Source: Ruminococcus sp.
GTDB lineage: Bacteria; Bacillota; Clostridia; Oscillospirales; Ruminococcaceae
Direction of reading: 5' to 3'
DNA: 45,737 nt
Assembly: GCA_017960805.1 (NCBI GenBank)
Contig: JAGCYM010000105.1
Span: forward strand, 1 to 45,737
Numbering within the stretch: position 1 is the first letter of the stretch; the number at the start of each line of letters is the position of its first letter. The notes beneath the pieces are model-generated. The model was not told the DNA's origin. It worked only from the letters and a program-made list of their open reading frames with translations, and ran no database searches. Below are positions 1-45,737 of this stretch, piece after piece. The position numbers and the translations under genes were made by a program.

Positions 1-140
1 ATAGCCAATAATACAGAACCGTGGGGCACACGGGGTTAGCTCGCTTATGCTTAGTACATTGGTACTATCGAACGAGAACCGACTGCTCGCCAGTTGGCGA
101 GAGGAAGCCCCCGCCTCTACAGGCGCGGGGAGGATGTCAC
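1..140 (+). mobile_element. IS200/IS605-family right end with omega-RNA-like 3' scaffold (partial)
   Basis: Two hairpins lie in series: a perfect 7-bp stem at 86-101 (CTCGCCA / TGGCGAG) and a GC-rich imperfect stem at 108-130. They are followed by GAGGATGTCAC ending at 140. The arrangement GAAGCCC, GC-rich hairpin, GAGG, then TCAC is what I know from the right ends of IS605-type elements that carry tnpB, where this segment is also the scaffold of the omega RNA. On that reading the element ends near 140 and the bases just after it would be read as the guide. No tnpB reading frame is present in the 140 bases visible, so the element runs off the left edge or is a solo end. The boundary is an inference. 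Confidence 0.55.
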
Positions 141-226
141 TAATGTATACACCATAGATTATAGATACGCTCATATTCTTTCATGATCCGCTGACATATA
201 TGCGATGCTGATATAGAAGTTTTTCG

Positions 227-263
227 CCATAGTATTTCTGACGCAAGGTCAGAAGTACTATGG
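227..263. repeat. long inverted repeat upstream of the dcd promoter
   Basis: A 16-bp stem (227-242 against 248-263) with a 5-nt loop and a single T/G non-Watson-Crick position. It ends nine bases upstream of the -35 box of the dcd promoter. It lacks a T-run immediately after it, so it is not a typical terminator. It could be an operator, a small mobile-element remnant or the end of an upstream transcript. Confidence 0.6.
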
Positions 264-271
264 AGTTTCTG

Positions 272-300
272 TTGACATGGCAGTAATACTGTGTTATAAT
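272..300 (+). promoter_or_regulatory. sigma-A promoter of dcd
   Basis: TTGACA at 272-277 and TATAAT at 295-300 are separated by 17 bp, a full-consensus housekeeping promoter. The start point would be near 307, giving a short leader before the dcd ribosome binding site at 331-336. Confidence 0.85.
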
Positions 301-344
301 GAATGCTAATACAAATCGGATCTACATCGAGAGGAGCTATAAAA

Positions 345-881
345 ATGATATTATCCGATAAAACGATTATAAAAATGATTGATGAAAACTCTTTGGTGAT
401 CAAACCGCTTATAAAAGAACAAATACAACCCGCAAGTGTTGATATACGGTTAGGCGATACATTCAGCGTTGTTGATGACACTCCTTCAGGAATAATTACC
501 TTGGACAATAAGATAAGCTATAAGACCATTAAAACCGATACTTACTTGATTTTACCCGGGCAATTTGTTTTGGCAACAACGATGGAGTATTTTGAACTAC
601 CTGATAATCTAACGGCATTCGTTGAAGGCAGAAGTTCTCTTGGTCGAATGGGGTTGTTTATTCAGAATGCAGGGTGGGTCGATCCCGGCTTCAAAGGTGA
701 GATAACATTAGAATTATATAATGCAAACAGATGTGCTATCGAGCTTAAGTGCGGACGTAGAGTAGGACAGTTAGTATTTGCAGAAATGGACGATCATGCA
801 CTAAATCCATACACTGGAAAGTATCAAGGACAAACAGGAGCAACAGGCTCAAAGGTCTTTATGGATTCAGATAAAATCTGA
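345..881 (+). CDS. dcd: dCTP deaminase (dUTPase/Dcd fold)
   Basis: Deaminates dCTP to dUTP in the pyrimidine deoxynucleotide pathway (cytoplasm, homotrimer in the family). The 178-residue product has the family length and motifs: the loop GRSSLGRMGL at about residues 95-104, followed by AGWVDPGFKGEITLEL, in which the Glu of TLEL (about residue 123) corresponds to the catalytic base. The C-terminal GQTGATGS tail resembles the nucleotide-covering lid. I chose ATG 345 because GAGGAG at 331-336 sits nine bases upstream; an in-frame ATG at 303 would add 14 residues but lies in the promoter/leader. Some family members also hydrolyse dUTP and the sequence alone does not settle that. The gene stands alone, with an IS end upstream and a hairpin downstream. 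Confidence 0.93.
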   Translation: MILSDKTIIKMIDENSLVIKPLIKEQIQPASVDIRLGDTFSVVDDTPSGIITLDNKISYKTIKTDTYLILPGQFVLATTMEYFELPDNLTAFVEGRSSLGRMGLFIQNAGWVDPGFKGEITLELYNANRCAIELKCGRRVGQLVFAEMDDHALNPYTGKYQGQTGATGSKVFMDSDKI

Positions 882-909
882 TTTATCTGAGCAGGATGAT
901 TAATACAAT

Positions 910-939
910 GCCCCAAAGCGATTTGAAACGCTTCGGGGC
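910..939 (+). terminator. hairpin after dcd, probable terminator
   Basis: Stem GCCCCAAAGCG (910-920) against CGCTTCGGGGC (929-939) with one mismatch and an 8-nt loop, 28 bases after the dcd stop. It is followed by AAAACTTCT rather than a clear T-run, so it is a weak terminator candidate. Confidence 0.5.
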
Positions 940-1500
940 AAAACTTCTATATGGGTATCTGTCATAGCATACCGGTTTTTTCAGTTTCATTATTTTTCAG
1001 GGCCCCGTGCAGATCACATATAACAGAAGCTATAAATTGCACTGAGGGAAACCTGAAATCCAATCCAAAGTTCGTGCGCAATGCATTTGGACTTTAAGTA
1101 TCGTTGCGCCCTATAAAGCTCCATGTGCCACACACATGGAGCTGAATTCACAAAGCTAAAAATCAGTTATGTATAGTATGATGAGATGATTTTTTTGACA
1201 AAGTCCGAAAAATAGAGTTTTTTCTTGTGTCATCTCTTTAGTCCTATATTTACATGTTAAAAGCTACATTCTTATTGTGCAAGATGTAGCTTTTTATTTT
1301 TGTTGACAATTAATATGGCGTATGCAGAATAGTGCATATGCCCATTTTATTCTAATATTTGATAAAGTTTATGCAAAATCTTGAGTTGTGCATTATGTTG
1401 CTTTGGTGTCCGTAATCCTTGATAATTGAAGGATTATGAGGCACAGAAATTGTATTAGAATACTTGATTATAGTTTTAGTATAGTATATGATATAATGTA
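940..1500. other. gene-free stretch with two hairpins
   Basis: I see no convincing coding region here. A perfect 11-bp inverted repeat with a 5-nt loop lies at 1117-1143 (AGCTCCATGTG and its complement) without a T-run. A proper terminator follows at 1259-1301. A third imperfect hairpin lies near 1318-1341. The structures suggest the remains of small transcripts or of mobile DNA, but nothing identifies them. Confidence 0.5.
1259..1301 (+). terminator. rho-independent terminator without an assigned gene
   Basis: Stem AAAAGCTACAT (1259-1269) pairs with ATGTAGCTTTT (1284-1294) and is followed by TTATTTTTG. No gene reads into it from the left within 370 bases, so it may end a small RNA or be left from a lost gene. 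Confidence 0.7.
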
Positions 1501-1528
1501 GCCATGAAATAGCGAAAGGAGTTGCGAT

Positions 1529-1870
1529 ATGAATAGCATATCATTAAGCCAAGAAGCAATCGATGAACTAATTAATGGGTTACTCCTTATTATGAAGAAC
1601 AATCTTGCGGCAATAGTGTTGTATGGTTCGGTGGCAAGAGGAACAGATTCTGCCGAATCAGATGTTGACGTAGCTGTACTCCTAAAACAATCGCTTTCCT
1701 CAGAGCAGGAAGATGGTTTAAGCGAGCTTATGGTCAATCTGAATTTGAAATATGGCAGAGTTTTCTCAATTGTGGATATTGAAGAGAAAATGTATGAGCA
1801 GTGGAAGGAAGTAGTACCTTTTTATAAGAATCTTTCAAAGAAGGGGAATAAACTATGGACAGCAGCGTGA
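1529..1870 (+). CDS. MNT-domain nucleotidyltransferase, antitoxin of a HEPN/MNT pair
   Basis: A 113-residue minimal nucleotidyltransferase. The signature GS-X10-DXD is complete: G33-S34, ten residues, then D45-V-D47, with a further acidic residue in SIVDIE near residue 83. In characterised MntA/HepT systems such a protein transfers AMP to the HEPN toxin and silences it. The gene has its own ribosome binding site (AAAGGAG at 1515-1521) and a TATAAT at 1492-1497. Its end overlaps the start of the HEPN gene by 16 bases, so the two are almost certainly translated together. The antitoxin role is inferred from pairing and family knowledge. Confidence 0.88.
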   Translation: MNSISLSQEAIDELINGLLLIMKNNLAAIVLYGSVARGTDSAESDVDVAVLLKQSLSSEQEDGLSELMVNLNLKYGRVFSIVDIEEKMYEQWKEVVPFYKNLSKKGNKLWTAA

Positions 1871-2196
1871 TTGACCTCTCCAAGTATAGATTGGATACTG
1901 CTAAAGGTGATTTGAAAGCGGCAAGACTTTTGTTTGATGCTACTGAGTTTCGTTCATCGGTAAATCGTTCTTATTATGCTATATTCCACGCTCTTAGAGC
2001 TGTTTTAGCGCTTGATGGGTTCGATTCAAGTAAGCATTCCGGAATTATATCATATTTTAACCTTAACTACGTTAAAACCGATGTATTCAGCCGTGAAATC
2101 TCCAAAATAATTAGTTCAGCATATAGATTGCGTGAAAAAGCAGACACAGTCATAAATTCAATATCAGAATATCTCGATAAAAAGTATACTGAGTAA
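1855..2196 (+). CDS. HEPN-domain protein, putative RNase toxin
   Basis: A 113-residue helical protein of the HEPN family. The segment NRSYYAIFHALRAVL carries the R-X6-H arrangement (R38, H45) that forms the RNase site when HEPN domains dimerise. It starts inside the last codons of the MNT gene, the usual order and coupling for this two-gene toxin-antitoxin type. A hairpin at 2226-2275 closes the transcript. Some HEPN/MNT pairs act in defence or stress and some may have other roles, so RNase toxicity is an inference from family and motif. Confidence 0.87.
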   Translation: MDSSVIDLSKYRLDTAKGDLKAARLLFDATEFRSSVNRSYYAIFHALRAVLALDGFDSSKHSGIISYFNLNYVKTDVFSREISKIISSAYRLREKADTVINSISEYLDKKYTE

Positions 2197-2225
2197 TCCA
2201 TGTTTATTAATACTTAATAGCAAAT

Positions 2226-2275
2226 AGCCTACTAAACTGAAACAAATCAAATAATTGGCAATCAGTTAGTAGGCT
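2226..2275 (+). terminator. terminator of the HEPN/MNT operon
   Basis: AGCCTACTAAACTGA (2226-2240) pairs with TCAGTTAGTAGGCT (2262-2275), with a loop of about 21 nt and a short TTTGCT tail. It lies 30 bases after the HEPN stop. Confidence 0.6.
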
Positions 2276-2381
2276 TTGCTGAGTGTAAACATCCAACAAA
2301 TCAGATCAGTTTTCATTTTCTTTCGGCGTTTTTCACACGTTTTCACACGAAGAAAAGGCGATATAATGTTACAAATGAAGC

Positions 2382-2402
2382 CAGCTCCCTATACGGGAGC
2401 TG
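2382..2402. repeat. short hairpin
   Basis: CAGCTCCC (2382-2389) and GGGAGCTG (2395-2402) form a perfect 8-bp stem with a 5-nt loop, followed by AGTTTCTATAT. It may be a weak terminator. No gene between the HEPN terminator and this point was recognised. Confidence 0.5.
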
Positions 2403-2429
2403 AGTTTCTATATAATAATACATATTCTA

Positions 2430-2479
2430 TTTCCCCAATTTTAAATATTATTAATTTGGGGAAACAAATGCGATATAAT
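2430..2479 (+). promoter_or_regulatory. inverted repeat and -10 box in front of the ATPase remnant
   Basis: TTTCCCCAATT at 2430-2440 and AATTTGGGGAAA at 2453-2464 form an AT-rich-centred palindrome directly upstream of TATAAT at 2474-2479. The position fits an operator or a hairpin overlapping the -35 region. AAAGGAG at 2486-2492 then serves the remnant that starts at 2504. Confidence 0.45.
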
Positions 2480-2503
2480 ACTAATAAAGGAGCGTGAGTA
2501 TTT

Positions 2504-2656
2504 ATGAAACTTATAGAACGAAACGATTATTTGGATAAAGTCATAAATGTAATAGGCACCCCGGATATTAAAGTAATCACTGGGGTCAGACGTAGTGGCA
2601 AATCAAAGTTCATTCTTCCTTTCCGTATATTGCCTTTATTATACATACCTCTGTGA
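2504..2656 (+). pseudogene. truncated AAA ATPase (N-terminal 50 codons only)
   Basis: The frame begins MKLIERNDYLDKV and reaches GVRRSGKS, a Walker A loop of the AAA_14-type ATPases, then changes character after SKF and stops at 2656. Full-length relatives have about 400 residues with a DUF4143 C-terminus, like the intact protein at 14291. Promoter-like sequence and ribosome binding site remain, so this is the 5' stump of a gene whose body was deleted. A strong terminator follows within five bases of the stop. Confidence 0.7.
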
Positions 2657-2660
2657 TAAG

Positions 2661-2699
2661 AAATCGGGTGCAAAAATATGCACCCGATTTCAGCTTTTT
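2661..2699 (+). terminator. rho-independent terminator after the ATPase remnant
   Basis: Perfect 12-bp stem (AAATCGGGTGCA at 2661-2672 with its complement at 2679-2690), followed by CAGCTTTTT. Confidence 0.8.
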
Positions 2700-2766
2700 G
2701 GGGGGATTGAAAGTTCTGTAAATGTCAATATTAAAAGTAGTTTTTTGAAACTATATTTGAAACTAT

Positions 2767-2794
2767 AATAATGTAGAAAACGACATTATTATAT
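2767..2794 (-). terminator. possible terminator of the fusion gene
   Basis: ATAATAATGT and its complement form a 10-bp AT-only stem with an 8-nt loop. It lies about 115 bases beyond the stop of the minus-strand gene at 2908. It is weak because it has no G/C pairs beyond one and no long T-run. Confidence 0.35.
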
Positions 2795-2907
2795 ATTCAA
2801 AGTGCTTTATGAGAAGTCAGATAAGTTCTTTTGCAGGCATCTGAAAAATTCTTTGTAAAGAAAGGATTTTCGCTTACCTATCAGCCACGGTTTTAAGCAG
2901 GAGAGGT

Positions 2908-5436
2908 TCACGCTGTAACAATGCTGTCTGCTTTGTGGAGCTTAAGTTTCTCAACTGCCTGCTCCCTCATCTTGTATTTGAGTATTTTTCCAGCAGCATT
3001 CATGGGGAATCCGTCTACGAAATCAACGTATCTCGGACACTTATGCTTTGCCATTCTTGCAAGGCAGAAGTCCTTGATTTCCTGTTCAGTCGCTGTTTCT
3101 CCGTCCTGAAGAACGATACAAGCCATTATTTCCTCACCGTAATCTTCATCAGGTACACCGATTACCTGAACGTCTTTAACCTTGGGATATGTGTAAAGGA
3201 AGTCCTCTATCTCCTTGGGGTAGATATTCTCGCCTCCGCGGATTATCATATCCTTGATACGGCCTGTTATCTTAAAATATCCGTCAGAAGAGCGGCGTCT
3301 TGCAAGGTCGCCTGTGTGGAGCCATCCATCGCTGTCGATAGCTGCGGCTGTTGCCTCGGGCATCTTGTAATAGCCCTTCATTATATTATAGCCTCTTGCT
3401 ACGAACTCACCATCAACATCGTCAGGAACTTCCTGGTTTGTTTCGGGATCAACTATACGGCACTCAACGCCGAAAATCGGTCCGCCAACTGTGTTAACAC
3501 GCTGTTCCAGCGTGTCGGTAGTCTTGCTCATAGTTGTTGCGGGAGAAGCCTCTGTCTGACCGTAGGTTATGCATATCTCACTCATATGCATCTTTTCAAC
3601 GACTTCTTCCATTGTCTTTATAGGACAAGGAGAACCAGCCATGATACCTGTTCTCATGTATGAGAAGTCTGTCTTATCAAAGTCCTCATGTCCGAGCATT
3701 GCAATGAACATAGTTGGAACACCGTGGAAGCAGGTTATCTTCTCTTTGTTTATGCAAGCAAGTCCCTTTCTCGGTGAGAATCGTGTTATGGGGGACATAG
3801 TTGTACCGTGAGTCATGGAAGCTGTCATAGCAAGTACCATGCCGAAGCAGTGGAACATCGGAACCTGGATCATCATACGGTCAGCTGTGGAGAGATCCAT
3901 ACAATCTCCGATAGCCTTACCATTGTTGACTACATTATAGTGTGTAAGCATTACTCCCTTTGGGAAGCCTGTAGTTCCTGAGGTGTACTGCATATTGCAT
4001 ACATCATGGATATCTATGGTCTTTCTTATTCGCTCTACATCGCTGTAAGGCACGATCTTTGAAAGATCCAGAGCCTGTTCCCATGTAAAGCAGCCCTTAT
4101 TCTCAGAGTCAATTGTGATAACGTTTTTGAGATAAGGGAGCTTTGCGGAGTTCAGCTTTCCTGCTTCACAGTTCTCAAGCTCGGGACAGAGTTCCTTGAT
4201 TATATCAACATAGTTGATGTTCTTGATGCCGTCTATCATAACAAGAGTATTTGTATCCGACTGTCTCAGCAGATACTCAGCCTCATGAATACGGTATTCT
4301 GTGTTCATTGTAACAAGTACCGCACCTATCTTGGTAGTTGCCCAGAAAGTGATATACCACTGGGGGACGTTAGTTGCCCAGATAGCAACGTGATCTCCCT
4401 TCTTTACACCCATAGCAAGCAGTGAACGTGCAAAGGTATCAACGTCGTCACGGAACTCTGGATATGTTCTTGTATAGTCAAGCTCAGTATAGCGGAATGC
4501 ATACTGGTTCGGGAACTGCTCGCAGATACGATCAAGGATATCGGGAAACGTATAATTGAGGATACGTTCCTTTGGCCAAGGATACTGACCATCGCCTTTC
4601 ATGCTTGTCTGTAGCGGATGCTTGTGATGCTTCTTGTAGGGAGCCATATACTCAGCAAACTGAGGTATTACTATACCTGCGTCACTGAGGTCACGAGCCC
4701 AGCGCTTTACCCATTCAAGAGAGATATAGCCATTGTAGTTGATAGTATCAAGAGCTTCGATCATAGCCTTTACCGGGATATCTCCTGTGCCCATGATCCT
4801 GTACTCAACTGAACCGTCCTCGCGCATTACGCTATCCTTTACCTGGATATATTTGATGTACTCACCGAGATTAGCGACAGTAGTCTCTGGAGCTTCATTG
4901 TTATAGCGGTATGGGTGATGCATATCCCAGAGAGCTGCTACCTTGCGGCTCTTAACACCATCCAGCACCTTAGCGAGTCTTGCAGTATCAGAATAAACGC
5001 CGTTTGTCTCAACAAGAAGAGTAACATTGTATTCTTCAGCGATAGGTACAAGTTTCTTCAGAGCTTCCACGATATAGTTATCGTCAACATCGCTGACAGG
5101 CGCAGGTTCAAGATCACCGAGTATTCTTATGTAAGAAGAGCCGAGCTTGCTTGCAAGCTGAGCGTATGCCTTTATTTCTGATTCGGCTGAGCTGTACTTT
5201 TCTTTGTATTTCAGACAAGCGCCTGATGACAGACATGGGATTTCAAGCCCCAGTGCCTGCAGCTTGGCAATGGTATGAGGTAGCTGTGCATCTGTAAATG
5301 GCTGAGCCTTGACGGAGAATATCTCTTCACCGAGACCTCTGATCTCAATACCGTCAAAATTAAAATCCTTTGCCATTGAATAAATGTCTGTCCATGACCA
5401 TTCAGGACAAGCAAGAGTAGAAAAACCAATCTTCAT
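2908..5436 (-). CDS. TIM-barrel (sugar isomerase-like) / acyl-CoA synthetase fusion
   Basis: An 842-residue two-domain protein. Residues 1 to about 280 match the xylose-isomerase-like TIM barrel family (sugar phosphate isomerase/epimerase): opening MKIGFSTLACPEWSW, then GIEIRGL, LLVETNGVY, LWDMHHPY and GYISLEWVKRW, which supply the usual metal ligands (E, D, H, E). From about 300 to the end it is an AMP-forming ligase. It has YTSGTTGFPKG near 484-494, the YGQTEASP motif, TGDLARR near 708, GRIKDMIIRGGENIYP, and the C-terminal catalytic Lys in AAGKILKY near 817. The ligase activates an acid with ATP and transfers it to CoA; the acid is unknown. Both domains look intact and there is no stop or frameshift between them. 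AAAGGAATG precedes ATG 5436. A T-box leader lies upstream on the same strand. Confidence 0.88.
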   Translation of the reverse strand: MKIGFSTLACPEWSWTDIYSMAKDFNFDGIEIRGLGEEIFSVKAQPFTDAQLPHTIAKLQALGLEIPCLSSGACLKYKEKYSSAESEIKAYAQLASKLGSSYIRILGDLEPAPVSDVDDNYIVEALKKLVPIAEEYNVTLLVETNGVYSDTARLAKVLDGVKSRKVAALWDMHHPYRYNNEAPETTVANLGEYIKYIQVKDSVMREDGSVEYRIMGTGDIPVKAMIEALDTINYNGYISLEWVKRWARDLSDAGIVIPQFAEYMAPYKKHHKHPLQTSMKGDGQYPWPKERILNYTFPDILDRICEQFPNQYAFRYTELDYTRTYPEFRDDVDTFARSLLAMGVKKGDHVAIWATNVPQWYITFWATTKIGAVLVTMNTEYRIHEAEYLLRQSDTNTLVMIDGIKNINYVDIIKELCPELENCEAGKLNSAKLPYLKNVITIDSENKGCFTWEQALDLSKIVPYSDVERIRKTIDIHDVCNMQYTSGTTGFPKGVMLTHYNVVNNGKAIGDCMDLSTADRMMIQVPMFHCFGMVLAMTASMTHGTTMSPITRFSPRKGLACINKEKITCFHGVPTMFIAMLGHEDFDKTDFSYMRTGIMAGSPCPIKTMEEVVEKMHMSEICITYGQTEASPATTMSKTTDTLEQRVNTVGGPIFGVECRIVDPETNQEVPDDVDGEFVARGYNIMKGYYKMPEATAAAIDSDGWLHTGDLARRRSSDGYFKITGRIKDMIIRGGENIYPKEIEDFLYTYPKVKDVQVIGVPDEDYGEEIMACIVLQDGETATEQEIKDFCLARMAKHKCPRYVDFVDGFPMNAAGKILKYKMREQAVEKLKLHKADSIVTA

Positions 5437-5504
5437 TTTTTATCATTCCTTTGCATGTTTTTAAAGAAAAATCATAAATGCGCATTTCTTATTTTACAGT
5501 ATAG

Positions 5505-5532
5505 ATGTTAAGAGATTTGTTGCTCTTAACAT
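5505..5532. repeat. perfect inverted repeat between the T-box and the fusion gene
   Basis: ATGTTAAGAG at 5505-5514 and CTCTTAACAT at 5523-5532 are exact complements separated by 8 bp. It lies about 70 bases upstream of the fusion start and downstream of the T-box terminator, so it may be an operator or an mRNA hairpin acting on that gene. Confidence 0.6.
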
Positions 5533-5602
5533 GTCTTTCAGAGCATTTTGCGCGTTGAATAATGTGTTTAGAGATATTTTTTCACCTTCCTTTGCCTGGA
5601 AC

Positions 5603-5894
5603 GATAAAAATAAAACCCGTCCCAAAGCCTAAGATCGCTTTGAGACGGGTATTAAACAATACTCGCGGTACCACTCAAATTGCGGATATAAAAATCCGCC
5701 ACCTCTTCGAAGCCTATCAACTTCTATGCACTAACGCAGCACACACGGGAAACGTCTACTGGGTGTTTTAACCTTTGGGGCTTCCAGCTCAGAAGGGAGA
5801 AGTACAGGTTCCTGGCATTACTGATTCGCACCAACCATCAGTTCTCTGAAATGCTTGCGCCCTGACTATTCTTCGTCACAGCTTTTCTATTGCA
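5603..5894 (-). promoter_or_regulatory. T-box leader, probable Phe (UUC) specifier
   Basis: Read on the minus strand this is a complete T-box riboswitch. It holds a Stem I distal region with GGTTGGTGCGAATC, the conserved T-box GAGTGGTACCGCG (complement of 5662-5674), an antiterminator region, and a strong terminator. The terminator stem pairs 5637-5650 with 5615-5628 (ACCCGTC... / ...GACGGGT) and is followed by TTTTATTTTTATC. Just before the closing TGAGC of Stem I the leader reads GTAC-TTC-TCC, so TTC is the most likely specifier (tRNA-Phe). The neighbouring TAC cannot be fully excluded. T-boxes usually govern aminoacyl-tRNA synthetase or amino-acid genes; here the first gene downstream is the TIM/acyl-CoA synthetase fusion about 165 bases beyond the terminator. 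Confidence 0.88.
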
Positions 5895-5900
5895 ATTCGT

Positions 5901-5929
5901 ATTATACCATAAGTTTTTTTGCTTGTCAA
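5901..5929 (-). promoter_or_regulatory. sigma-A promoter of the T-box transcript
   Basis: On the minus strand, TTGACA (5924-5929) and TATAAT (5901-5906) with a 17-bp spacer. Transcription would start near 5894, directly before Stem I. Confidence 0.85.
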
Positions 5930-6009
5930 GAGAAAAGTTCAATACTTATTTGGAAAGTTTCCTTGGGGTTTCCTGGGAGATGAACAGCTCACATATCCTG
6001 CCTTCAAAA

Positions 6010-6038
6010 TTGACTTATTCCTCCTTATATGCTATAAT
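6010..6038 (+). promoter_or_regulatory. sigma-A promoter of the acetyltransferase gene
   Basis: TTGACT at 6010-6015 and TATAAT at 6033-6038, spacer 17 bp, divergent from the T-box promoter. A second TATAAT lies at 6085-6090 with no clear -35. Confidence 0.7.
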
Positions 6039-6112
6039 TTTATTGCTAATCAAATATAGAACTTCTGCTGCAAAACGGGCTATATATAATCAATACAAAA
6101 AAGGTGAATGAA

Positions 6113-6916
6113 TTGATAACGAAGGAAGATATACTTGTATTTTTGAAAAATGCTGGGATCAAACATGATGACAAGGTTACGATTCACTGTTCTTTGCGTG
6201 CCATTGGTAAAATTGAGAATGGAGCGGATGGCTTGATCGATGCATTTTGTGAATATCTCAATAATGGACTATTTATCGTTCCAACGCATACGTGGGATAA
6301 GGTATGGAGAGAGTCACCATATTACGATGTCAGAACGACTGTTCCGGATATCGGAACTCTTGCTGAGGTAGCAGCTTTTCGTAAAGATGGGGTGCGCTCT
6401 CTTCATCCGACTCATTCTGTAGCTGTGTTTGGCAAAGGGGCGGCTGAATTCATCAGGGGAGAAGAAAAGTGTGCTTCTCCAGCACCGCTTGGCAGTTGCA
6501 TCAGCAGGCTATACGAAGAAAATGGAAAAGTTCTTTTGATAGGTGTTGGACATGAGCGAAACACCTATCTTCATTCGGTGGATGAACGTTTAGGGATTCC
6601 AGACAGGCTAAACTCAAATCCTTTCGAGATCACTATCGTGGATTATGAAGGAAACACTCTGAAATCACCACCATTTCACACGCATTTTACTGCTGCATCT
6701 GATAGGTGCGTTTCAGAATACTATCCAAATTACAAAGAGGCATTCGAGAATACTGGAGCTGTGACTTATTCAAAGCTCGGAAATGCTCTGGTGTATATCT
6801 GCAATTGCAGAAAAATGACGGATACATGCCGAATAATCTGGGAACGTACAGATTACGATCTTTGTATTTCTGCCAGACCGATTCCTAAAAAAATGTATGA
6901 GGATATTGTGTATTAA
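6113..6916 (+). CDS. AAC(3)-family N-acetyltransferase
   Basis: Belongs to the antibiotic_NAT/AAC(3) family, which uses acetyl-CoA to acetylate the 3-amino group of aminoglycosides or other amines. About 267 residues, the family size. Recognisable blocks are VTIHCSLRAIG near the N-terminus, LFIVPTHTW, SLHPTHSVAVFGKGA and VLLIGVGHERNTYLHSVDE. I prefer the TTG at 6113 because AAAGGTG lies seven bases upstream; the in-frame GTG at 6104 has no spaced ribosome binding site. Chromosomal members of this family are common in Clostridia and many have no proven resistance role, so a resistance phenotype should not be assumed. It has its own promoter and no operon partner. Confidence 0.85.
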   Translation: MITKEDILVFLKNAGIKHDDKVTIHCSLRAIGKIENGADGLIDAFCEYLNNGLFIVPTHTWDKVWRESPYYDVRTTVPDIGTLAEVAAFRKDGVRSLHPTHSVAVFGKGAAEFIRGEEKCASPAPLGSCISRLYEENGKVLLIGVGHERNTYLHSVDERLGIPDRLNSNPFEITIVDYEGNTLKSPPFHTHFTAASDRCVSEYYPNYKEAFENTGAVTYSKLGNALVYICNCRKMTDTCRIIWERTDYDLCISARPIPKKMYEDIVY

Positions 6917-7048
6917 TTGAAGAAGAATTTTTCAAAAGGATATGCTCGGTATAATAATCTGTGGTGATTCTGCATGCCGTAATATCCGTGATATTATTTT
7001 GCAAATATGTTATTATAAAACACATTTGCTTTTGAAGGAGCGTTCAAT

Positions 7049-7996
7049 ATGAAGATTAAGTTTTGCTCGATTCTTTTTGCATTGCTGTTGGCGTTCGGAC
7101 TTACTCCGCTGAATATTTCAGCCAAGGAATCGCCAGCTCTTGAGTACAACCCATTTCTAACAAATACAATTGATCCTATCAGCAATAAATCCGATACTGC
7201 TACTCAAGGCATGGAATTTGTTGTTGATAATGTCTCTGCCGAGCTTGTAAATGACGATGAAGTCCGTGTACCTGTCAGATTAACGCACAACGCTGGTTTT
7301 ATCGCGGGGATCATCGCCCTTGAATGGGACAATACTGCACTCGAACTCAGAGACATTGTATACAGCGAATCTGCTCACACTAATGAGCCTGTTAGCATCA
7401 AGAATGATGGCAAAATAAAAATTTTTCTAGGTAACTGCTCCTCAAATGAGGACTTTATGGAAACGGGTGATTTTTTCACGCTTGTTTTTGTGATAACCGG
7501 TTCCGCCACTGCCGGCAGATACGATATCAAGCTATCGAATCCTGATATGGTCAATGCTGATATCGCTGATGTCAGCACATCGATTATAAACGGAAGTATA
7601 CAGCTCACTGATGGAACAGCTGTGAATTCAACAGTAAGCGAAGTAAGTACTACAACTTCAACATCACAGACTACAGCATCAGTATCATCGGGTGAACAGG
7701 GATCAGCAACTACAGAAACAAGTATTGTTCCTTCTGATAAGGAACTTGGTGATATAATGGCTGATGGCAAGATAGATGCTAAGGATGCTTCATTCATACT
7801 TGTTGCTTATTCAAATGCATCGACTGGTATGGGCGATGGGCTTACAGAAGATCAGCGTGCAGCAGGGGATGTAAATAGTGATAGAAAAATAGATGCAAAG
7901 GATGCTTCGGCTATCCTTGCGTACTATTCACTCGTTTCAACTTCATCGGGCGATGTTCCGGCATTAATTGACTTCGCACGAACTAAGCAGCAATGA
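7049..7996 (+). CDS. cohesin-dockerin protein, putative adaptor scaffoldin
   Basis: A secreted 315-residue protein. Signal peptide at residues 1-25 (basic start, hydrophobic core, ending near ISAKE). A cohesin-type beta-sandwich spans about 55-190, seen in VRVPVRLTHNAGFIAGIIALEW, TGDFFTLVFVI and the closing INGSIQL. A Ser/Thr-rich linker covers about 190-228. A dockerin of two calcium loops lies at about 232-303, each loop followed by KIDAKDAS and a helix. One cohesin plus one dockerin is the arrangement of ScaC-like adaptor scaffoldins in Ruminococcus, which change the binding specificity on a larger scaffold. The second loop has R in place of the usual Gly. GAAGGAGCG lies just before ATG 7049. 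It is a monocistronic-looking gene between an acetyltransferase and a phosphate transporter. Confidence 0.85.
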   Translation: MKIKFCSILFALLLAFGLTPLNISAKESPALEYNPFLTNTIDPISNKSDTATQGMEFVVDNVSAELVNDDEVRVPVRLTHNAGFIAGIIALEWDNTALELRDIVYSESAHTNEPVSIKNDGKIKIFLGNCSSNEDFMETGDFFTLVFVITGSATAGRYDIKLSNPDMVNADIADVSTSIINGSIQLTDGTAVNSTVSEVSTTTSTSQTTASVSSGEQGSATTETSIVPSDKELGDIMADGKIDAKDASFILVAYSNASTGMGDGLTEDQRAAGDVNSDRKIDAKDASAILAYYSLVSTSSGDVPALIDFARTKQQ

Positions 7997-8062
7997 TCAT
8001 GAAAAAATTGAAACCGAAAATATAAAAATCAGAATAATAGTCTTATTGGAGATAATGAAATT

Positions 8063-9118
8063 ATGGATTTATCATTTGTCTATTTCTGGGATCAGGTAAC
8101 ATCAAACCCGCTGCTGATGCTTGCAGTAGGTTTGACGCTCGGCGTCATTTTCGTAAATGGCTGGACGGACTGCCCTAATGCGATCGCAACCTGTGTGACG
8201 ACCCGATGTATGGAAGCGCGCCCCGCAATTCTGATGTCAGCATTCTTTAATTTCCTCGGTGTGTTTGTTATGAGTTCTGTCAATGCGACGGTTGCGCAGA
8301 CAATTGCCAATATGGTAGATTTCGGAACAAACTCTCATGATGCAATCGTAGCACTTTCAGCGGCTTTATTGGCAATAGTGATCTGGGCAGTGCTCGCTTG
8401 GTATTTTGGGATACCGACCAGCGAAAGTCATGCGCTGATTGCAGGTCTGACCGGTGCGGCGATTGCAATGCACGGTGGTCTTGCCGGCGTGAACGGCCAC
8501 GAATGGGTCAAGGTTATCTACGGACTTGTAATCTCAGTCGTGCTCGGTTTTATTCTCGGCTATGCAGTCTGCAAACTGGTGACTGTGATCTTTTTCAATG
8601 TTGACCGAAGAAAAACAGAAGGCATCTTCCGGAACGGTCAGATCGGAGCAGCCTGTGCTATGAGCTTTATGCACGGTGCGCAGGACGGTCAGAAATTCAT
8701 GGGAGTAATCCTGATGTGCCTTCTTCTTTCAAATGGCGGTGGAGAGGGCGTTGAAGTTAAGATGCCTGTATGGATCATGTTGCTTTGTTCCCTCATCATG
8801 TCGGTCGGTACATCGATTGGCGGCAAGAAAATCATTAAATCCATCGGCATGGATATGGTCAAACTGGAAAAATACCAGGGCTTTTCTGCGGATATGGCAG
8901 CTTCGATCGCACTGCTGATTAGCTCGCTCTTCGGAATTCCGGTATCGACAACACATGCAAAAACTACTGCTATCATGGGTGTTGGCGCAGTAAAGCGGCC
9001 TTCTGCAGTCAATCTCGGTGTTGTTAAAAATCTCATGATGACATGGGTCCTGACCTTCCCAGGCTGTGGATTAATCGGATATATTACAACGAAGATCTTT
9101 ATGGCGTTCTTCAAATAA
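8063..9118 (+). CDS. PiT-family inorganic phosphate transporter
   Basis: A 351-residue membrane protein with about ten hydrophobic segments. The two inverted PiT signatures are present: NGWTDCPNAIATCV at residues 31-44, and MHGAQDGQKFMGV in the second half, with GIPVSTTHAKTTAI and GIPTSESHALIAG as the matching paired repeats. It imports phosphate (or metal phosphate) using an ion gradient. The DUF47 gene begins ten bases after its stop, the standard pit-DUF47 pair, so they act together. TTGGAGA lies upstream of the ATG. Confidence 0.93.
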   Translation: MDLSFVYFWDQVTSNPLLMLAVGLTLGVIFVNGWTDCPNAIATCVTTRCMEARPAILMSAFFNFLGVFVMSSVNATVAQTIANMVDFGTNSHDAIVALSAALLAIVIWAVLAWYFGIPTSESHALIAGLTGAAIAMHGGLAGVNGHEWVKVIYGLVISVVLGFILGYAVCKLVTVIFFNVDRRKTEGIFRNGQIGAACAMSFMHGAQDGQKFMGVILMCLLLSNGGGEGVEVKMPVWIMLLCSLIMSVGTSIGGKKIIKSIGMDMVKLEKYQGFSADMAASIALLISSLFGIPVSTTHAKTTAIMGVGAVKRPSAVNLGVVKNLMMTWVLTFPGCGLIGYITTKIFMAFFK

Positions 9119-9128
9119 GGAGATTATT

Positions 9129-9758
9129 ATGGCGAACAAGAAAAACGATTTTTACTGGAACAACTATATTACGGCAGCTGATACTGCTTGCTGTGCCGCG
9201 GATTATCTACTAGAATGTCTGCGTGAATTCGATACTGAAAAGATGAATGAAATACTGCCTAAGATGCATGAATTTGAGCATAAGGGCGATTCGCTTCGAC
9301 ACGAAATGTCTGAAATGCTAGCCAAGTCTTTTGTCACTCCGATTGATCGCGAAGATATGGCTGAACTGTGCCAGAGACTTGATCATGTGATCGACTGCAT
9401 AGAGGAAGTTTTGCAGGTGATTTATATAAACAATGTTGAAAAGATTACCGATGAGGCAGTCAGCTTTGCAGAGAAAATTTGTATCTGTACTGCAAAAATG
9501 AAAGCAATGCTGACGGAACTGCCGCAATTCAGGAAATCCGAGCAGCTGCACAAGCTTATCATTGATGTAAATGCCGCTGAGGAAGAATGCGATGCACTGT
9601 ATCTTCAGGCCGCTTATAGTTGCCGTAAAAACTGGGACGGAAAGAATCCTCTGGATGTAATTGCATGGCGCGAGATCTATTCCGTGCTTGAAGAATGTGC
9701 AGATGCGTGCGAGGATGTTGCGGATACTGTTGAAGCTGTGGTAATGAAAAACACATGA
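9129..9758 (+). CDS. DUF47 / PhoU-like accessory protein of the phosphate transporter
   Basis: A 209-residue all-helical cytoplasmic protein of the DUF47 family (PhoU-like). Features are the metal-binding type stretch HEFEHKGDSLRHEM near residues 47-60, FVTPIDREDMAELCQRLDHVIDCIEEV, and a late CADACEDVADTVEAVV helix. Such proteins accompany PiT transporters and are thought to control their activity. RBS AAGGAG at 9117-9122. The beta-galactosidase starts 31 bases after the stop, so it may be co-transcribed. Confidence 0.9.
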   Translation: MANKKNDFYWNNYITAADTACCAADYLLECLREFDTEKMNEILPKMHEFEHKGDSLRHEMSEMLAKSFVTPIDREDMAELCQRLDHVIDCIEEVLQVIYINNVEKITDEAVSFAEKICICTAKMKAMLTELPQFRKSEQLHKLIIDVNAAEEECDALYLQAAYSCRKNWDGKNPLDVIAWREIYSVLEECADACEDVADTVEAVVMKNT

Positions 9759-9777
9759 TGAATATCCCAAAGACTGA

Positions 9778-12783
<3,006 letters not shown>

Positions 12784-12965
12784 AAAAACATAGCTTAGTC
12801 ATGGGGAGGCTCAAAGCATTCCAGGCCCCCAGATATCTTATACTGTGGGTATGCTGATGATAAGGTTATATATTTGCGGCGAAAAACACGCAAGCTTGCC
12901 TGTGGGATCAGTCGATATAAGTGTAATTAGATTAGGATGACGGAGGAGAAAGGGAGACAGGATAT

Positions 12966-14057
12966 ATGGAAGAAATGCGTAAGCATATTGTAAGGATAAG
13001 CAGGATCATTCAGTTCTCAATATGGTTCTGTATGGCTATTTTCGGAATAGTCACTGTTTTAGGTTTTGTGCTTGCTTTCTATCCTTATCAGGAAAGAAAT
13101 CTGGCAGAACTTAATACACGTATTGTAGATAATGCTAATTTACTGCCGATAGATCTGATCCATATGTTTTTGAAAAACAGTCATATACGGCTGCAGATCT
13201 GTTTTGCGGGGATATGTATCTCGTTGATGGCACTGACAGTATTTTTCCTGATATATGAGCTTCGGAAGATATTCAGGAATACCATAAAATCTCAAACACC
13301 TTTTACACACGAGACTTGCGAGGCTTTGAAAAAGCTCTCTGTGAAGGCGCTACTGCTTGTAGTGTTCAGTACACTTGCTGGTATTATTGTATTTTTACTG
13401 TTGCGCCTTTTTGCATATATTTTTGAATATGGTACCTTTTTGCAGGAAAAAGCAGAAGAGACAAATCACATCCAGGAGGAAATGATAATGTCCTTTGCGG
13501 AAGTTGTTGAAAACAAATCCGAACAGACGGGTAAACATGTTCGACGTGTTGCGGAGTATTCAAGGATAATCGCACTTGGCATGGGCATTGATGAAGAACG
13601 TGCAGAGCGTCTCCGTCTGGCTTCTACCATGCATGATATAGGAAAGCTTCTTATAAATGATGAGATACTTGAAAAGCCTGCCAGATTGACTGATGAAGAG
13701 TTCGATGAAATAAAAAAGCATCCCGGATATGGCGGTAAGCTCCTGAAGAACGTGGAGGGGGATGTGATGCGTATGGCAAAAACTGTCGCACTTGAGCATC
13801 ACGAGCGTCCAGACGGACGGGGATATCCGAATGGAAAATCAGCAGAGGATATCAGTATCGAAGGTCAGATAGTGGCAGTCTCCGATGTTTACGATGCTCT
13901 GACCAGCAGAAGGAGCTATAAGCAAGCTTGGGATCCGCAGGTGGCCTATGAGGAAATCATAAAGGGAAAAGGAACTCAGTTCGGAGATGCTGTTGTCAAT
14001 GCTTTTATTAGAGTGTATCCTCAGATCAATGCTGTCCGCGAACAGATGCAGGGATGA
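12966..14057 (+). CDS. membrane HD-GYP domain protein, putative c-di-GMP phosphodiesterase
   Basis: A 363-residue protein. The N-terminal half has hydrophobic segments at about 13-36, 70-95 and 128-150, followed by a short charged helix. The C-terminal half is an HD-GYP domain: KSEQTGKHVRRVAEYS, the HD pair H223-D224 in MHDIGKLL, KKHPGYGGKLL, LEHHERPDGRGYPNG at about 276-290, and VSDVYDALTSRRSYK. All metal-binding positions look intact. HD-GYP enzymes break c-di-GMP down to GMP or pGpG. The signal sensed by the membrane part is unknown. A terminator follows at 14139. With the GGDEF/EAL protein at 26062 it makes two c-di-GMP proteins in this window. Confidence 0.87.
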   Translation: MEEMRKHIVRISRIIQFSIWFCMAIFGIVTVLGFVLAFYPYQERNLAELNTRIVDNANLLPIDLIHMFLKNSHIRLQICFAGICISLMALTVFFLIYELRKIFRNTIKSQTPFTHETCEALKKLSVKALLLVVFSTLAGIIVFLLLRLFAYIFEYGTFLQEKAEETNHIQEEMIMSFAEVVENKSEQTGKHVRRVAEYSRIIALGMGIDEERAERLRLASTMHDIGKLLINDEILEKPARLTDEEFDEIKKHPGYGGKLLKNVEGDVMRMAKTVALEHHERPDGRGYPNGKSAEDISIEGQIVAVSDVYDALTSRRSYKQAWDPQVAYEEIIKGKGTQFGDAVVNAFIRVYPQINAVREQMQG

Positions 14058-14138
14058 TATGTATACACATGACAATACGAAGTCCTATGTCAGAATCTAA
14101 AAGCAGTGAAAAGTGCAGTCAAAAATGAATAGCAAATG

Positions 14139-14187
14139 TCACCCTTACCCAAGGAATATGTTATCCGATGGTGAGGGTGATTCTTTT
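14139..14187 (+). terminator. rho-independent terminator after the HD-GYP gene
   Basis: TCACCCTTACC (14139-14149) pairs with GGTGAGGGTGA (14170-14180) with one mismatch, followed by TTCTTTT. Confidence 0.75.
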
Positions 14188-14290
14188 AAAAATATTGATG
14201 TGAAAATCTGCGAAAAATTTTAAAAAGTATCTTGAATTTTACACGAATATATGTTATAATATTGCTGAAAATAACACGGGAGGTGCTGAT

Positions 14291-15586
14291 ATGTACCGGA
14301 AAATATCTGAATATTTGTTAGAATGGAAGAAAAGTCCGAATCGTAAACCGCTTATTCTCCAGGGTGCAAGACAGGTCGGAAAGACCTATGCTCTGCTTGA
14401 GTTCGGACGCAAAAACTATGATAACGTAGCTTACTTCAACTTCGAGACTGATCCTAAATTAGCTGATACATTTGCCGAGAACATAAGTCCTGCATATCTG
14501 CTGCCTATTCTTTCCCACATTGCAGAAACCACAATAGTTTCAGAGAAAACACTTATCATATTAGACGAGGTTCAGCTTTGCGAACGTGCTCTTACGTCCC
14601 TCAAATATTTCTGCGAGGAAGCGCCTCAGTATCATATTATCGTTGCAGGCAGTTTGTTGGGAGTTGCTGTCAACCGTAAGCAGTTCTCTTTCCCTGTAGG
14701 TAAGGTTGATATAAAGACTATGTATCCAATGGATATGGAAGAATTCCTGCTTGCTATGGGAGAGAATGATCTTGTCAAGGAAATACGAAGTCACTTCGAG
14801 GATAATACTCCTATGCCAAGAGTTTTACATGAATCAGCCATGCAGTTATATCGTCAATATCTAATAGTCGGCGGTATGCCAGAGTGCGTTCATCAGTTTG
14901 CTCAGACCAGGGACTATCTGCTTGTGCGTCATATTCAGGATACTATATTACTTGGCTATCTCGACGATATGAGCAAGTACAATACTAAAAATGAAATCAA
15001 GAAAACACGCCTATGCTATGACAATATCACCGTCCAGCTATCAAAGAAGAATACTCGGTTTCAGTACAAGCTTATCAAAAAAGGTGCGAGAGCTTCTGAG
15101 TTCGAGAATGCCATTGAATGGCTGAGCCTGTCGGGGATCGTCTCTCAGATATATAGAGCTGAGCAGATCAAGAAGCCTCTTGAAAACTACAAGGATATCG
15201 ACTCTTTCAAGATATTTGTTTCTGATCTGGGGCTTTTATGCGCCAAGAAAGACCTTACTGCTAATGATGTTCTTTATATGGTTGAGGATATCAATGAGTT
15301 CAAGGGCGGAATGGCTGAGAACTACGCTAACAATCAGCTTGTTATTAACGGATACCGCACGTACTATTGGGAGTCTGAGCGTGGTGCTGAAGTGGATTTC
15401 ATCATTCAGCGGGAAGGAAAACTGATACCTGTAGAGGTCAAAAGTGCTGATAATACCAAGGCTAAGAGTTTACGTGTATATATGGAGACTTATAAGCCTG
15501 AATATGCTATTAAGCTTTCTGCTAAGAATTTCGCCTTTGAGGATAGCAAGAAGATAGTTCCGCTTTATGCAGCATTTTGTATATGA
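14291..15586 (+). CDS. AAA_14/DUF4143 ATPase
   Basis: A 431-residue P-loop ATPase of the widespread AAA_14 plus DUF4143 family. Walker A GARQVGKT at residues 25-32; Walker B LIILDEVQ near 90, followed by the sensor-like VAGSLLG. The C-terminal part reads YYWESERGAEVDFIIQ and LIPVEVKS, the E...D...EVK pattern of a PD-(D/E)XK nuclease fold typical of DUF4143. The cellular role of this family is not established; a link to DNA or mobile elements is often suggested. GGGAGGTG precedes ATG 14291. A truncated relative lies at 2504. Confidence 0.9.
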   Translation: MYRKISEYLLEWKKSPNRKPLILQGARQVGKTYALLEFGRKNYDNVAYFNFETDPKLADTFAENISPAYLLPILSHIAETTIVSEKTLIILDEVQLCERALTSLKYFCEEAPQYHIIVAGSLLGVAVNRKQFSFPVGKVDIKTMYPMDMEEFLLAMGENDLVKEIRSHFEDNTPMPRVLHESAMQLYRQYLIVGGMPECVHQFAQTRDYLLVRHIQDTILLGYLDDMSKYNTKNEIKKTRLCYDNITVQLSKKNTRFQYKLIKKGARASEFENAIEWLSLSGIVSQIYRAEQIKKPLENYKDIDSFKIFVSDLGLLCAKKDLTANDVLYMVEDINEFKGGMAENYANNQLVINGYRTYYWESERGAEVDFIIQREGKLIPVEVKSADNTKAKSLRVYMETYKPEYAIKLSAKNFAFEDSKKIVPLYAAFCI

Positions 15587-15637
15587 CAGAGATTGATACC
15601 ACCTATACAAATGAATCAAGTATATTCTGATTTGGTT

Positions 15638-15667
15638 GCACCGCCGGCGGGCAGTGCTTCTTTTTTC
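15638..15667 (+). terminator. rho-independent terminator after the ATPase
   Basis: GC-rich hairpin within GCACCGCCGGCGGGCAGTGC (15638-15656) with a single internal mismatch, followed by TTCTTTTTTC. Confidence 0.7.
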
Positions 15668-15751
15668 TATAATAAGGCTTTTTTAATCAGCGTCGTTCAG
15701 AACATTTTTTAGAACTGAGTTGAGTCGATCAGTTCTTTAGCTCATTACTTC

Positions 15752-15780
15752 TTGAAAAATGCCGTGCAAAATGATATAAT
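15752..15780 (+). promoter_or_regulatory. sigma-A promoter of the N-terminal-dockerin protein
   Basis: TTGAAA (15752-15757), 17-bp spacer, TATAAT (15775-15780). The start would lie near 15787, about 60 bases before the gene. Confidence 0.75.
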
Positions 15781-15848
15781 AATTCTAATGAAATGCTATT
15801 ATCGCATTATCGGAAATAATGTTACACTGAAAGAAGGAAGGCGTGATC

Positions 15849-17708
15849 ATGAAAAAACTATCGGCAATTGCTGCTTCTTTGATTACAGCTGTGATGCTTT
15901 GTTCTCCTTTTTCAGCAAAGGCAGAAACTGAGCTTACTGTCACTACAGCTGGCGATATTAACCTCGATAAAATCTTTTCTATTTCAGATCTGGTGCTGAT
16001 GGAGAAATATCTCCTTGGCGCTGAAACATTGAGTGAACAGGCATTCGTCAATGCAGACCTTAACGGAGACGGTTGTGCCGATGTTTTTGATTTATGTCTT
16101 TTCAGAAAGGAACTGGTAGCGAAGACAGGAGGATTTACTGCTGTCATAGCTGATCTGAATGCCGACACCCATCTTGGATGTAATGAAGCATTCATTACAT
16201 CTTTAGATGAACTCTATGGTTTTTTTGGTCCGCTTTATGTTTTGACTGAGGACGGTGGATGCATAGATGTTCCTGTGATTCCAGACGAAGAGCTTGATAA
16301 GCTTGCTGAAAAGTACGATGAAGAATTTTTCAGGCATAATGGTCTTATGCTTAAAACTGATTTTAAACCTTACGGCGGAGAAGTTAAGTTTGGAAACATA
16401 TATTATTCAGGTGATTCTCTGATTGCCGAATATTATGATAAATACTCACGTGATATCCCCAGGAACGATGATGAAAGCTATCAGCTTTTACAGGTAGTGG
16501 TACCCAAAGCACTCAATAGAGCAAAGAGTTTTCATTGGGTATATGATTATCCTGAGGCTAAAGCAGAGGTCAAGACCAGCTTTACGCGCGAAGCGACAAG
16601 CAAAGGCTGGGGTTCAGCTATCGGAGGAAATCTTGATAAGTATTTTTTCAATAAAATGGAGTTTGATAAATGGATCGATGGAAAGTTTCATAGTGCAGTT
16701 GAGAAGTCACTGAAAGAAACGTATGACGAAGATTTCTTTGCGGAAAATTCATTATACATTGATCTCTATGCCGAGGGCAGGGAAAAATGGACAGTAAGCC
16801 CAAAAGCAGAAGTTACTGCGGGTAAGATAACTCTGACTTACGACCGTGAACTGACAGACGCCCCTGTGCAGGAAGGTTTGAAGATAACTCAGGTGATAAT
16901 ACCCAAAGGTGCTTGTCAAACTCAAAAGGCTGAGGTCAAGCGGACATGGCAGGAAAAAAAGAGTTATCAGTATAAGGAATTCGACCTCGGTATGCTTTGT
17001 GAGACTAAAAACATGGATATGGTCAAGGCATATAATATGCAGCCGAAATTTCTGAGCTATCAGGAAGAACTTGACGAATACCTCAGAGAATACCTGACTG
17101 ATGAGGCGATAGAGATCCTTAACTTACAGCTATACGGACATACGGCGTATATATGGATGGACTGCGATGTAATAGGCGCAAAACATACTCTTTGCTCTGC
17201 TTACAGGTCTGACGAGGATAAGGTCATTGAGTTGAGTATGATAACTGATGAGCCTTATGGAGATATCGGCGGTGACTTTTTACACATGATGTATGTTTCG
17301 CCTGATGACACCGATTATGATGTAAGGATACGCAATTTCTATATTAATGATGACTATCCGACATTTGATGAGAGTCCTGTCGAGTTAGACTTCTGGGATG
17401 ATAATGGGGGCAGGATACTTTTTATTGATCAATACAGTTTTGAGAATGAATATGCTGCAGACCTTTACCTTGCATATCCCGGAGGAGGTCCTATGCGCTT
17501 CAGAAAATATGAATACTTCGGTACGATAGAACTGGCCAGTGACTATAAGCCGTTTGATAAGGATTATTCTTATTCTGAACTCGAAGACGGAAGCCATTTC
17601 ATTGAAGGAAAGGACTTCAGGGTATCATACCTTGACGGCAAACTGACAGTCAGCTGCAAGAGTACATATGACGGAGAATTTGAAGATCATGTATTTGAGA
17701 TCAATTAG
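15849..17708 (+). CDS. secreted protein with N-terminal dockerin, unknown function
   Basis: 619 residues. A signal peptide covers about residues 1-25 (MKKLSAIAASLITAV, ending FSAKAE). A dockerin follows directly at about 32-93: GDINLDKIFSISDLVLMEKYLLG and a second loop DLNGDGCADVFDLCLF. Its loops are unlike the DAKDAS/SSDAS type of its neighbours and closer to classic type I. The remaining roughly 520 residues are acidic, rich in Tyr, Asp and Glu, and I do not recognise a catalytic family. A second EF-hand-like DLNADTHLGC lies at about 108. I chose ATG 15849 over GTG 15843 because AAGGAAGG lies seven bases before the ATG. Presumably a cellulosome-type component or one anchored by a cohesin; the role is unknown. 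Confidence 0.75.
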   Translation: MKKLSAIAASLITAVMLCSPFSAKAETELTVTTAGDINLDKIFSISDLVLMEKYLLGAETLSEQAFVNADLNGDGCADVFDLCLFRKELVAKTGGFTAVIADLNADTHLGCNEAFITSLDELYGFFGPLYVLTEDGGCIDVPVIPDEELDKLAEKYDEEFFRHNGLMLKTDFKPYGGEVKFGNIYYSGDSLIAEYYDKYSRDIPRNDDESYQLLQVVVPKALNRAKSFHWVYDYPEAKAEVKTSFTREATSKGWGSAIGGNLDKYFFNKMEFDKWIDGKFHSAVEKSLKETYDEDFFAENSLYIDLYAEGREKWTVSPKAEVTAGKITLTYDRELTDAPVQEGLKITQVIIPKGACQTQKAEVKRTWQEKKSYQYKEFDLGMLCETKNMDMVKAYNMQPKFLSYQEELDEYLREYLTDEAIEILNLQLYGHTAYIWMDCDVIGAKHTLCSAYRSDEDKVIELSMITDEPYGDIGGDFLHMMYVSPDDTDYDVRIRNFYINDDYPTFDESPVELDFWDDNGGRILFIDQYSFENEYAADLYLAYPGGGPMRFRKYEYFGTIELASDYKPFDKDYSYSELEDGSHFIEGKDFRVSYLDGKLTVSCKSTYDGEFEDHVFEIN

Positions 17709-17752
17709 AGGAACTTGATGAATAGTTAAGCAATGCTCTGATTCTATGAAAA

Positions 17753-17801
17753 AATCCCTTAGAGTTTATCACGATTTTTCAAGTGTAAACTCTAAGGGAT
17801 T
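17753..17801. terminator. bidirectional terminator between convergent dockerin genes
   Basis: A perfect 16-bp stem (17753-17768 against 17786-17801) with A-runs before and T-rich sequence after, so it can end transcription from both sides. Confidence 0.85.
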
Positions 17802-17822
17802 ATTATATTTGCGGGGAAAAAG

Positions 17823-20597
17823 CTATTTCAGAAATGAAACGATATCATCATCTCCGCCTGTAGAAATATAGCTGTAATAACCAAGTATCCTTGAAGCATC
17901 TGATGAATCTATTTTCCCGTCAGAGTTAAGATCACCAGCTATGATCTGTTCACTGGAAAAGTTCTGATCCGAGTCAGTTGAAAGGCCTGCATACTCAGCG
18001 AGTACATCTGAAGCGTCAGAAGAGTCAACCTTTCCGTCTCCGTTCACATCACCCATAGTGTGAATGATATCTGGTATAAGATTAAGCGCGGCAGCAACGT
18101 CTGCAGAACTGAGTCTGCCGTCAAAGGAGAGATCAGACATATATGTGTATTCTTCTTTGCTGACTATGCTGCTGTAGATAGCAGAAACATCATTGAAGGT
18201 AATCTTAGAATCATTATCTATGTCTCCCATTACCTTTGAACAAGAAGGGAGCTTTGTAGGCTGGAAGCTGTGAAGTGCTGAAGGTGATTCTAATTTAAAA
18301 CCTTTTTTGGAGTCAGAAGTGATCTCGCTGTCGCCTCTTAGAAAACAGTTGTATGAAATCGCGTCTCCGTCGTCCCAGGTCGTATCAACATGGAACCAGT
18401 CGTCACCAAGCTTCACGAGATTCCAGGCATGAGCTTTAGTGCAAACATAGCAGCATTCAATACCGGCTTTATGGAGGAGAAGATTATATGCTCTGGAGTA
18501 TCCTTCGCATACAGCTACTCCATCCCAGAATATAGCGGAATCAACATGATTGCCGACAAAACCTTCATTGCCGTTGTCGTAGACCGTATTATTACAGATC
18601 CAGTCATGAATACTTCTTATCTTTTCCATATCAGACATGGAATCATCAATGATCTCAGCGACAATTTCGTTGACTCTGTTCATTGTAAATCTGTTCACAA
18701 ATCCGACTTCCTGAGCTGTCTGACAGTTCTTGAAAAAGTAATCCTTCAACTCGGGAGCTATTTCGGAACTGTTTTCAGATACGACTTCAATCCCGTTGAT
18801 ATAGAACAGATTATTGCAGCCGTTAAAGCATCTGCCTGATATATTCTGTGACAAGTTAAAATCAACTTCATTAAGTTTAGGACAGTTGCAGAATGCAAGT
18901 TCTGCGACATTGCACTTATCCCCGAAAACAACAGTTTCAAGTTCGGGGCATTCACTGAATGCATTTGCGGATATTTCAACTTCTCCATTGAAAACAAGTT
19001 TCTTCAGCTTCGAACATCCGCGGAAGGCGTCAGAATTGATGCTGACTTTTCCGTTTGGAAAAACAATTTCTTCTATTTTAGAGTTGCTGAAAGCACATGA
19101 ACCAATAGTGACTTCGTTTATATCCGGATCAAAGATTACTCGCTTAAGGTTTTCTGTGGCGTATACTCCGCCTTTGAAAAAGACTTTGTTACCGGCTCTG
19201 AAGGAAATTTCTTCAAGAGTTTCCGGCATTGATCCATGGCTGAAAGTGCAGTTTCCAGGAAGTTCTAGTCTGGTTATGGACGTTCCTGTGAAAGGAACAT
19301 CATCTCCTGAAGTACTTCCTATTGTCATTTCGTCCCCCTGAAAGATGACTTCTTTCAGATTTTTGCAATTATGAAAAGCGTGCTGGCATATCTGAGTTAC
19401 ATTTGGCGGAATAACTGCGGATGACAGTGAAGTACAGTCATTAAACTGCCAGTCGAGTACAGATATTGTCTCCGGGATCGTAACCTTTGTTACAGTGCTG
19501 CTTCCGAGTCGTGGAAATATTTTCATTCCATCTGCCAGTGCTACTTCTTCTACATAGTTGTTTTCTTCAAGAACAGGTCGTTTATAATCAAAATTGATCG
19601 CGTAATCTCCGACTTTATCTGGAATGGTAAGAGACTTTTCTGTTCCGATGTATTTAAGAAGGGAAATCTTCAGCTCTTTTTCCCTTTCCTTCTGAAAGTA
19701 CAGTATCCAGTCATTGACGCACTTTGTTCCATATTGAATATTTTTAGCGATCGTTGCGCTGGAATAGCTGTCCATGTATTTTTCGGGGATAATAACATTC
19801 GGGGAATCAGGGAATGCTGTTGCGGATACTATAAGCAGGTCATCGTGAAACGAAACATTATTAAGGAATGTGCAGCCCATGAAGCAATTGTCCGGGATAA
19901 ACATAATGCTTTTAGGTATGTTCAGTGATGTTACAGATGAGTTCGCAAAATCACAGGTGTCAATAGATTCAATCGTATCCGGTAGAGTGACTTTTCCGAT
20001 ATTATTGACGTTGCAGAATGCTCCTTCACCTTCTGTGTTAAGTAAAGTTACTGTGCATCCGGCTACTTTTTCAGGTATCTCAACATCAAGAAAGTTTTCA
20101 GATCTGCTGTTTATTTCAGGTGAATATGATATGTCTGGATCCTGTGTTGTGGCATGTTTCCACTGATAAACAGAAACCTCATTATCTGAACGTCTGTCTT
20201 CATTAAATGCATACACAAAATCTTTTGTATGAACGAAGGAAATATCGTTGTGAGCAAGAAAGTCATCATCGAATTGTGCGGTATTATCATTAATGAATAT
20301 TGAAGCATCATAGATGTGACAGTTATCAAAAGTTGTCTTTTCAAAATAAATTACCTTGTGATCGTCAAGCACAGTCGGAAGCGTGATCATCTCATCTGAA
20401 ATGTCATCAGCTTCAATATGACCAACAACTTTAGCTCCGCCATCGATCAGTTCATAGATCCAGCCATCACATTCGTATTGTGTATTATCAGAATAATCCT
20501 CCGCAACAGCGGCTGAATGATATGGTATAGTATTAGCTCCGCAGCCTATAGATATTGCTGCAGTAATAATGATTGACAAACTCTTTCTGAATAACAT
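17823..20597 (-). CDS. secreted LRR protein with transglutaminase-like domain and two dockerin modules
   Basis: 924 residues. Signal peptide at about 1-32. Leucine-rich repeats of the BspA/LRR_5 type from about 170 to 620, with repeated units such as IPKSIMFIPDNCFMGCTFL and IPETISVLDWQFNDCTSL. A transglutaminase-like cysteine protease fold lies at about 660-760, with a plausible triad: Cys in AVCEGYSRAYNLLL (about 696), His in AHAWNLVKL (about 723) and Asp in FHVDTTWDD (about 738). Two dockerin modules close the protein: a divergent one at about 788-848 (MGDIDNDSKITFNDVS) and a good one at about 848-917, with loops GDVNGDGKVDSSDAS and GDLNSDGKIDSSDAS. GAGAGGGAG precedes the ATG. The enzyme may act on peptides or crosslinks at the cell surface or in the cellulosome; that is inference. 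Confidence 0.85.
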   Translation of the reverse strand: MLFRKSLSIIITAAISIGCGANTIPYHSAAVAEDYSDNTQYECDGWIYELIDGGAKVVGHIEADDISDEMITLPTVLDDHKVIYFEKTTFDNCHIYDASIFINDNTAQFDDDFLAHNDISFVHTKDFVYAFNEDRRSDNEVSVYQWKHATTQDPDISYSPEINSRSENFLDVEIPEKVAGCTVTLLNTEGEGAFCNVNNIGKVTLPDTIESIDTCDFANSSVTSLNIPKSIMFIPDNCFMGCTFLNNVSFHDDLLIVSATAFPDSPNVIIPEKYMDSYSSATIAKNIQYGTKCVNDWILYFQKEREKELKISLLKYIGTEKSLTIPDKVGDYAINFDYKRPVLEENNYVEEVALADGMKIFPRLGSSTVTKVTIPETISVLDWQFNDCTSLSSAVIPPNVTQICQHAFHNCKNLKEVIFQGDEMTIGSTSGDDVPFTGTSITRLELPGNCTFSHGSMPETLEEISFRAGNKVFFKGGVYATENLKRVIFDPDINEVTIGSCAFSNSKIEEIVFPNGKVSINSDAFRGCSKLKKLVFNGEVEISANAFSECPELETVVFGDKCNVAELAFCNCPKLNEVDFNLSQNISGRCFNGCNNLFYINGIEVVSENSSEIAPELKDYFFKNCQTAQEVGFVNRFTMNRVNEIVAEIIDDSMSDMEKIRSIHDWICNNTVYDNGNEGFVGNHVDSAIFWDGVAVCEGYSRAYNLLLHKAGIECCYVCTKAHAWNLVKLGDDWFHVDTTWDDGDAISYNCFLRGDSEITSDSKKGFKLESPSALHSFQPTKLPSCSKVMGDIDNDSKITFNDVSAIYSSIVSKEEYTYMSDLSFDGRLSSADVAAALNLIPDIIHTMGDVNGDGKVDSSDASDVLAEYAGLSTDSDQNFSSEQIIAGDLNSDGKIDSSDASRILGYYSYISTGGDDDIVSFLK

Positions 20598-20795
20598 GCT
20601 GCAACTCCCTCTCAGTTCAGAAAAATGGCAGAAACGTCTAGTAGTCTAAGCCTTTCTCATAGTATTTCCATTATAACACTTTTTTTATTTTCTGGCGAGT
20701 CTTTTCTTTACATTTTTTGTTTTTTTCAAAAAAATGTTCCTAAAAACGTTAAGCCCATGAGGAAAGTATCAGGCTTGAAGGAAGAAGACATTACG

Positions 20796-20824
20796 TTGAC
20801 ACGATCCATTAACAGCGTTATAAT
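20796..20824 (+). promoter_or_regulatory. consensus sigma-A promoter, possibly antisense
   Basis: TTGACA (20796-20801), 17-bp spacer, TATAAT (20819-20824). The transcript would begin near 20831, meet the hairpin at 20875-20894, and if it reads through run antisense to the CoA-disulfide reductase gene. No plus-strand gene follows. Confidence 0.6.
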
Positions 20825-20874
20825 ATCATTGAAGACAGATCATATTTGTCAGATTGATCTGTTCATAATGAAAA

Positions 20875-20894
20875 GTGCCTCCCGAAGGAGGCAC
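20875..20894 (-). terminator. rho-independent terminator of the CoA-disulfide reductase gene
   Basis: GTGCCTCC and GGAGGCAC form a perfect 8-bp stem with a tetraloop. On the minus strand it is followed by TTTTCATT, 12 bases beyond the stop. Confidence 0.75.
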
Positions 20895-20905
20895 GGCGTG
20901 ATAAT

Positions 20906-22576
20906 CTATTTGCATTCAGTGCAGATATACTCAGGAACTGTCCGATCATTGATAACCGATTCATATAATCTCCATCCGCCTGCAAGATTGTAGCAGTCGT
21001 AACCGTTTCCGTTCAGAATACGGCATGCTATATAGCTTCGCAGTCCGCTGTGGCAATGAACATATACGGGCTTGTCCTTTGGCAGTTTGTCAATGTTGTC
21101 ACGCAGTGTATCAAGGGGAATATTATAGAATCCGTCTATCATTCCTCTGGCAATCTCAGTCTTGGTTCTGACATCAAGAAGCGTAACGCTTCCGTCTCTT
21201 GGCAGGCTTTCTACATCGTTCCAGAAAAACTGTTTTACTGTTCCGTTTATTACGTTTTCAGCTACAAATCCTGACATATTCACCGGATCTTTTGCGCTTC
21301 CGAAAGGAGGAGCATAGCAGAGTTCAAGATCTTTCAGATCAGTGACCTTAGCTCTGAAACGGATTGCGGACGCAAGCACATCCATACGCTTGTCCACTCC
21401 GTCAAATCCGACTACCTGAGCACCGATAAGCTTATGAGTCTTCTTATCCCACAGAACTTTGACGGACATGTTCGTTGCATTGGGATAATATGATGCGTGA
21501 GAAGCTGAATAGGTATAGGTTTTGTCATAATCTATTCCTTCAGCAGCGGCTCGCTTCTCATTAAGTCCCGTAGTCGCAACAGTCATATCAAACAGTTTCA
21601 GTATGGCTGACCCCTGAGTACCCGTATATTCTGAGGGAATGCCGGCGATATTGTCAGCTGCTATTCGTCCCTGTTTGTTGGCAGGACCTGCAAGTGGAAT
21701 GAATGAAGCAGAACCTGTTATGAAGTCGCTGACTTCAACAGCGTCACCTACAGCATAGATGTCAGGATAGTTTGTCTGCATTTTCCTGTTCACGATTATA
21801 CTTCCACGTGAGTTAAGGGCAATGCCGCAATTCTTTGCAAGAGAAGTCTCAGGACGGACACCTACTGACATTATGACCATATCAGCTTCGATACTGCCGT
21901 TCTGCAGAATGACTTCCTTATCAGTTATCCCAGTGATCCCATTGTTAAGGAAAAGCCGAATTCCTTTGTTTCTGATATATCGGTGAACGTCGGCAGCCAT
22001 GTCTGCGTCAAGAGGTGCGATAAGGTGATCAGCCAGCTCGACAATAGATACTTCAAGGCCAGCGTTTACGATGCTTTCTGCCATTTCCACCCCGATATAT
22101 CCGCCACCGACAATTATTGCTTTCTTGGGGTGACTGCTGTCGATGAAGTTCTTGATCTTCATCGTGTCAGGTATATTCCGAAGCGTGAATACATGTGGGA
22201 GATCAATACCACTGATATTCGGACGAATCGGTTCAGCGCCGGGAGAGAGTATCAGCTTGTCGAAGGATTCCTCGTATTCCTCACCTGTATCGACATTCCG
22301 TACTGTAACTGTATGAATATCAGGAGATATTTTTACAGCTTCGCTCTTTACACGCACATCGATATTGAAGCGTTTGCGGAAGCTTTCAGGTGTCTGCAGC
22401 GTCAGCATATTTCTGTCATTTATCTCACCGCCGATAAAGTATGGCAGACCGCAGTTTGCAAATGAGATATAGCCACCGCGTTCCAGGATAATTATCTCAT
22501 CATTTTCCTTTAAACGGCGCAGTCTTGCGGCTGCGGAAGCTCCGCCTGCAACGCCGCCGATAATAATTGTTTTCAT
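20906..22576 (-). CDS. CoA-disulfide reductase with C-terminal rhodanese domain
   Basis: A 556-residue flavoprotein. The N-terminal Rossmann motif IIIGGVAGGASAAARLRRL binds FAD. The single active-site Cys C42 in SFANCGLPYFIGG is the hallmark of CoA-disulfide/persulfide reductases. IIVGGGYIGVEMAE binds NAD(P)H and YAVGDAVEV closes the FAD site. The last ~100 residues are a rhodanese domain, LLDVRTKTEIARG and active loop CHSGLRS, as in CoADR-RHD enzymes that reduce CoA disulfide or persulfides. I start at 22576, with GGAGG just upstream; a longer reading frame would run back through the divergent regulator. Neighbouring regulator, thioredoxin and iron-sulfur proteins support a thiol/sulfur redox role. 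Confidence 0.92.
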   Translation of the reverse strand: MKTIIIGGVAGGASAAARLRRLKENDEIIILERGGYISFANCGLPYFIGGEINDRNMLTLQTPESFRKRFNIDVRVKSEAVKISPDIHTVTVRNVDTGEEYEESFDKLILSPGAEPIRPNISGIDLPHVFTLRNIPDTMKIKNFIDSSHPKKAIIVGGGYIGVEMAESIVNAGLEVSIVELADHLIAPLDADMAADVHRYIRNKGIRLFLNNGITGITDKEVILQNGSIEADMVIMSVGVRPETSLAKNCGIALNSRGSIIVNRKMQTNYPDIYAVGDAVEVSDFITGSASFIPLAGPANKQGRIAADNIAGIPSEYTGTQGSAILKLFDMTVATTGLNEKRAAAEGIDYDKTYTYSASHASYYPNATNMSVKVLWDKKTHKLIGAQVVGFDGVDKRMDVLASAIRFRAKVTDLKDLELCYAPPFGSAKDPVNMSGFVAENVINGTVKQFFWNDVESLPRDGSVTLLDVRTKTEIARGMIDGFYNIPLDTLRDNIDKLPKDKPVYVHCHSGLRSYIACRILNGNGYDCYNLAGGWRLYESVINDRTVPEYICTECK

Positions 22577-22601
22577 TTTTCTACCTCCGAAAGGAAATAT
22601 T

Positions 22602-23264
22602 ATGTTTGAAGAAATATATAGTGGATTATTCCCGTTCTGGGACAAAATAACCGATGATGACCGTACTTTTATATGTGATAATTCATCTGTGCATAAATAT
22701 GAAAAAGGTACAAACCTGCATAACGGCAGCGAATGCTCCGGAGTAATATTCGTACTCAGCGGTAGTCTCCGTGTGTATATAATGTCAGAGGACGGAAAGG
22801 ACGTGACCCTGTATCGTCTGCATAAGGGGGATATGTGCATGCTTTCCGCCTCCTGCGTTCTGCAGTCCATAACATTTGAAGTTGTCATAGATGCTGAGGA
22901 GGACAGTGAATGCTGCATCATCAGCGGTCACGCCTTCAAGCAGGTCTCGGAGCGCAATCCAGAGATCAGAATATTCTCACTTGAAACTGCTGTCTCACGT
23001 TTTTCTGATGTAATGTGGGTAATGCAGCAGATATTGTTTATGAGCCTTGACAAGCGCCTTGCGATATTTCTTCACGATGAGTCTCTGCGTATGGACTCGG
23101 ATAATATCCAGCTTACGCAGGAGCAGATAGCGAAGTACATCGGCTCGGCACGTGAAGTCGTGTCACGAATGCTGAAATACTTCGCTAACGAGGGTATTGT
23201 TGAGGTATCACGCAAAGGTGTTAAGATACTTGATAAGAAGCGGCTGCGTGAATTAACCCTTTAA
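22602..23264 (+). CDS. Crp/Fnr-family transcription regulator
   Basis: 220 residues: a cyclic-nucleotide-binding-type beta barrel (about 15-120), a dimer helix, and a winged HTH in LTQEQIAKYIGSAREVVSRMLKYF. The recognition helix SAREVVSRML keeps the R-E-x-x-x-R pattern with which E. coli Crp reads GTGA. Six Cys lie in the sensor half (25, 45, 79, 85, 104, 105), including MCMLSASC, so thiol or iron-sulfur sensing is possible; the ligand is unknown. GAAAGGAAAT precedes the ATG. Its start lies only 25 bp from the divergent CoA-disulfide reductase start, and its 3' end overlaps the convergent thioredoxin gene by 12 bases. It is the natural candidate for binding the TGTGAC-N3-GTCACA sites at 23622 and 24441. 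Confidence 0.9.
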   Translation: MFEEIYSGLFPFWDKITDDDRTFICDNSSVHKYEKGTNLHNGSECSGVIFVLSGSLRVYIMSEDGKDVTLYRLHKGDMCMLSASCVLQSITFEVVIDAEEDSECCIISGHAFKQVSERNPEIRIFSLETAVSRFSDVMWVMQQILFMSLDKRLAIFLHDESLRMDSDNIQLTQEQIAKYIGSAREVVSRMLKYFANEGIVEVSRKGVKILDKKRLRELTL

Positions 23265-23561
23265 CATATTTAGTATATCTGTTTTCGGACGGAATCCGAC
23301 AGCGTGTGCTGTTACTTTGCCACCTTTCATAACTGCGAGCATCGGGATGCTTGAAACGCCGAACGCAGCTGCAAGCTCAGGCTGAGCATCTACATTTATC
23401 TTGCCTACTGTGAACTCGCTGTGTTCTTCTGCTATCTCGTCAACGAGAGGGGAGACCATTCTGCAAGGTCCGCACCAGTCTGCGTAGAAGTCCAGAAGGA
23501 CCGGCTTTTCACTTGCTCTTACCTCTGCGAAATTTTCCTTTGTAACCTTTATAACTGCCAT
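23253..23561 (-). CDS. trxA: thioredoxin
   Basis: 102 residues with the canonical active site FYADWCGPCRMVSP at about 27-40 and the cis-Pro loop SSIPMLAV. It is reduced by thioredoxin reductase or a flavoprotein partner and in turn reduces protein disulfides. ATG 23561 has AAAGGAAG seven bases upstream. It has its own promoter with a Crp/Fnr-type site (23595-23636) lying inside the end of the upstream iron-sulfur membrane protein gene. Confidence 0.93.
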   Translation of the reverse strand: MAVIKVTKENFAEVRASEKPVLLDFYADWCGPCRMVSPLVDEIAEEHSEFTVGKINVDAQPELAAAFGVSSIPMLAVMKGGKVTAHAVGFRPKTDILNMLKG

Positions 23562-23594
23562 ATTGATACTTCCTTTCTGTTTTATTGTATCTTT

Positions 23595-23636
23595 ATTATA
23601 CTTCATTATTCAGTGATTGTCTGTGACTTTGTCACG
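23595..23636 (-). promoter_or_regulatory. Crp/Fnr-type activator site and -10 box of the thioredoxin gene
   Basis: The palindrome at 23622-23636 reads, on the minus strand, CGTGACAAAGTCACA. Exactly 21 bp later comes TATAAT (complement of 23595-23600), with no good -35. This puts the site centre about 41 bases before the expected start, the position of a class II activator. The palindrome also encodes the VTKSQ end of the upstream protein. Confidence 0.75.
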
Positions 23637-24205
23637 TTTCTGGCTCTGCATATTAGCTGAGTCATTGTGCCCATAGGACAATAAACGCACCATGAACGGG
23701 GCTTGAACAGAATCATTGTAAAAAAGCCGAGTATAGTCGATGTCAGCATGATACTGTAGAATCCGAATGCGAACTGAGCGACTCCGTCAGAGAACAGAGT
23801 TCCGTGATACGCCCAGTGCCATGGCACTTTGAATGTCCATAGCAGTTTTATCGCCTGTCCGAGGGGACGTTCTCCTGCGAAAACAAGATATGTGTTCCAG
23901 AGCATTATAAAGAACATTGTAAAGAAGAATATAAGGAATCCGTAGCGGAAGAATTTTGACTTCATCCATTTAGGCATATCCTTTTTCCTTGATAAACCGA
24001 AATGCCCTCCGAGCATTGAGAATAGTTGCCCACGGCCGCAGAATTTGTTGCAGTATGCTTTATTGCCCAATCCTATAGATATGACAAGCGGAACAATGAA
24101 GCAGATCATTCCAAGCCAGGCAAACATGATATTGACGAAGCCAAGAATAAGATAAGTCAGAGAGAATAACCATAGATAATCGTACCATTTTTTCTTAGTT
24201 TTCAT
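23606..24205 (-). CDS. NapH-like 4Fe-4S membrane protein
   Basis: 199 residues with four or five transmembrane segments (about 10-30, 32-50, 85-105, 135-165) and Cys motifs on one side: YCNKFCGRGQLF after the second helix and WCVYCPMGTMTQLIC near the C-terminus. This is the pattern of NapH/RdxA-like quinol or ferredoxin-linked electron carriers. Start at 24205, supported by GGAGG nine bases upstream; it overlaps the end of the ferredoxin gene by 11 bases, so the two are coupled. It probably moves electrons between the membrane and the ferredoxin; the partner reductase is not in the window. Confidence 0.82.
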   Translation of the reverse strand: MKTKKKWYDYLWLFSLTYLILGFVNIMFAWLGMICFIVPLVISIGLGNKAYCNKFCGRGQLFSMLGGHFGLSRKKDMPKWMKSKFFRYGFLIFFFTMFFIMLWNTYLVFAGERPLGQAIKLLWTFKVPWHWAYHGTLFSDGVAQFAFGFYSIMLTSTILGFFTMILFKPRSWCVYCPMGTMTQLICRARNVTKSQTITE

Positions 24206-24395
24206 TGCTTCGATCCTCCAGTGCAATAACGCTTGCAGGGCATTCCCCGGTGCATTTTCCGCATCCTACGCAGAGTAGTTCATCAATAACTGCGTATATG
24301 CCATGTGGTACACTAATAGCCGCTTTAGGACAGACTTTTATACAGCATCCGCATGCTACGCAAAGATTGGTATCAAGTACCGCTTTTCGTTTCAT
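24195..24395 (-). CDS. 2[4Fe-4S] ferredoxin
   Basis: 66 residues with two CX2CX2CX3CP clusters: CVACGCCIKVCP and CVGCGKCTGECP. A small soluble electron carrier. ATG 24395 follows GGAGGCG. It is the first gene of a two-gene operon with the NapH-like protein and is preceded by a Crp/Fnr-type site and -10 box. Confidence 0.93.
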   Translation of the reverse strand: MKRKAVLDTNLCVACGCCIKVCPKAAISVPHGIYAVIDELLCVGCGKCTGECPASVIALEDRSNEN

Positions 24396-24413
24396 ATCAT
24401 CGCCTCCAATTGT

Positions 24414-24455
24414 ATTATATATAATTGTCAGGCTTAATTCTGTGACAAAGTCACA
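24414..24455 (-). promoter_or_regulatory. Crp/Fnr-type activator site and -10 box of the ferredoxin operon
   Basis: A perfect palindrome TGTGACAAAGTCACA at 24441-24455, 21 bp, then TATAAT on the minus strand (complement of 24414-24419). The spacing is identical to the thioredoxin promoter. The half-sites TGTGA/TCACA are 5 bp apart, one fewer than in the E. coli Crp site. Confidence 0.8.
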
Positions 24456-24511
24456 TTTGATATTAGGAATATATAACATCAAAAATAACTGATAATTGAA
24501 AAGAGGAAAAA

Positions 24512-25060
24512 ATGTTATACATAAAACCCGCTAATTATGAAGACATAGAAAAGGAATGGATGTTTCAGAGAAGGATACCTTCTGATGAAAACGGGTTCCT
24601 CAATGATTATTATGATATATCCCGTGAGGATTTTGATACAGCTCTTGAGACAATGATAGCTCAGTCAGAAGGAGAAATGCTTCCGGAGGGATATGTGCCG
24701 CAGACGATCTACTATCTCTGGGACGATGATGCCATAGTCGGAACTTTTCATTTCAGGCAATATCTCTGTCAGTCGCTTATTGAGGGAGCAGGACACATTG
24801 GCTATTATATAGCGCCTGAATACCGTGGCAAAGGCTATGCCTCCCAGGGGCTGAAACTGCTGATCGATGATATAAAAGATGCCGTGCTGGAAGATGAGAT
24901 ATATCTGAGAGTTAACAGAGATAATCCTTCATCATTAAAAGTGATGCTTAATAACGGAGGATATATCCATCACCAGGATGAAACAAAAATCTATGTAAGA
25001 ATCAGAAAATATGATGATCTCTTATTCAGGAAAATCTCGGAAAACGAACAGGAGAAATAG
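24512..25060 (+). CDS. GNAT-family N-acetyltransferase
   Basis: 182 residues of the GNAT fold. The acetyl-CoA loop is IGYYIAPEYRGKGYASQGL near residues 96-115, followed by the motif B-like LRVNRDNPSSLKVMLNNGG, in which an Asn precedes the helix as in RimJ/RimL-type enzymes. It transfers acetyl groups to an unknown amine. AAAGAGGAAAAA precedes the ATG. The stop is immediately followed by the ATG of the PhzF gene, so the two form an operon. Confidence 0.88.
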   Translation: MLYIKPANYEDIEKEWMFQRRIPSDENGFLNDYYDISREDFDTALETMIAQSEGEMLPEGYVPQTIYYLWDDDAIVGTFHFRQYLCQSLIEGAGHIGYYIAPEYRGKGYASQGLKLLIDDIKDAVLEDEIYLRVNRDNPSSLKVMLNNGGYIHHQDETKIYVRIRKYDDLLFRKISENEQEK

Positions 25061-25837
25061 ATGAAACAGTACATTGTTGACGCTTTTACAGATAGAGTTT
25101 TCTCAGGAAATCCCGCTGCTGTATGTGTTATTGACAGCTTTCCTGATGAGACTATTATGCAGAATATAGCGAGTGAGAATAATCTGTCTGAGACTGCATT
25201 CGTAGTAAAAGAGAACAGCCGATATAAGATACGCTGGTTTACTCCGGGGAAGGAGATAGACTTCTGCGGACATGCAACGCTTGCTGCCGCTTTTGTTCTT
25301 TTCAACTACTATAATCAGGATTCAGATACACTTTACTTCTGCTGTCAGATTGGCGAGTTCGAGGTTCAAAAGCGAGATGAGCTGATAAGAATGGAGTTCC
25401 CCGCATATAAGCTGGATCATATAGAGATAACTGACAGTATGATAGACGCTCTCGGAACTATACCTCTCGCGGCATACAAAGACCGTGACATATTGTTCAT
25501 CCTCAGAGATGAAGATGAGGTCCGTGACCTGCAGCCTGATTTGGAGCTTATCTCCAAGCTGGACGGAGCATGTGTAGCTGTTACTGCTAAAGGAAAGGAA
25601 TATGACTGCGTTTCACGTGTATTCGCTCCAAGGTATGGTATGAACGAAGATCCGGTAACCGGTTCAACTCACTGCATGATAGCGCCATACTGGTGTAAAC
25701 GGCTGAACAAACATGATATTACAGCTTTTCAGGCCTCTAAACGCAAAGGTGTATTGCTTTGTGAATGTTCTGGTGATAAGGTGACAGTATCCGGCAAAGC
25801 AGTACTCTTCTCGGTTAATAGCATTGTTGGATTATGA
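25061..25837 (+). CDS. PhzF-family epimerase/isomerase-like protein
   Basis: 258 residues of the PhzF fold (diaminopimelate-epimerase-like). The N-terminal FTDRVFSGNPAAV, the catalytic Glu in NNLSETAFV (E44), FCGHATLAAAF and NEDPVTGSTHCMIAPYW are all present. The family catalyses proton shifts on small amino-acid-like substrates, but most non-phenazine members have no known substrate. It is translated right after the GNAT gene (start next to its stop), and a terminator follows. Confidence 0.9.
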   Translation: MKQYIVDAFTDRVFSGNPAAVCVIDSFPDETIMQNIASENNLSETAFVVKENSRYKIRWFTPGKEIDFCGHATLAAAFVLFNYYNQDSDTLYFCCQIGEFEVQKRDELIRMEFPAYKLDHIEITDSMIDALGTIPLAAYKDRDILFILRDEDEVRDLQPDLELISKLDGACVAVTAKGKEYDCVSRVFAPRYGMNEDPVTGSTHCMIAPYWCKRLNKHDITAFQASKRKGVLLCECSGDKVTVSGKAVLFSVNSIVGL

Positions 25838-25847
25838 TTTTTTCATG

Positions 25848-25871
25848 CGCCGCCTTCGGGCGGCGATTTTT
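25848..25871 (+). terminator. rho-independent terminator of the GNAT-PhzF operon
   Basis: Seven-bp GC stem CGCCGCC/GGCGGCG with TTCG loop, followed by ATTTTTG. Confidence 0.9.
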
Positions 25872-25991
25872 GTATTGCGCAAATATATAATGATATACCT
25901 GGAGTCTTTCACACTTTTTTGTCTGTCAGCTTAAAGAACAAATAATTTGAATTAAGAAAATATGAATACACTGTAAAATACGATAATAATA

Positions 25992-26020
25992 TTGATTTTT
26001 GACGCAAAATAGTGTATAAT
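25992..26020 (+). promoter_or_regulatory. sigma-A promoter of the GGDEF/EAL gene
   Basis: TTGATT (25992-25997), 17-bp spacer, TATAAT (26015-26020). Confidence 0.7.
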
Positions 26021-26061
26021 GTTGACAGAAAATGCACGCCTTTTTGTCTGGAGTGATGATT

Positions 26062-29000
26062 ATGATAACTAACAAATCTGCTTTCTTAAAGATTGCTGAA
26101 GCTTTGCTGGTAGAATATACCAGTGTATACTATATCGATGCAAAAACAAATGAATATCAGTGGTATTCTTCCGATGCTGAATTTCAGTCCCTTCACATAG
26201 AGCAGGGCGGATGGGACTTTTTCAAAAATCTTAAGAGAGATGCCGATAAAGTTATATATGAGGAAGATAAGCATATTTTCATGCAGGATTTCCAGAAGGA
26301 GAATCTTCTTTCTCTTGTTGGCAAGGGGGATAAGCGGAGAATAGAATACCGCCTTATGATCGACGGCAAGCCTGTGTACCATGCCCTGAGCCTTATAAGA
26401 GGTGCGGACGGTACTGACGACTATTTCATTCTCGGTGTAAAGAATATTGACGAGGAAGTCAGAGGGCGTCATCAGGCTGAAAAGTTTGAGCAGGAACGTG
26501 AGATATACAACCAGATCGCCGAAAGTCTTGCCGTTCACTTTGATACACTTTATTATGTTGATATGGAGACGAATGAGTACTTCGAGTATTCTTCCGCAGA
26601 TACATACAAGAGCTTAAATATTCCGACAAGGGGCTCCGATTTTTTCATCGAGAGCATGAAAAATCTGAAGAAATATGTTCATCCGGATGATCAGGAAAGG
26701 GTCATCCCGCTGTTTGAAAAAAACGCAATACTTATGAACCTTAAGAATTCCAGATTGTTCAGTGCAACCTACAGGCTAATTATGGCGGGTAATGTAATGC
26801 AATGCCGATGTGTTCAGATCTGGGCAAGCGATAAGAAGCATATAATTGTAGGCATTGAGAACATCAATGATGAGGTGAATGCACAGGAAGCCTTCGAGGA
26901 AGCAAAGAAGCAAAGTGTTACATATGGACAGATCATCGAGAGTCTTGCTATTCGCTATGATGTAATCTACTATGTCAACGGAGAGACAGGCGAGTATACC
27001 AAGTATTCTTCGGATGCTATTTCAACCGGCCAATCATCGCGTTTTGAAGGTAAGAATTTCTTTATTGAAGCTGTCAGACTCATCAACAAATATGTTCACG
27101 CTGAAGATAAAGACAGAATACTGTCAATGATCGATAAGGACTATATTATTACTGCTTTAGGAAACAGCAAACAGTACAGTGAGAATTACAGAAATCTTGC
27201 AAACAATGGGATGAAATACGGAAGGATCACTGTTATGCGTTCCAATGACAATGTACATTTTATTGTGGGACTTGAAAACATTGATGAAGAGGTCAAGAAG
27301 GAACAGGAGCAGATCGAGGCGCTCAATCATGCAAATGAGCTTGCAAGGCGTGACGGCCTGACCGGCACAAGAAATATGACAGCCTTCTGCGAGTTTGAAG
27401 ATTCTATCCAGAACAGCATTGACAGTGGTATGGGACATTCCCCGTTCGCTATTGTCATATGTGATATCAATGACCTTAAGTATATCAATGATACCAAGGG
27501 ACATAAAGCAGGTGATGAGTATATCAGATCATCCTGCAGAATGATATGCGGTATTTTTGCTCACAGTCCTGTTTTCAGGATCGGTGGAGATGAATTTGCT
27601 GTTGTTCTTGTAGGAAACGACTATGAGAAACGAATTTCTCTTGTTGAGGTGCTGCGAGGAAGAGCACGCCAGAACCTCGAAAGTAAAGATGGTCCTGTTG
27701 TAGCTGTTGGAATAGGTATATATGACAGGATGAACGACAAAAAGGTCTCGGATGTTTTCGAACGGGCTGATGAAGCCATGTATAGAGATAAGCAGTCTCT
27801 GAAATCAGGACAGATTGTAACTGCGATCGAAAGTAAGAAGGAGACTGTTACGCAGATCCCGGCAGAGCGCAAAAGAATTTTGGACGGTATGTTCGAAATG
27901 AACTGTATATCCGCAGAGGGAATGTACGTATTTATTTGCGATATGAAGTATGATTATTCCAGATGGTCAAAAGCAGCTGTAGATTCCTACGGCCTTCCGT
28001 CAGAGTATATGTATGGCGCTGGTGAGATTTGGGAGGAGCATATCCATGAGGAGGACAAAGAGGCATATCGCAGAGGTATTGCTGATATTTTCGCCGGAAA
28101 CCTCAGCGGTCACGATATGCAGTACAGAGCAAGAAGGATAAACGGTGAATATAATGTCTGCACCTGCCGCGGCATTGTACTCAAGGAAGAGAATGGTGAA
28201 CCAGAGTACTTTGTTGGTACAATCAGGGATCACGGCGTACAGAGCAATATAGACAGCCTTACAGGACTCAGGAATCAGTATGGTTTTTTCGAGGATGTAC
28301 AGACTAATATTGTTAAGAATAAGCCGATGCAGATCGCACTCCTGGGAATTGCGAAGTTTTCCGAGATAAACGAGATCTATGGTTACCATTTCGGAAATCT
28401 TGTACTTCAGAAGCTAAGTCGTTTCCTTTTCGATTATGCTGGCAACAGAGCGAGTGTATTCAGGTTAGACGGTACGAAGTTTGCTGTTCTCAGTACCAAT
28501 TTAACTACTGTTGACGAAGTGATAGCGATATATAATGATCTGCGTTCCACCTTAAGAGAAGGCATTCTTATTGATGACAAGAAAATAATGCTTGAACTGA
28601 ACAGCGGGCTTATTGAAATTGACAATTTCAATATCGATACACAGACAATCATGACCTGCCTTTCTTTTGCTTATAATGAGTCAAAAATTAAAAAGCACGG
28701 AGACATGGTCGTATTTAACGATGACCTCAGCAGCGGGAACAAACAGAAAGTTGAGAAATTCCATTCTATCAGAGCATCAATCACTCAGGGCTTTAATGGT
28801 TTTTACCTTATGTATCAACCGGTAGTTGATGCGAAGACGGAGCAGCTGATAGGTGCTGAGGCACTTCTTAGGTGGAAAAGTGAAGAATATGGTATTGTCC
28901 CTCCGGATCAGTTTATCCCTCTTCTAGAACAGGATCCTCTTTTCCCGTCTCTGGGAGAATGGATAATCGAAACCGCGATCAGAGATGCAGGAGAGATAAT

Positions 29001-29514
29001 TAAGAACAATCCGGATTTCGTTATCAATGTCAATGTATCTTATTCTCAGGTTGAAAAGGCGGATTTTGCTGATATGGTAATGGATATACTTGATAAGTCG
29101 TGCTATCCTCCTGAGCAGCTATGTCTTGAAATGACTGAAAGATGCAGGCTTCTGGATACTGATCTTCTCAGGAATACTGTATGCAGCCTGAAAAGCAGAG
29201 GTGTGAAGGTCGCTCTCGACGACTTCGGGACTGGTTTTTCATCTGTCGGGATAGTTAAGGATCTTCCCTTGGATACAGTAAAATTTGACAGGAGTCTTGT
29301 TCGTAATATAGAAAACAGTGCCAGAGATTCGGAACTGATAAAGACACTTGTAATGATGGCGAATACCTGTGGAGCGTCTGTCTGTATTGAGGGAATAGAG
29401 ACTTCAGCTATGGCCGAGATACTCAGACAATTTGATGTTAACAGTTTCCAGGGATATTATTATTCAAAGCCTTTGGTATATGAAGATTTCCAGAAATGGA
29501 GAAAAATTGAGTAA
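26062..29514 (+). CDS. multi-PAS GGDEF/EAL c-di-GMP protein
   Basis: 1150 residues, apparently cytoplasmic. Three tandem PAS-like repeats of about 130 residues open the protein, each with YY(I/V)(D/N)..T.EY..YSS and ending VG..NI(D/N)(D/E)EV. A GGDEF domain follows (RDGLTGTRN, then FRIGGDEFAVVL intact). Next come another PAS (WSKAAVDSYGLPSEYMYG), a second GGDEF that is degenerate (FRLDGTKFAVLS), and an EAL domain that keeps its catalytic residues: GAEALLRW, INVNVSYSQ, CLEMTER, DDFGTGFSS, VKFDRSLV, EGIET and QGYYYSKPL. It may both make and break c-di-GMP under control of the PAS sensors. Start ATG 26062 chosen for GGAG eight bases upstream; two upstream in-frame ATGs lack spacing. Confidence 0.9.
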   Translation: MITNKSAFLKIAEALLVEYTSVYYIDAKTNEYQWYSSDAEFQSLHIEQGGWDFFKNLKRDADKVIYEEDKHIFMQDFQKENLLSLVGKGDKRRIEYRLMIDGKPVYHALSLIRGADGTDDYFILGVKNIDEEVRGRHQAEKFEQEREIYNQIAESLAVHFDTLYYVDMETNEYFEYSSADTYKSLNIPTRGSDFFIESMKNLKKYVHPDDQERVIPLFEKNAILMNLKNSRLFSATYRLIMAGNVMQCRCVQIWASDKKHIIVGIENINDEVNAQEAFEEAKKQSVTYGQIIESLAIRYDVIYYVNGETGEYTKYSSDAISTGQSSRFEGKNFFIEAVRLINKYVHAEDKDRILSMIDKDYIITALGNSKQYSENYRNLANNGMKYGRITVMRSNDNVHFIVGLENIDEEVKKEQEQIEALNHANELARRDGLTGTRNMTAFCEFEDSIQNSIDSGMGHSPFAIVICDINDLKYINDTKGHKAGDEYIRSSCRMICGIFAHSPVFRIGGDEFAVVLVGNDYEKRISLVEVLRGRARQNLESKDGPVVAVGIGIYDRMNDKKVSDVFERADEAMYRDKQSLKSGQIVTAIESKKETVTQIPAERKRILDGMFEMNCISAEGMYVFICDMKYDYSRWSKAAVDSYGLPSEYMYGAGEIWEEHIHEEDKEAYRRGIADIFAGNLSGHDMQYRARRINGEYNVCTCRGIVLKEENGEPEYFVGTIRDHGVQSNIDSLTGLRNQYGFFEDVQTNIVKNKPMQIALLGIAKFSEINEIYGYHFGNLVLQKLSRFLFDYAGNRASVFRLDGTKFAVLSTNLTTVDEVIAIYNDLRSTLREGILIDDKKIMLELNSGLIEIDNFNIDTQTIMTCLSFAYNESKIKKHGDMVVFNDDLSSGNKQKVEKFHSIRASITQGFNGFYLMYQPVVDAKTEQLIGAEALLRWKSEEYGIVPPDQFIPLLEQDPLFPSLGEWIIETAIRDAGEIIKNNPDFVINVNVSYSQVEKADFADMVMDILDKSCYPPEQLCLEMTERCRLLDTDLLRNTVCSLKSRGVKVALDDFGTGFSSVGIVKDLPLDTVKFDRSLVRNIENSARDSELIKTLVMMANTCGASVCIEGIETSAMAEILRQFDVNSFQGYYYSKPLVYEDFQKWRKIE

Positions 29515-29540
29515 TGCCAGATGCAGGTGCGGTCACACAA

Positions 29541-29603
29541 TTTCATAGGAGAAAAATAAAAATGCTTTTTGAAATCTTTTCTCTATGAAATATTGTTTTT
29601 TGA
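29541..29603 (+). terminator. terminator after the GGDEF/EAL gene
   Basis: TTTCATAGGAGAAAA (29541-29555) pairs with TTTTCTCTATGAAA (29577-29590) with one bulged base, followed by TATTGTTTTTTG. Confidence 0.7.
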
Positions 29604-29669
29604 TAGCATATGCTTGGGGAAAATCGTATTTGAAGCACAGGCGGGGAGCGCCTGATATCGGAGGGAAAT

Positions 29670-30845
29670 ATGAAATTTGATCCTGATGCAATGAATTATG
29701 TTTTCAGTACTGAGCAGGAACTGACTATTGAGGAAACCGCCAAGCTGCGATCGAAGCTGATGGAGAATGCGTTCAGGCCTATATCCGGTGAAAACTCATC
29801 GCCTTTAAAGATTATTATTGCAGCGGTGATATTCACGATTTTCCTTTTAGCGTTTATTATTTCTGCTGTCACTGGTCATGTATTGATCACGATATTCATC
29901 TTCGGACTGATGTTCACTATAGGCGGACTGATTATTCTCATTTCCAAGCCGAAGGATTTTTACAGTGCTGATCATAATTATCTCAAGCCAAAGCAGAATG
30001 GTTTATTTGTTTTTCTGCTGGGAATAGTGATAATGTCCGCTCCTTTGCTAATCAATTATTCTACCAAGAGAGAGCTGCCTCTGAGCAAGGGGAATATCTT
30101 TGTAATAATGTTCGGATGCTGTTTTGCACTTGCGGGAGGATATTTCATGCTTTCTGAAATAACAGGGTTGTTTAAGTCTTCCAGAGGTTACGGAGAAGAG
30201 ACTGAGGGTGAATGTATAGGCTATGTCCGTAGCTTCCACACTTCTCATGAAACGCACCACAGAACATTGGTGACTTCTCCGGTCTATGAATACTATCATG
30301 ACGGCCAGCTTCTTCAGGCTATCGGAAATGAGGTGTATCTTGGCACTGCGCCGATAGCTCTAGGAGAACACATGACACTTAACATAGATCCAAAGGATCC
30401 ATATTCGATATTTGAACTGAACGAGAACAAAAAGCTAGCTCCGTCAATTATTGGCATTTGTTTTCCGTTATTATTTGTTATAGTGGGAATTGTGCTTATC
30501 TGGTACGGCGCGACACATCATATTGAGCTTTCGAATCAGGCTGTTTCTGATGGTAAGTCAATAATCACTGACAGCTATATTCAGAAAAAATTTGGCCTTG
30601 GTGAGGGCGAATGGTCCATAGCTGAATACACTGTTACACAGATTACTGATAATAGTGATGGTTCATGTACTATTGAGCTTTCAAACGGTTCATTCAGAAC
30701 TGATCCTGAAGGAGACTTCAGGAACAGTCATAGTGTCGGCTATAAGTTCTATGAGCTTACTGACAGCAACGGTACTCCTGTAGCATCATTCAGTTCAGAT
30801 AATTGGAAATATGCTGGTAGCAAGGATTGTATATCGTATGAATAG
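29670..30845 (+). CDS. membrane protein with DUF3592-like domain
   Basis: 391 residues. Hydrophobic segments lie at about 46-70, 72-92, 112-130, 140-160 and 258-280. Between the fourth and fifth is a soluble segment, GECIGYVRSFHTSHETHH... SPVYEYYHDGQLL... GEHMTLNIDPKDPYSIF, which has the outline of DUF3592 domains. The C-terminal 110 residues are predicted outside the membrane and resemble nothing I know. Function unknown. GGAGGG lies six bases before ATG 29670. It stands alone between a terminator and an AT-rich region. Confidence 0.7.
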   Translation: MKFDPDAMNYVFSTEQELTIEETAKLRSKLMENAFRPISGENSSPLKIIIAAVIFTIFLLAFIISAVTGHVLITIFIFGLMFTIGGLIILISKPKDFYSADHNYLKPKQNGLFVFLLGIVIMSAPLLINYSTKRELPLSKGNIFVIMFGCCFALAGGYFMLSEITGLFKSSRGYGEETEGECIGYVRSFHTSHETHHRTLVTSPVYEYYHDGQLLQAIGNEVYLGTAPIALGEHMTLNIDPKDPYSIFELNENKKLAPSIIGICFPLLFVIVGIVLIWYGATHHIELSNQAVSDGKSIITDSYIQKKFGLGEGEWSIAEYTVTQITDNSDGSCTIELSNGSFRTDPEGDFRNSHSVGYKFYELTDSNGTPVASFSSDNWKYAGSKDCISYE

Positions 30846-31031
30846 AAGAAATTATTTGTGTATGTGACGGGATTGCATGTGATATGACTAAATCCTCCAG
30901 CAAACGAATGATTTGCGATGGAAGATTCAAAATGGTATATGATGCTTCTTACTTGATTGAAGATGAATGCTTGCCTTGAATGGAAAAGACAAAGCTGTTC
31001 GAAGTTGAGAATATAATATGGAGATTATAAT

Positions 31032-31376
31032 ATGAATCAATATGGATATCCAGAAAGTGATTGGAAGCTATATAGGCAGAAAATCGCTGACTGGCAGGAG
31101 AATTATATGGAGAAGCTTTGCAAGGAGTATATTGAATTATTGAGCTCGGATAAGCTTCCGTCAGATAGATTCTGGGAATTGTACAAACGGATAAATGCAG
31201 ATAAGCAGGATACTGGCGTAGTAACTAAGAATTCGCGTTCAAATATGATTAAAAATATACTGGAGCTACTTAGTGAGAATGCAATCACACTTGATGACTT
31301 AAGTGATTTCAGTGAAGAACTACTTGAGAAAGTTAAGTGCTTGTATAATAATTACTACAATAATCCTGAAATTTGA
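31032..31376 (+). CDS. hypothetical protein, 114 residues
   Basis: A charged, mostly helical cytoplasmic protein with many Lys, Glu, Tyr and Trp residues (YPESDWKLYRQKIADWQENY). No family recognised with confidence. GGAG at 31020-31023 is correctly spaced and the frame has no rare features, so it is probably expressed. It lies at the start of the debris-rich region and has low-GC codon use. Confidence 0.55.
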   Translation: MNQYGYPESDWKLYRQKIADWQENYMEKLCKEYIELLSSDKLPSDRFWELYKRINADKQDTGVVTKNSRSNMIKNILELLSENAITLDDLSDFSEELLEKVKCLYNNYYNNPEI

Positions 31377-31435
31377 TTTTTAGCATAAACCGATAACAGT
31401 AAAATAATTAGAATGTGTGCTAAAGAGGAAAGAGA

Positions 31436-31601
31436 ATGAACGAATTGTCGAAATATCTGTGTTTACTTCTTCGACATCAGCCTGAGAAAGCTGAGCTTGA
31501 TCTAGATAAACACGGCTGGAGTAGCGGTTGAACAGCTGATTAGGGGAGTTAATCATCATACTGGTTACTATCTGACAGAAGACAATTTGAATCTGATTTG
31601 A
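31436..31601 (+). pseudogene. kptA: kptA remnant (RNA 2'-phosphotransferase), frameshifted and truncated
   Basis: Frame 1 from ATG 31436 gives LSKYLCLLLRHQPEKAEL and DKHGWSS, the start of the Tpt1/KptA family, then stops at 31531. Shifting one base at about 31526 continues the same protein: VEQLIRGVNHHTGYYLTEDN, ending at 31601. Full-length KptA has about 180 residues; only the first 55 remain here, so it is broken twice, by a single extra G and by loss of the last two thirds. KptA removes the 2'-phosphate left at RNA splice junctions using NAD. A ribosome binding site (AGAGGAAAGAG) is still present. Confidence 0.72.
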
Positions 31602-31620
31602 AAACAAGGAGAAAATAGTT

Positions 31621-31848
31621 ATGTGTATGTTTGGGAAGAATAAGAACTATACCGAGTCAACGCCCCCCCATGTTGTAAACTATAAGGACTGCTTTATCAT
31701 CATAAGAAATGCTCCTTGCCTTGAGTGCAAGCAGTGCGGTGAAAAGTACTATACTGACGAGGCCACTGAAAAAATTGAAAGAATCGTAGAGACAGCCCAA
31801 AAGCTCATGCAGGAGATATCTGTTGAAGATTATAAGACCGCAGCCTGA
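31621..31848 (+). CDS. YgiT/MqsA-type zinc-finger protein, orphan and degenerate
   Basis: 75 residues. The middle reads VVNYKDCFIIIRNAPCLECKQCGEKYYTDEATEKIERIVE, typical of YgiT-type zinc-finger proteins, which are often antitoxins paired with a small RNase or DUF4258 toxin. The second CX2C (CLECKQC) is present. In the first, the usual CX2C is reduced to CMFG, so one zinc ligand is missing. No toxin gene is adjacent; the upstream neighbour is the kptA remnant. AAGGAG precedes ATG 31621 and a terminator follows at once. It may be an orphan antitoxin in decay. Confidence 0.72.
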   Translation: MCMFGKNKNYTESTPPHVVNYKDCFIIIRNAPCLECKQCGEKYYTDEATEKIERIVETAQKLMQEISVEDYKTAA

Positions 31849-31856
31849 ATAAAACG

Positions 31857-31886
31857 AAAGCCATCTCGATAGAGGTGGCTTTTTTA
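31857..31886 (+). terminator. rho-independent terminator after the zinc-finger gene
   Basis: AAAGCCATCTC (31857-31867) pairs with GAGGTGGCTTT (31872-31882), ending in TTTTTT. Confidence 0.85.
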
Positions 31887-31889
31887 GGA

Positions 31890-32016
31890 GTGTGTCGGGC
31901 ATGACACACAGCCAGTCGGTAAAAGTCCGACCACAGGTAGTTACCGTCAAGTGTAGTGAACCACAAGTCGAAAGCCGTGAGGCTGGGATGGAGAAAGTGG
32001 TGTAGCGATCTCCTTT
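31890..32016 (+). mobile_element. group II intron-like 5' fragment
   Basis: The segment opens GTGTGTCGGGCATGACACAC and continues with AGTCGGTAAAAGTCCGAC and GGAGAAAGTGGTGTAGCGA. It resembles domain I at the 5' end of bacterial group II introns (GTGYG start, short stem, then paired GTCGG/CCGAC). It begins four bases after the T-run of the preceding terminator, which is where class C introns insert. No reverse-transcriptase frame follows in the next 1.3 kb, so only a fragment is left. Identification is by resemblance, not by alignment. Confidence 0.5.
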
Positions 32017-32046
32017 CAGATAATAATCACATTCATCTAATTTTAG

Positions 32047-32161
32047 GAGGTGGCGAAGTGGACACGCCTGTAAGAATAAGGGTTGCCTGATTTTCAGGTG
32101 GAAACTTAAATACCAATCTTCTTACGAAGCCCACACCTCTTTAAGATGGGGGAGAGTTCAC
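32047..32161 (+). mobile_element. second IS200/IS605-type right end (solo)
   Basis: Ends GAAGCCCACACC, a short hairpin, GGGGGAGAGTTCAC at 32125-32161, the same layout as the element at 1-140. Upstream GTAAGA (from about 32070) pairs with TCTTAC ahead of GAAGCCC, consistent with a folded scaffold. No tnpA or tnpB remains. It directly abuts the interrupted AlbA_2-type gene. Confidence 0.5.
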
Positions 32162-32213
32162 TTCTATCACTCTTAAATTCATTATGCAAATCTTCTATAA
32201 ATCCAATATTCAT
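32106..32213 (-). pseudogene. 5' stump of an AlbA_2-domain gene
   Basis: From ATG (complement of 32211-32213) the minus strand reads MNIGFIEDLHNEFKSDRS and then leaves the family after about 20 residues, stopping at 32106. The EFKSDRS opening is that of AlbA_2 (Schlafen-type) putative DNA-binding/ATPase proteins, which normally have several hundred residues. The break coincides with the right end of the IS-like element at 32161, so insertion and deletion there probably destroyed the gene. Confidence 0.55.
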
Positions 32214-32225
32214 TGAAACACCTCA

Positions 32226-32247
32226 TTTAACACACGCGTGCGTTAAA
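32226..32247. promoter_or_regulatory. operator-like palindrome before the AlbA_2 stump
   Basis: TTTAACACACG (32226-32236) and CGTGCGTTAAA (32237-32247) form a 22-bp inverted repeat with one mismatched pair, 13 bases upstream of the minus-strand ATG. The position in the leader suggests an operator, perhaps for autoregulation by the lost gene. Confidence 0.55.
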
Positions 32248-32837
32248 AAAAGTATTCTATCTTAACATATAAAATGCTATATTGAAAAAAGGAGTGAAAT
32301 TAGTGTTACAGTTCTGACTTATTGTTCATTACGTTCAATAAATATCGCAGTATGAAAGGTAAACACACCACTTAATAAAGTGACAACGAATCGCTGTATT
32401 TATATACTATAATTGTAAATTATTACAAATTTTTGTTGTGCTGTAAAGACCAATATCTGAAAATAAAGACCAAATAAAGGCCAAAACCAAAATTGGAAAA
32501 ATAAACACTCGGAAACAACGTATCTACGCTGTTTTCAAGCACAGTCAAAAGTGACCCATACGGGAATTGAAAATCTCGGCGCACTTTTCGTGTCTTGTCG
32601 AGATATGCGGAAATACCTGAAAATACGGCATTTCAGAACAATCTACAAAAGTCCGTTTATGCTGTTTTTTGCTAAGTTTTTGCACCCTTAGCGGACAAAT
32701 AGCGGACAAAAAGCATTCGACATACCCTTGTACTTATTCGTTTTTCACCGATGTGCAGATCATATCAGCGGACAAAATGAGTCAATTATTATCAACGCTC
32801 GCTGATACATCTGAACAGTAAGTAGGAGGCTTTTTTT
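32248..32837. other. AT-rich non-coding stretch with repeated AGCGGACAAA
   Basis: No gene recognised. Three copies of AGCGGACAAA lie at 32690-32699, 32701-32710 and 32767-32776, the first two forming an 11-bp tandem repeat. They may be part of an old attachment or integrase-binding region, but nothing shows this directly. Confidence 0.45.
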
Positions 32838-32936
32838 ATGAGCAGATATTTAAAAATTTATTATATGGTAGCCGAATCTCAGTCTGCGGAGAAAGAAATG
32901 ATGATGAATGTCATTATGAATTGTATCGGTAAATAA
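32838..32936 (+). CDS. possible 32-residue small protein
   Basis: ATG 32838 follows TAGGAGG with a seven-T spacer. The 32-codon frame begins MSRYLKIYYMVAESQS and has a Met-rich, Lys-poor second half. A strong terminator starts six bases after its stop. RBS, compact frame and terminator make a tidy unit, though no promoter or homologue was recognised. It could instead be the leader of an RNA. Confidence 0.45.
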   Translation: MSRYLKIYYMVAESQSAEKEMMMNVIMNCIGK

Positions 32937-32941
32937 AAATT

Positions 32942-32979
32942 ATCAGCTGTATCTTAAAAAAGTTACAGCTGATTTTTTT
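32942..32979 (+). terminator. rho-independent terminator after the small ORF
   Basis: Perfect 10-bp stem ATCAGCTGTA/TACAGCTGAT (32942-32951, 32964-32973), followed by TTTTTT. Confidence 0.9.
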
Positions 32980-33237
32980 CTCTCCAATCAGAGAGGGATT
33001 TTTGAAATAAGAAAGATTGAAAAACGTATAGTATTTTAATTTATATACTACAAGTATTAAAAAATTCTGAAATTATATTTTGAAGCCAAAGAATATATAC
33101 GGTGCAGAAAATAATTTTGTTAAAAAATAAGAAATAATACGTTCATATTTAGTTGTAAGAAATAACGAAAATATTTGTCGTAACTTGTTGTGACTTACAA
33201 AATTCACTGCGTTATAATATTTTTATGAGGTTATATA

Positions 33238-33266
33238 TTGACAAAATGTATTCACACGGTTACAAT
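33238..33266 (+). promoter_or_regulatory. sigma-A promoter of the pilus locus
   Basis: TTGACA (33238-33243), 17-bp spacer, TACAAT (33261-33266), 86 bases before the adhesin start. A further TATAAT lies at 33213-33218 with a poor -35. Confidence 0.7.
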
Positions 33267-33351
33267 AAAGCATACGATAAAGACAAAAATTTTATGCTTG
33301 AAATGTAGATAAGATAAAATAGTTACTTATATCGTTAAAGAGGTGAAGCTT

Positions 33352-36300
33352 TTGAAAACGAAAAACAGAATTTGGTCACTTGTTCTTTCAGCTATGTTGA
33401 GTATTGAACAGATCGCTTTTGCAATGCCTGTTATATCAAAGGCTGCTACCTCAGCGAATCATGAAGGTTCGGTTCCGTTTCCTTCTGTATCACTTGGAAG
33501 CGAGTCTGCAAGGCTTAATCATGACGATACGCTTGTTGATAACGGCGACGGAACATTTACATTTACTTCAAAAATAACTGCTGATTATTCTTACTCTGAT
33601 GTCAGTGAAAGCCGGCTAAAAAGCACAGACGGCACTTATTTACTTGATAAGGCCGGAACCTACCTGATTGAATTATGGGGAGGTGACGGCGGAGAAGGAA
33701 GCTCGCTTTTCCCGTTGACCTTCAAAGGCGGAAAGGGTGGAAGCGGCGGCTTTGTTTACGGAACGCTTGAAGTTAGTGAAGCTAACGGTAATATAGGGAA
33801 AAAACTCGTTTATGAGATAGGCAGTAAAGGTGAAAGCGAAACACGAAGTATAACAGGCGGCGGTACTGATGGTATCGGCGGCGGTGCCGGAGACATAGCT
33901 GTTTTTTCAGTAGGTGCAGGCGGCGGATATTCAGCTGTTTATCTGCTCGATAAATTACCTACGGAAGAATCACTTATCCAGGAACCGACAAATGCACCTC
34001 CTGTACCAGAACCGGACACTAATCTAAGAGACAATCCGAAAAAGGTACTGATGATAGCCGGAGGCGGAGGCGGAGGCGGCGCTGGTGCTGCGCTCCATAG
34101 CCTTAATGGCTTGTCTGTCATTTTTGGCGGAGAAGGAAAACCCAACGGCGGTGAAGGCGGCTTTAATGGCAGCAGTTTAAGCGGTGAAGTACCTTACATA
34201 GGTAACTTTGACACTGCAGTTTCTACATACGGAAGCTATATAGGAAAATACTATGCAGGCGAAAACGGTTCTACATCGGGTACAAAAGGTGCATACGCCG
34301 GACAAGGCGGTACAGACAGACCTGGTGAGATAGTTAAGAGTTTCATAGGTTTTCTGGAGGCTTCATCTTATCCGAATGACTGGCAGAGAACATATCATCA
34401 AGCTCTTCGTCGAGGCGTAGGCGGTTCCGGTAACTTCCGCGGAGGCGGAGGCGGTGCTGGATTCGCAGGCGGTAGCGGCGGAATGCAGAACGAGCCTATG
34501 GACGCCCGAAATGTCGGAGGCGGAGGCGGCGGTTCATCATATGTTGCAGCCGGAGATGACGGAAACGGCAACGGAATTAAGGGATTCCACCCATTCAATA
34601 CAGGCAACGCTGATATCGAAGATACCGTTTATTTTATTGATAAAGACGGCAATGACAATGCTGATATAGGCGGAGCGATAGTTATCAGATACTTGCCGAC
34701 AGCTGCTGATTACAGTTATCTGAACAGCGTTACTATTGAGGGCGATGTATCATCGGATTTTAAGATAGTATCTCAAAGCTATAATAACAATGTCAACGGT
34801 AGCAATACCCCTCTGACAAATAACGGAACAGGTAAACATATAAACATAACAGGTTCTGTAGCGCCTATATCCGGCGGTATTAAAATGGGACAGCCACAGA
34901 ACACAATTACAATTACTCTGAAATTAGAGCCTGAGGATGCATTCATGGGCGGTAATGATGTGCCGATATTCGGCTATACATCAAATAATAATGTTTTCAG
35001 CTGTACGTCAGGCACTAAAAAATGTGAGTTTATAGGTGAAAACGAAGATGATGATTACAGTATCAGCCATGTAAATGTACCGTACAGGTATAAGGTTGAG
35101 GCAAATTCGTTTACAGTAAAGGTAAACGAGAATTATGGTGCAAGTGACATTATTGGTTCTGTTGACGGCGATAGTGACAAAAACGCTTTTACTACGTCAA
35201 TATCAGAGCCATATGTTACACTTTCGGGGGAGTCAACGGAATTCACGGCATATAATACTCATTATTCCACAAAGGGCGCTTACAGATATGATGTCAAGAT
35301 AGACGTTACCCCGAAAACCGACGGTGTAAACTCTGTGGGAGATGCAAATACTGATCCTACAACGCTAAAGGCACAGTCTGTTGTACAGGTAGTTGAGGGC
35401 ATACCGATAGACGGCTATTATGTAAATCCAAAGAAATCGCTTGTATATAACTCAATAGACGAAACTTATGATTTTACAGTTGACATGGAAATTGAAAAGA
35501 ATGATTTACATGAATCATTCTATGTTTATGATCCGGTTTCTTCTACACAGTATGATTATAATGCTGATGATGATATTAACACTACCCAAACTACATACAA
35601 TAATGTAACGCTTGAACCAGGTTATTACTATATTGAAGCTTGGGCAGGAGACGGTGGAAAAGGTGCTAATAATGAAGGATTATATAGCCGACCTGGCGGA
35701 GCTGGTGGAACAGGTGGACATGGTGGAGGCTTCATTAAGATAGACAGTGCCACATCTTTGAATATTGTAATTGGAGAGAAAGGAGAAGGTAGTGACAGTC
35801 AATGGATAGGACTCTTTGCTTCGGATGGTAAAGACGGTACAAATACTAAAGTATCAATTGGAAATTCAGTTTTGTTAAACCTATCAGCAGGAAAAGGAGG
35901 AAAAAAAGCTACTATATCAGCAGGTTCTGCAGGTGCAAATGGAGATATTGTTGAAAATACACTTGATTCGTCTTTAAATGTTTCACAAATTAATAATGAT
36001 CATACATCTCTTGGGCATTTATCAAACGGCAACGGCGCTGTAAGAATCACAAAGCTTGGTGTCAAAGGCGGTTATGTATATGGTAATAGCAGCTCTGATG
36101 CATTAGCAACAACAGGAGATGTAACAACTCAAGAAAACACGTTGCTTACATCGATTGGCAATACATGGAAATCTCACATGAAGGATTTTACTCTTACTGA
36201 AAATTTCGCTCAGTATTTTGATATAAGTAATTCAGGTGGTGGAACACAAGAAGGGCAGAAAGTAACTTTTGATATTGATCTTACAGATTCTGCTTTGATT

Positions 36301-39066
36301 AATGGCTATCAGAGAGTTACTGATTTTTCACCAATTGCAGGTTTGAGTTATACTACTGAAAAACGCAGTTATAACTATAGTATATCTGGAAATAGTTCAG
36401 TTACGGTAAAGCTAACTCCCAAAGCCAACCTAGTCGGCGGTAATGATATACCGTTGCTTGACAATACCATTAATGAGAATAACGGAGATATAACAGCGGT
36501 AAAGATCGAGCATAATGGTACAACAACAAAGGCACCTGAACCAGAAGATGATGTGGGATATGTTGCTTATAATCCTGCTTCAGATTATGCTAATGTGGCT
36601 ATCAAGAAGGAATCCTTTACGTTGAGTACTCCGAATAATCCGTTGATAGTCGATTATGATACAACGGTCACGAATGCAGGTACGGCAGCTTTCACAGATG
36701 CTCAGAACTGGGAGAAATCCTTCGTTAATGAGCCGATAGCTGTAACAGCAACGCCGACTAAGTTCACCGAAGACGGTATATGCTCAGTGGTCGGAGTTCT
36801 CAGCTCGGACGACGCGGAAAAGGCGGTCGTGATACCGTCAGTTTCACCCGCGAAAAACAGCGCTCAGATACCTGTTAAGGTAAGATATACGGTCAGCAAA
36901 ACGCTGACTGATATCGTGCAAAACGACGTTAAGTATGCTTATCAGGAGGATAATGTTACAAAAACGGCAACATGGGCTCCGAGTGAAACGGGTTCAGCAA
37001 GAGTTGACGGCAACGGTAATGATAAGTTCATTCTCAGTGAGATAGGCGATGCTTATGTTCTTGAGCTTAAAGCTGCTGACGGAAAAGATCTGCCTGACGA
37101 AAAGGACGTTGAAGTTAAGTATGCTACAACAAATGAAACTGTTTCAGCGGCAGATGTGGTCAAGAAGGATGGTATTATAACAATTACTATCCCGGTAAGC
37201 GCTTTTACGAACAATATCAATATCACTGCTTCGGGCGTAAATCAGACTGCACATGAAGTTCACTATATGTATCAGGTCTATTCACATGATTCATATACGG
37301 GCGTTGGTACTATAGAAACGGTTGAAGCGATTGATACAGCTACATATACGAATGGTCAGGAGATAACAGATAAAACAGCTCAATATGAGCCGGATTCATC
37401 GACTTATCCTTCAGGATACGATGACTATACATGGGAATGGCCTGTTGAACCCGATAGTAACGGCAAGTACATCATGGGTGATAACGATGTATATGTTGTC
37501 GGAAGATACCGACCTATAACATATAAGCTGAAGATAGAATACAAAATAAAAGAATCTTCTGAGGCAACACCAGTGTTGTATGAAACTTATTACTCACCTG
37601 ATGAGACAAGATACTATGACGATACGGATACATTCGATATCGCCCTGACAAAGGATGCGGAGTTCTACAGAAGGTCACCTGATATAATGGGTTATATTCC
37701 GGATAAGCCTTTTATCACGTTAAAGGCAACCGAAGAATTTATCAGAAATGGGTTGACAGAGAATATTGATGATCCTAATACAGGCAAGACATACAAAGGT
37801 AAGACGGAAACGGTCACATACACAAAGATACCTGACGGAAATAACATTATCGTAAACTTTGTAGAGTGTGACGTTAGCGGAGTACCGCTTAATCAGGCAT
37901 CAACAATTGCTCCTGTTACAGCGACTGCAGACGGAGACTATAATTTGGAAAGCGATATTAATACTGCGCTCGGAACTTATCAGCTAATCAGGCGAACAAA
38001 GCTTGAAGACGCAGAGAGCGGTGTAGGAAAGATTGAAAAAGAAGTCAAATTTGTTTCCGGCACGCTTACATCAGGTCAGACAGCAACATACTACATATAT
38101 TACAGGCAAACACCAGAAACTGTTACGGTTAAATTTTATGCTGAGCATGAAGACACCGAACCAGTGGCAACAAAGGTATGTGTTATTGGCAGAGAGTATG
38201 GCTTCAATGCTGTTTCAAACAAGTATGACTCAATGCCGAGAGCTGTAAAAAAGGATTATCATCTTGTAGGCTGGAAAAATGATGCAGGTTCAACTGTAAC
38301 AGAGGAAACGATAGTACAAGGCTCAAATGGAGGTACTATCAATCTCTACGCTGATTGGAAGTCATCTATTATTTACATTGATGTTGATTATATGTATGCT
38401 CTTAATGATAATGACTCAAATAAACGTGGTGAACTAATACCTATTGAATTAATTGAAGGAGGAATTAATCATCATCATGATCCATATCAGTATGGAATGA
38501 GTTATAAATACAGATCACCTTCAGTAGATAATTACACTCCGGATAAGGCAGTTGTCGAGGGTTATATATTTGAAGATGAAAAGTTCAATGTATACTACTC
38601 GCAGAATAATCCTATGCCAGTTGAAAAAACACTGATCATAAATGTATATAGTAAGAAGGATCAGGATTCAAATGATCCAGAACAGGCTATATCAGGTGCA
38701 AATAAGCTTAAAGGTGGCAAATTTGTACTGATTGACGGAAAAGGCAGAGAGGTTGCGAAGATCAACAGTAACGGCTCTGTATCATGGACAAACGTTGAAG
38801 CTGATATTGATTATGGCAACGAATACACTATAACGTGTATTGAACCGCCAACAGGATATGGAACAGCTTCAATAACAGCCGATTTTAGTTCAGGTAAAAA
38901 TGAATTTTCCATTTTTCTTGACAAATCCCCATTCCAGCTGCCTATGGCAGGCAGCAAGCCGATGACAGGATACACTGTATTCGGCATATCCGCAATGTTA
39001 CTTGCCGGTCTGCTGATGTTTGCATATGTGAACAGCAGAACGGAAGAAAATAATGAAAAGGAATAA
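33352..39066 (+). CDS. giant glycine-rich surface adhesin, putative pilus tip protein
   Basis: 1904 residues. Signal peptide at 1-31. Two glycine-rich modules: residues about 100-450 (LIELWGGDGGEGSS, AGGGGGGGAGAA) and about 755-900 (YYIEAWAGDGGKGAN). Then several beta-rich repeats, an InlB/Flg_new-type repeat at about 1600-1680 (FNAVSNKYDSMPRA... INLYADWKS), and a SpaA/Cna-B-type domain at about 1760-1860 with the E-box-like CIEPPTGYG. The sorting signal is variant: LPMAG at about 1863, a hydrophobic helix and a charged tail (NSRTEENNEKE). TTG 33352 is chosen because AGAGGTG sits seven bases upstream; GTG 33343 is the alternative. The pilin and sortase follow, so it is probably the adhesive tip of the pilus. 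Confidence 0.8.
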   Translation: MKTKNRIWSLVLSAMLSIEQIAFAMPVISKAATSANHEGSVPFPSVSLGSESARLNHDDTLVDNGDGTFTFTSKITADYSYSDVSESRLKSTDGTYLLDKAGTYLIELWGGDGGEGSSLFPLTFKGGKGGSGGFVYGTLEVSEANGNIGKKLVYEIGSKGESETRSITGGGTDGIGGGAGDIAVFSVGAGGGYSAVYLLDKLPTEESLIQEPTNAPPVPEPDTNLRDNPKKVLMIAGGGGGGGAGAALHSLNGLSVIFGGEGKPNGGEGGFNGSSLSGEVPYIGNFDTAVSTYGSYIGKYYAGENGSTSGTKGAYAGQGGTDRPGEIVKSFIGFLEASSYPNDWQRTYHQALRRGVGGSGNFRGGGGGAGFAGGSGGMQNEPMDARNVGGGGGGSSYVAAGDDGNGNGIKGFHPFNTGNADIEDTVYFIDKDGNDNADIGGAIVIRYLPTAADYSYLNSVTIEGDVSSDFKIVSQSYNNNVNGSNTPLTNNGTGKHINITGSVAPISGGIKMGQPQNTITITLKLEPEDAFMGGNDVPIFGYTSNNNVFSCTSGTKKCEFIGENEDDDYSISHVNVPYRYKVEANSFTVKVNENYGASDIIGSVDGDSDKNAFTTSISEPYVTLSGESTEFTAYNTHYSTKGAYRYDVKIDVTPKTDGVNSVGDANTDPTTLKAQSVVQVVEGIPIDGYYVNPKKSLVYNSIDETYDFTVDMEIEKNDLHESFYVYDPVSSTQYDYNADDDINTTQTTYNNVTLEPGYYYIEAWAGDGGKGANNEGLYSRPGGAGGTGGHGGGFIKIDSATSLNIVIGEKGEGSDSQWIGLFASDGKDGTNTKVSIGNSVLLNLSAGKGGKKATISAGSAGANGDIVENTLDSSLNVSQINNDHTSLGHLSNGNGAVRITKLGVKGGYVYGNSSSDALATTGDVTTQENTLLTSIGNTWKSHMKDFTLTENFAQYFDISNSGGGTQEGQKVTFDIDLTDSALINGYQRVTDFSPIAGLSYTTEKRSYNYSISGNSSVTVKLTPKANLVGGNDIPLLDNTINENNGDITAVKIEHNGTTTKAPEPEDDVGYVAYNPASDYANVAIKKESFTLSTPNNPLIVDYDTTVTNAGTAAFTDAQNWEKSFVNEPIAVTATPTKFTEDGICSVVGVLSSDDAEKAVVIPSVSPAKNSAQIPVKVRYTVSKTLTDIVQNDVKYAYQEDNVTKTATWAPSETGSARVDGNGNDKFILSEIGDAYVLELKAADGKDLPDEKDVEVKYATTNETVSAADVVKKDGIITITIPVSAFTNNINITASGVNQTAHEVHYMYQVYSHDSYTGVGTIETVEAIDTATYTNGQEITDKTAQYEPDSSTYPSGYDDYTWEWPVEPDSNGKYIMGDNDVYVVGRYRPITYKLKIEYKIKESSEATPVLYETYYSPDETRYYDDTDTFDIALTKDAEFYRRSPDIMGYIPDKPFITLKATEEFIRNGLTENIDDPNTGKTYKGKTETVTYTKIPDGNNIIVNFVECDVSGVPLNQASTIAPVTATADGDYNLESDINTALGTYQLIRRTKLEDAESGVGKIEKEVKFVSGTLTSGQTATYYIYYRQTPETVTVKFYAEHEDTEPVATKVCVIGREYGFNAVSNKYDSMPRAVKKDYHLVGWKNDAGSTVTEETIVQGSNGGTINLYADWKSSIIYIDVDYMYALNDNDSNKRGELIPIELIEGGINHHHDPYQYGMSYKYRSPSVDNYTPDKAVVEGYIFEDEKFNVYYSQNNPMPVEKTLIINVYSKKDQDSNDPEQAISGANKLKGGKFVLIDGKGREVAKINSNGSVSWTNVEADIDYGNEYTITCIEPPTGYGTASITADFSSGKNEFSIFLDKSPFQLPMAGSKPMTGYTVFGISAMLLAGLLMFAYVNSRTEENNEKE

Positions 39067-39084
39067 TCTTAGGAGGTTGAACTT

Positions 39085-40995
39085 ATGAAAAAAATGATTA
39101 GACGAACAGCAGCTATGGCTATCTCAGCTTTTATGGCTGCACAGTACATTCCATTCTCAGCGGTGGCTTACACGACAACTACCAGTGATCTTTATATCCA
39201 CCCGTATGTTTTAAGTCAGACCGACTATAATACTGCAAAAGCTAATAAAGACAAATATCCATCAACAGGTAAAACAGCTGATGAAACTAATGTTCCAGGT
39301 ACTGGAAATACTGTAAATACATCTATGAAATTTAATATTGTTCAGGTTGATGCTGATGGTTCAACTTATAGCGGCAGCGGAACAGCTGTATCCCTTACGA
39401 ATGTAAGTGCGGTTGCTTCTAATTCAGAAACGCCTTCTTATACAGATCTTCCTGATGGATATTATAAGATTACACCTGCCAATAAATCAAACACCGATGC
39501 AAGATTCACAGATGCAGAATCATTCATCATTCAGATACCTGTTCCTGACAGCGGCAGCGTAAACAGAAGCGTTCACATCTATCCTAAATTCGTGGATAAC
39601 AATGATAATGATACTCCTGGAACAACAGACCCAGGTCAGGAAACACCTACAAGCGGTGATACACATAATGTAACCCTTACCAAGACAGATAATTCAAGTA
39701 CACCTGTTGCTGTTCCGGGAGCAACATATAAATTATACTATAAAGATGCTGCCGGTAAATGGGTAGCAGGTTCAGCAACCTATACTACCAACGAAAACGG
39801 TGTTATAACTGTTACAGGTTTACCTTTGGGCAAATATTACTTTGTTGAGCAGTCAGCTCCAACAGGATATCTGCTTGATCAGGAGCCAATTGCATTTACA
39901 ATTGACGGTGCAACAGCTGCAACAGTAAATCCAGTCAACGACAAGAACCTCACCGTTAAGAAAAACATTGCAAATGACGGCGCAGGAAACACTTACAACT
40001 GGGTGATCACAGCTGATGTTCCTTCAAAGCCTCAAAATCTTTTGAGCTATACTATAACCGATACATATAGTGGTCTTTCCTCCACAGCGGCTGATATTAC
40101 AGTATCTATCGCAGGCATGACAGAAGGCGCTGCAGCGGATTATACAGTAAATAAGTCAACCGCAGGTACTATTGTTATTGCTCTTACATCAACAGGAATA
40201 GGAAAGCTTACTGGAACAACATTTGATATTAATGTCGGAACAAAATTAGCAGCAAATGCAACAGTTGCTACCAATAATGCTTCTATAAACTATGAGTACG
40301 CTTATGATCCTACTACTGATCCTGATACTGATCCTGATAAGGACGATATAATAGATGACGCTGATATTCCTGATCCTGATCCAACTGATCCGTCAAATCA
40401 AGATAATCCAACACCTAAAGATTATCCGACACCAGGCGGCACTCCTGACCCAACTAATCCTTATACCGATCAGGTAATACCGGGTACATTCACTATCTCT
40501 AACGTAAATGGTGAGGATGAACTTGGCGGAGCAACATATGAAGTAAGAAAAGCTGATGGATCTACAGTAGTGGTATCTGCACCAGATAATGCTGATGATG
40601 CTGCTACAAATCCTAAGATTGCAGTAGTTTCAAATCTTGCTCCAGGTCATTATACGATTTATCAGACAGCCGTTGATTCAGGTCATCTTTTAAATCAGGT
40701 TCCGATAGATATATATGTTGGCAAGGACGGAAATATCTATTCAGATGCAGCATGTACTGCAGCAAATCAGATTATAAATGATAATGGTACAACTAATCCA
40801 GCTGACGATGTAGCAAATCAGGTCAAGTTCTATAACGAGCCTATAAGCAATAAATTCAGTCTCCCATTCACAGGTACAACAGCTACAATAGTATTCACAA
40901 TAACAGGTATACTCTTAATGGCAGGCACAGCATTCTTCATCTTCATTATCCTCAAGAAGAGAGACGATGACGAGGAAGAGCAGGAAAACAACTGA
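39085..40995 (+). CDS. LPXTG pilin with Cna-B/SpaA domains, putative backbone
   Basis: 636 residues. Signal peptide at 1-28. An N-terminal domain is followed by a SpaA/Cna-B domain at about 195-280, with the Lys in VTLTKTD and E-box YYFVEQSAPTGY, which could form an isopeptide bond. Then a beta-domain, a Pro/Asp/Thr-rich linker at about 410-465, and a second Cna-B-like domain at about 470-590. The last one reads YTIYQTAVDSGH, with Gln in place of the E-box Glu, so it may not crosslink. The end has LPFTG at about 593, a membrane helix and a charged tail. It starts 18 bases after the adhesin (AGGAGG before ATG) and is followed by the sortase. Confidence 0.85.
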   Translation: MKKMIRRTAAMAISAFMAAQYIPFSAVAYTTTTSDLYIHPYVLSQTDYNTAKANKDKYPSTGKTADETNVPGTGNTVNTSMKFNIVQVDADGSTYSGSGTAVSLTNVSAVASNSETPSYTDLPDGYYKITPANKSNTDARFTDAESFIIQIPVPDSGSVNRSVHIYPKFVDNNDNDTPGTTDPGQETPTSGDTHNVTLTKTDNSSTPVAVPGATYKLYYKDAAGKWVAGSATYTTNENGVITVTGLPLGKYYFVEQSAPTGYLLDQEPIAFTIDGATAATVNPVNDKNLTVKKNIANDGAGNTYNWVITADVPSKPQNLLSYTITDTYSGLSSTAADITVSIAGMTEGAAADYTVNKSTAGTIVIALTSTGIGKLTGTTFDINVGTKLAANATVATNNASINYEYAYDPTTDPDTDPDKDDIIDDADIPDPDPTDPSNQDNPTPKDYPTPGGTPDPTNPYTDQVIPGTFTISNVNGEDELGGATYEVRKADGSTVVVSAPDNADDAATNPKIAVVSNLAPGHYTIYQTAVDSGHLLNQVPIDIYVGKDGNIYSDAACTAANQIINDNGTTNPADDVANQVKFYNEPISNKFSLPFTGTTATIVFTITGILLMAGTAFFIFIILKKRDDDEEEQENN

Positions 40996-41072
40996 ACCTA
41001 AGTTAGCTAAATACGCATTACACACCCTCTCGAATGCTATTTAGATACCTCCATGGTTTATTCAACAGGGAG

Positions 41073-41097
41073 TGCCGCTTATCATAAGCGGCATTTT
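41073..41097 (+). terminator. attenuator-like hairpin between pilin and sortase
   Basis: TGCCGCTTAT and ATAAGCGGCA are exact complements with a one-base centre (41073-41093), followed by TTTT. It would reduce, not abolish, sortase transcription, giving more pilin than sortase. Confidence 0.6.
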
Positions 41098-41119
41098 CCC
41101 TTTAGGAGTGATCTCAACA

Positions 41120-41944
41120 TTGAAAAAAAAGGACAAAAAGAAGAAAAAGCGACGAATACTGATAGCTCTTTTGCTGCTGATATTTCTTATCGGACTTGGC
41201 TTTTTTCTGTACCCCTATGTCAGCAGGATCATAATCAGAAAAAAGGTAAACGATAATATTCAGGTCTTCGAGGAGGAAAGAGACAAGTTCATCGAGGAGG
41301 CTATCGAAAACGGCAAGCTCCCCAACGCAGACAAAATGCCTGTGGATGACGAGGGTAAGCCTGCGCCGTATAAGGTGGTTCTGACTGATCCCGAACCCGC
41401 TGAAGAACAGCCCTATCTGGATAAGCTGTATCAGTATATGCGGCGGCGCAATAAGGAGCTTTTTGATACTAATCAGAAATCGCTGAACAGTTCAACGTCG
41501 TATATGTATCCCGAGATTAATCTTAAGGACTATGGGATAAAGTCAGAGAGCGTGGGAACTCTTGAGATAGAGAAGCTGAATCAGAAGCTGTCCATATTCC
41601 TCGGCGCAAACGATGATACTATGATGGCAGGCTGCGGACATCTTACCAATACTTCATATCCTATCGGCGGTACGAATACCAACTGCGTAATAGCAGTCCA
41701 CCGCGGTCTTGGCGGTTCGGACTTCCTCCGCTATGTGGAGAAGCTTGAGCCCGGAGATATAGTCAGGATAGAGAATTTCTGGTATACTCTTGAATATGAA
41801 GTCAAAAAGGCAATGATAATCGAGCCTGACGACGTAAAGCCGATACTCATCCAGAACGGCAAGGATATGCTCACGCTTTACACCTGTCACCCCTACGGAG
41901 TCAATAGCCAGAGGTATATTGTTTACTGCGAGAGAAAGGTGTAG
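41120..41944 (+). CDS. class C-like sortase, pilus polymerising
   Basis: 274 residues. Highly basic start followed by a membrane helix at about 13-35. The catalytic triad is visible: His in IAVHRGLGG (H194), Cys in LYTCHPYG (C256) and Arg in SQRYIVY (R265). It cleaves LPXTG-like signals and joins pilin subunits through isopeptide bonds. Placement right after adhesin and pilin makes it the dedicated pilus sortase. A lid-type segment typical of class C may lie in the region around residues 90-110 (DPEPAEEQPYL), but I cannot confirm that. TTG 41120 is preferred, with AGGAG upstream; an in-frame GTG lies at 41108. No second C-terminal membrane helix is evident, unusual for class C. Confidence 0.85.
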   Translation: MKKKDKKKKKRRILIALLLLIFLIGLGFFLYPYVSRIIIRKKVNDNIQVFEEERDKFIEEAIENGKLPNADKMPVDDEGKPAPYKVVLTDPEPAEEQPYLDKLYQYMRRRNKELFDTNQKSLNSSTSYMYPEINLKDYGIKSESVGTLEIEKLNQKLSIFLGANDDTMMAGCGHLTNTSYPIGGTNTNCVIAVHRGLGGSDFLRYVEKLEPGDIVRIENFWYTLEYEVKKAMIIEPDDVKPILIQNGKDMLTLYTCHPYGVNSQRYIVYCERKV

Positions 41945-41976
41945 TGTGATCCGGCTATTATAATTGAATAATAAAG

Positions 41977-42006
41977 AAGCGGTTCATTATGAACCGCTTT
42001 TTTTAT
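41977..42006 (+). terminator. rho-independent terminator of the pilus locus
   Basis: AAGCGGTTCA (41977-41986) pairs with TGAACCGCTT (41990-41999), followed by TTTTTTATT. Confidence 0.9.
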
Positions 42007-42186
42007 TGCATAGTGGAGCTGATATATTATTATAAACACGGCAGATCTGAAGCAAGCGTTTATTTGCAAATAAATACAGCAAAAAACGGTCAGAGGATTG
42101 CATGTTCTGCATTGTAATCTGTGCATTTTAATGTTAAAATGTTTTCAGTATGATTCAGACTATTTCATTATAAAGGAGTTGATATC

Positions 42187-43695
42187 GTGTTAAGGACAGC
42201 AGATACTGAAAACGGACAGGTGCGCGGTCTGCCTGCAGCCGATCCAAGGATAACCTCATTCAAGGGCATACCATTTGCAGCTCCGCCTGTGGGGGAGAAC
42301 CGCTGGCGGGCTCCGCAGCCTGCTGAAAACTGGCAGGGCGTGCTTAATTGCTTTGAGTTTGCACCAATATCCGTTCAGGATACTCCCGGTGTAGGCGATG
42401 ATATATACTGCCGTGAATGGCATGTCGATCCCGAAATCGCCATGAGCGAGGACTGCCTCTATCTGAATATATGGACCAACGCTAAGTCCGCAGATGAGCG
42501 CAAGCCCGTACTTGTATGGTTTTTTGGCGGAGCTTTTCAGTGGGGTTATACTGCAGAGATGGAGTTTGACGGTGAACGCCTTGCAAGGAGAGGCATTGTT
42601 GTAGTTACTGTGAATTACCGTCTGGGTGCCTTTGGATTTCTATGCCACCCTCAGCTGACCAAGGAGCAGCCCGACGCTCCCTGCAATTTCGGCAGCCTCG
42701 ACCAGCAGGCAGGTCTCAGGTGGGTTCGCCGCAATATCGCAAACTTCGGCGGTGATCCTGACAATATAACCATAGCAGGACAGTCCGCAGGCGGCGGCAG
42801 CGTAATGGCGCAGATGGCGTGCAGGGACAACGAGGGAGATTTCAAAAGAGCCGTGGTCATGAGCGGTATGTTCGGATCGCCCTATGAGGTCAATGACTTC
42901 TTTCTGCCGCAGAGCCTTGAACAGGCTGGCAAAAAGGGTGAAAGGCTATTTGAGTATCTGGGAGTCAGGACGCTTGAAGAGGCAAGAAAGCTGGACGCTG
43001 ATTACATTCGCAGCAAGTATTCGGAGCTTCGCAACAACGGCGAGATGTTCTTTACCATAGTGCAGGACGGCCGCTTCTGCACACAGGATCCTATGGCGGC
43101 TTTCATAAACGGCACGCGTATCCGTGTTCCCGTTATGGGCGGCAATACAGACGACGAATTCATAGAGTATATCCATGCGGCTGATGATGACGAGCTGGCA
43201 GACAAAGCGAAGGAGTACTTCGGCAGCAGGGCGGAGGAATTTCTGGCATTTCCTGAGGCAGGAGTCAGAACGAAATTCGGTTATGCTCCTGTTTCTGCAC
43301 CGGAGCTTGGCGTAAAGGCGGCTTTTCTCGGTGAGGACAGGCAGAAGGATCCGAAGAACTGCTACTACTACCGATTCATTCCAGATATACCGGGTGAAGA
43401 TGATCCCGGAACATTCCATTCAGTTGACCTCTGGTTCTTCTTTGAGACACTGGCAAAATGCACCAGACCGTTTGAGGGCAGACATTACGATCTTGCAAGA
43501 CAGATGTGCGATTACTGGGCTAACTTCATCAAAACGGGAGATCCGAACGGCTTTGATATCAACGGAAACAGGCTCCCCCAATGGAAGCCCTATACCAATA
43601 ATGAACGCAGCGAGATGCTGTTTACCCGTGACGGGGCAAAGGCATCCGCCGAGCAGAACGGATTTGTCAGGTTCCTGCTGGGCGCAATGAAATAA
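42187..43695 (+). CDS. type-B carboxylesterase
   Basis: 502 residues of the alpha/beta-hydrolase carboxylesterase B family (para-nitrobenzyl-esterase like). It has FKGIPFAAPPVGENRWRAP, the SEDCLYLNIW signature, the oxyanion WFFGGAFQWG and the nucleophile S200 in GQSAGGGS. The Glu and His positions are less easily fixed, with His likely in TFHSVDLWFFF. No signal peptide, so intracellular. It probably removes ester groups from plant or xylan-derived compounds, as the GH43 gene begins 13 bases later. GTG 42187 is chosen, with AAAGGAG upstream; no ATG is near. Confidence 0.88.
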   Translation: MLRTADTENGQVRGLPAADPRITSFKGIPFAAPPVGENRWRAPQPAENWQGVLNCFEFAPISVQDTPGVGDDIYCREWHVDPEIAMSEDCLYLNIWTNAKSADERKPVLVWFFGGAFQWGYTAEMEFDGERLARRGIVVVTVNYRLGAFGFLCHPQLTKEQPDAPCNFGSLDQQAGLRWVRRNIANFGGDPDNITIAGQSAGGGSVMAQMACRDNEGDFKRAVVMSGMFGSPYEVNDFFLPQSLEQAGKKGERLFEYLGVRTLEEARKLDADYIRSKYSELRNNGEMFFTIVQDGRFCTQDPMAAFINGTRIRVPVMGGNTDDEFIEYIHAADDDELADKAKEYFGSRAEEFLAFPEAGVRTKFGYAPVSAPELGVKAAFLGEDRQKDPKNCYYYRFIPDIPGEDDPGTFHSVDLWFFFETLAKCTRPFEGRHYDLARQMCDYWANFIKTGDPNGFDINGNRLPQWKPYTNNERSEMLFTRDGAKASAEQNGFVRFLLGAMK

Positions 43696-43708
43696 GGAGG
43701 ATATTATT

Positions 43709-45124
43709 ATGAGCAAGAAACAGGCATTCAATCCATATCTTCCAAGCTGGGAGTATATACCAGACGGTGAGCCTTATGTATTCGGCGACCGCGTATACAT
43801 CTACGGTTCTCACGATCTCTGGAACGGCTGTGTGTTCTGTATGGGCGATTATGTGTGCTGGTCGGCGCCTGTCAACGATCTGGGAAACTGGCGCTATGAG
43901 GGCGTTATTTATCCAAGGAATGCCGATCCCTTGAACAATGACGGTCATATGTGTCTTTATGCCCCCGATGTAACTGTTGGTCCCGACGGAAGATACTATC
44001 TCTACTATGTACTTGACAAGGTCGGCGTTATGTCTGTTGCAGTATGTGATGAGCCTGCAGGAAAATACGAGTTCTACGGCTATGTCCACTATAAGGACGG
44101 CACACGTCTCGGCGAGAGAGAGGGTGACGAGCCGCAGTTTGATCCGGGAGTTATCACAGAGGGTGACAAGACCTATATGTACAGCGGCTTCTGTCCTGAG
44201 GGCGACAAGTCCAGAACAGGCTCAAAGGTGGTCATGCTTGATAAGGATATGCTGACTGTCATCACCGAGCCGCAGGTCGTTTTGCCCGGTATCTGTTACA
44301 GTGCAGGCACTCAGTTCGAGGGACACGCCTTTTTTGAGGCTTCCTCCATACGCAAGGTGAACGGCAGGTATTACTTTATATACTCCTCCGAGGTCATGCA
44401 CGAGCTCTGCTACGCTGTCAGTGATGATCCGATGGGAGGCTTCAGATACGGCGGTGTGCTGGTCAGCAACACCGATCTTCATATCGATACCTATAAGCCG
44501 GCCGATATGCCTGCAAACCGCGGTGCCAACAACCACGGCAGCATAATCGGGATAAACGGTGAGTGGTATATATTCTATCACAGACACACCAACGGAACAT
44601 GGTTCTCCAGACAGGGCTGTGCGGAAAAGCTCACTCTCAATGCTGACGGCAGCTTTGATCAGGCTGAGATAACCTCCTGCGGTCTCAACGGCGGTCCTCT
44701 TGAGGGCAGGGGAGAATACCCTGCTTATATCGCCTGCAATATCTTCGGCAAAAAACCGGAGGTCTATATCGGCGACCTTAATGCGCCGCGCATAATGCAG
44801 GACGGCAGGGACGGCGACGAGGAGACCGGATACATCTTCAATATCAAAGACGGCACCAATATAGGCTTCAAGTACTTCGACTGCAAGGGCATAACAAAGG
44901 TAAGTATTACCACAAGAGGCTACGGCATCGGAGCCTTCGCAGTCAAGACTGCATGGGACGGTGAGGAGCTGGGCGAGATTGAAATCGAGAACAGCAACGT
45001 ATGGAAGAAATTCACTGCTGATATCAGGATACCCGACGGAGTGAATGCTATATGGTTCACTTTCAAGGGAAAAGGTGACGGTTCACTTGGCTCACTGACA
45101 CTCGGCTCGTTCGCTCTGGAGTGA
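43709..45124 (+). CDS. GH43-family glycoside hydrolase with C-terminal carbohydrate-binding-type module
   Basis: 471 residues. GH43 five-bladed propeller: catalytic base D19 in EYIPDGEPYVF, pKa-modulating Asp D145 in FDPGVI, and acid E210 in FFEASSIRK, each at the usual place. YGSHD and LYAPDVTV are further family blocks. The final ~130 residues (YIFNIKDGTNIGFKYFDC... GSLGSLTLGSF) form a beta-sandwich resembling CBM6. No signal peptide, so it acts on imported oligosaccharides as a xylosidase or arabinofuranosidase. AAGGAGG precedes ATG; co-operonic with the esterase. Confidence 0.88.
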   Translation: MSKKQAFNPYLPSWEYIPDGEPYVFGDRVYIYGSHDLWNGCVFCMGDYVCWSAPVNDLGNWRYEGVIYPRNADPLNNDGHMCLYAPDVTVGPDGRYYLYYVLDKVGVMSVAVCDEPAGKYEFYGYVHYKDGTRLGEREGDEPQFDPGVITEGDKTYMYSGFCPEGDKSRTGSKVVMLDKDMLTVITEPQVVLPGICYSAGTQFEGHAFFEASSIRKVNGRYYFIYSSEVMHELCYAVSDDPMGGFRYGGVLVSNTDLHIDTYKPADMPANRGANNHGSIIGINGEWYIFYHRHTNGTWFSRQGCAEKLTLNADGSFDQAEITSCGLNGGPLEGRGEYPAYIACNIFGKKPEVYIGDLNAPRIMQDGRDGDEETGYIFNIKDGTNIGFKYFDCKGITKVSITTRGYGIGAFAVKTAWDGEELGEIEIENSNVWKKFTADIRIPDGVNAIWFTFKGKGDGSLGSLTLGSFALE

Positions 45125-45443
45125 AAATATTGCCATGATCTTTGAATTATGGTGGAAATATTATTAAAATATGGGAAGAAATTTATTAAAAAACCGTTAC
45201 AAAGCAGTTAAATTTTGGTTTTTCTAACCATTTTTTGCTATAATTACGCGGCAAATTGTATTTTTTGCCTTTATTGCCTATATTTATTGACAACTTATTA
45301 ATAATATGGTAAGATTAACAAGGGCACAAAAATAGTGCCGTATCATAATTGGGTAAAACCGCAAAAAATATTTGCCGCACGGCATTTGTATTTATCAATT
45401 TTTAAGTATGCAGCGTGCGACACTTCACCAGGAGGTAATGGTA
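45125..45443 (+). promoter_or_regulatory. intergenic region with terminator and promoter of the sugar-binding gene
   Basis: A weak terminator hairpin TGGTT/AACCA at 45216-45230 with TTTTTT after it. Downstream, TTGACA (45287-45292) with 17-bp spacer and TAAGAT (45310-45315) gives a promoter. The following leader of about 120 bases contains GGCAC/GTGCC and other short complements but no known riboswitch. GGAGG at 45431-45435 serves the next gene. Confidence 0.65.
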
Positions 45444-45737
45444 ATGAAAAAAAGAAGAATTTTAGCAACACTTTTGACAGCAGCAATGTTCGCTACTACA
45501 CTCGGAGGCTGCGGAAGCACTTCAGGTAAAAACGATGGATCTACACCAAGCAGTGGTGGCAATGGCGGCGGTTCTGCTAAGAAGGACAGCGTTCAGGAGC
45601 TCACATGGATGTTCTGGGACGACCTTGATGCTACTGAGGATCTTATCTCACTCGGCTACAAGGAGACTATCGAGAGATTCAACAAGGATTATGAGGGCCA
45701 GTATCATGTAAAGCCTATCACAACAACCCTTGAAGAA
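45444..45737 (+). CDS. sugar ABC transporter substrate-binding lipoprotein (5' part)
   Basis: The first 98 codons; the gene runs off the right edge. Lipoprotein signal with lipobox LGGC (Cys23 after MKKRRILATLLTAA). A Ser/Gly/Asn-rich linker (SSGGNGGGSAKKDS) is followed by ELTWMFWDDLDATEDL, the opening of a family-1 extracellular solute-binding protein for oligosaccharides. It fits uptake of the oligomers processed by the esterase and GH43 enzyme. ATG 45444 has GGAGG eight bases before it; an in-frame ATG lies six bases upstream. Confidence 0.85.
   Translation, partial: MKKRRILATLLTAAMFATTLGGCGSTSGKNDGSTPSSGGNGGGSAKKDSVQELTWMFWDDLDATEDLISLGYKETIERFNKDYEGQYHVKPITTTLEE

Follow-up and report, generated by a model that had tools for sequence, protein, structure and literature searches.

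A conserved 15-bp odd dyad as the predicted class II operator of a cysteine-pair Crp/Fnr subfamily in Ruminococcus and relatives

Introduction

In Escherichia coli, class II sites of CRP are centred near position -41, and their even dyad has its centre at -41.5. FNR recognizes the site TTGAT-N4-ATCAA and carries N-terminal cluster cysteines. Target motifs of Crp/FNR proteins were reportedly surveyed by Matsui et al. in 2013, and that survey may contain the operator considered here. According to passages of one report, SdrP (TTHA1359) from Thermus thermophilus is a Crp-family protein that likely responds to oxidative stress by class II activation and has TGTGA-like half-sites (PMC8465061). These half-sites are separated by a 6-bp spacer, and observable binding is lost at 5 bp; the same passages describe changes in spacing as usually tolerated by E. 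coli CRP, so that closer half-sites do not necessarily imply a different dimer (PMC8465061). RedB, for which a nonpalindromic 12-bp AT-rich motif is given in the accessible part of its report (PMC9603854), was set aside, and the passages obtained from PMC12531629 and PMC8510549 contain nothing on half-site spacing. A search of the open-access literature, partly among the matches listed, returned no description of the operator or regulon treated below.

The window analyzed here, a stretch of 45,737 nucleotides, comes from a genome that is Ruminococcus flavefaciens-like, with an assembly of 2.57 Mb that is 64% complete; in a relatives search, the best named relatives of its Crp/Fnr-family regulator were those of R. 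flavefaciens strains (92-95% identity). The system resembles that of E. coli CRP in the half-site core (TGTGA/TCACA), in the R-E-x-x-x-R helix and in a site placed over the -35 region near -41, but its dyad is odd, 15 bp long and predicted to be centred at -41, unlike the even dyad of CRP. With FNR it shares a predicted redox role and the Crp fold; it differs from it in having GTGAC half-sites and sensor-domain cysteines, and E. coli FNR falls outside the clade of the regulator. Compared with SdrP, as described in the available passages, the gap is 5 bp instead of 6 bp (PMC8465061), and a clade apparently using the gap that abolishes observable SdrP binding makes the co-evolution of dimer geometry and operator directly testable. 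From comparisons of the site, its spacing, the promoter layout, the linkage to a regulator family and the kind of target, it seems probable that the two palindromes of the window are operators of the adjacent Crp/Fnr protein, used for class II activation, with a thiol or reactive-sulfur signal as the most likely one. Beyond what a sequence-only reading of the same DNA had proposed, the comparisons point to a kept GA of the -35, to recurrence in Clostridia and some Proteobacteria, and to a family-wide Cys-x5-Cys pair.

Results and Discussion

The regulator gene (22602..23264, plus strand) encodes a protein of 220 aa with the recognition helix SAREVVSR, and is convergent to the thioredoxin gene trx (23253..23561, minus strand, 102 aa), the 3' ends of both overlapping. 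Further along the minus strand are the genes for a membrane 4Fe-4S protein with a Fer4_5 domain (23606..24205), called NapH-like after the sequence-only reading, and for a 2x4Fe-4S ferredoxin of 66 aa (fdx, 24195..24395). Divergent from the regulator lies the gene (20906..22576, minus strand) for a flavoprotein that resembles CoA-disulfide reductase, carries a rhodanese domain at its C-terminus and scores below the NCBIfam cut-off for CoA-disulfide reductase. The start codons of these two divergent genes (22574-22604) are 25 bp apart, and the promoters of regulator and reductase are therefore probably each located inside the coding region of the other gene. A matrix scan found no operator in the gap between them and none before the flavoprotein gene in the window, so that autoregulation of the regulator in the window was rejected; operator-like sites do stand before homologs of the flavoprotein in two other genomes (L152, L164).

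Pattern searches located the palindrome TGTGAC-N3-GTCACA, as had been claimed, without mismatch at 24441..24455 (TGTGACAAAGTCACA; TGTGACTTTGTCACA on the minus strand), where it forms the predicted 15-bp operator of the ferredoxin-NapH unit, and its variant with exactly one mismatch at 23622..23636 (TGTGACTTTGTCACG; CGTGACAAAGTCACA on the minus strand), the predicted 15-bp operator of trx. On the minus strand, both are followed after exactly 21 bases by the -10 box TATAAT (24414..24419 for fdx, 23595..23600 for trx), again in agreement with the earlier reading, and the composite of site, 21 nt and TATAAT spans 24414-24455 and 23595-23636. The trx site also serves as coding sequence, since it falls within the final codons of the NapH-like gene, the stop codon of which is at 23606-23608. 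The further proposal that neither promoter has a good -35 requires some nuance: assuming a spacer of 17 bp, the hexamer is CAGAAT for fdx (24437..24442, minus strand, overlapping the downstream end of the operator) and CAGACA for trx (23618..23623, minus strand), both degenerate, with four of six matches each to TTGACA. The seventh base after the -10 is A in the trx promoter and G in the fdx promoter.

The motif search in relatives that the earlier reading had suggested was carried out in 80 named loci with regulators 70-95% identical (the best 80 of 353; 737,071 bases) and beyond them, and it found the arrangement again across the Clostridia and in some of the Proteobacteria. At k=3 there are 36 copies of the exact dyad TGTGAC-Nk-GTCACA, distributed over 34 of the 80 loci, and at spacers N0-N2 and N4-N14 it is absent from the 737,071 bases. 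Likewise, TGTGA-N5-TCACA was counted 51 times as opposed to a single TGTGA-N6-TCACA, so the prevailing dyad is not the 16-bp one of CRP; the half-site gap of 5 bp, where Crp sites have 6, is thus found in the window and in the 80 loci as the reading had it. Accepted sites, with a -10 following after 21 nt, are present in 71 of the 80 loci, lying before trx in 63, before fdx in 29, before both in 22 and before neither in one (L109). Nine loci have no accepted site (L062, L065, L076, L091, L092, L097, L101, L106 and L107). In L076 the dyad is present but its -10 is at 22 nt, in L062 the contig ends 115 bases past the regulator match, and L091, L092, L097, L101, L106 and L107 contain none of the window's neighbour genes. 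The whole genomes of L092, L097, L101 and L106 were searched, and each has operator-like sites elsewhere, namely before fdx-napH (L151, 0 mismatches), before a CoA-disulfide-reductase homolog (L152, 2 mismatches), in a crp-trx-napH-fdx locus (L150, 1 and 2 mismatches) and before trx (L153, 3 mismatches). In L151, L152 and L153 the operators are retained in front of their targets where the 3-kb locus contains no regulator; as the sites elsewhere in these four genomes show, the operator can follow its target genes without an adjacent regulator. A perfect operator with promoter was also seen near a contig end in L145 (G022:C127), a genome 66% complete in which no regulator was found, perhaps because of an assembly gap.

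At a larger scale, the 42-bp layout with up to two mismatches gave 68 sites in 48 out of 393 genomes of the class, compared with 4 in the reversed control. The regulator family was detected with a profile at E<=1e-20, a threshold set after the table had been seen, in 46 of the 48 site genomes versus 5 of 32 genomes without sites, sampled at intervals of about ten along the list (Fisher p 4e-14, in a test that ignores kinship); at the tool's own threshold of E<=1e-3, the figures are 46/48 and 9/32 (p 9e-11). Looked at family by family, the contrast is maintained in five (f47, f74, f48, f38 and f58) and fails in one (f30), and the two site genomes devoid of the regulator family are G394 and G426, the latter belonging to f58. 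Seen from the side of the regulator, a site within 1.5 kb is missing at 10 of the 29 distant regulator loci, and the ten loci of an earlier relatives search comprise six with a clear site, one with a weak site (L021) and three with none, block-shuffled controls staying below (best 6.8 bits).

The R-E-x-x-x-R pattern attributed to the neighbouring protein is indeed present, as R184-E185-V-V-S-R189. The protein exceeds the cut-offs of PF00027, PF13545 and PF00325, as expected of the Crp/Fnr superfamily; it reaches 67 bits with the NCBIfam CRP equivalog, where at least 266 are needed, and 41 bits with the Fnr model, where at least 228 are needed. Judged by these profile scores, it is a Crp/Fnr-superfamily member that is neither CRP nor FNR. 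Its proposed role as the likely reader agrees with its being the only R-E-x-x-x-R Crp/Fnr protein found in the incomplete genome: the other full-length Crp/Fnr has N-R-S-S-L-Q-R (recognition helix NRSSLQRE), and the third Pfam match, L236, is a protein of 129 aa that by eye belongs to another family. Cys25, Cys45, Cys79 and Cys85 are invariant in 81 sequences of close relatives, and Cys104 is found in 80 of them. Among 65 family rows, which include near copies and reach down to distant members, R184, E185, R189 and Cys45 are present in all, Cys79 and Cys85 in 64 each, Cys25 in 26 and Cys104 in 27. In a phmmer alignment, the stretch CMLSASCVL takes the place of the cAMP-pocket segment of CRP, another difference from CRP. 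Among solved structures, the closest in sequence is 3DV8 (E 1.6e-58), a Crp/Fnr protein from Eubacterium rectale, in which the aligned counterparts of Cys45, Cys79 and Cys85 are kept and those of Cys25 and Cys104 are missing.

In a tree, 80 of 86 rows fall on one branch (support 100/99) and 78 of these 80 have the cysteine pair, in a topology with several long branches on which the pair needs three label changes. Outside this branch are E. coli CRP, itself on a long branch, E. coli FNR, Ruminococcus paralogs and Lactobacillales proteins. The window's regulator displays all the features by which we propose to delimit a subfamily, that is, Cys79-x5-Cys85, R-E-V-[VI]-[ST]-R and a linked GTGAC-N3-GTCAC. 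From these comparisons, we conclude that a Crp/Fnr subfamily with a Cys-x5-Cys pair appears to read an odd operator of 15 bp, where that of CRP has one bp more.

Plasmid-borne homologs from Azospirillum, Paracoccus, Thioclava, Ruegeria, Pseudosulfitobacter, Chelativorans and Thiothrix keep both Cys79-x5-Cys85 and REV[VI]SR. All 13 proteobacterial homologs examined, which come from the best-ranked records of one plasmid collection and so over-represent close relatives, have a dyad (0-3 mismatches) downstream of the regulator that is best at N3, within a region searched from the regulator to the next annotated gene or to the DUF2892 gene; in the two Azospirillum loci this region is long, about 0.4 and 1.3 kb. 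N3 is the sole best spacer in 12 of the 13 and shares the best match with N4 and N6 in Ruegeria L247 (3 mismatches), and among spacers N1-N7 those other than N3 never had fewer than 2 mismatches in these loci. A -10-like box starting with TA lies at 21 nt in 5 of the 13. Other homologs were examined and rejected: the Lactobacillales plasmid homologs L241 and L242 have no cysteine pair, no dyad with up to 2 mismatches and different neighbours; Paenibacillus L253, a fourteenth locus put through the scan used for the 13, lacks both a Cys85 counterpart and a dyad; and the clostridial plasmid homolog L237 (Pusillibacter) keeps the cysteine pair, with no dyad of up to 2 mismatches in its locus. In the Alphaproteobacteria L239, L240 and L243-L250, the Crp/Fnr gene and the 15-bp dyad are found beside MBL-fold, YeeE/YedE, sulfur-transferase or SulP genes, which makes this regulator a candidate for the control of sulfide or persulfide detoxification.

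The targets discussed here are all predictions from site position; ten target proteins (L080, L090, L099, L112, L176, L190, L192, L194, L196 and L199) were scanned with Pfam, and the remaining ones were identified from tblastn matches or by eye. Sites close to the regulator in relatives precede genes for thioredoxin reductase (L080, L116), ferritin (L090), desulfoferrodoxin (L099) and rhodanese (L112), those of L080, L116 and L112 scoring below the others. For distant Clostridia, 30 of the 48 site genomes were examined at one locus each, and in 23 of these loci the gene after the site resembles thiol, oxygen, iron-sulfur or sulfur chemistry, counting L182, where a family regulator and a NapH-like protein follow the site. 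The first genes there include trx, rubrerythrin (L176), OsmC-like (L178, L199, L200), rhodanese (L181, L197, L198), thioredoxin reductase (L196), DsbD-type (L190, L191), peroxiredoxin (L192) and rubredoxin (L194) genes, and further ones for ferredoxin and NapH-like proteins. The first gene is unrelated, or none was called, in the other seven (L183, L185, L186, L187, L193, L202 and L203). In L182 (G290), eight operator-like sites were noted, one of them before a divergent Crp family member; autoregulation of that member is possible, and the sites suggest a wider regulon in this genome. The GNAT gene of the window (24512-25060) was considered as a co-regulated divergent target and rejected, because a tblastn search of the 80 loci at E<=1e-5 gave no match to it; its plus-strand layout is poor as well (3 mismatches).

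Such targets probably describe a regulator that activates thiol, reactive-sulfur and oxygen defence, and the nature of its signal can be argued from the same material. Rubrerythrin, desulfoferrodoxin and ferritin among the targets of relatives would suit an Fe-S or heme oxygen sensor in place of a thiol or reactive-sulfur switch, and the three cysteines conserved in Clostridia could hold a cluster. By analogy, PgRsp from P. gingivalis, modelled on 3DV8, binds heme according to passages of its report (PMC6955866). However, Cys79 and Cys85 are both kept in all 13 proteobacterial members and Cys45 is gone in 10 of them. In addition, 10 of the 13 adjoin genes annotated, as deposited, as MBL-fold hydrolase, YeeE/YedE thiosulfate-transporter, sulfur-transferase or SulP genes (two Azospirillum and the Thiothrix members have only DUF2892 alongside), a context from which we infer a link to persulfide detoxification; and other targets include rhodanese, OsmC and CoA-disulfide-reductase homologs. 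An oxygen sensor is thus rather unlikely in our judgement, and the reductase-rhodanese neighbour in the window, together with the proteobacterial sulfur operons, makes reactive sulfur or disulfides a somewhat likelier signal than oxygen itself.

Whether the dimer activates or represses can be approached from the promoter architecture, summarized in a matrix. It comprises 103 unique readings, which represent 101 distinct palindromes including those of the window; five palindromes were read in both directions. GTGAC and GTCAC are near-invariant, and they are followed downstream by G (0.94), A (0.97) and A (0.79), with no mirror image upstream; with a spacer of 17 bp, the GA coincides with the position of a -35's GA. 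A is conserved as the seventh base after the -10 (0.80), in a matrix whose readings were partly chosen by their -10, so that the -10 columns are not independent evidence. Read as the start site, this conserved A places the dyad centre at -41, a position that is predicted because the start site itself derives from the matrix. The commonest -35 hexamer is CAGAAA (37 of 106 site readings), and 96 of the 106 have at most three matches to TTGACA. Of the 82 sites found with up to one mismatch (in 62 loci), 69 are separated from a -10-like box by exactly 21 nt, read in one direction or in both; each of the other distances was seen for at most 10 sites. A centre near a predicted -41, a fixed -10 spacing and a weak -35 are the marks of a class II promoter, and the class II position put forward by the earlier reading has therefore held at sequence level, over a degenerate -35. 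The same protein at the same sites could also work as a repressor, blocking polymerase over the -35 and letting go under stress, since the dyad overlaps the -35 region like many operators do. Repressor sites usually float more freely, though, and here the spacing to the -10 is fixed, the -35 is degenerate in nearly all readings, and the sole asymmetric flank fits the GA of a -35, all of which makes repression improbable.

The layout with the canonical one-base-longer spacer (N4) was searched in the 393 genomes as well, giving 28 sites in 25 genomes (control 5), with 4 genomes in common with the N3 set; this spacing is real in the class, yet with so little overlap it was rejected as a general rule. 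These canonical 16-bp Crp-type class II sites share the GA flank; other Crp-type activators thus use the same layout, with canonical sites, in other genomes of the class.

Counts in the own genome show how far the motif can be trusted. The bare 15-mer with up to 2 mismatches has 3 matches in the window against 1.28 expected, a number reached by 15 of 100 shuffles, and 90 matches genome-wide against 73 in the reversed control; the bare motif alone is weak evidence, and genome-wide 15-mer counts are uninformative. The site with 21 nt and TATAAT stays at background with up to 3 mismatches (5 versus 5 in the control), and at up to 1 mismatch only the two window sites are left in this 64% complete assembly. 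Adding the GA flank, again with up to 3 mismatches, also leaves the two window sites only, with 0 in the control. Occurrence at random positions across the genome, which the sequence-only reading had named as evidence against itself, is hence true of loose matches and untrue of close matches with the promoter layout. In 35 genomes chosen for holding the regulator, the layout with GA flank has 68 matches versus 3 in the reversed control, three of the 68 being possibly double-counted, as the matches of G030 and G065 are identical and probably belong to one genome. It is very improbable that another transcription factor reads the sites, or that a NapH tail or an RNA hairpin explains their conservation: one site is coding and the dyad could fold as a hairpin, but the dyad stands before trx in loci in which no NapH gene was found (e.g., L055 and L071), lies upstream of the predicted promoter and outside its transcript, and tracks the regulator family across genomes, and the other full-length Crp/Fnr found in the own genome is without R-E-x-x-x-R.

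For class II activation by the adjacent regulator, the proposed mechanism would be as follows, with physical binding, activation over repression, and the signal and its chemistry as its predicted parts. The dimer would read the GTGAC half-sites through R184-E185-xxx-R189, with reading heads closer together, as the half-sites are one bp closer than for E. coli CRP (15-bp odd dyad, GT-X9-AC). Placed at -41, over the weakened CAGAAA-like -35, it would recruit RNA polymerase as a class II activator, and the contact from -41 would compensate for the weak -35 at the trx and ferredoxin-NapH promoters. The signal would most likely be oxidative or reactive-sulfur stress (disulfide or persulfide), perceived through Cys79-x5-Cys85, with Cys45 in addition in Clostridia, and oxidation or persulfidation of Cys79 and Cys85 would alter the activity of the regulator. 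A wider version, which we put forward tentatively and hold to be somewhat doubtful, is that of a cross-phylum Crp/Fnr subfamily with reading heads one bp closer, in which a Cys-x5-Cys switch in the former cAMP pocket senses persulfides or disulfides, and in which one operator code for the thiol and sulfur-stress response is shared by strict gut anaerobes and sulfur-handling Proteobacteria. In practical terms, a predicted stress regulon of Clostridia, among them Ruminococcus and Lachnospiraceae, thereby gains a concrete operator that can be searched for, and reactive sulfur or disulfide becomes a candidate signal that can be addressed by mutating a specific pair of cysteines.

Two further genes of the window were noted by eye. 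The first (26032-29514) encodes a protein of 1160 aa that looks like repeated sensor-like segments with GGDEF- and EAL-like domains of the cyclic-di-GMP type. The second (17823-20597) encodes a protein of 924 aa in which leucine-rich repeats and a transglutaminase-like stretch appear to be followed by a dockerin-like repeat at the C-terminus.
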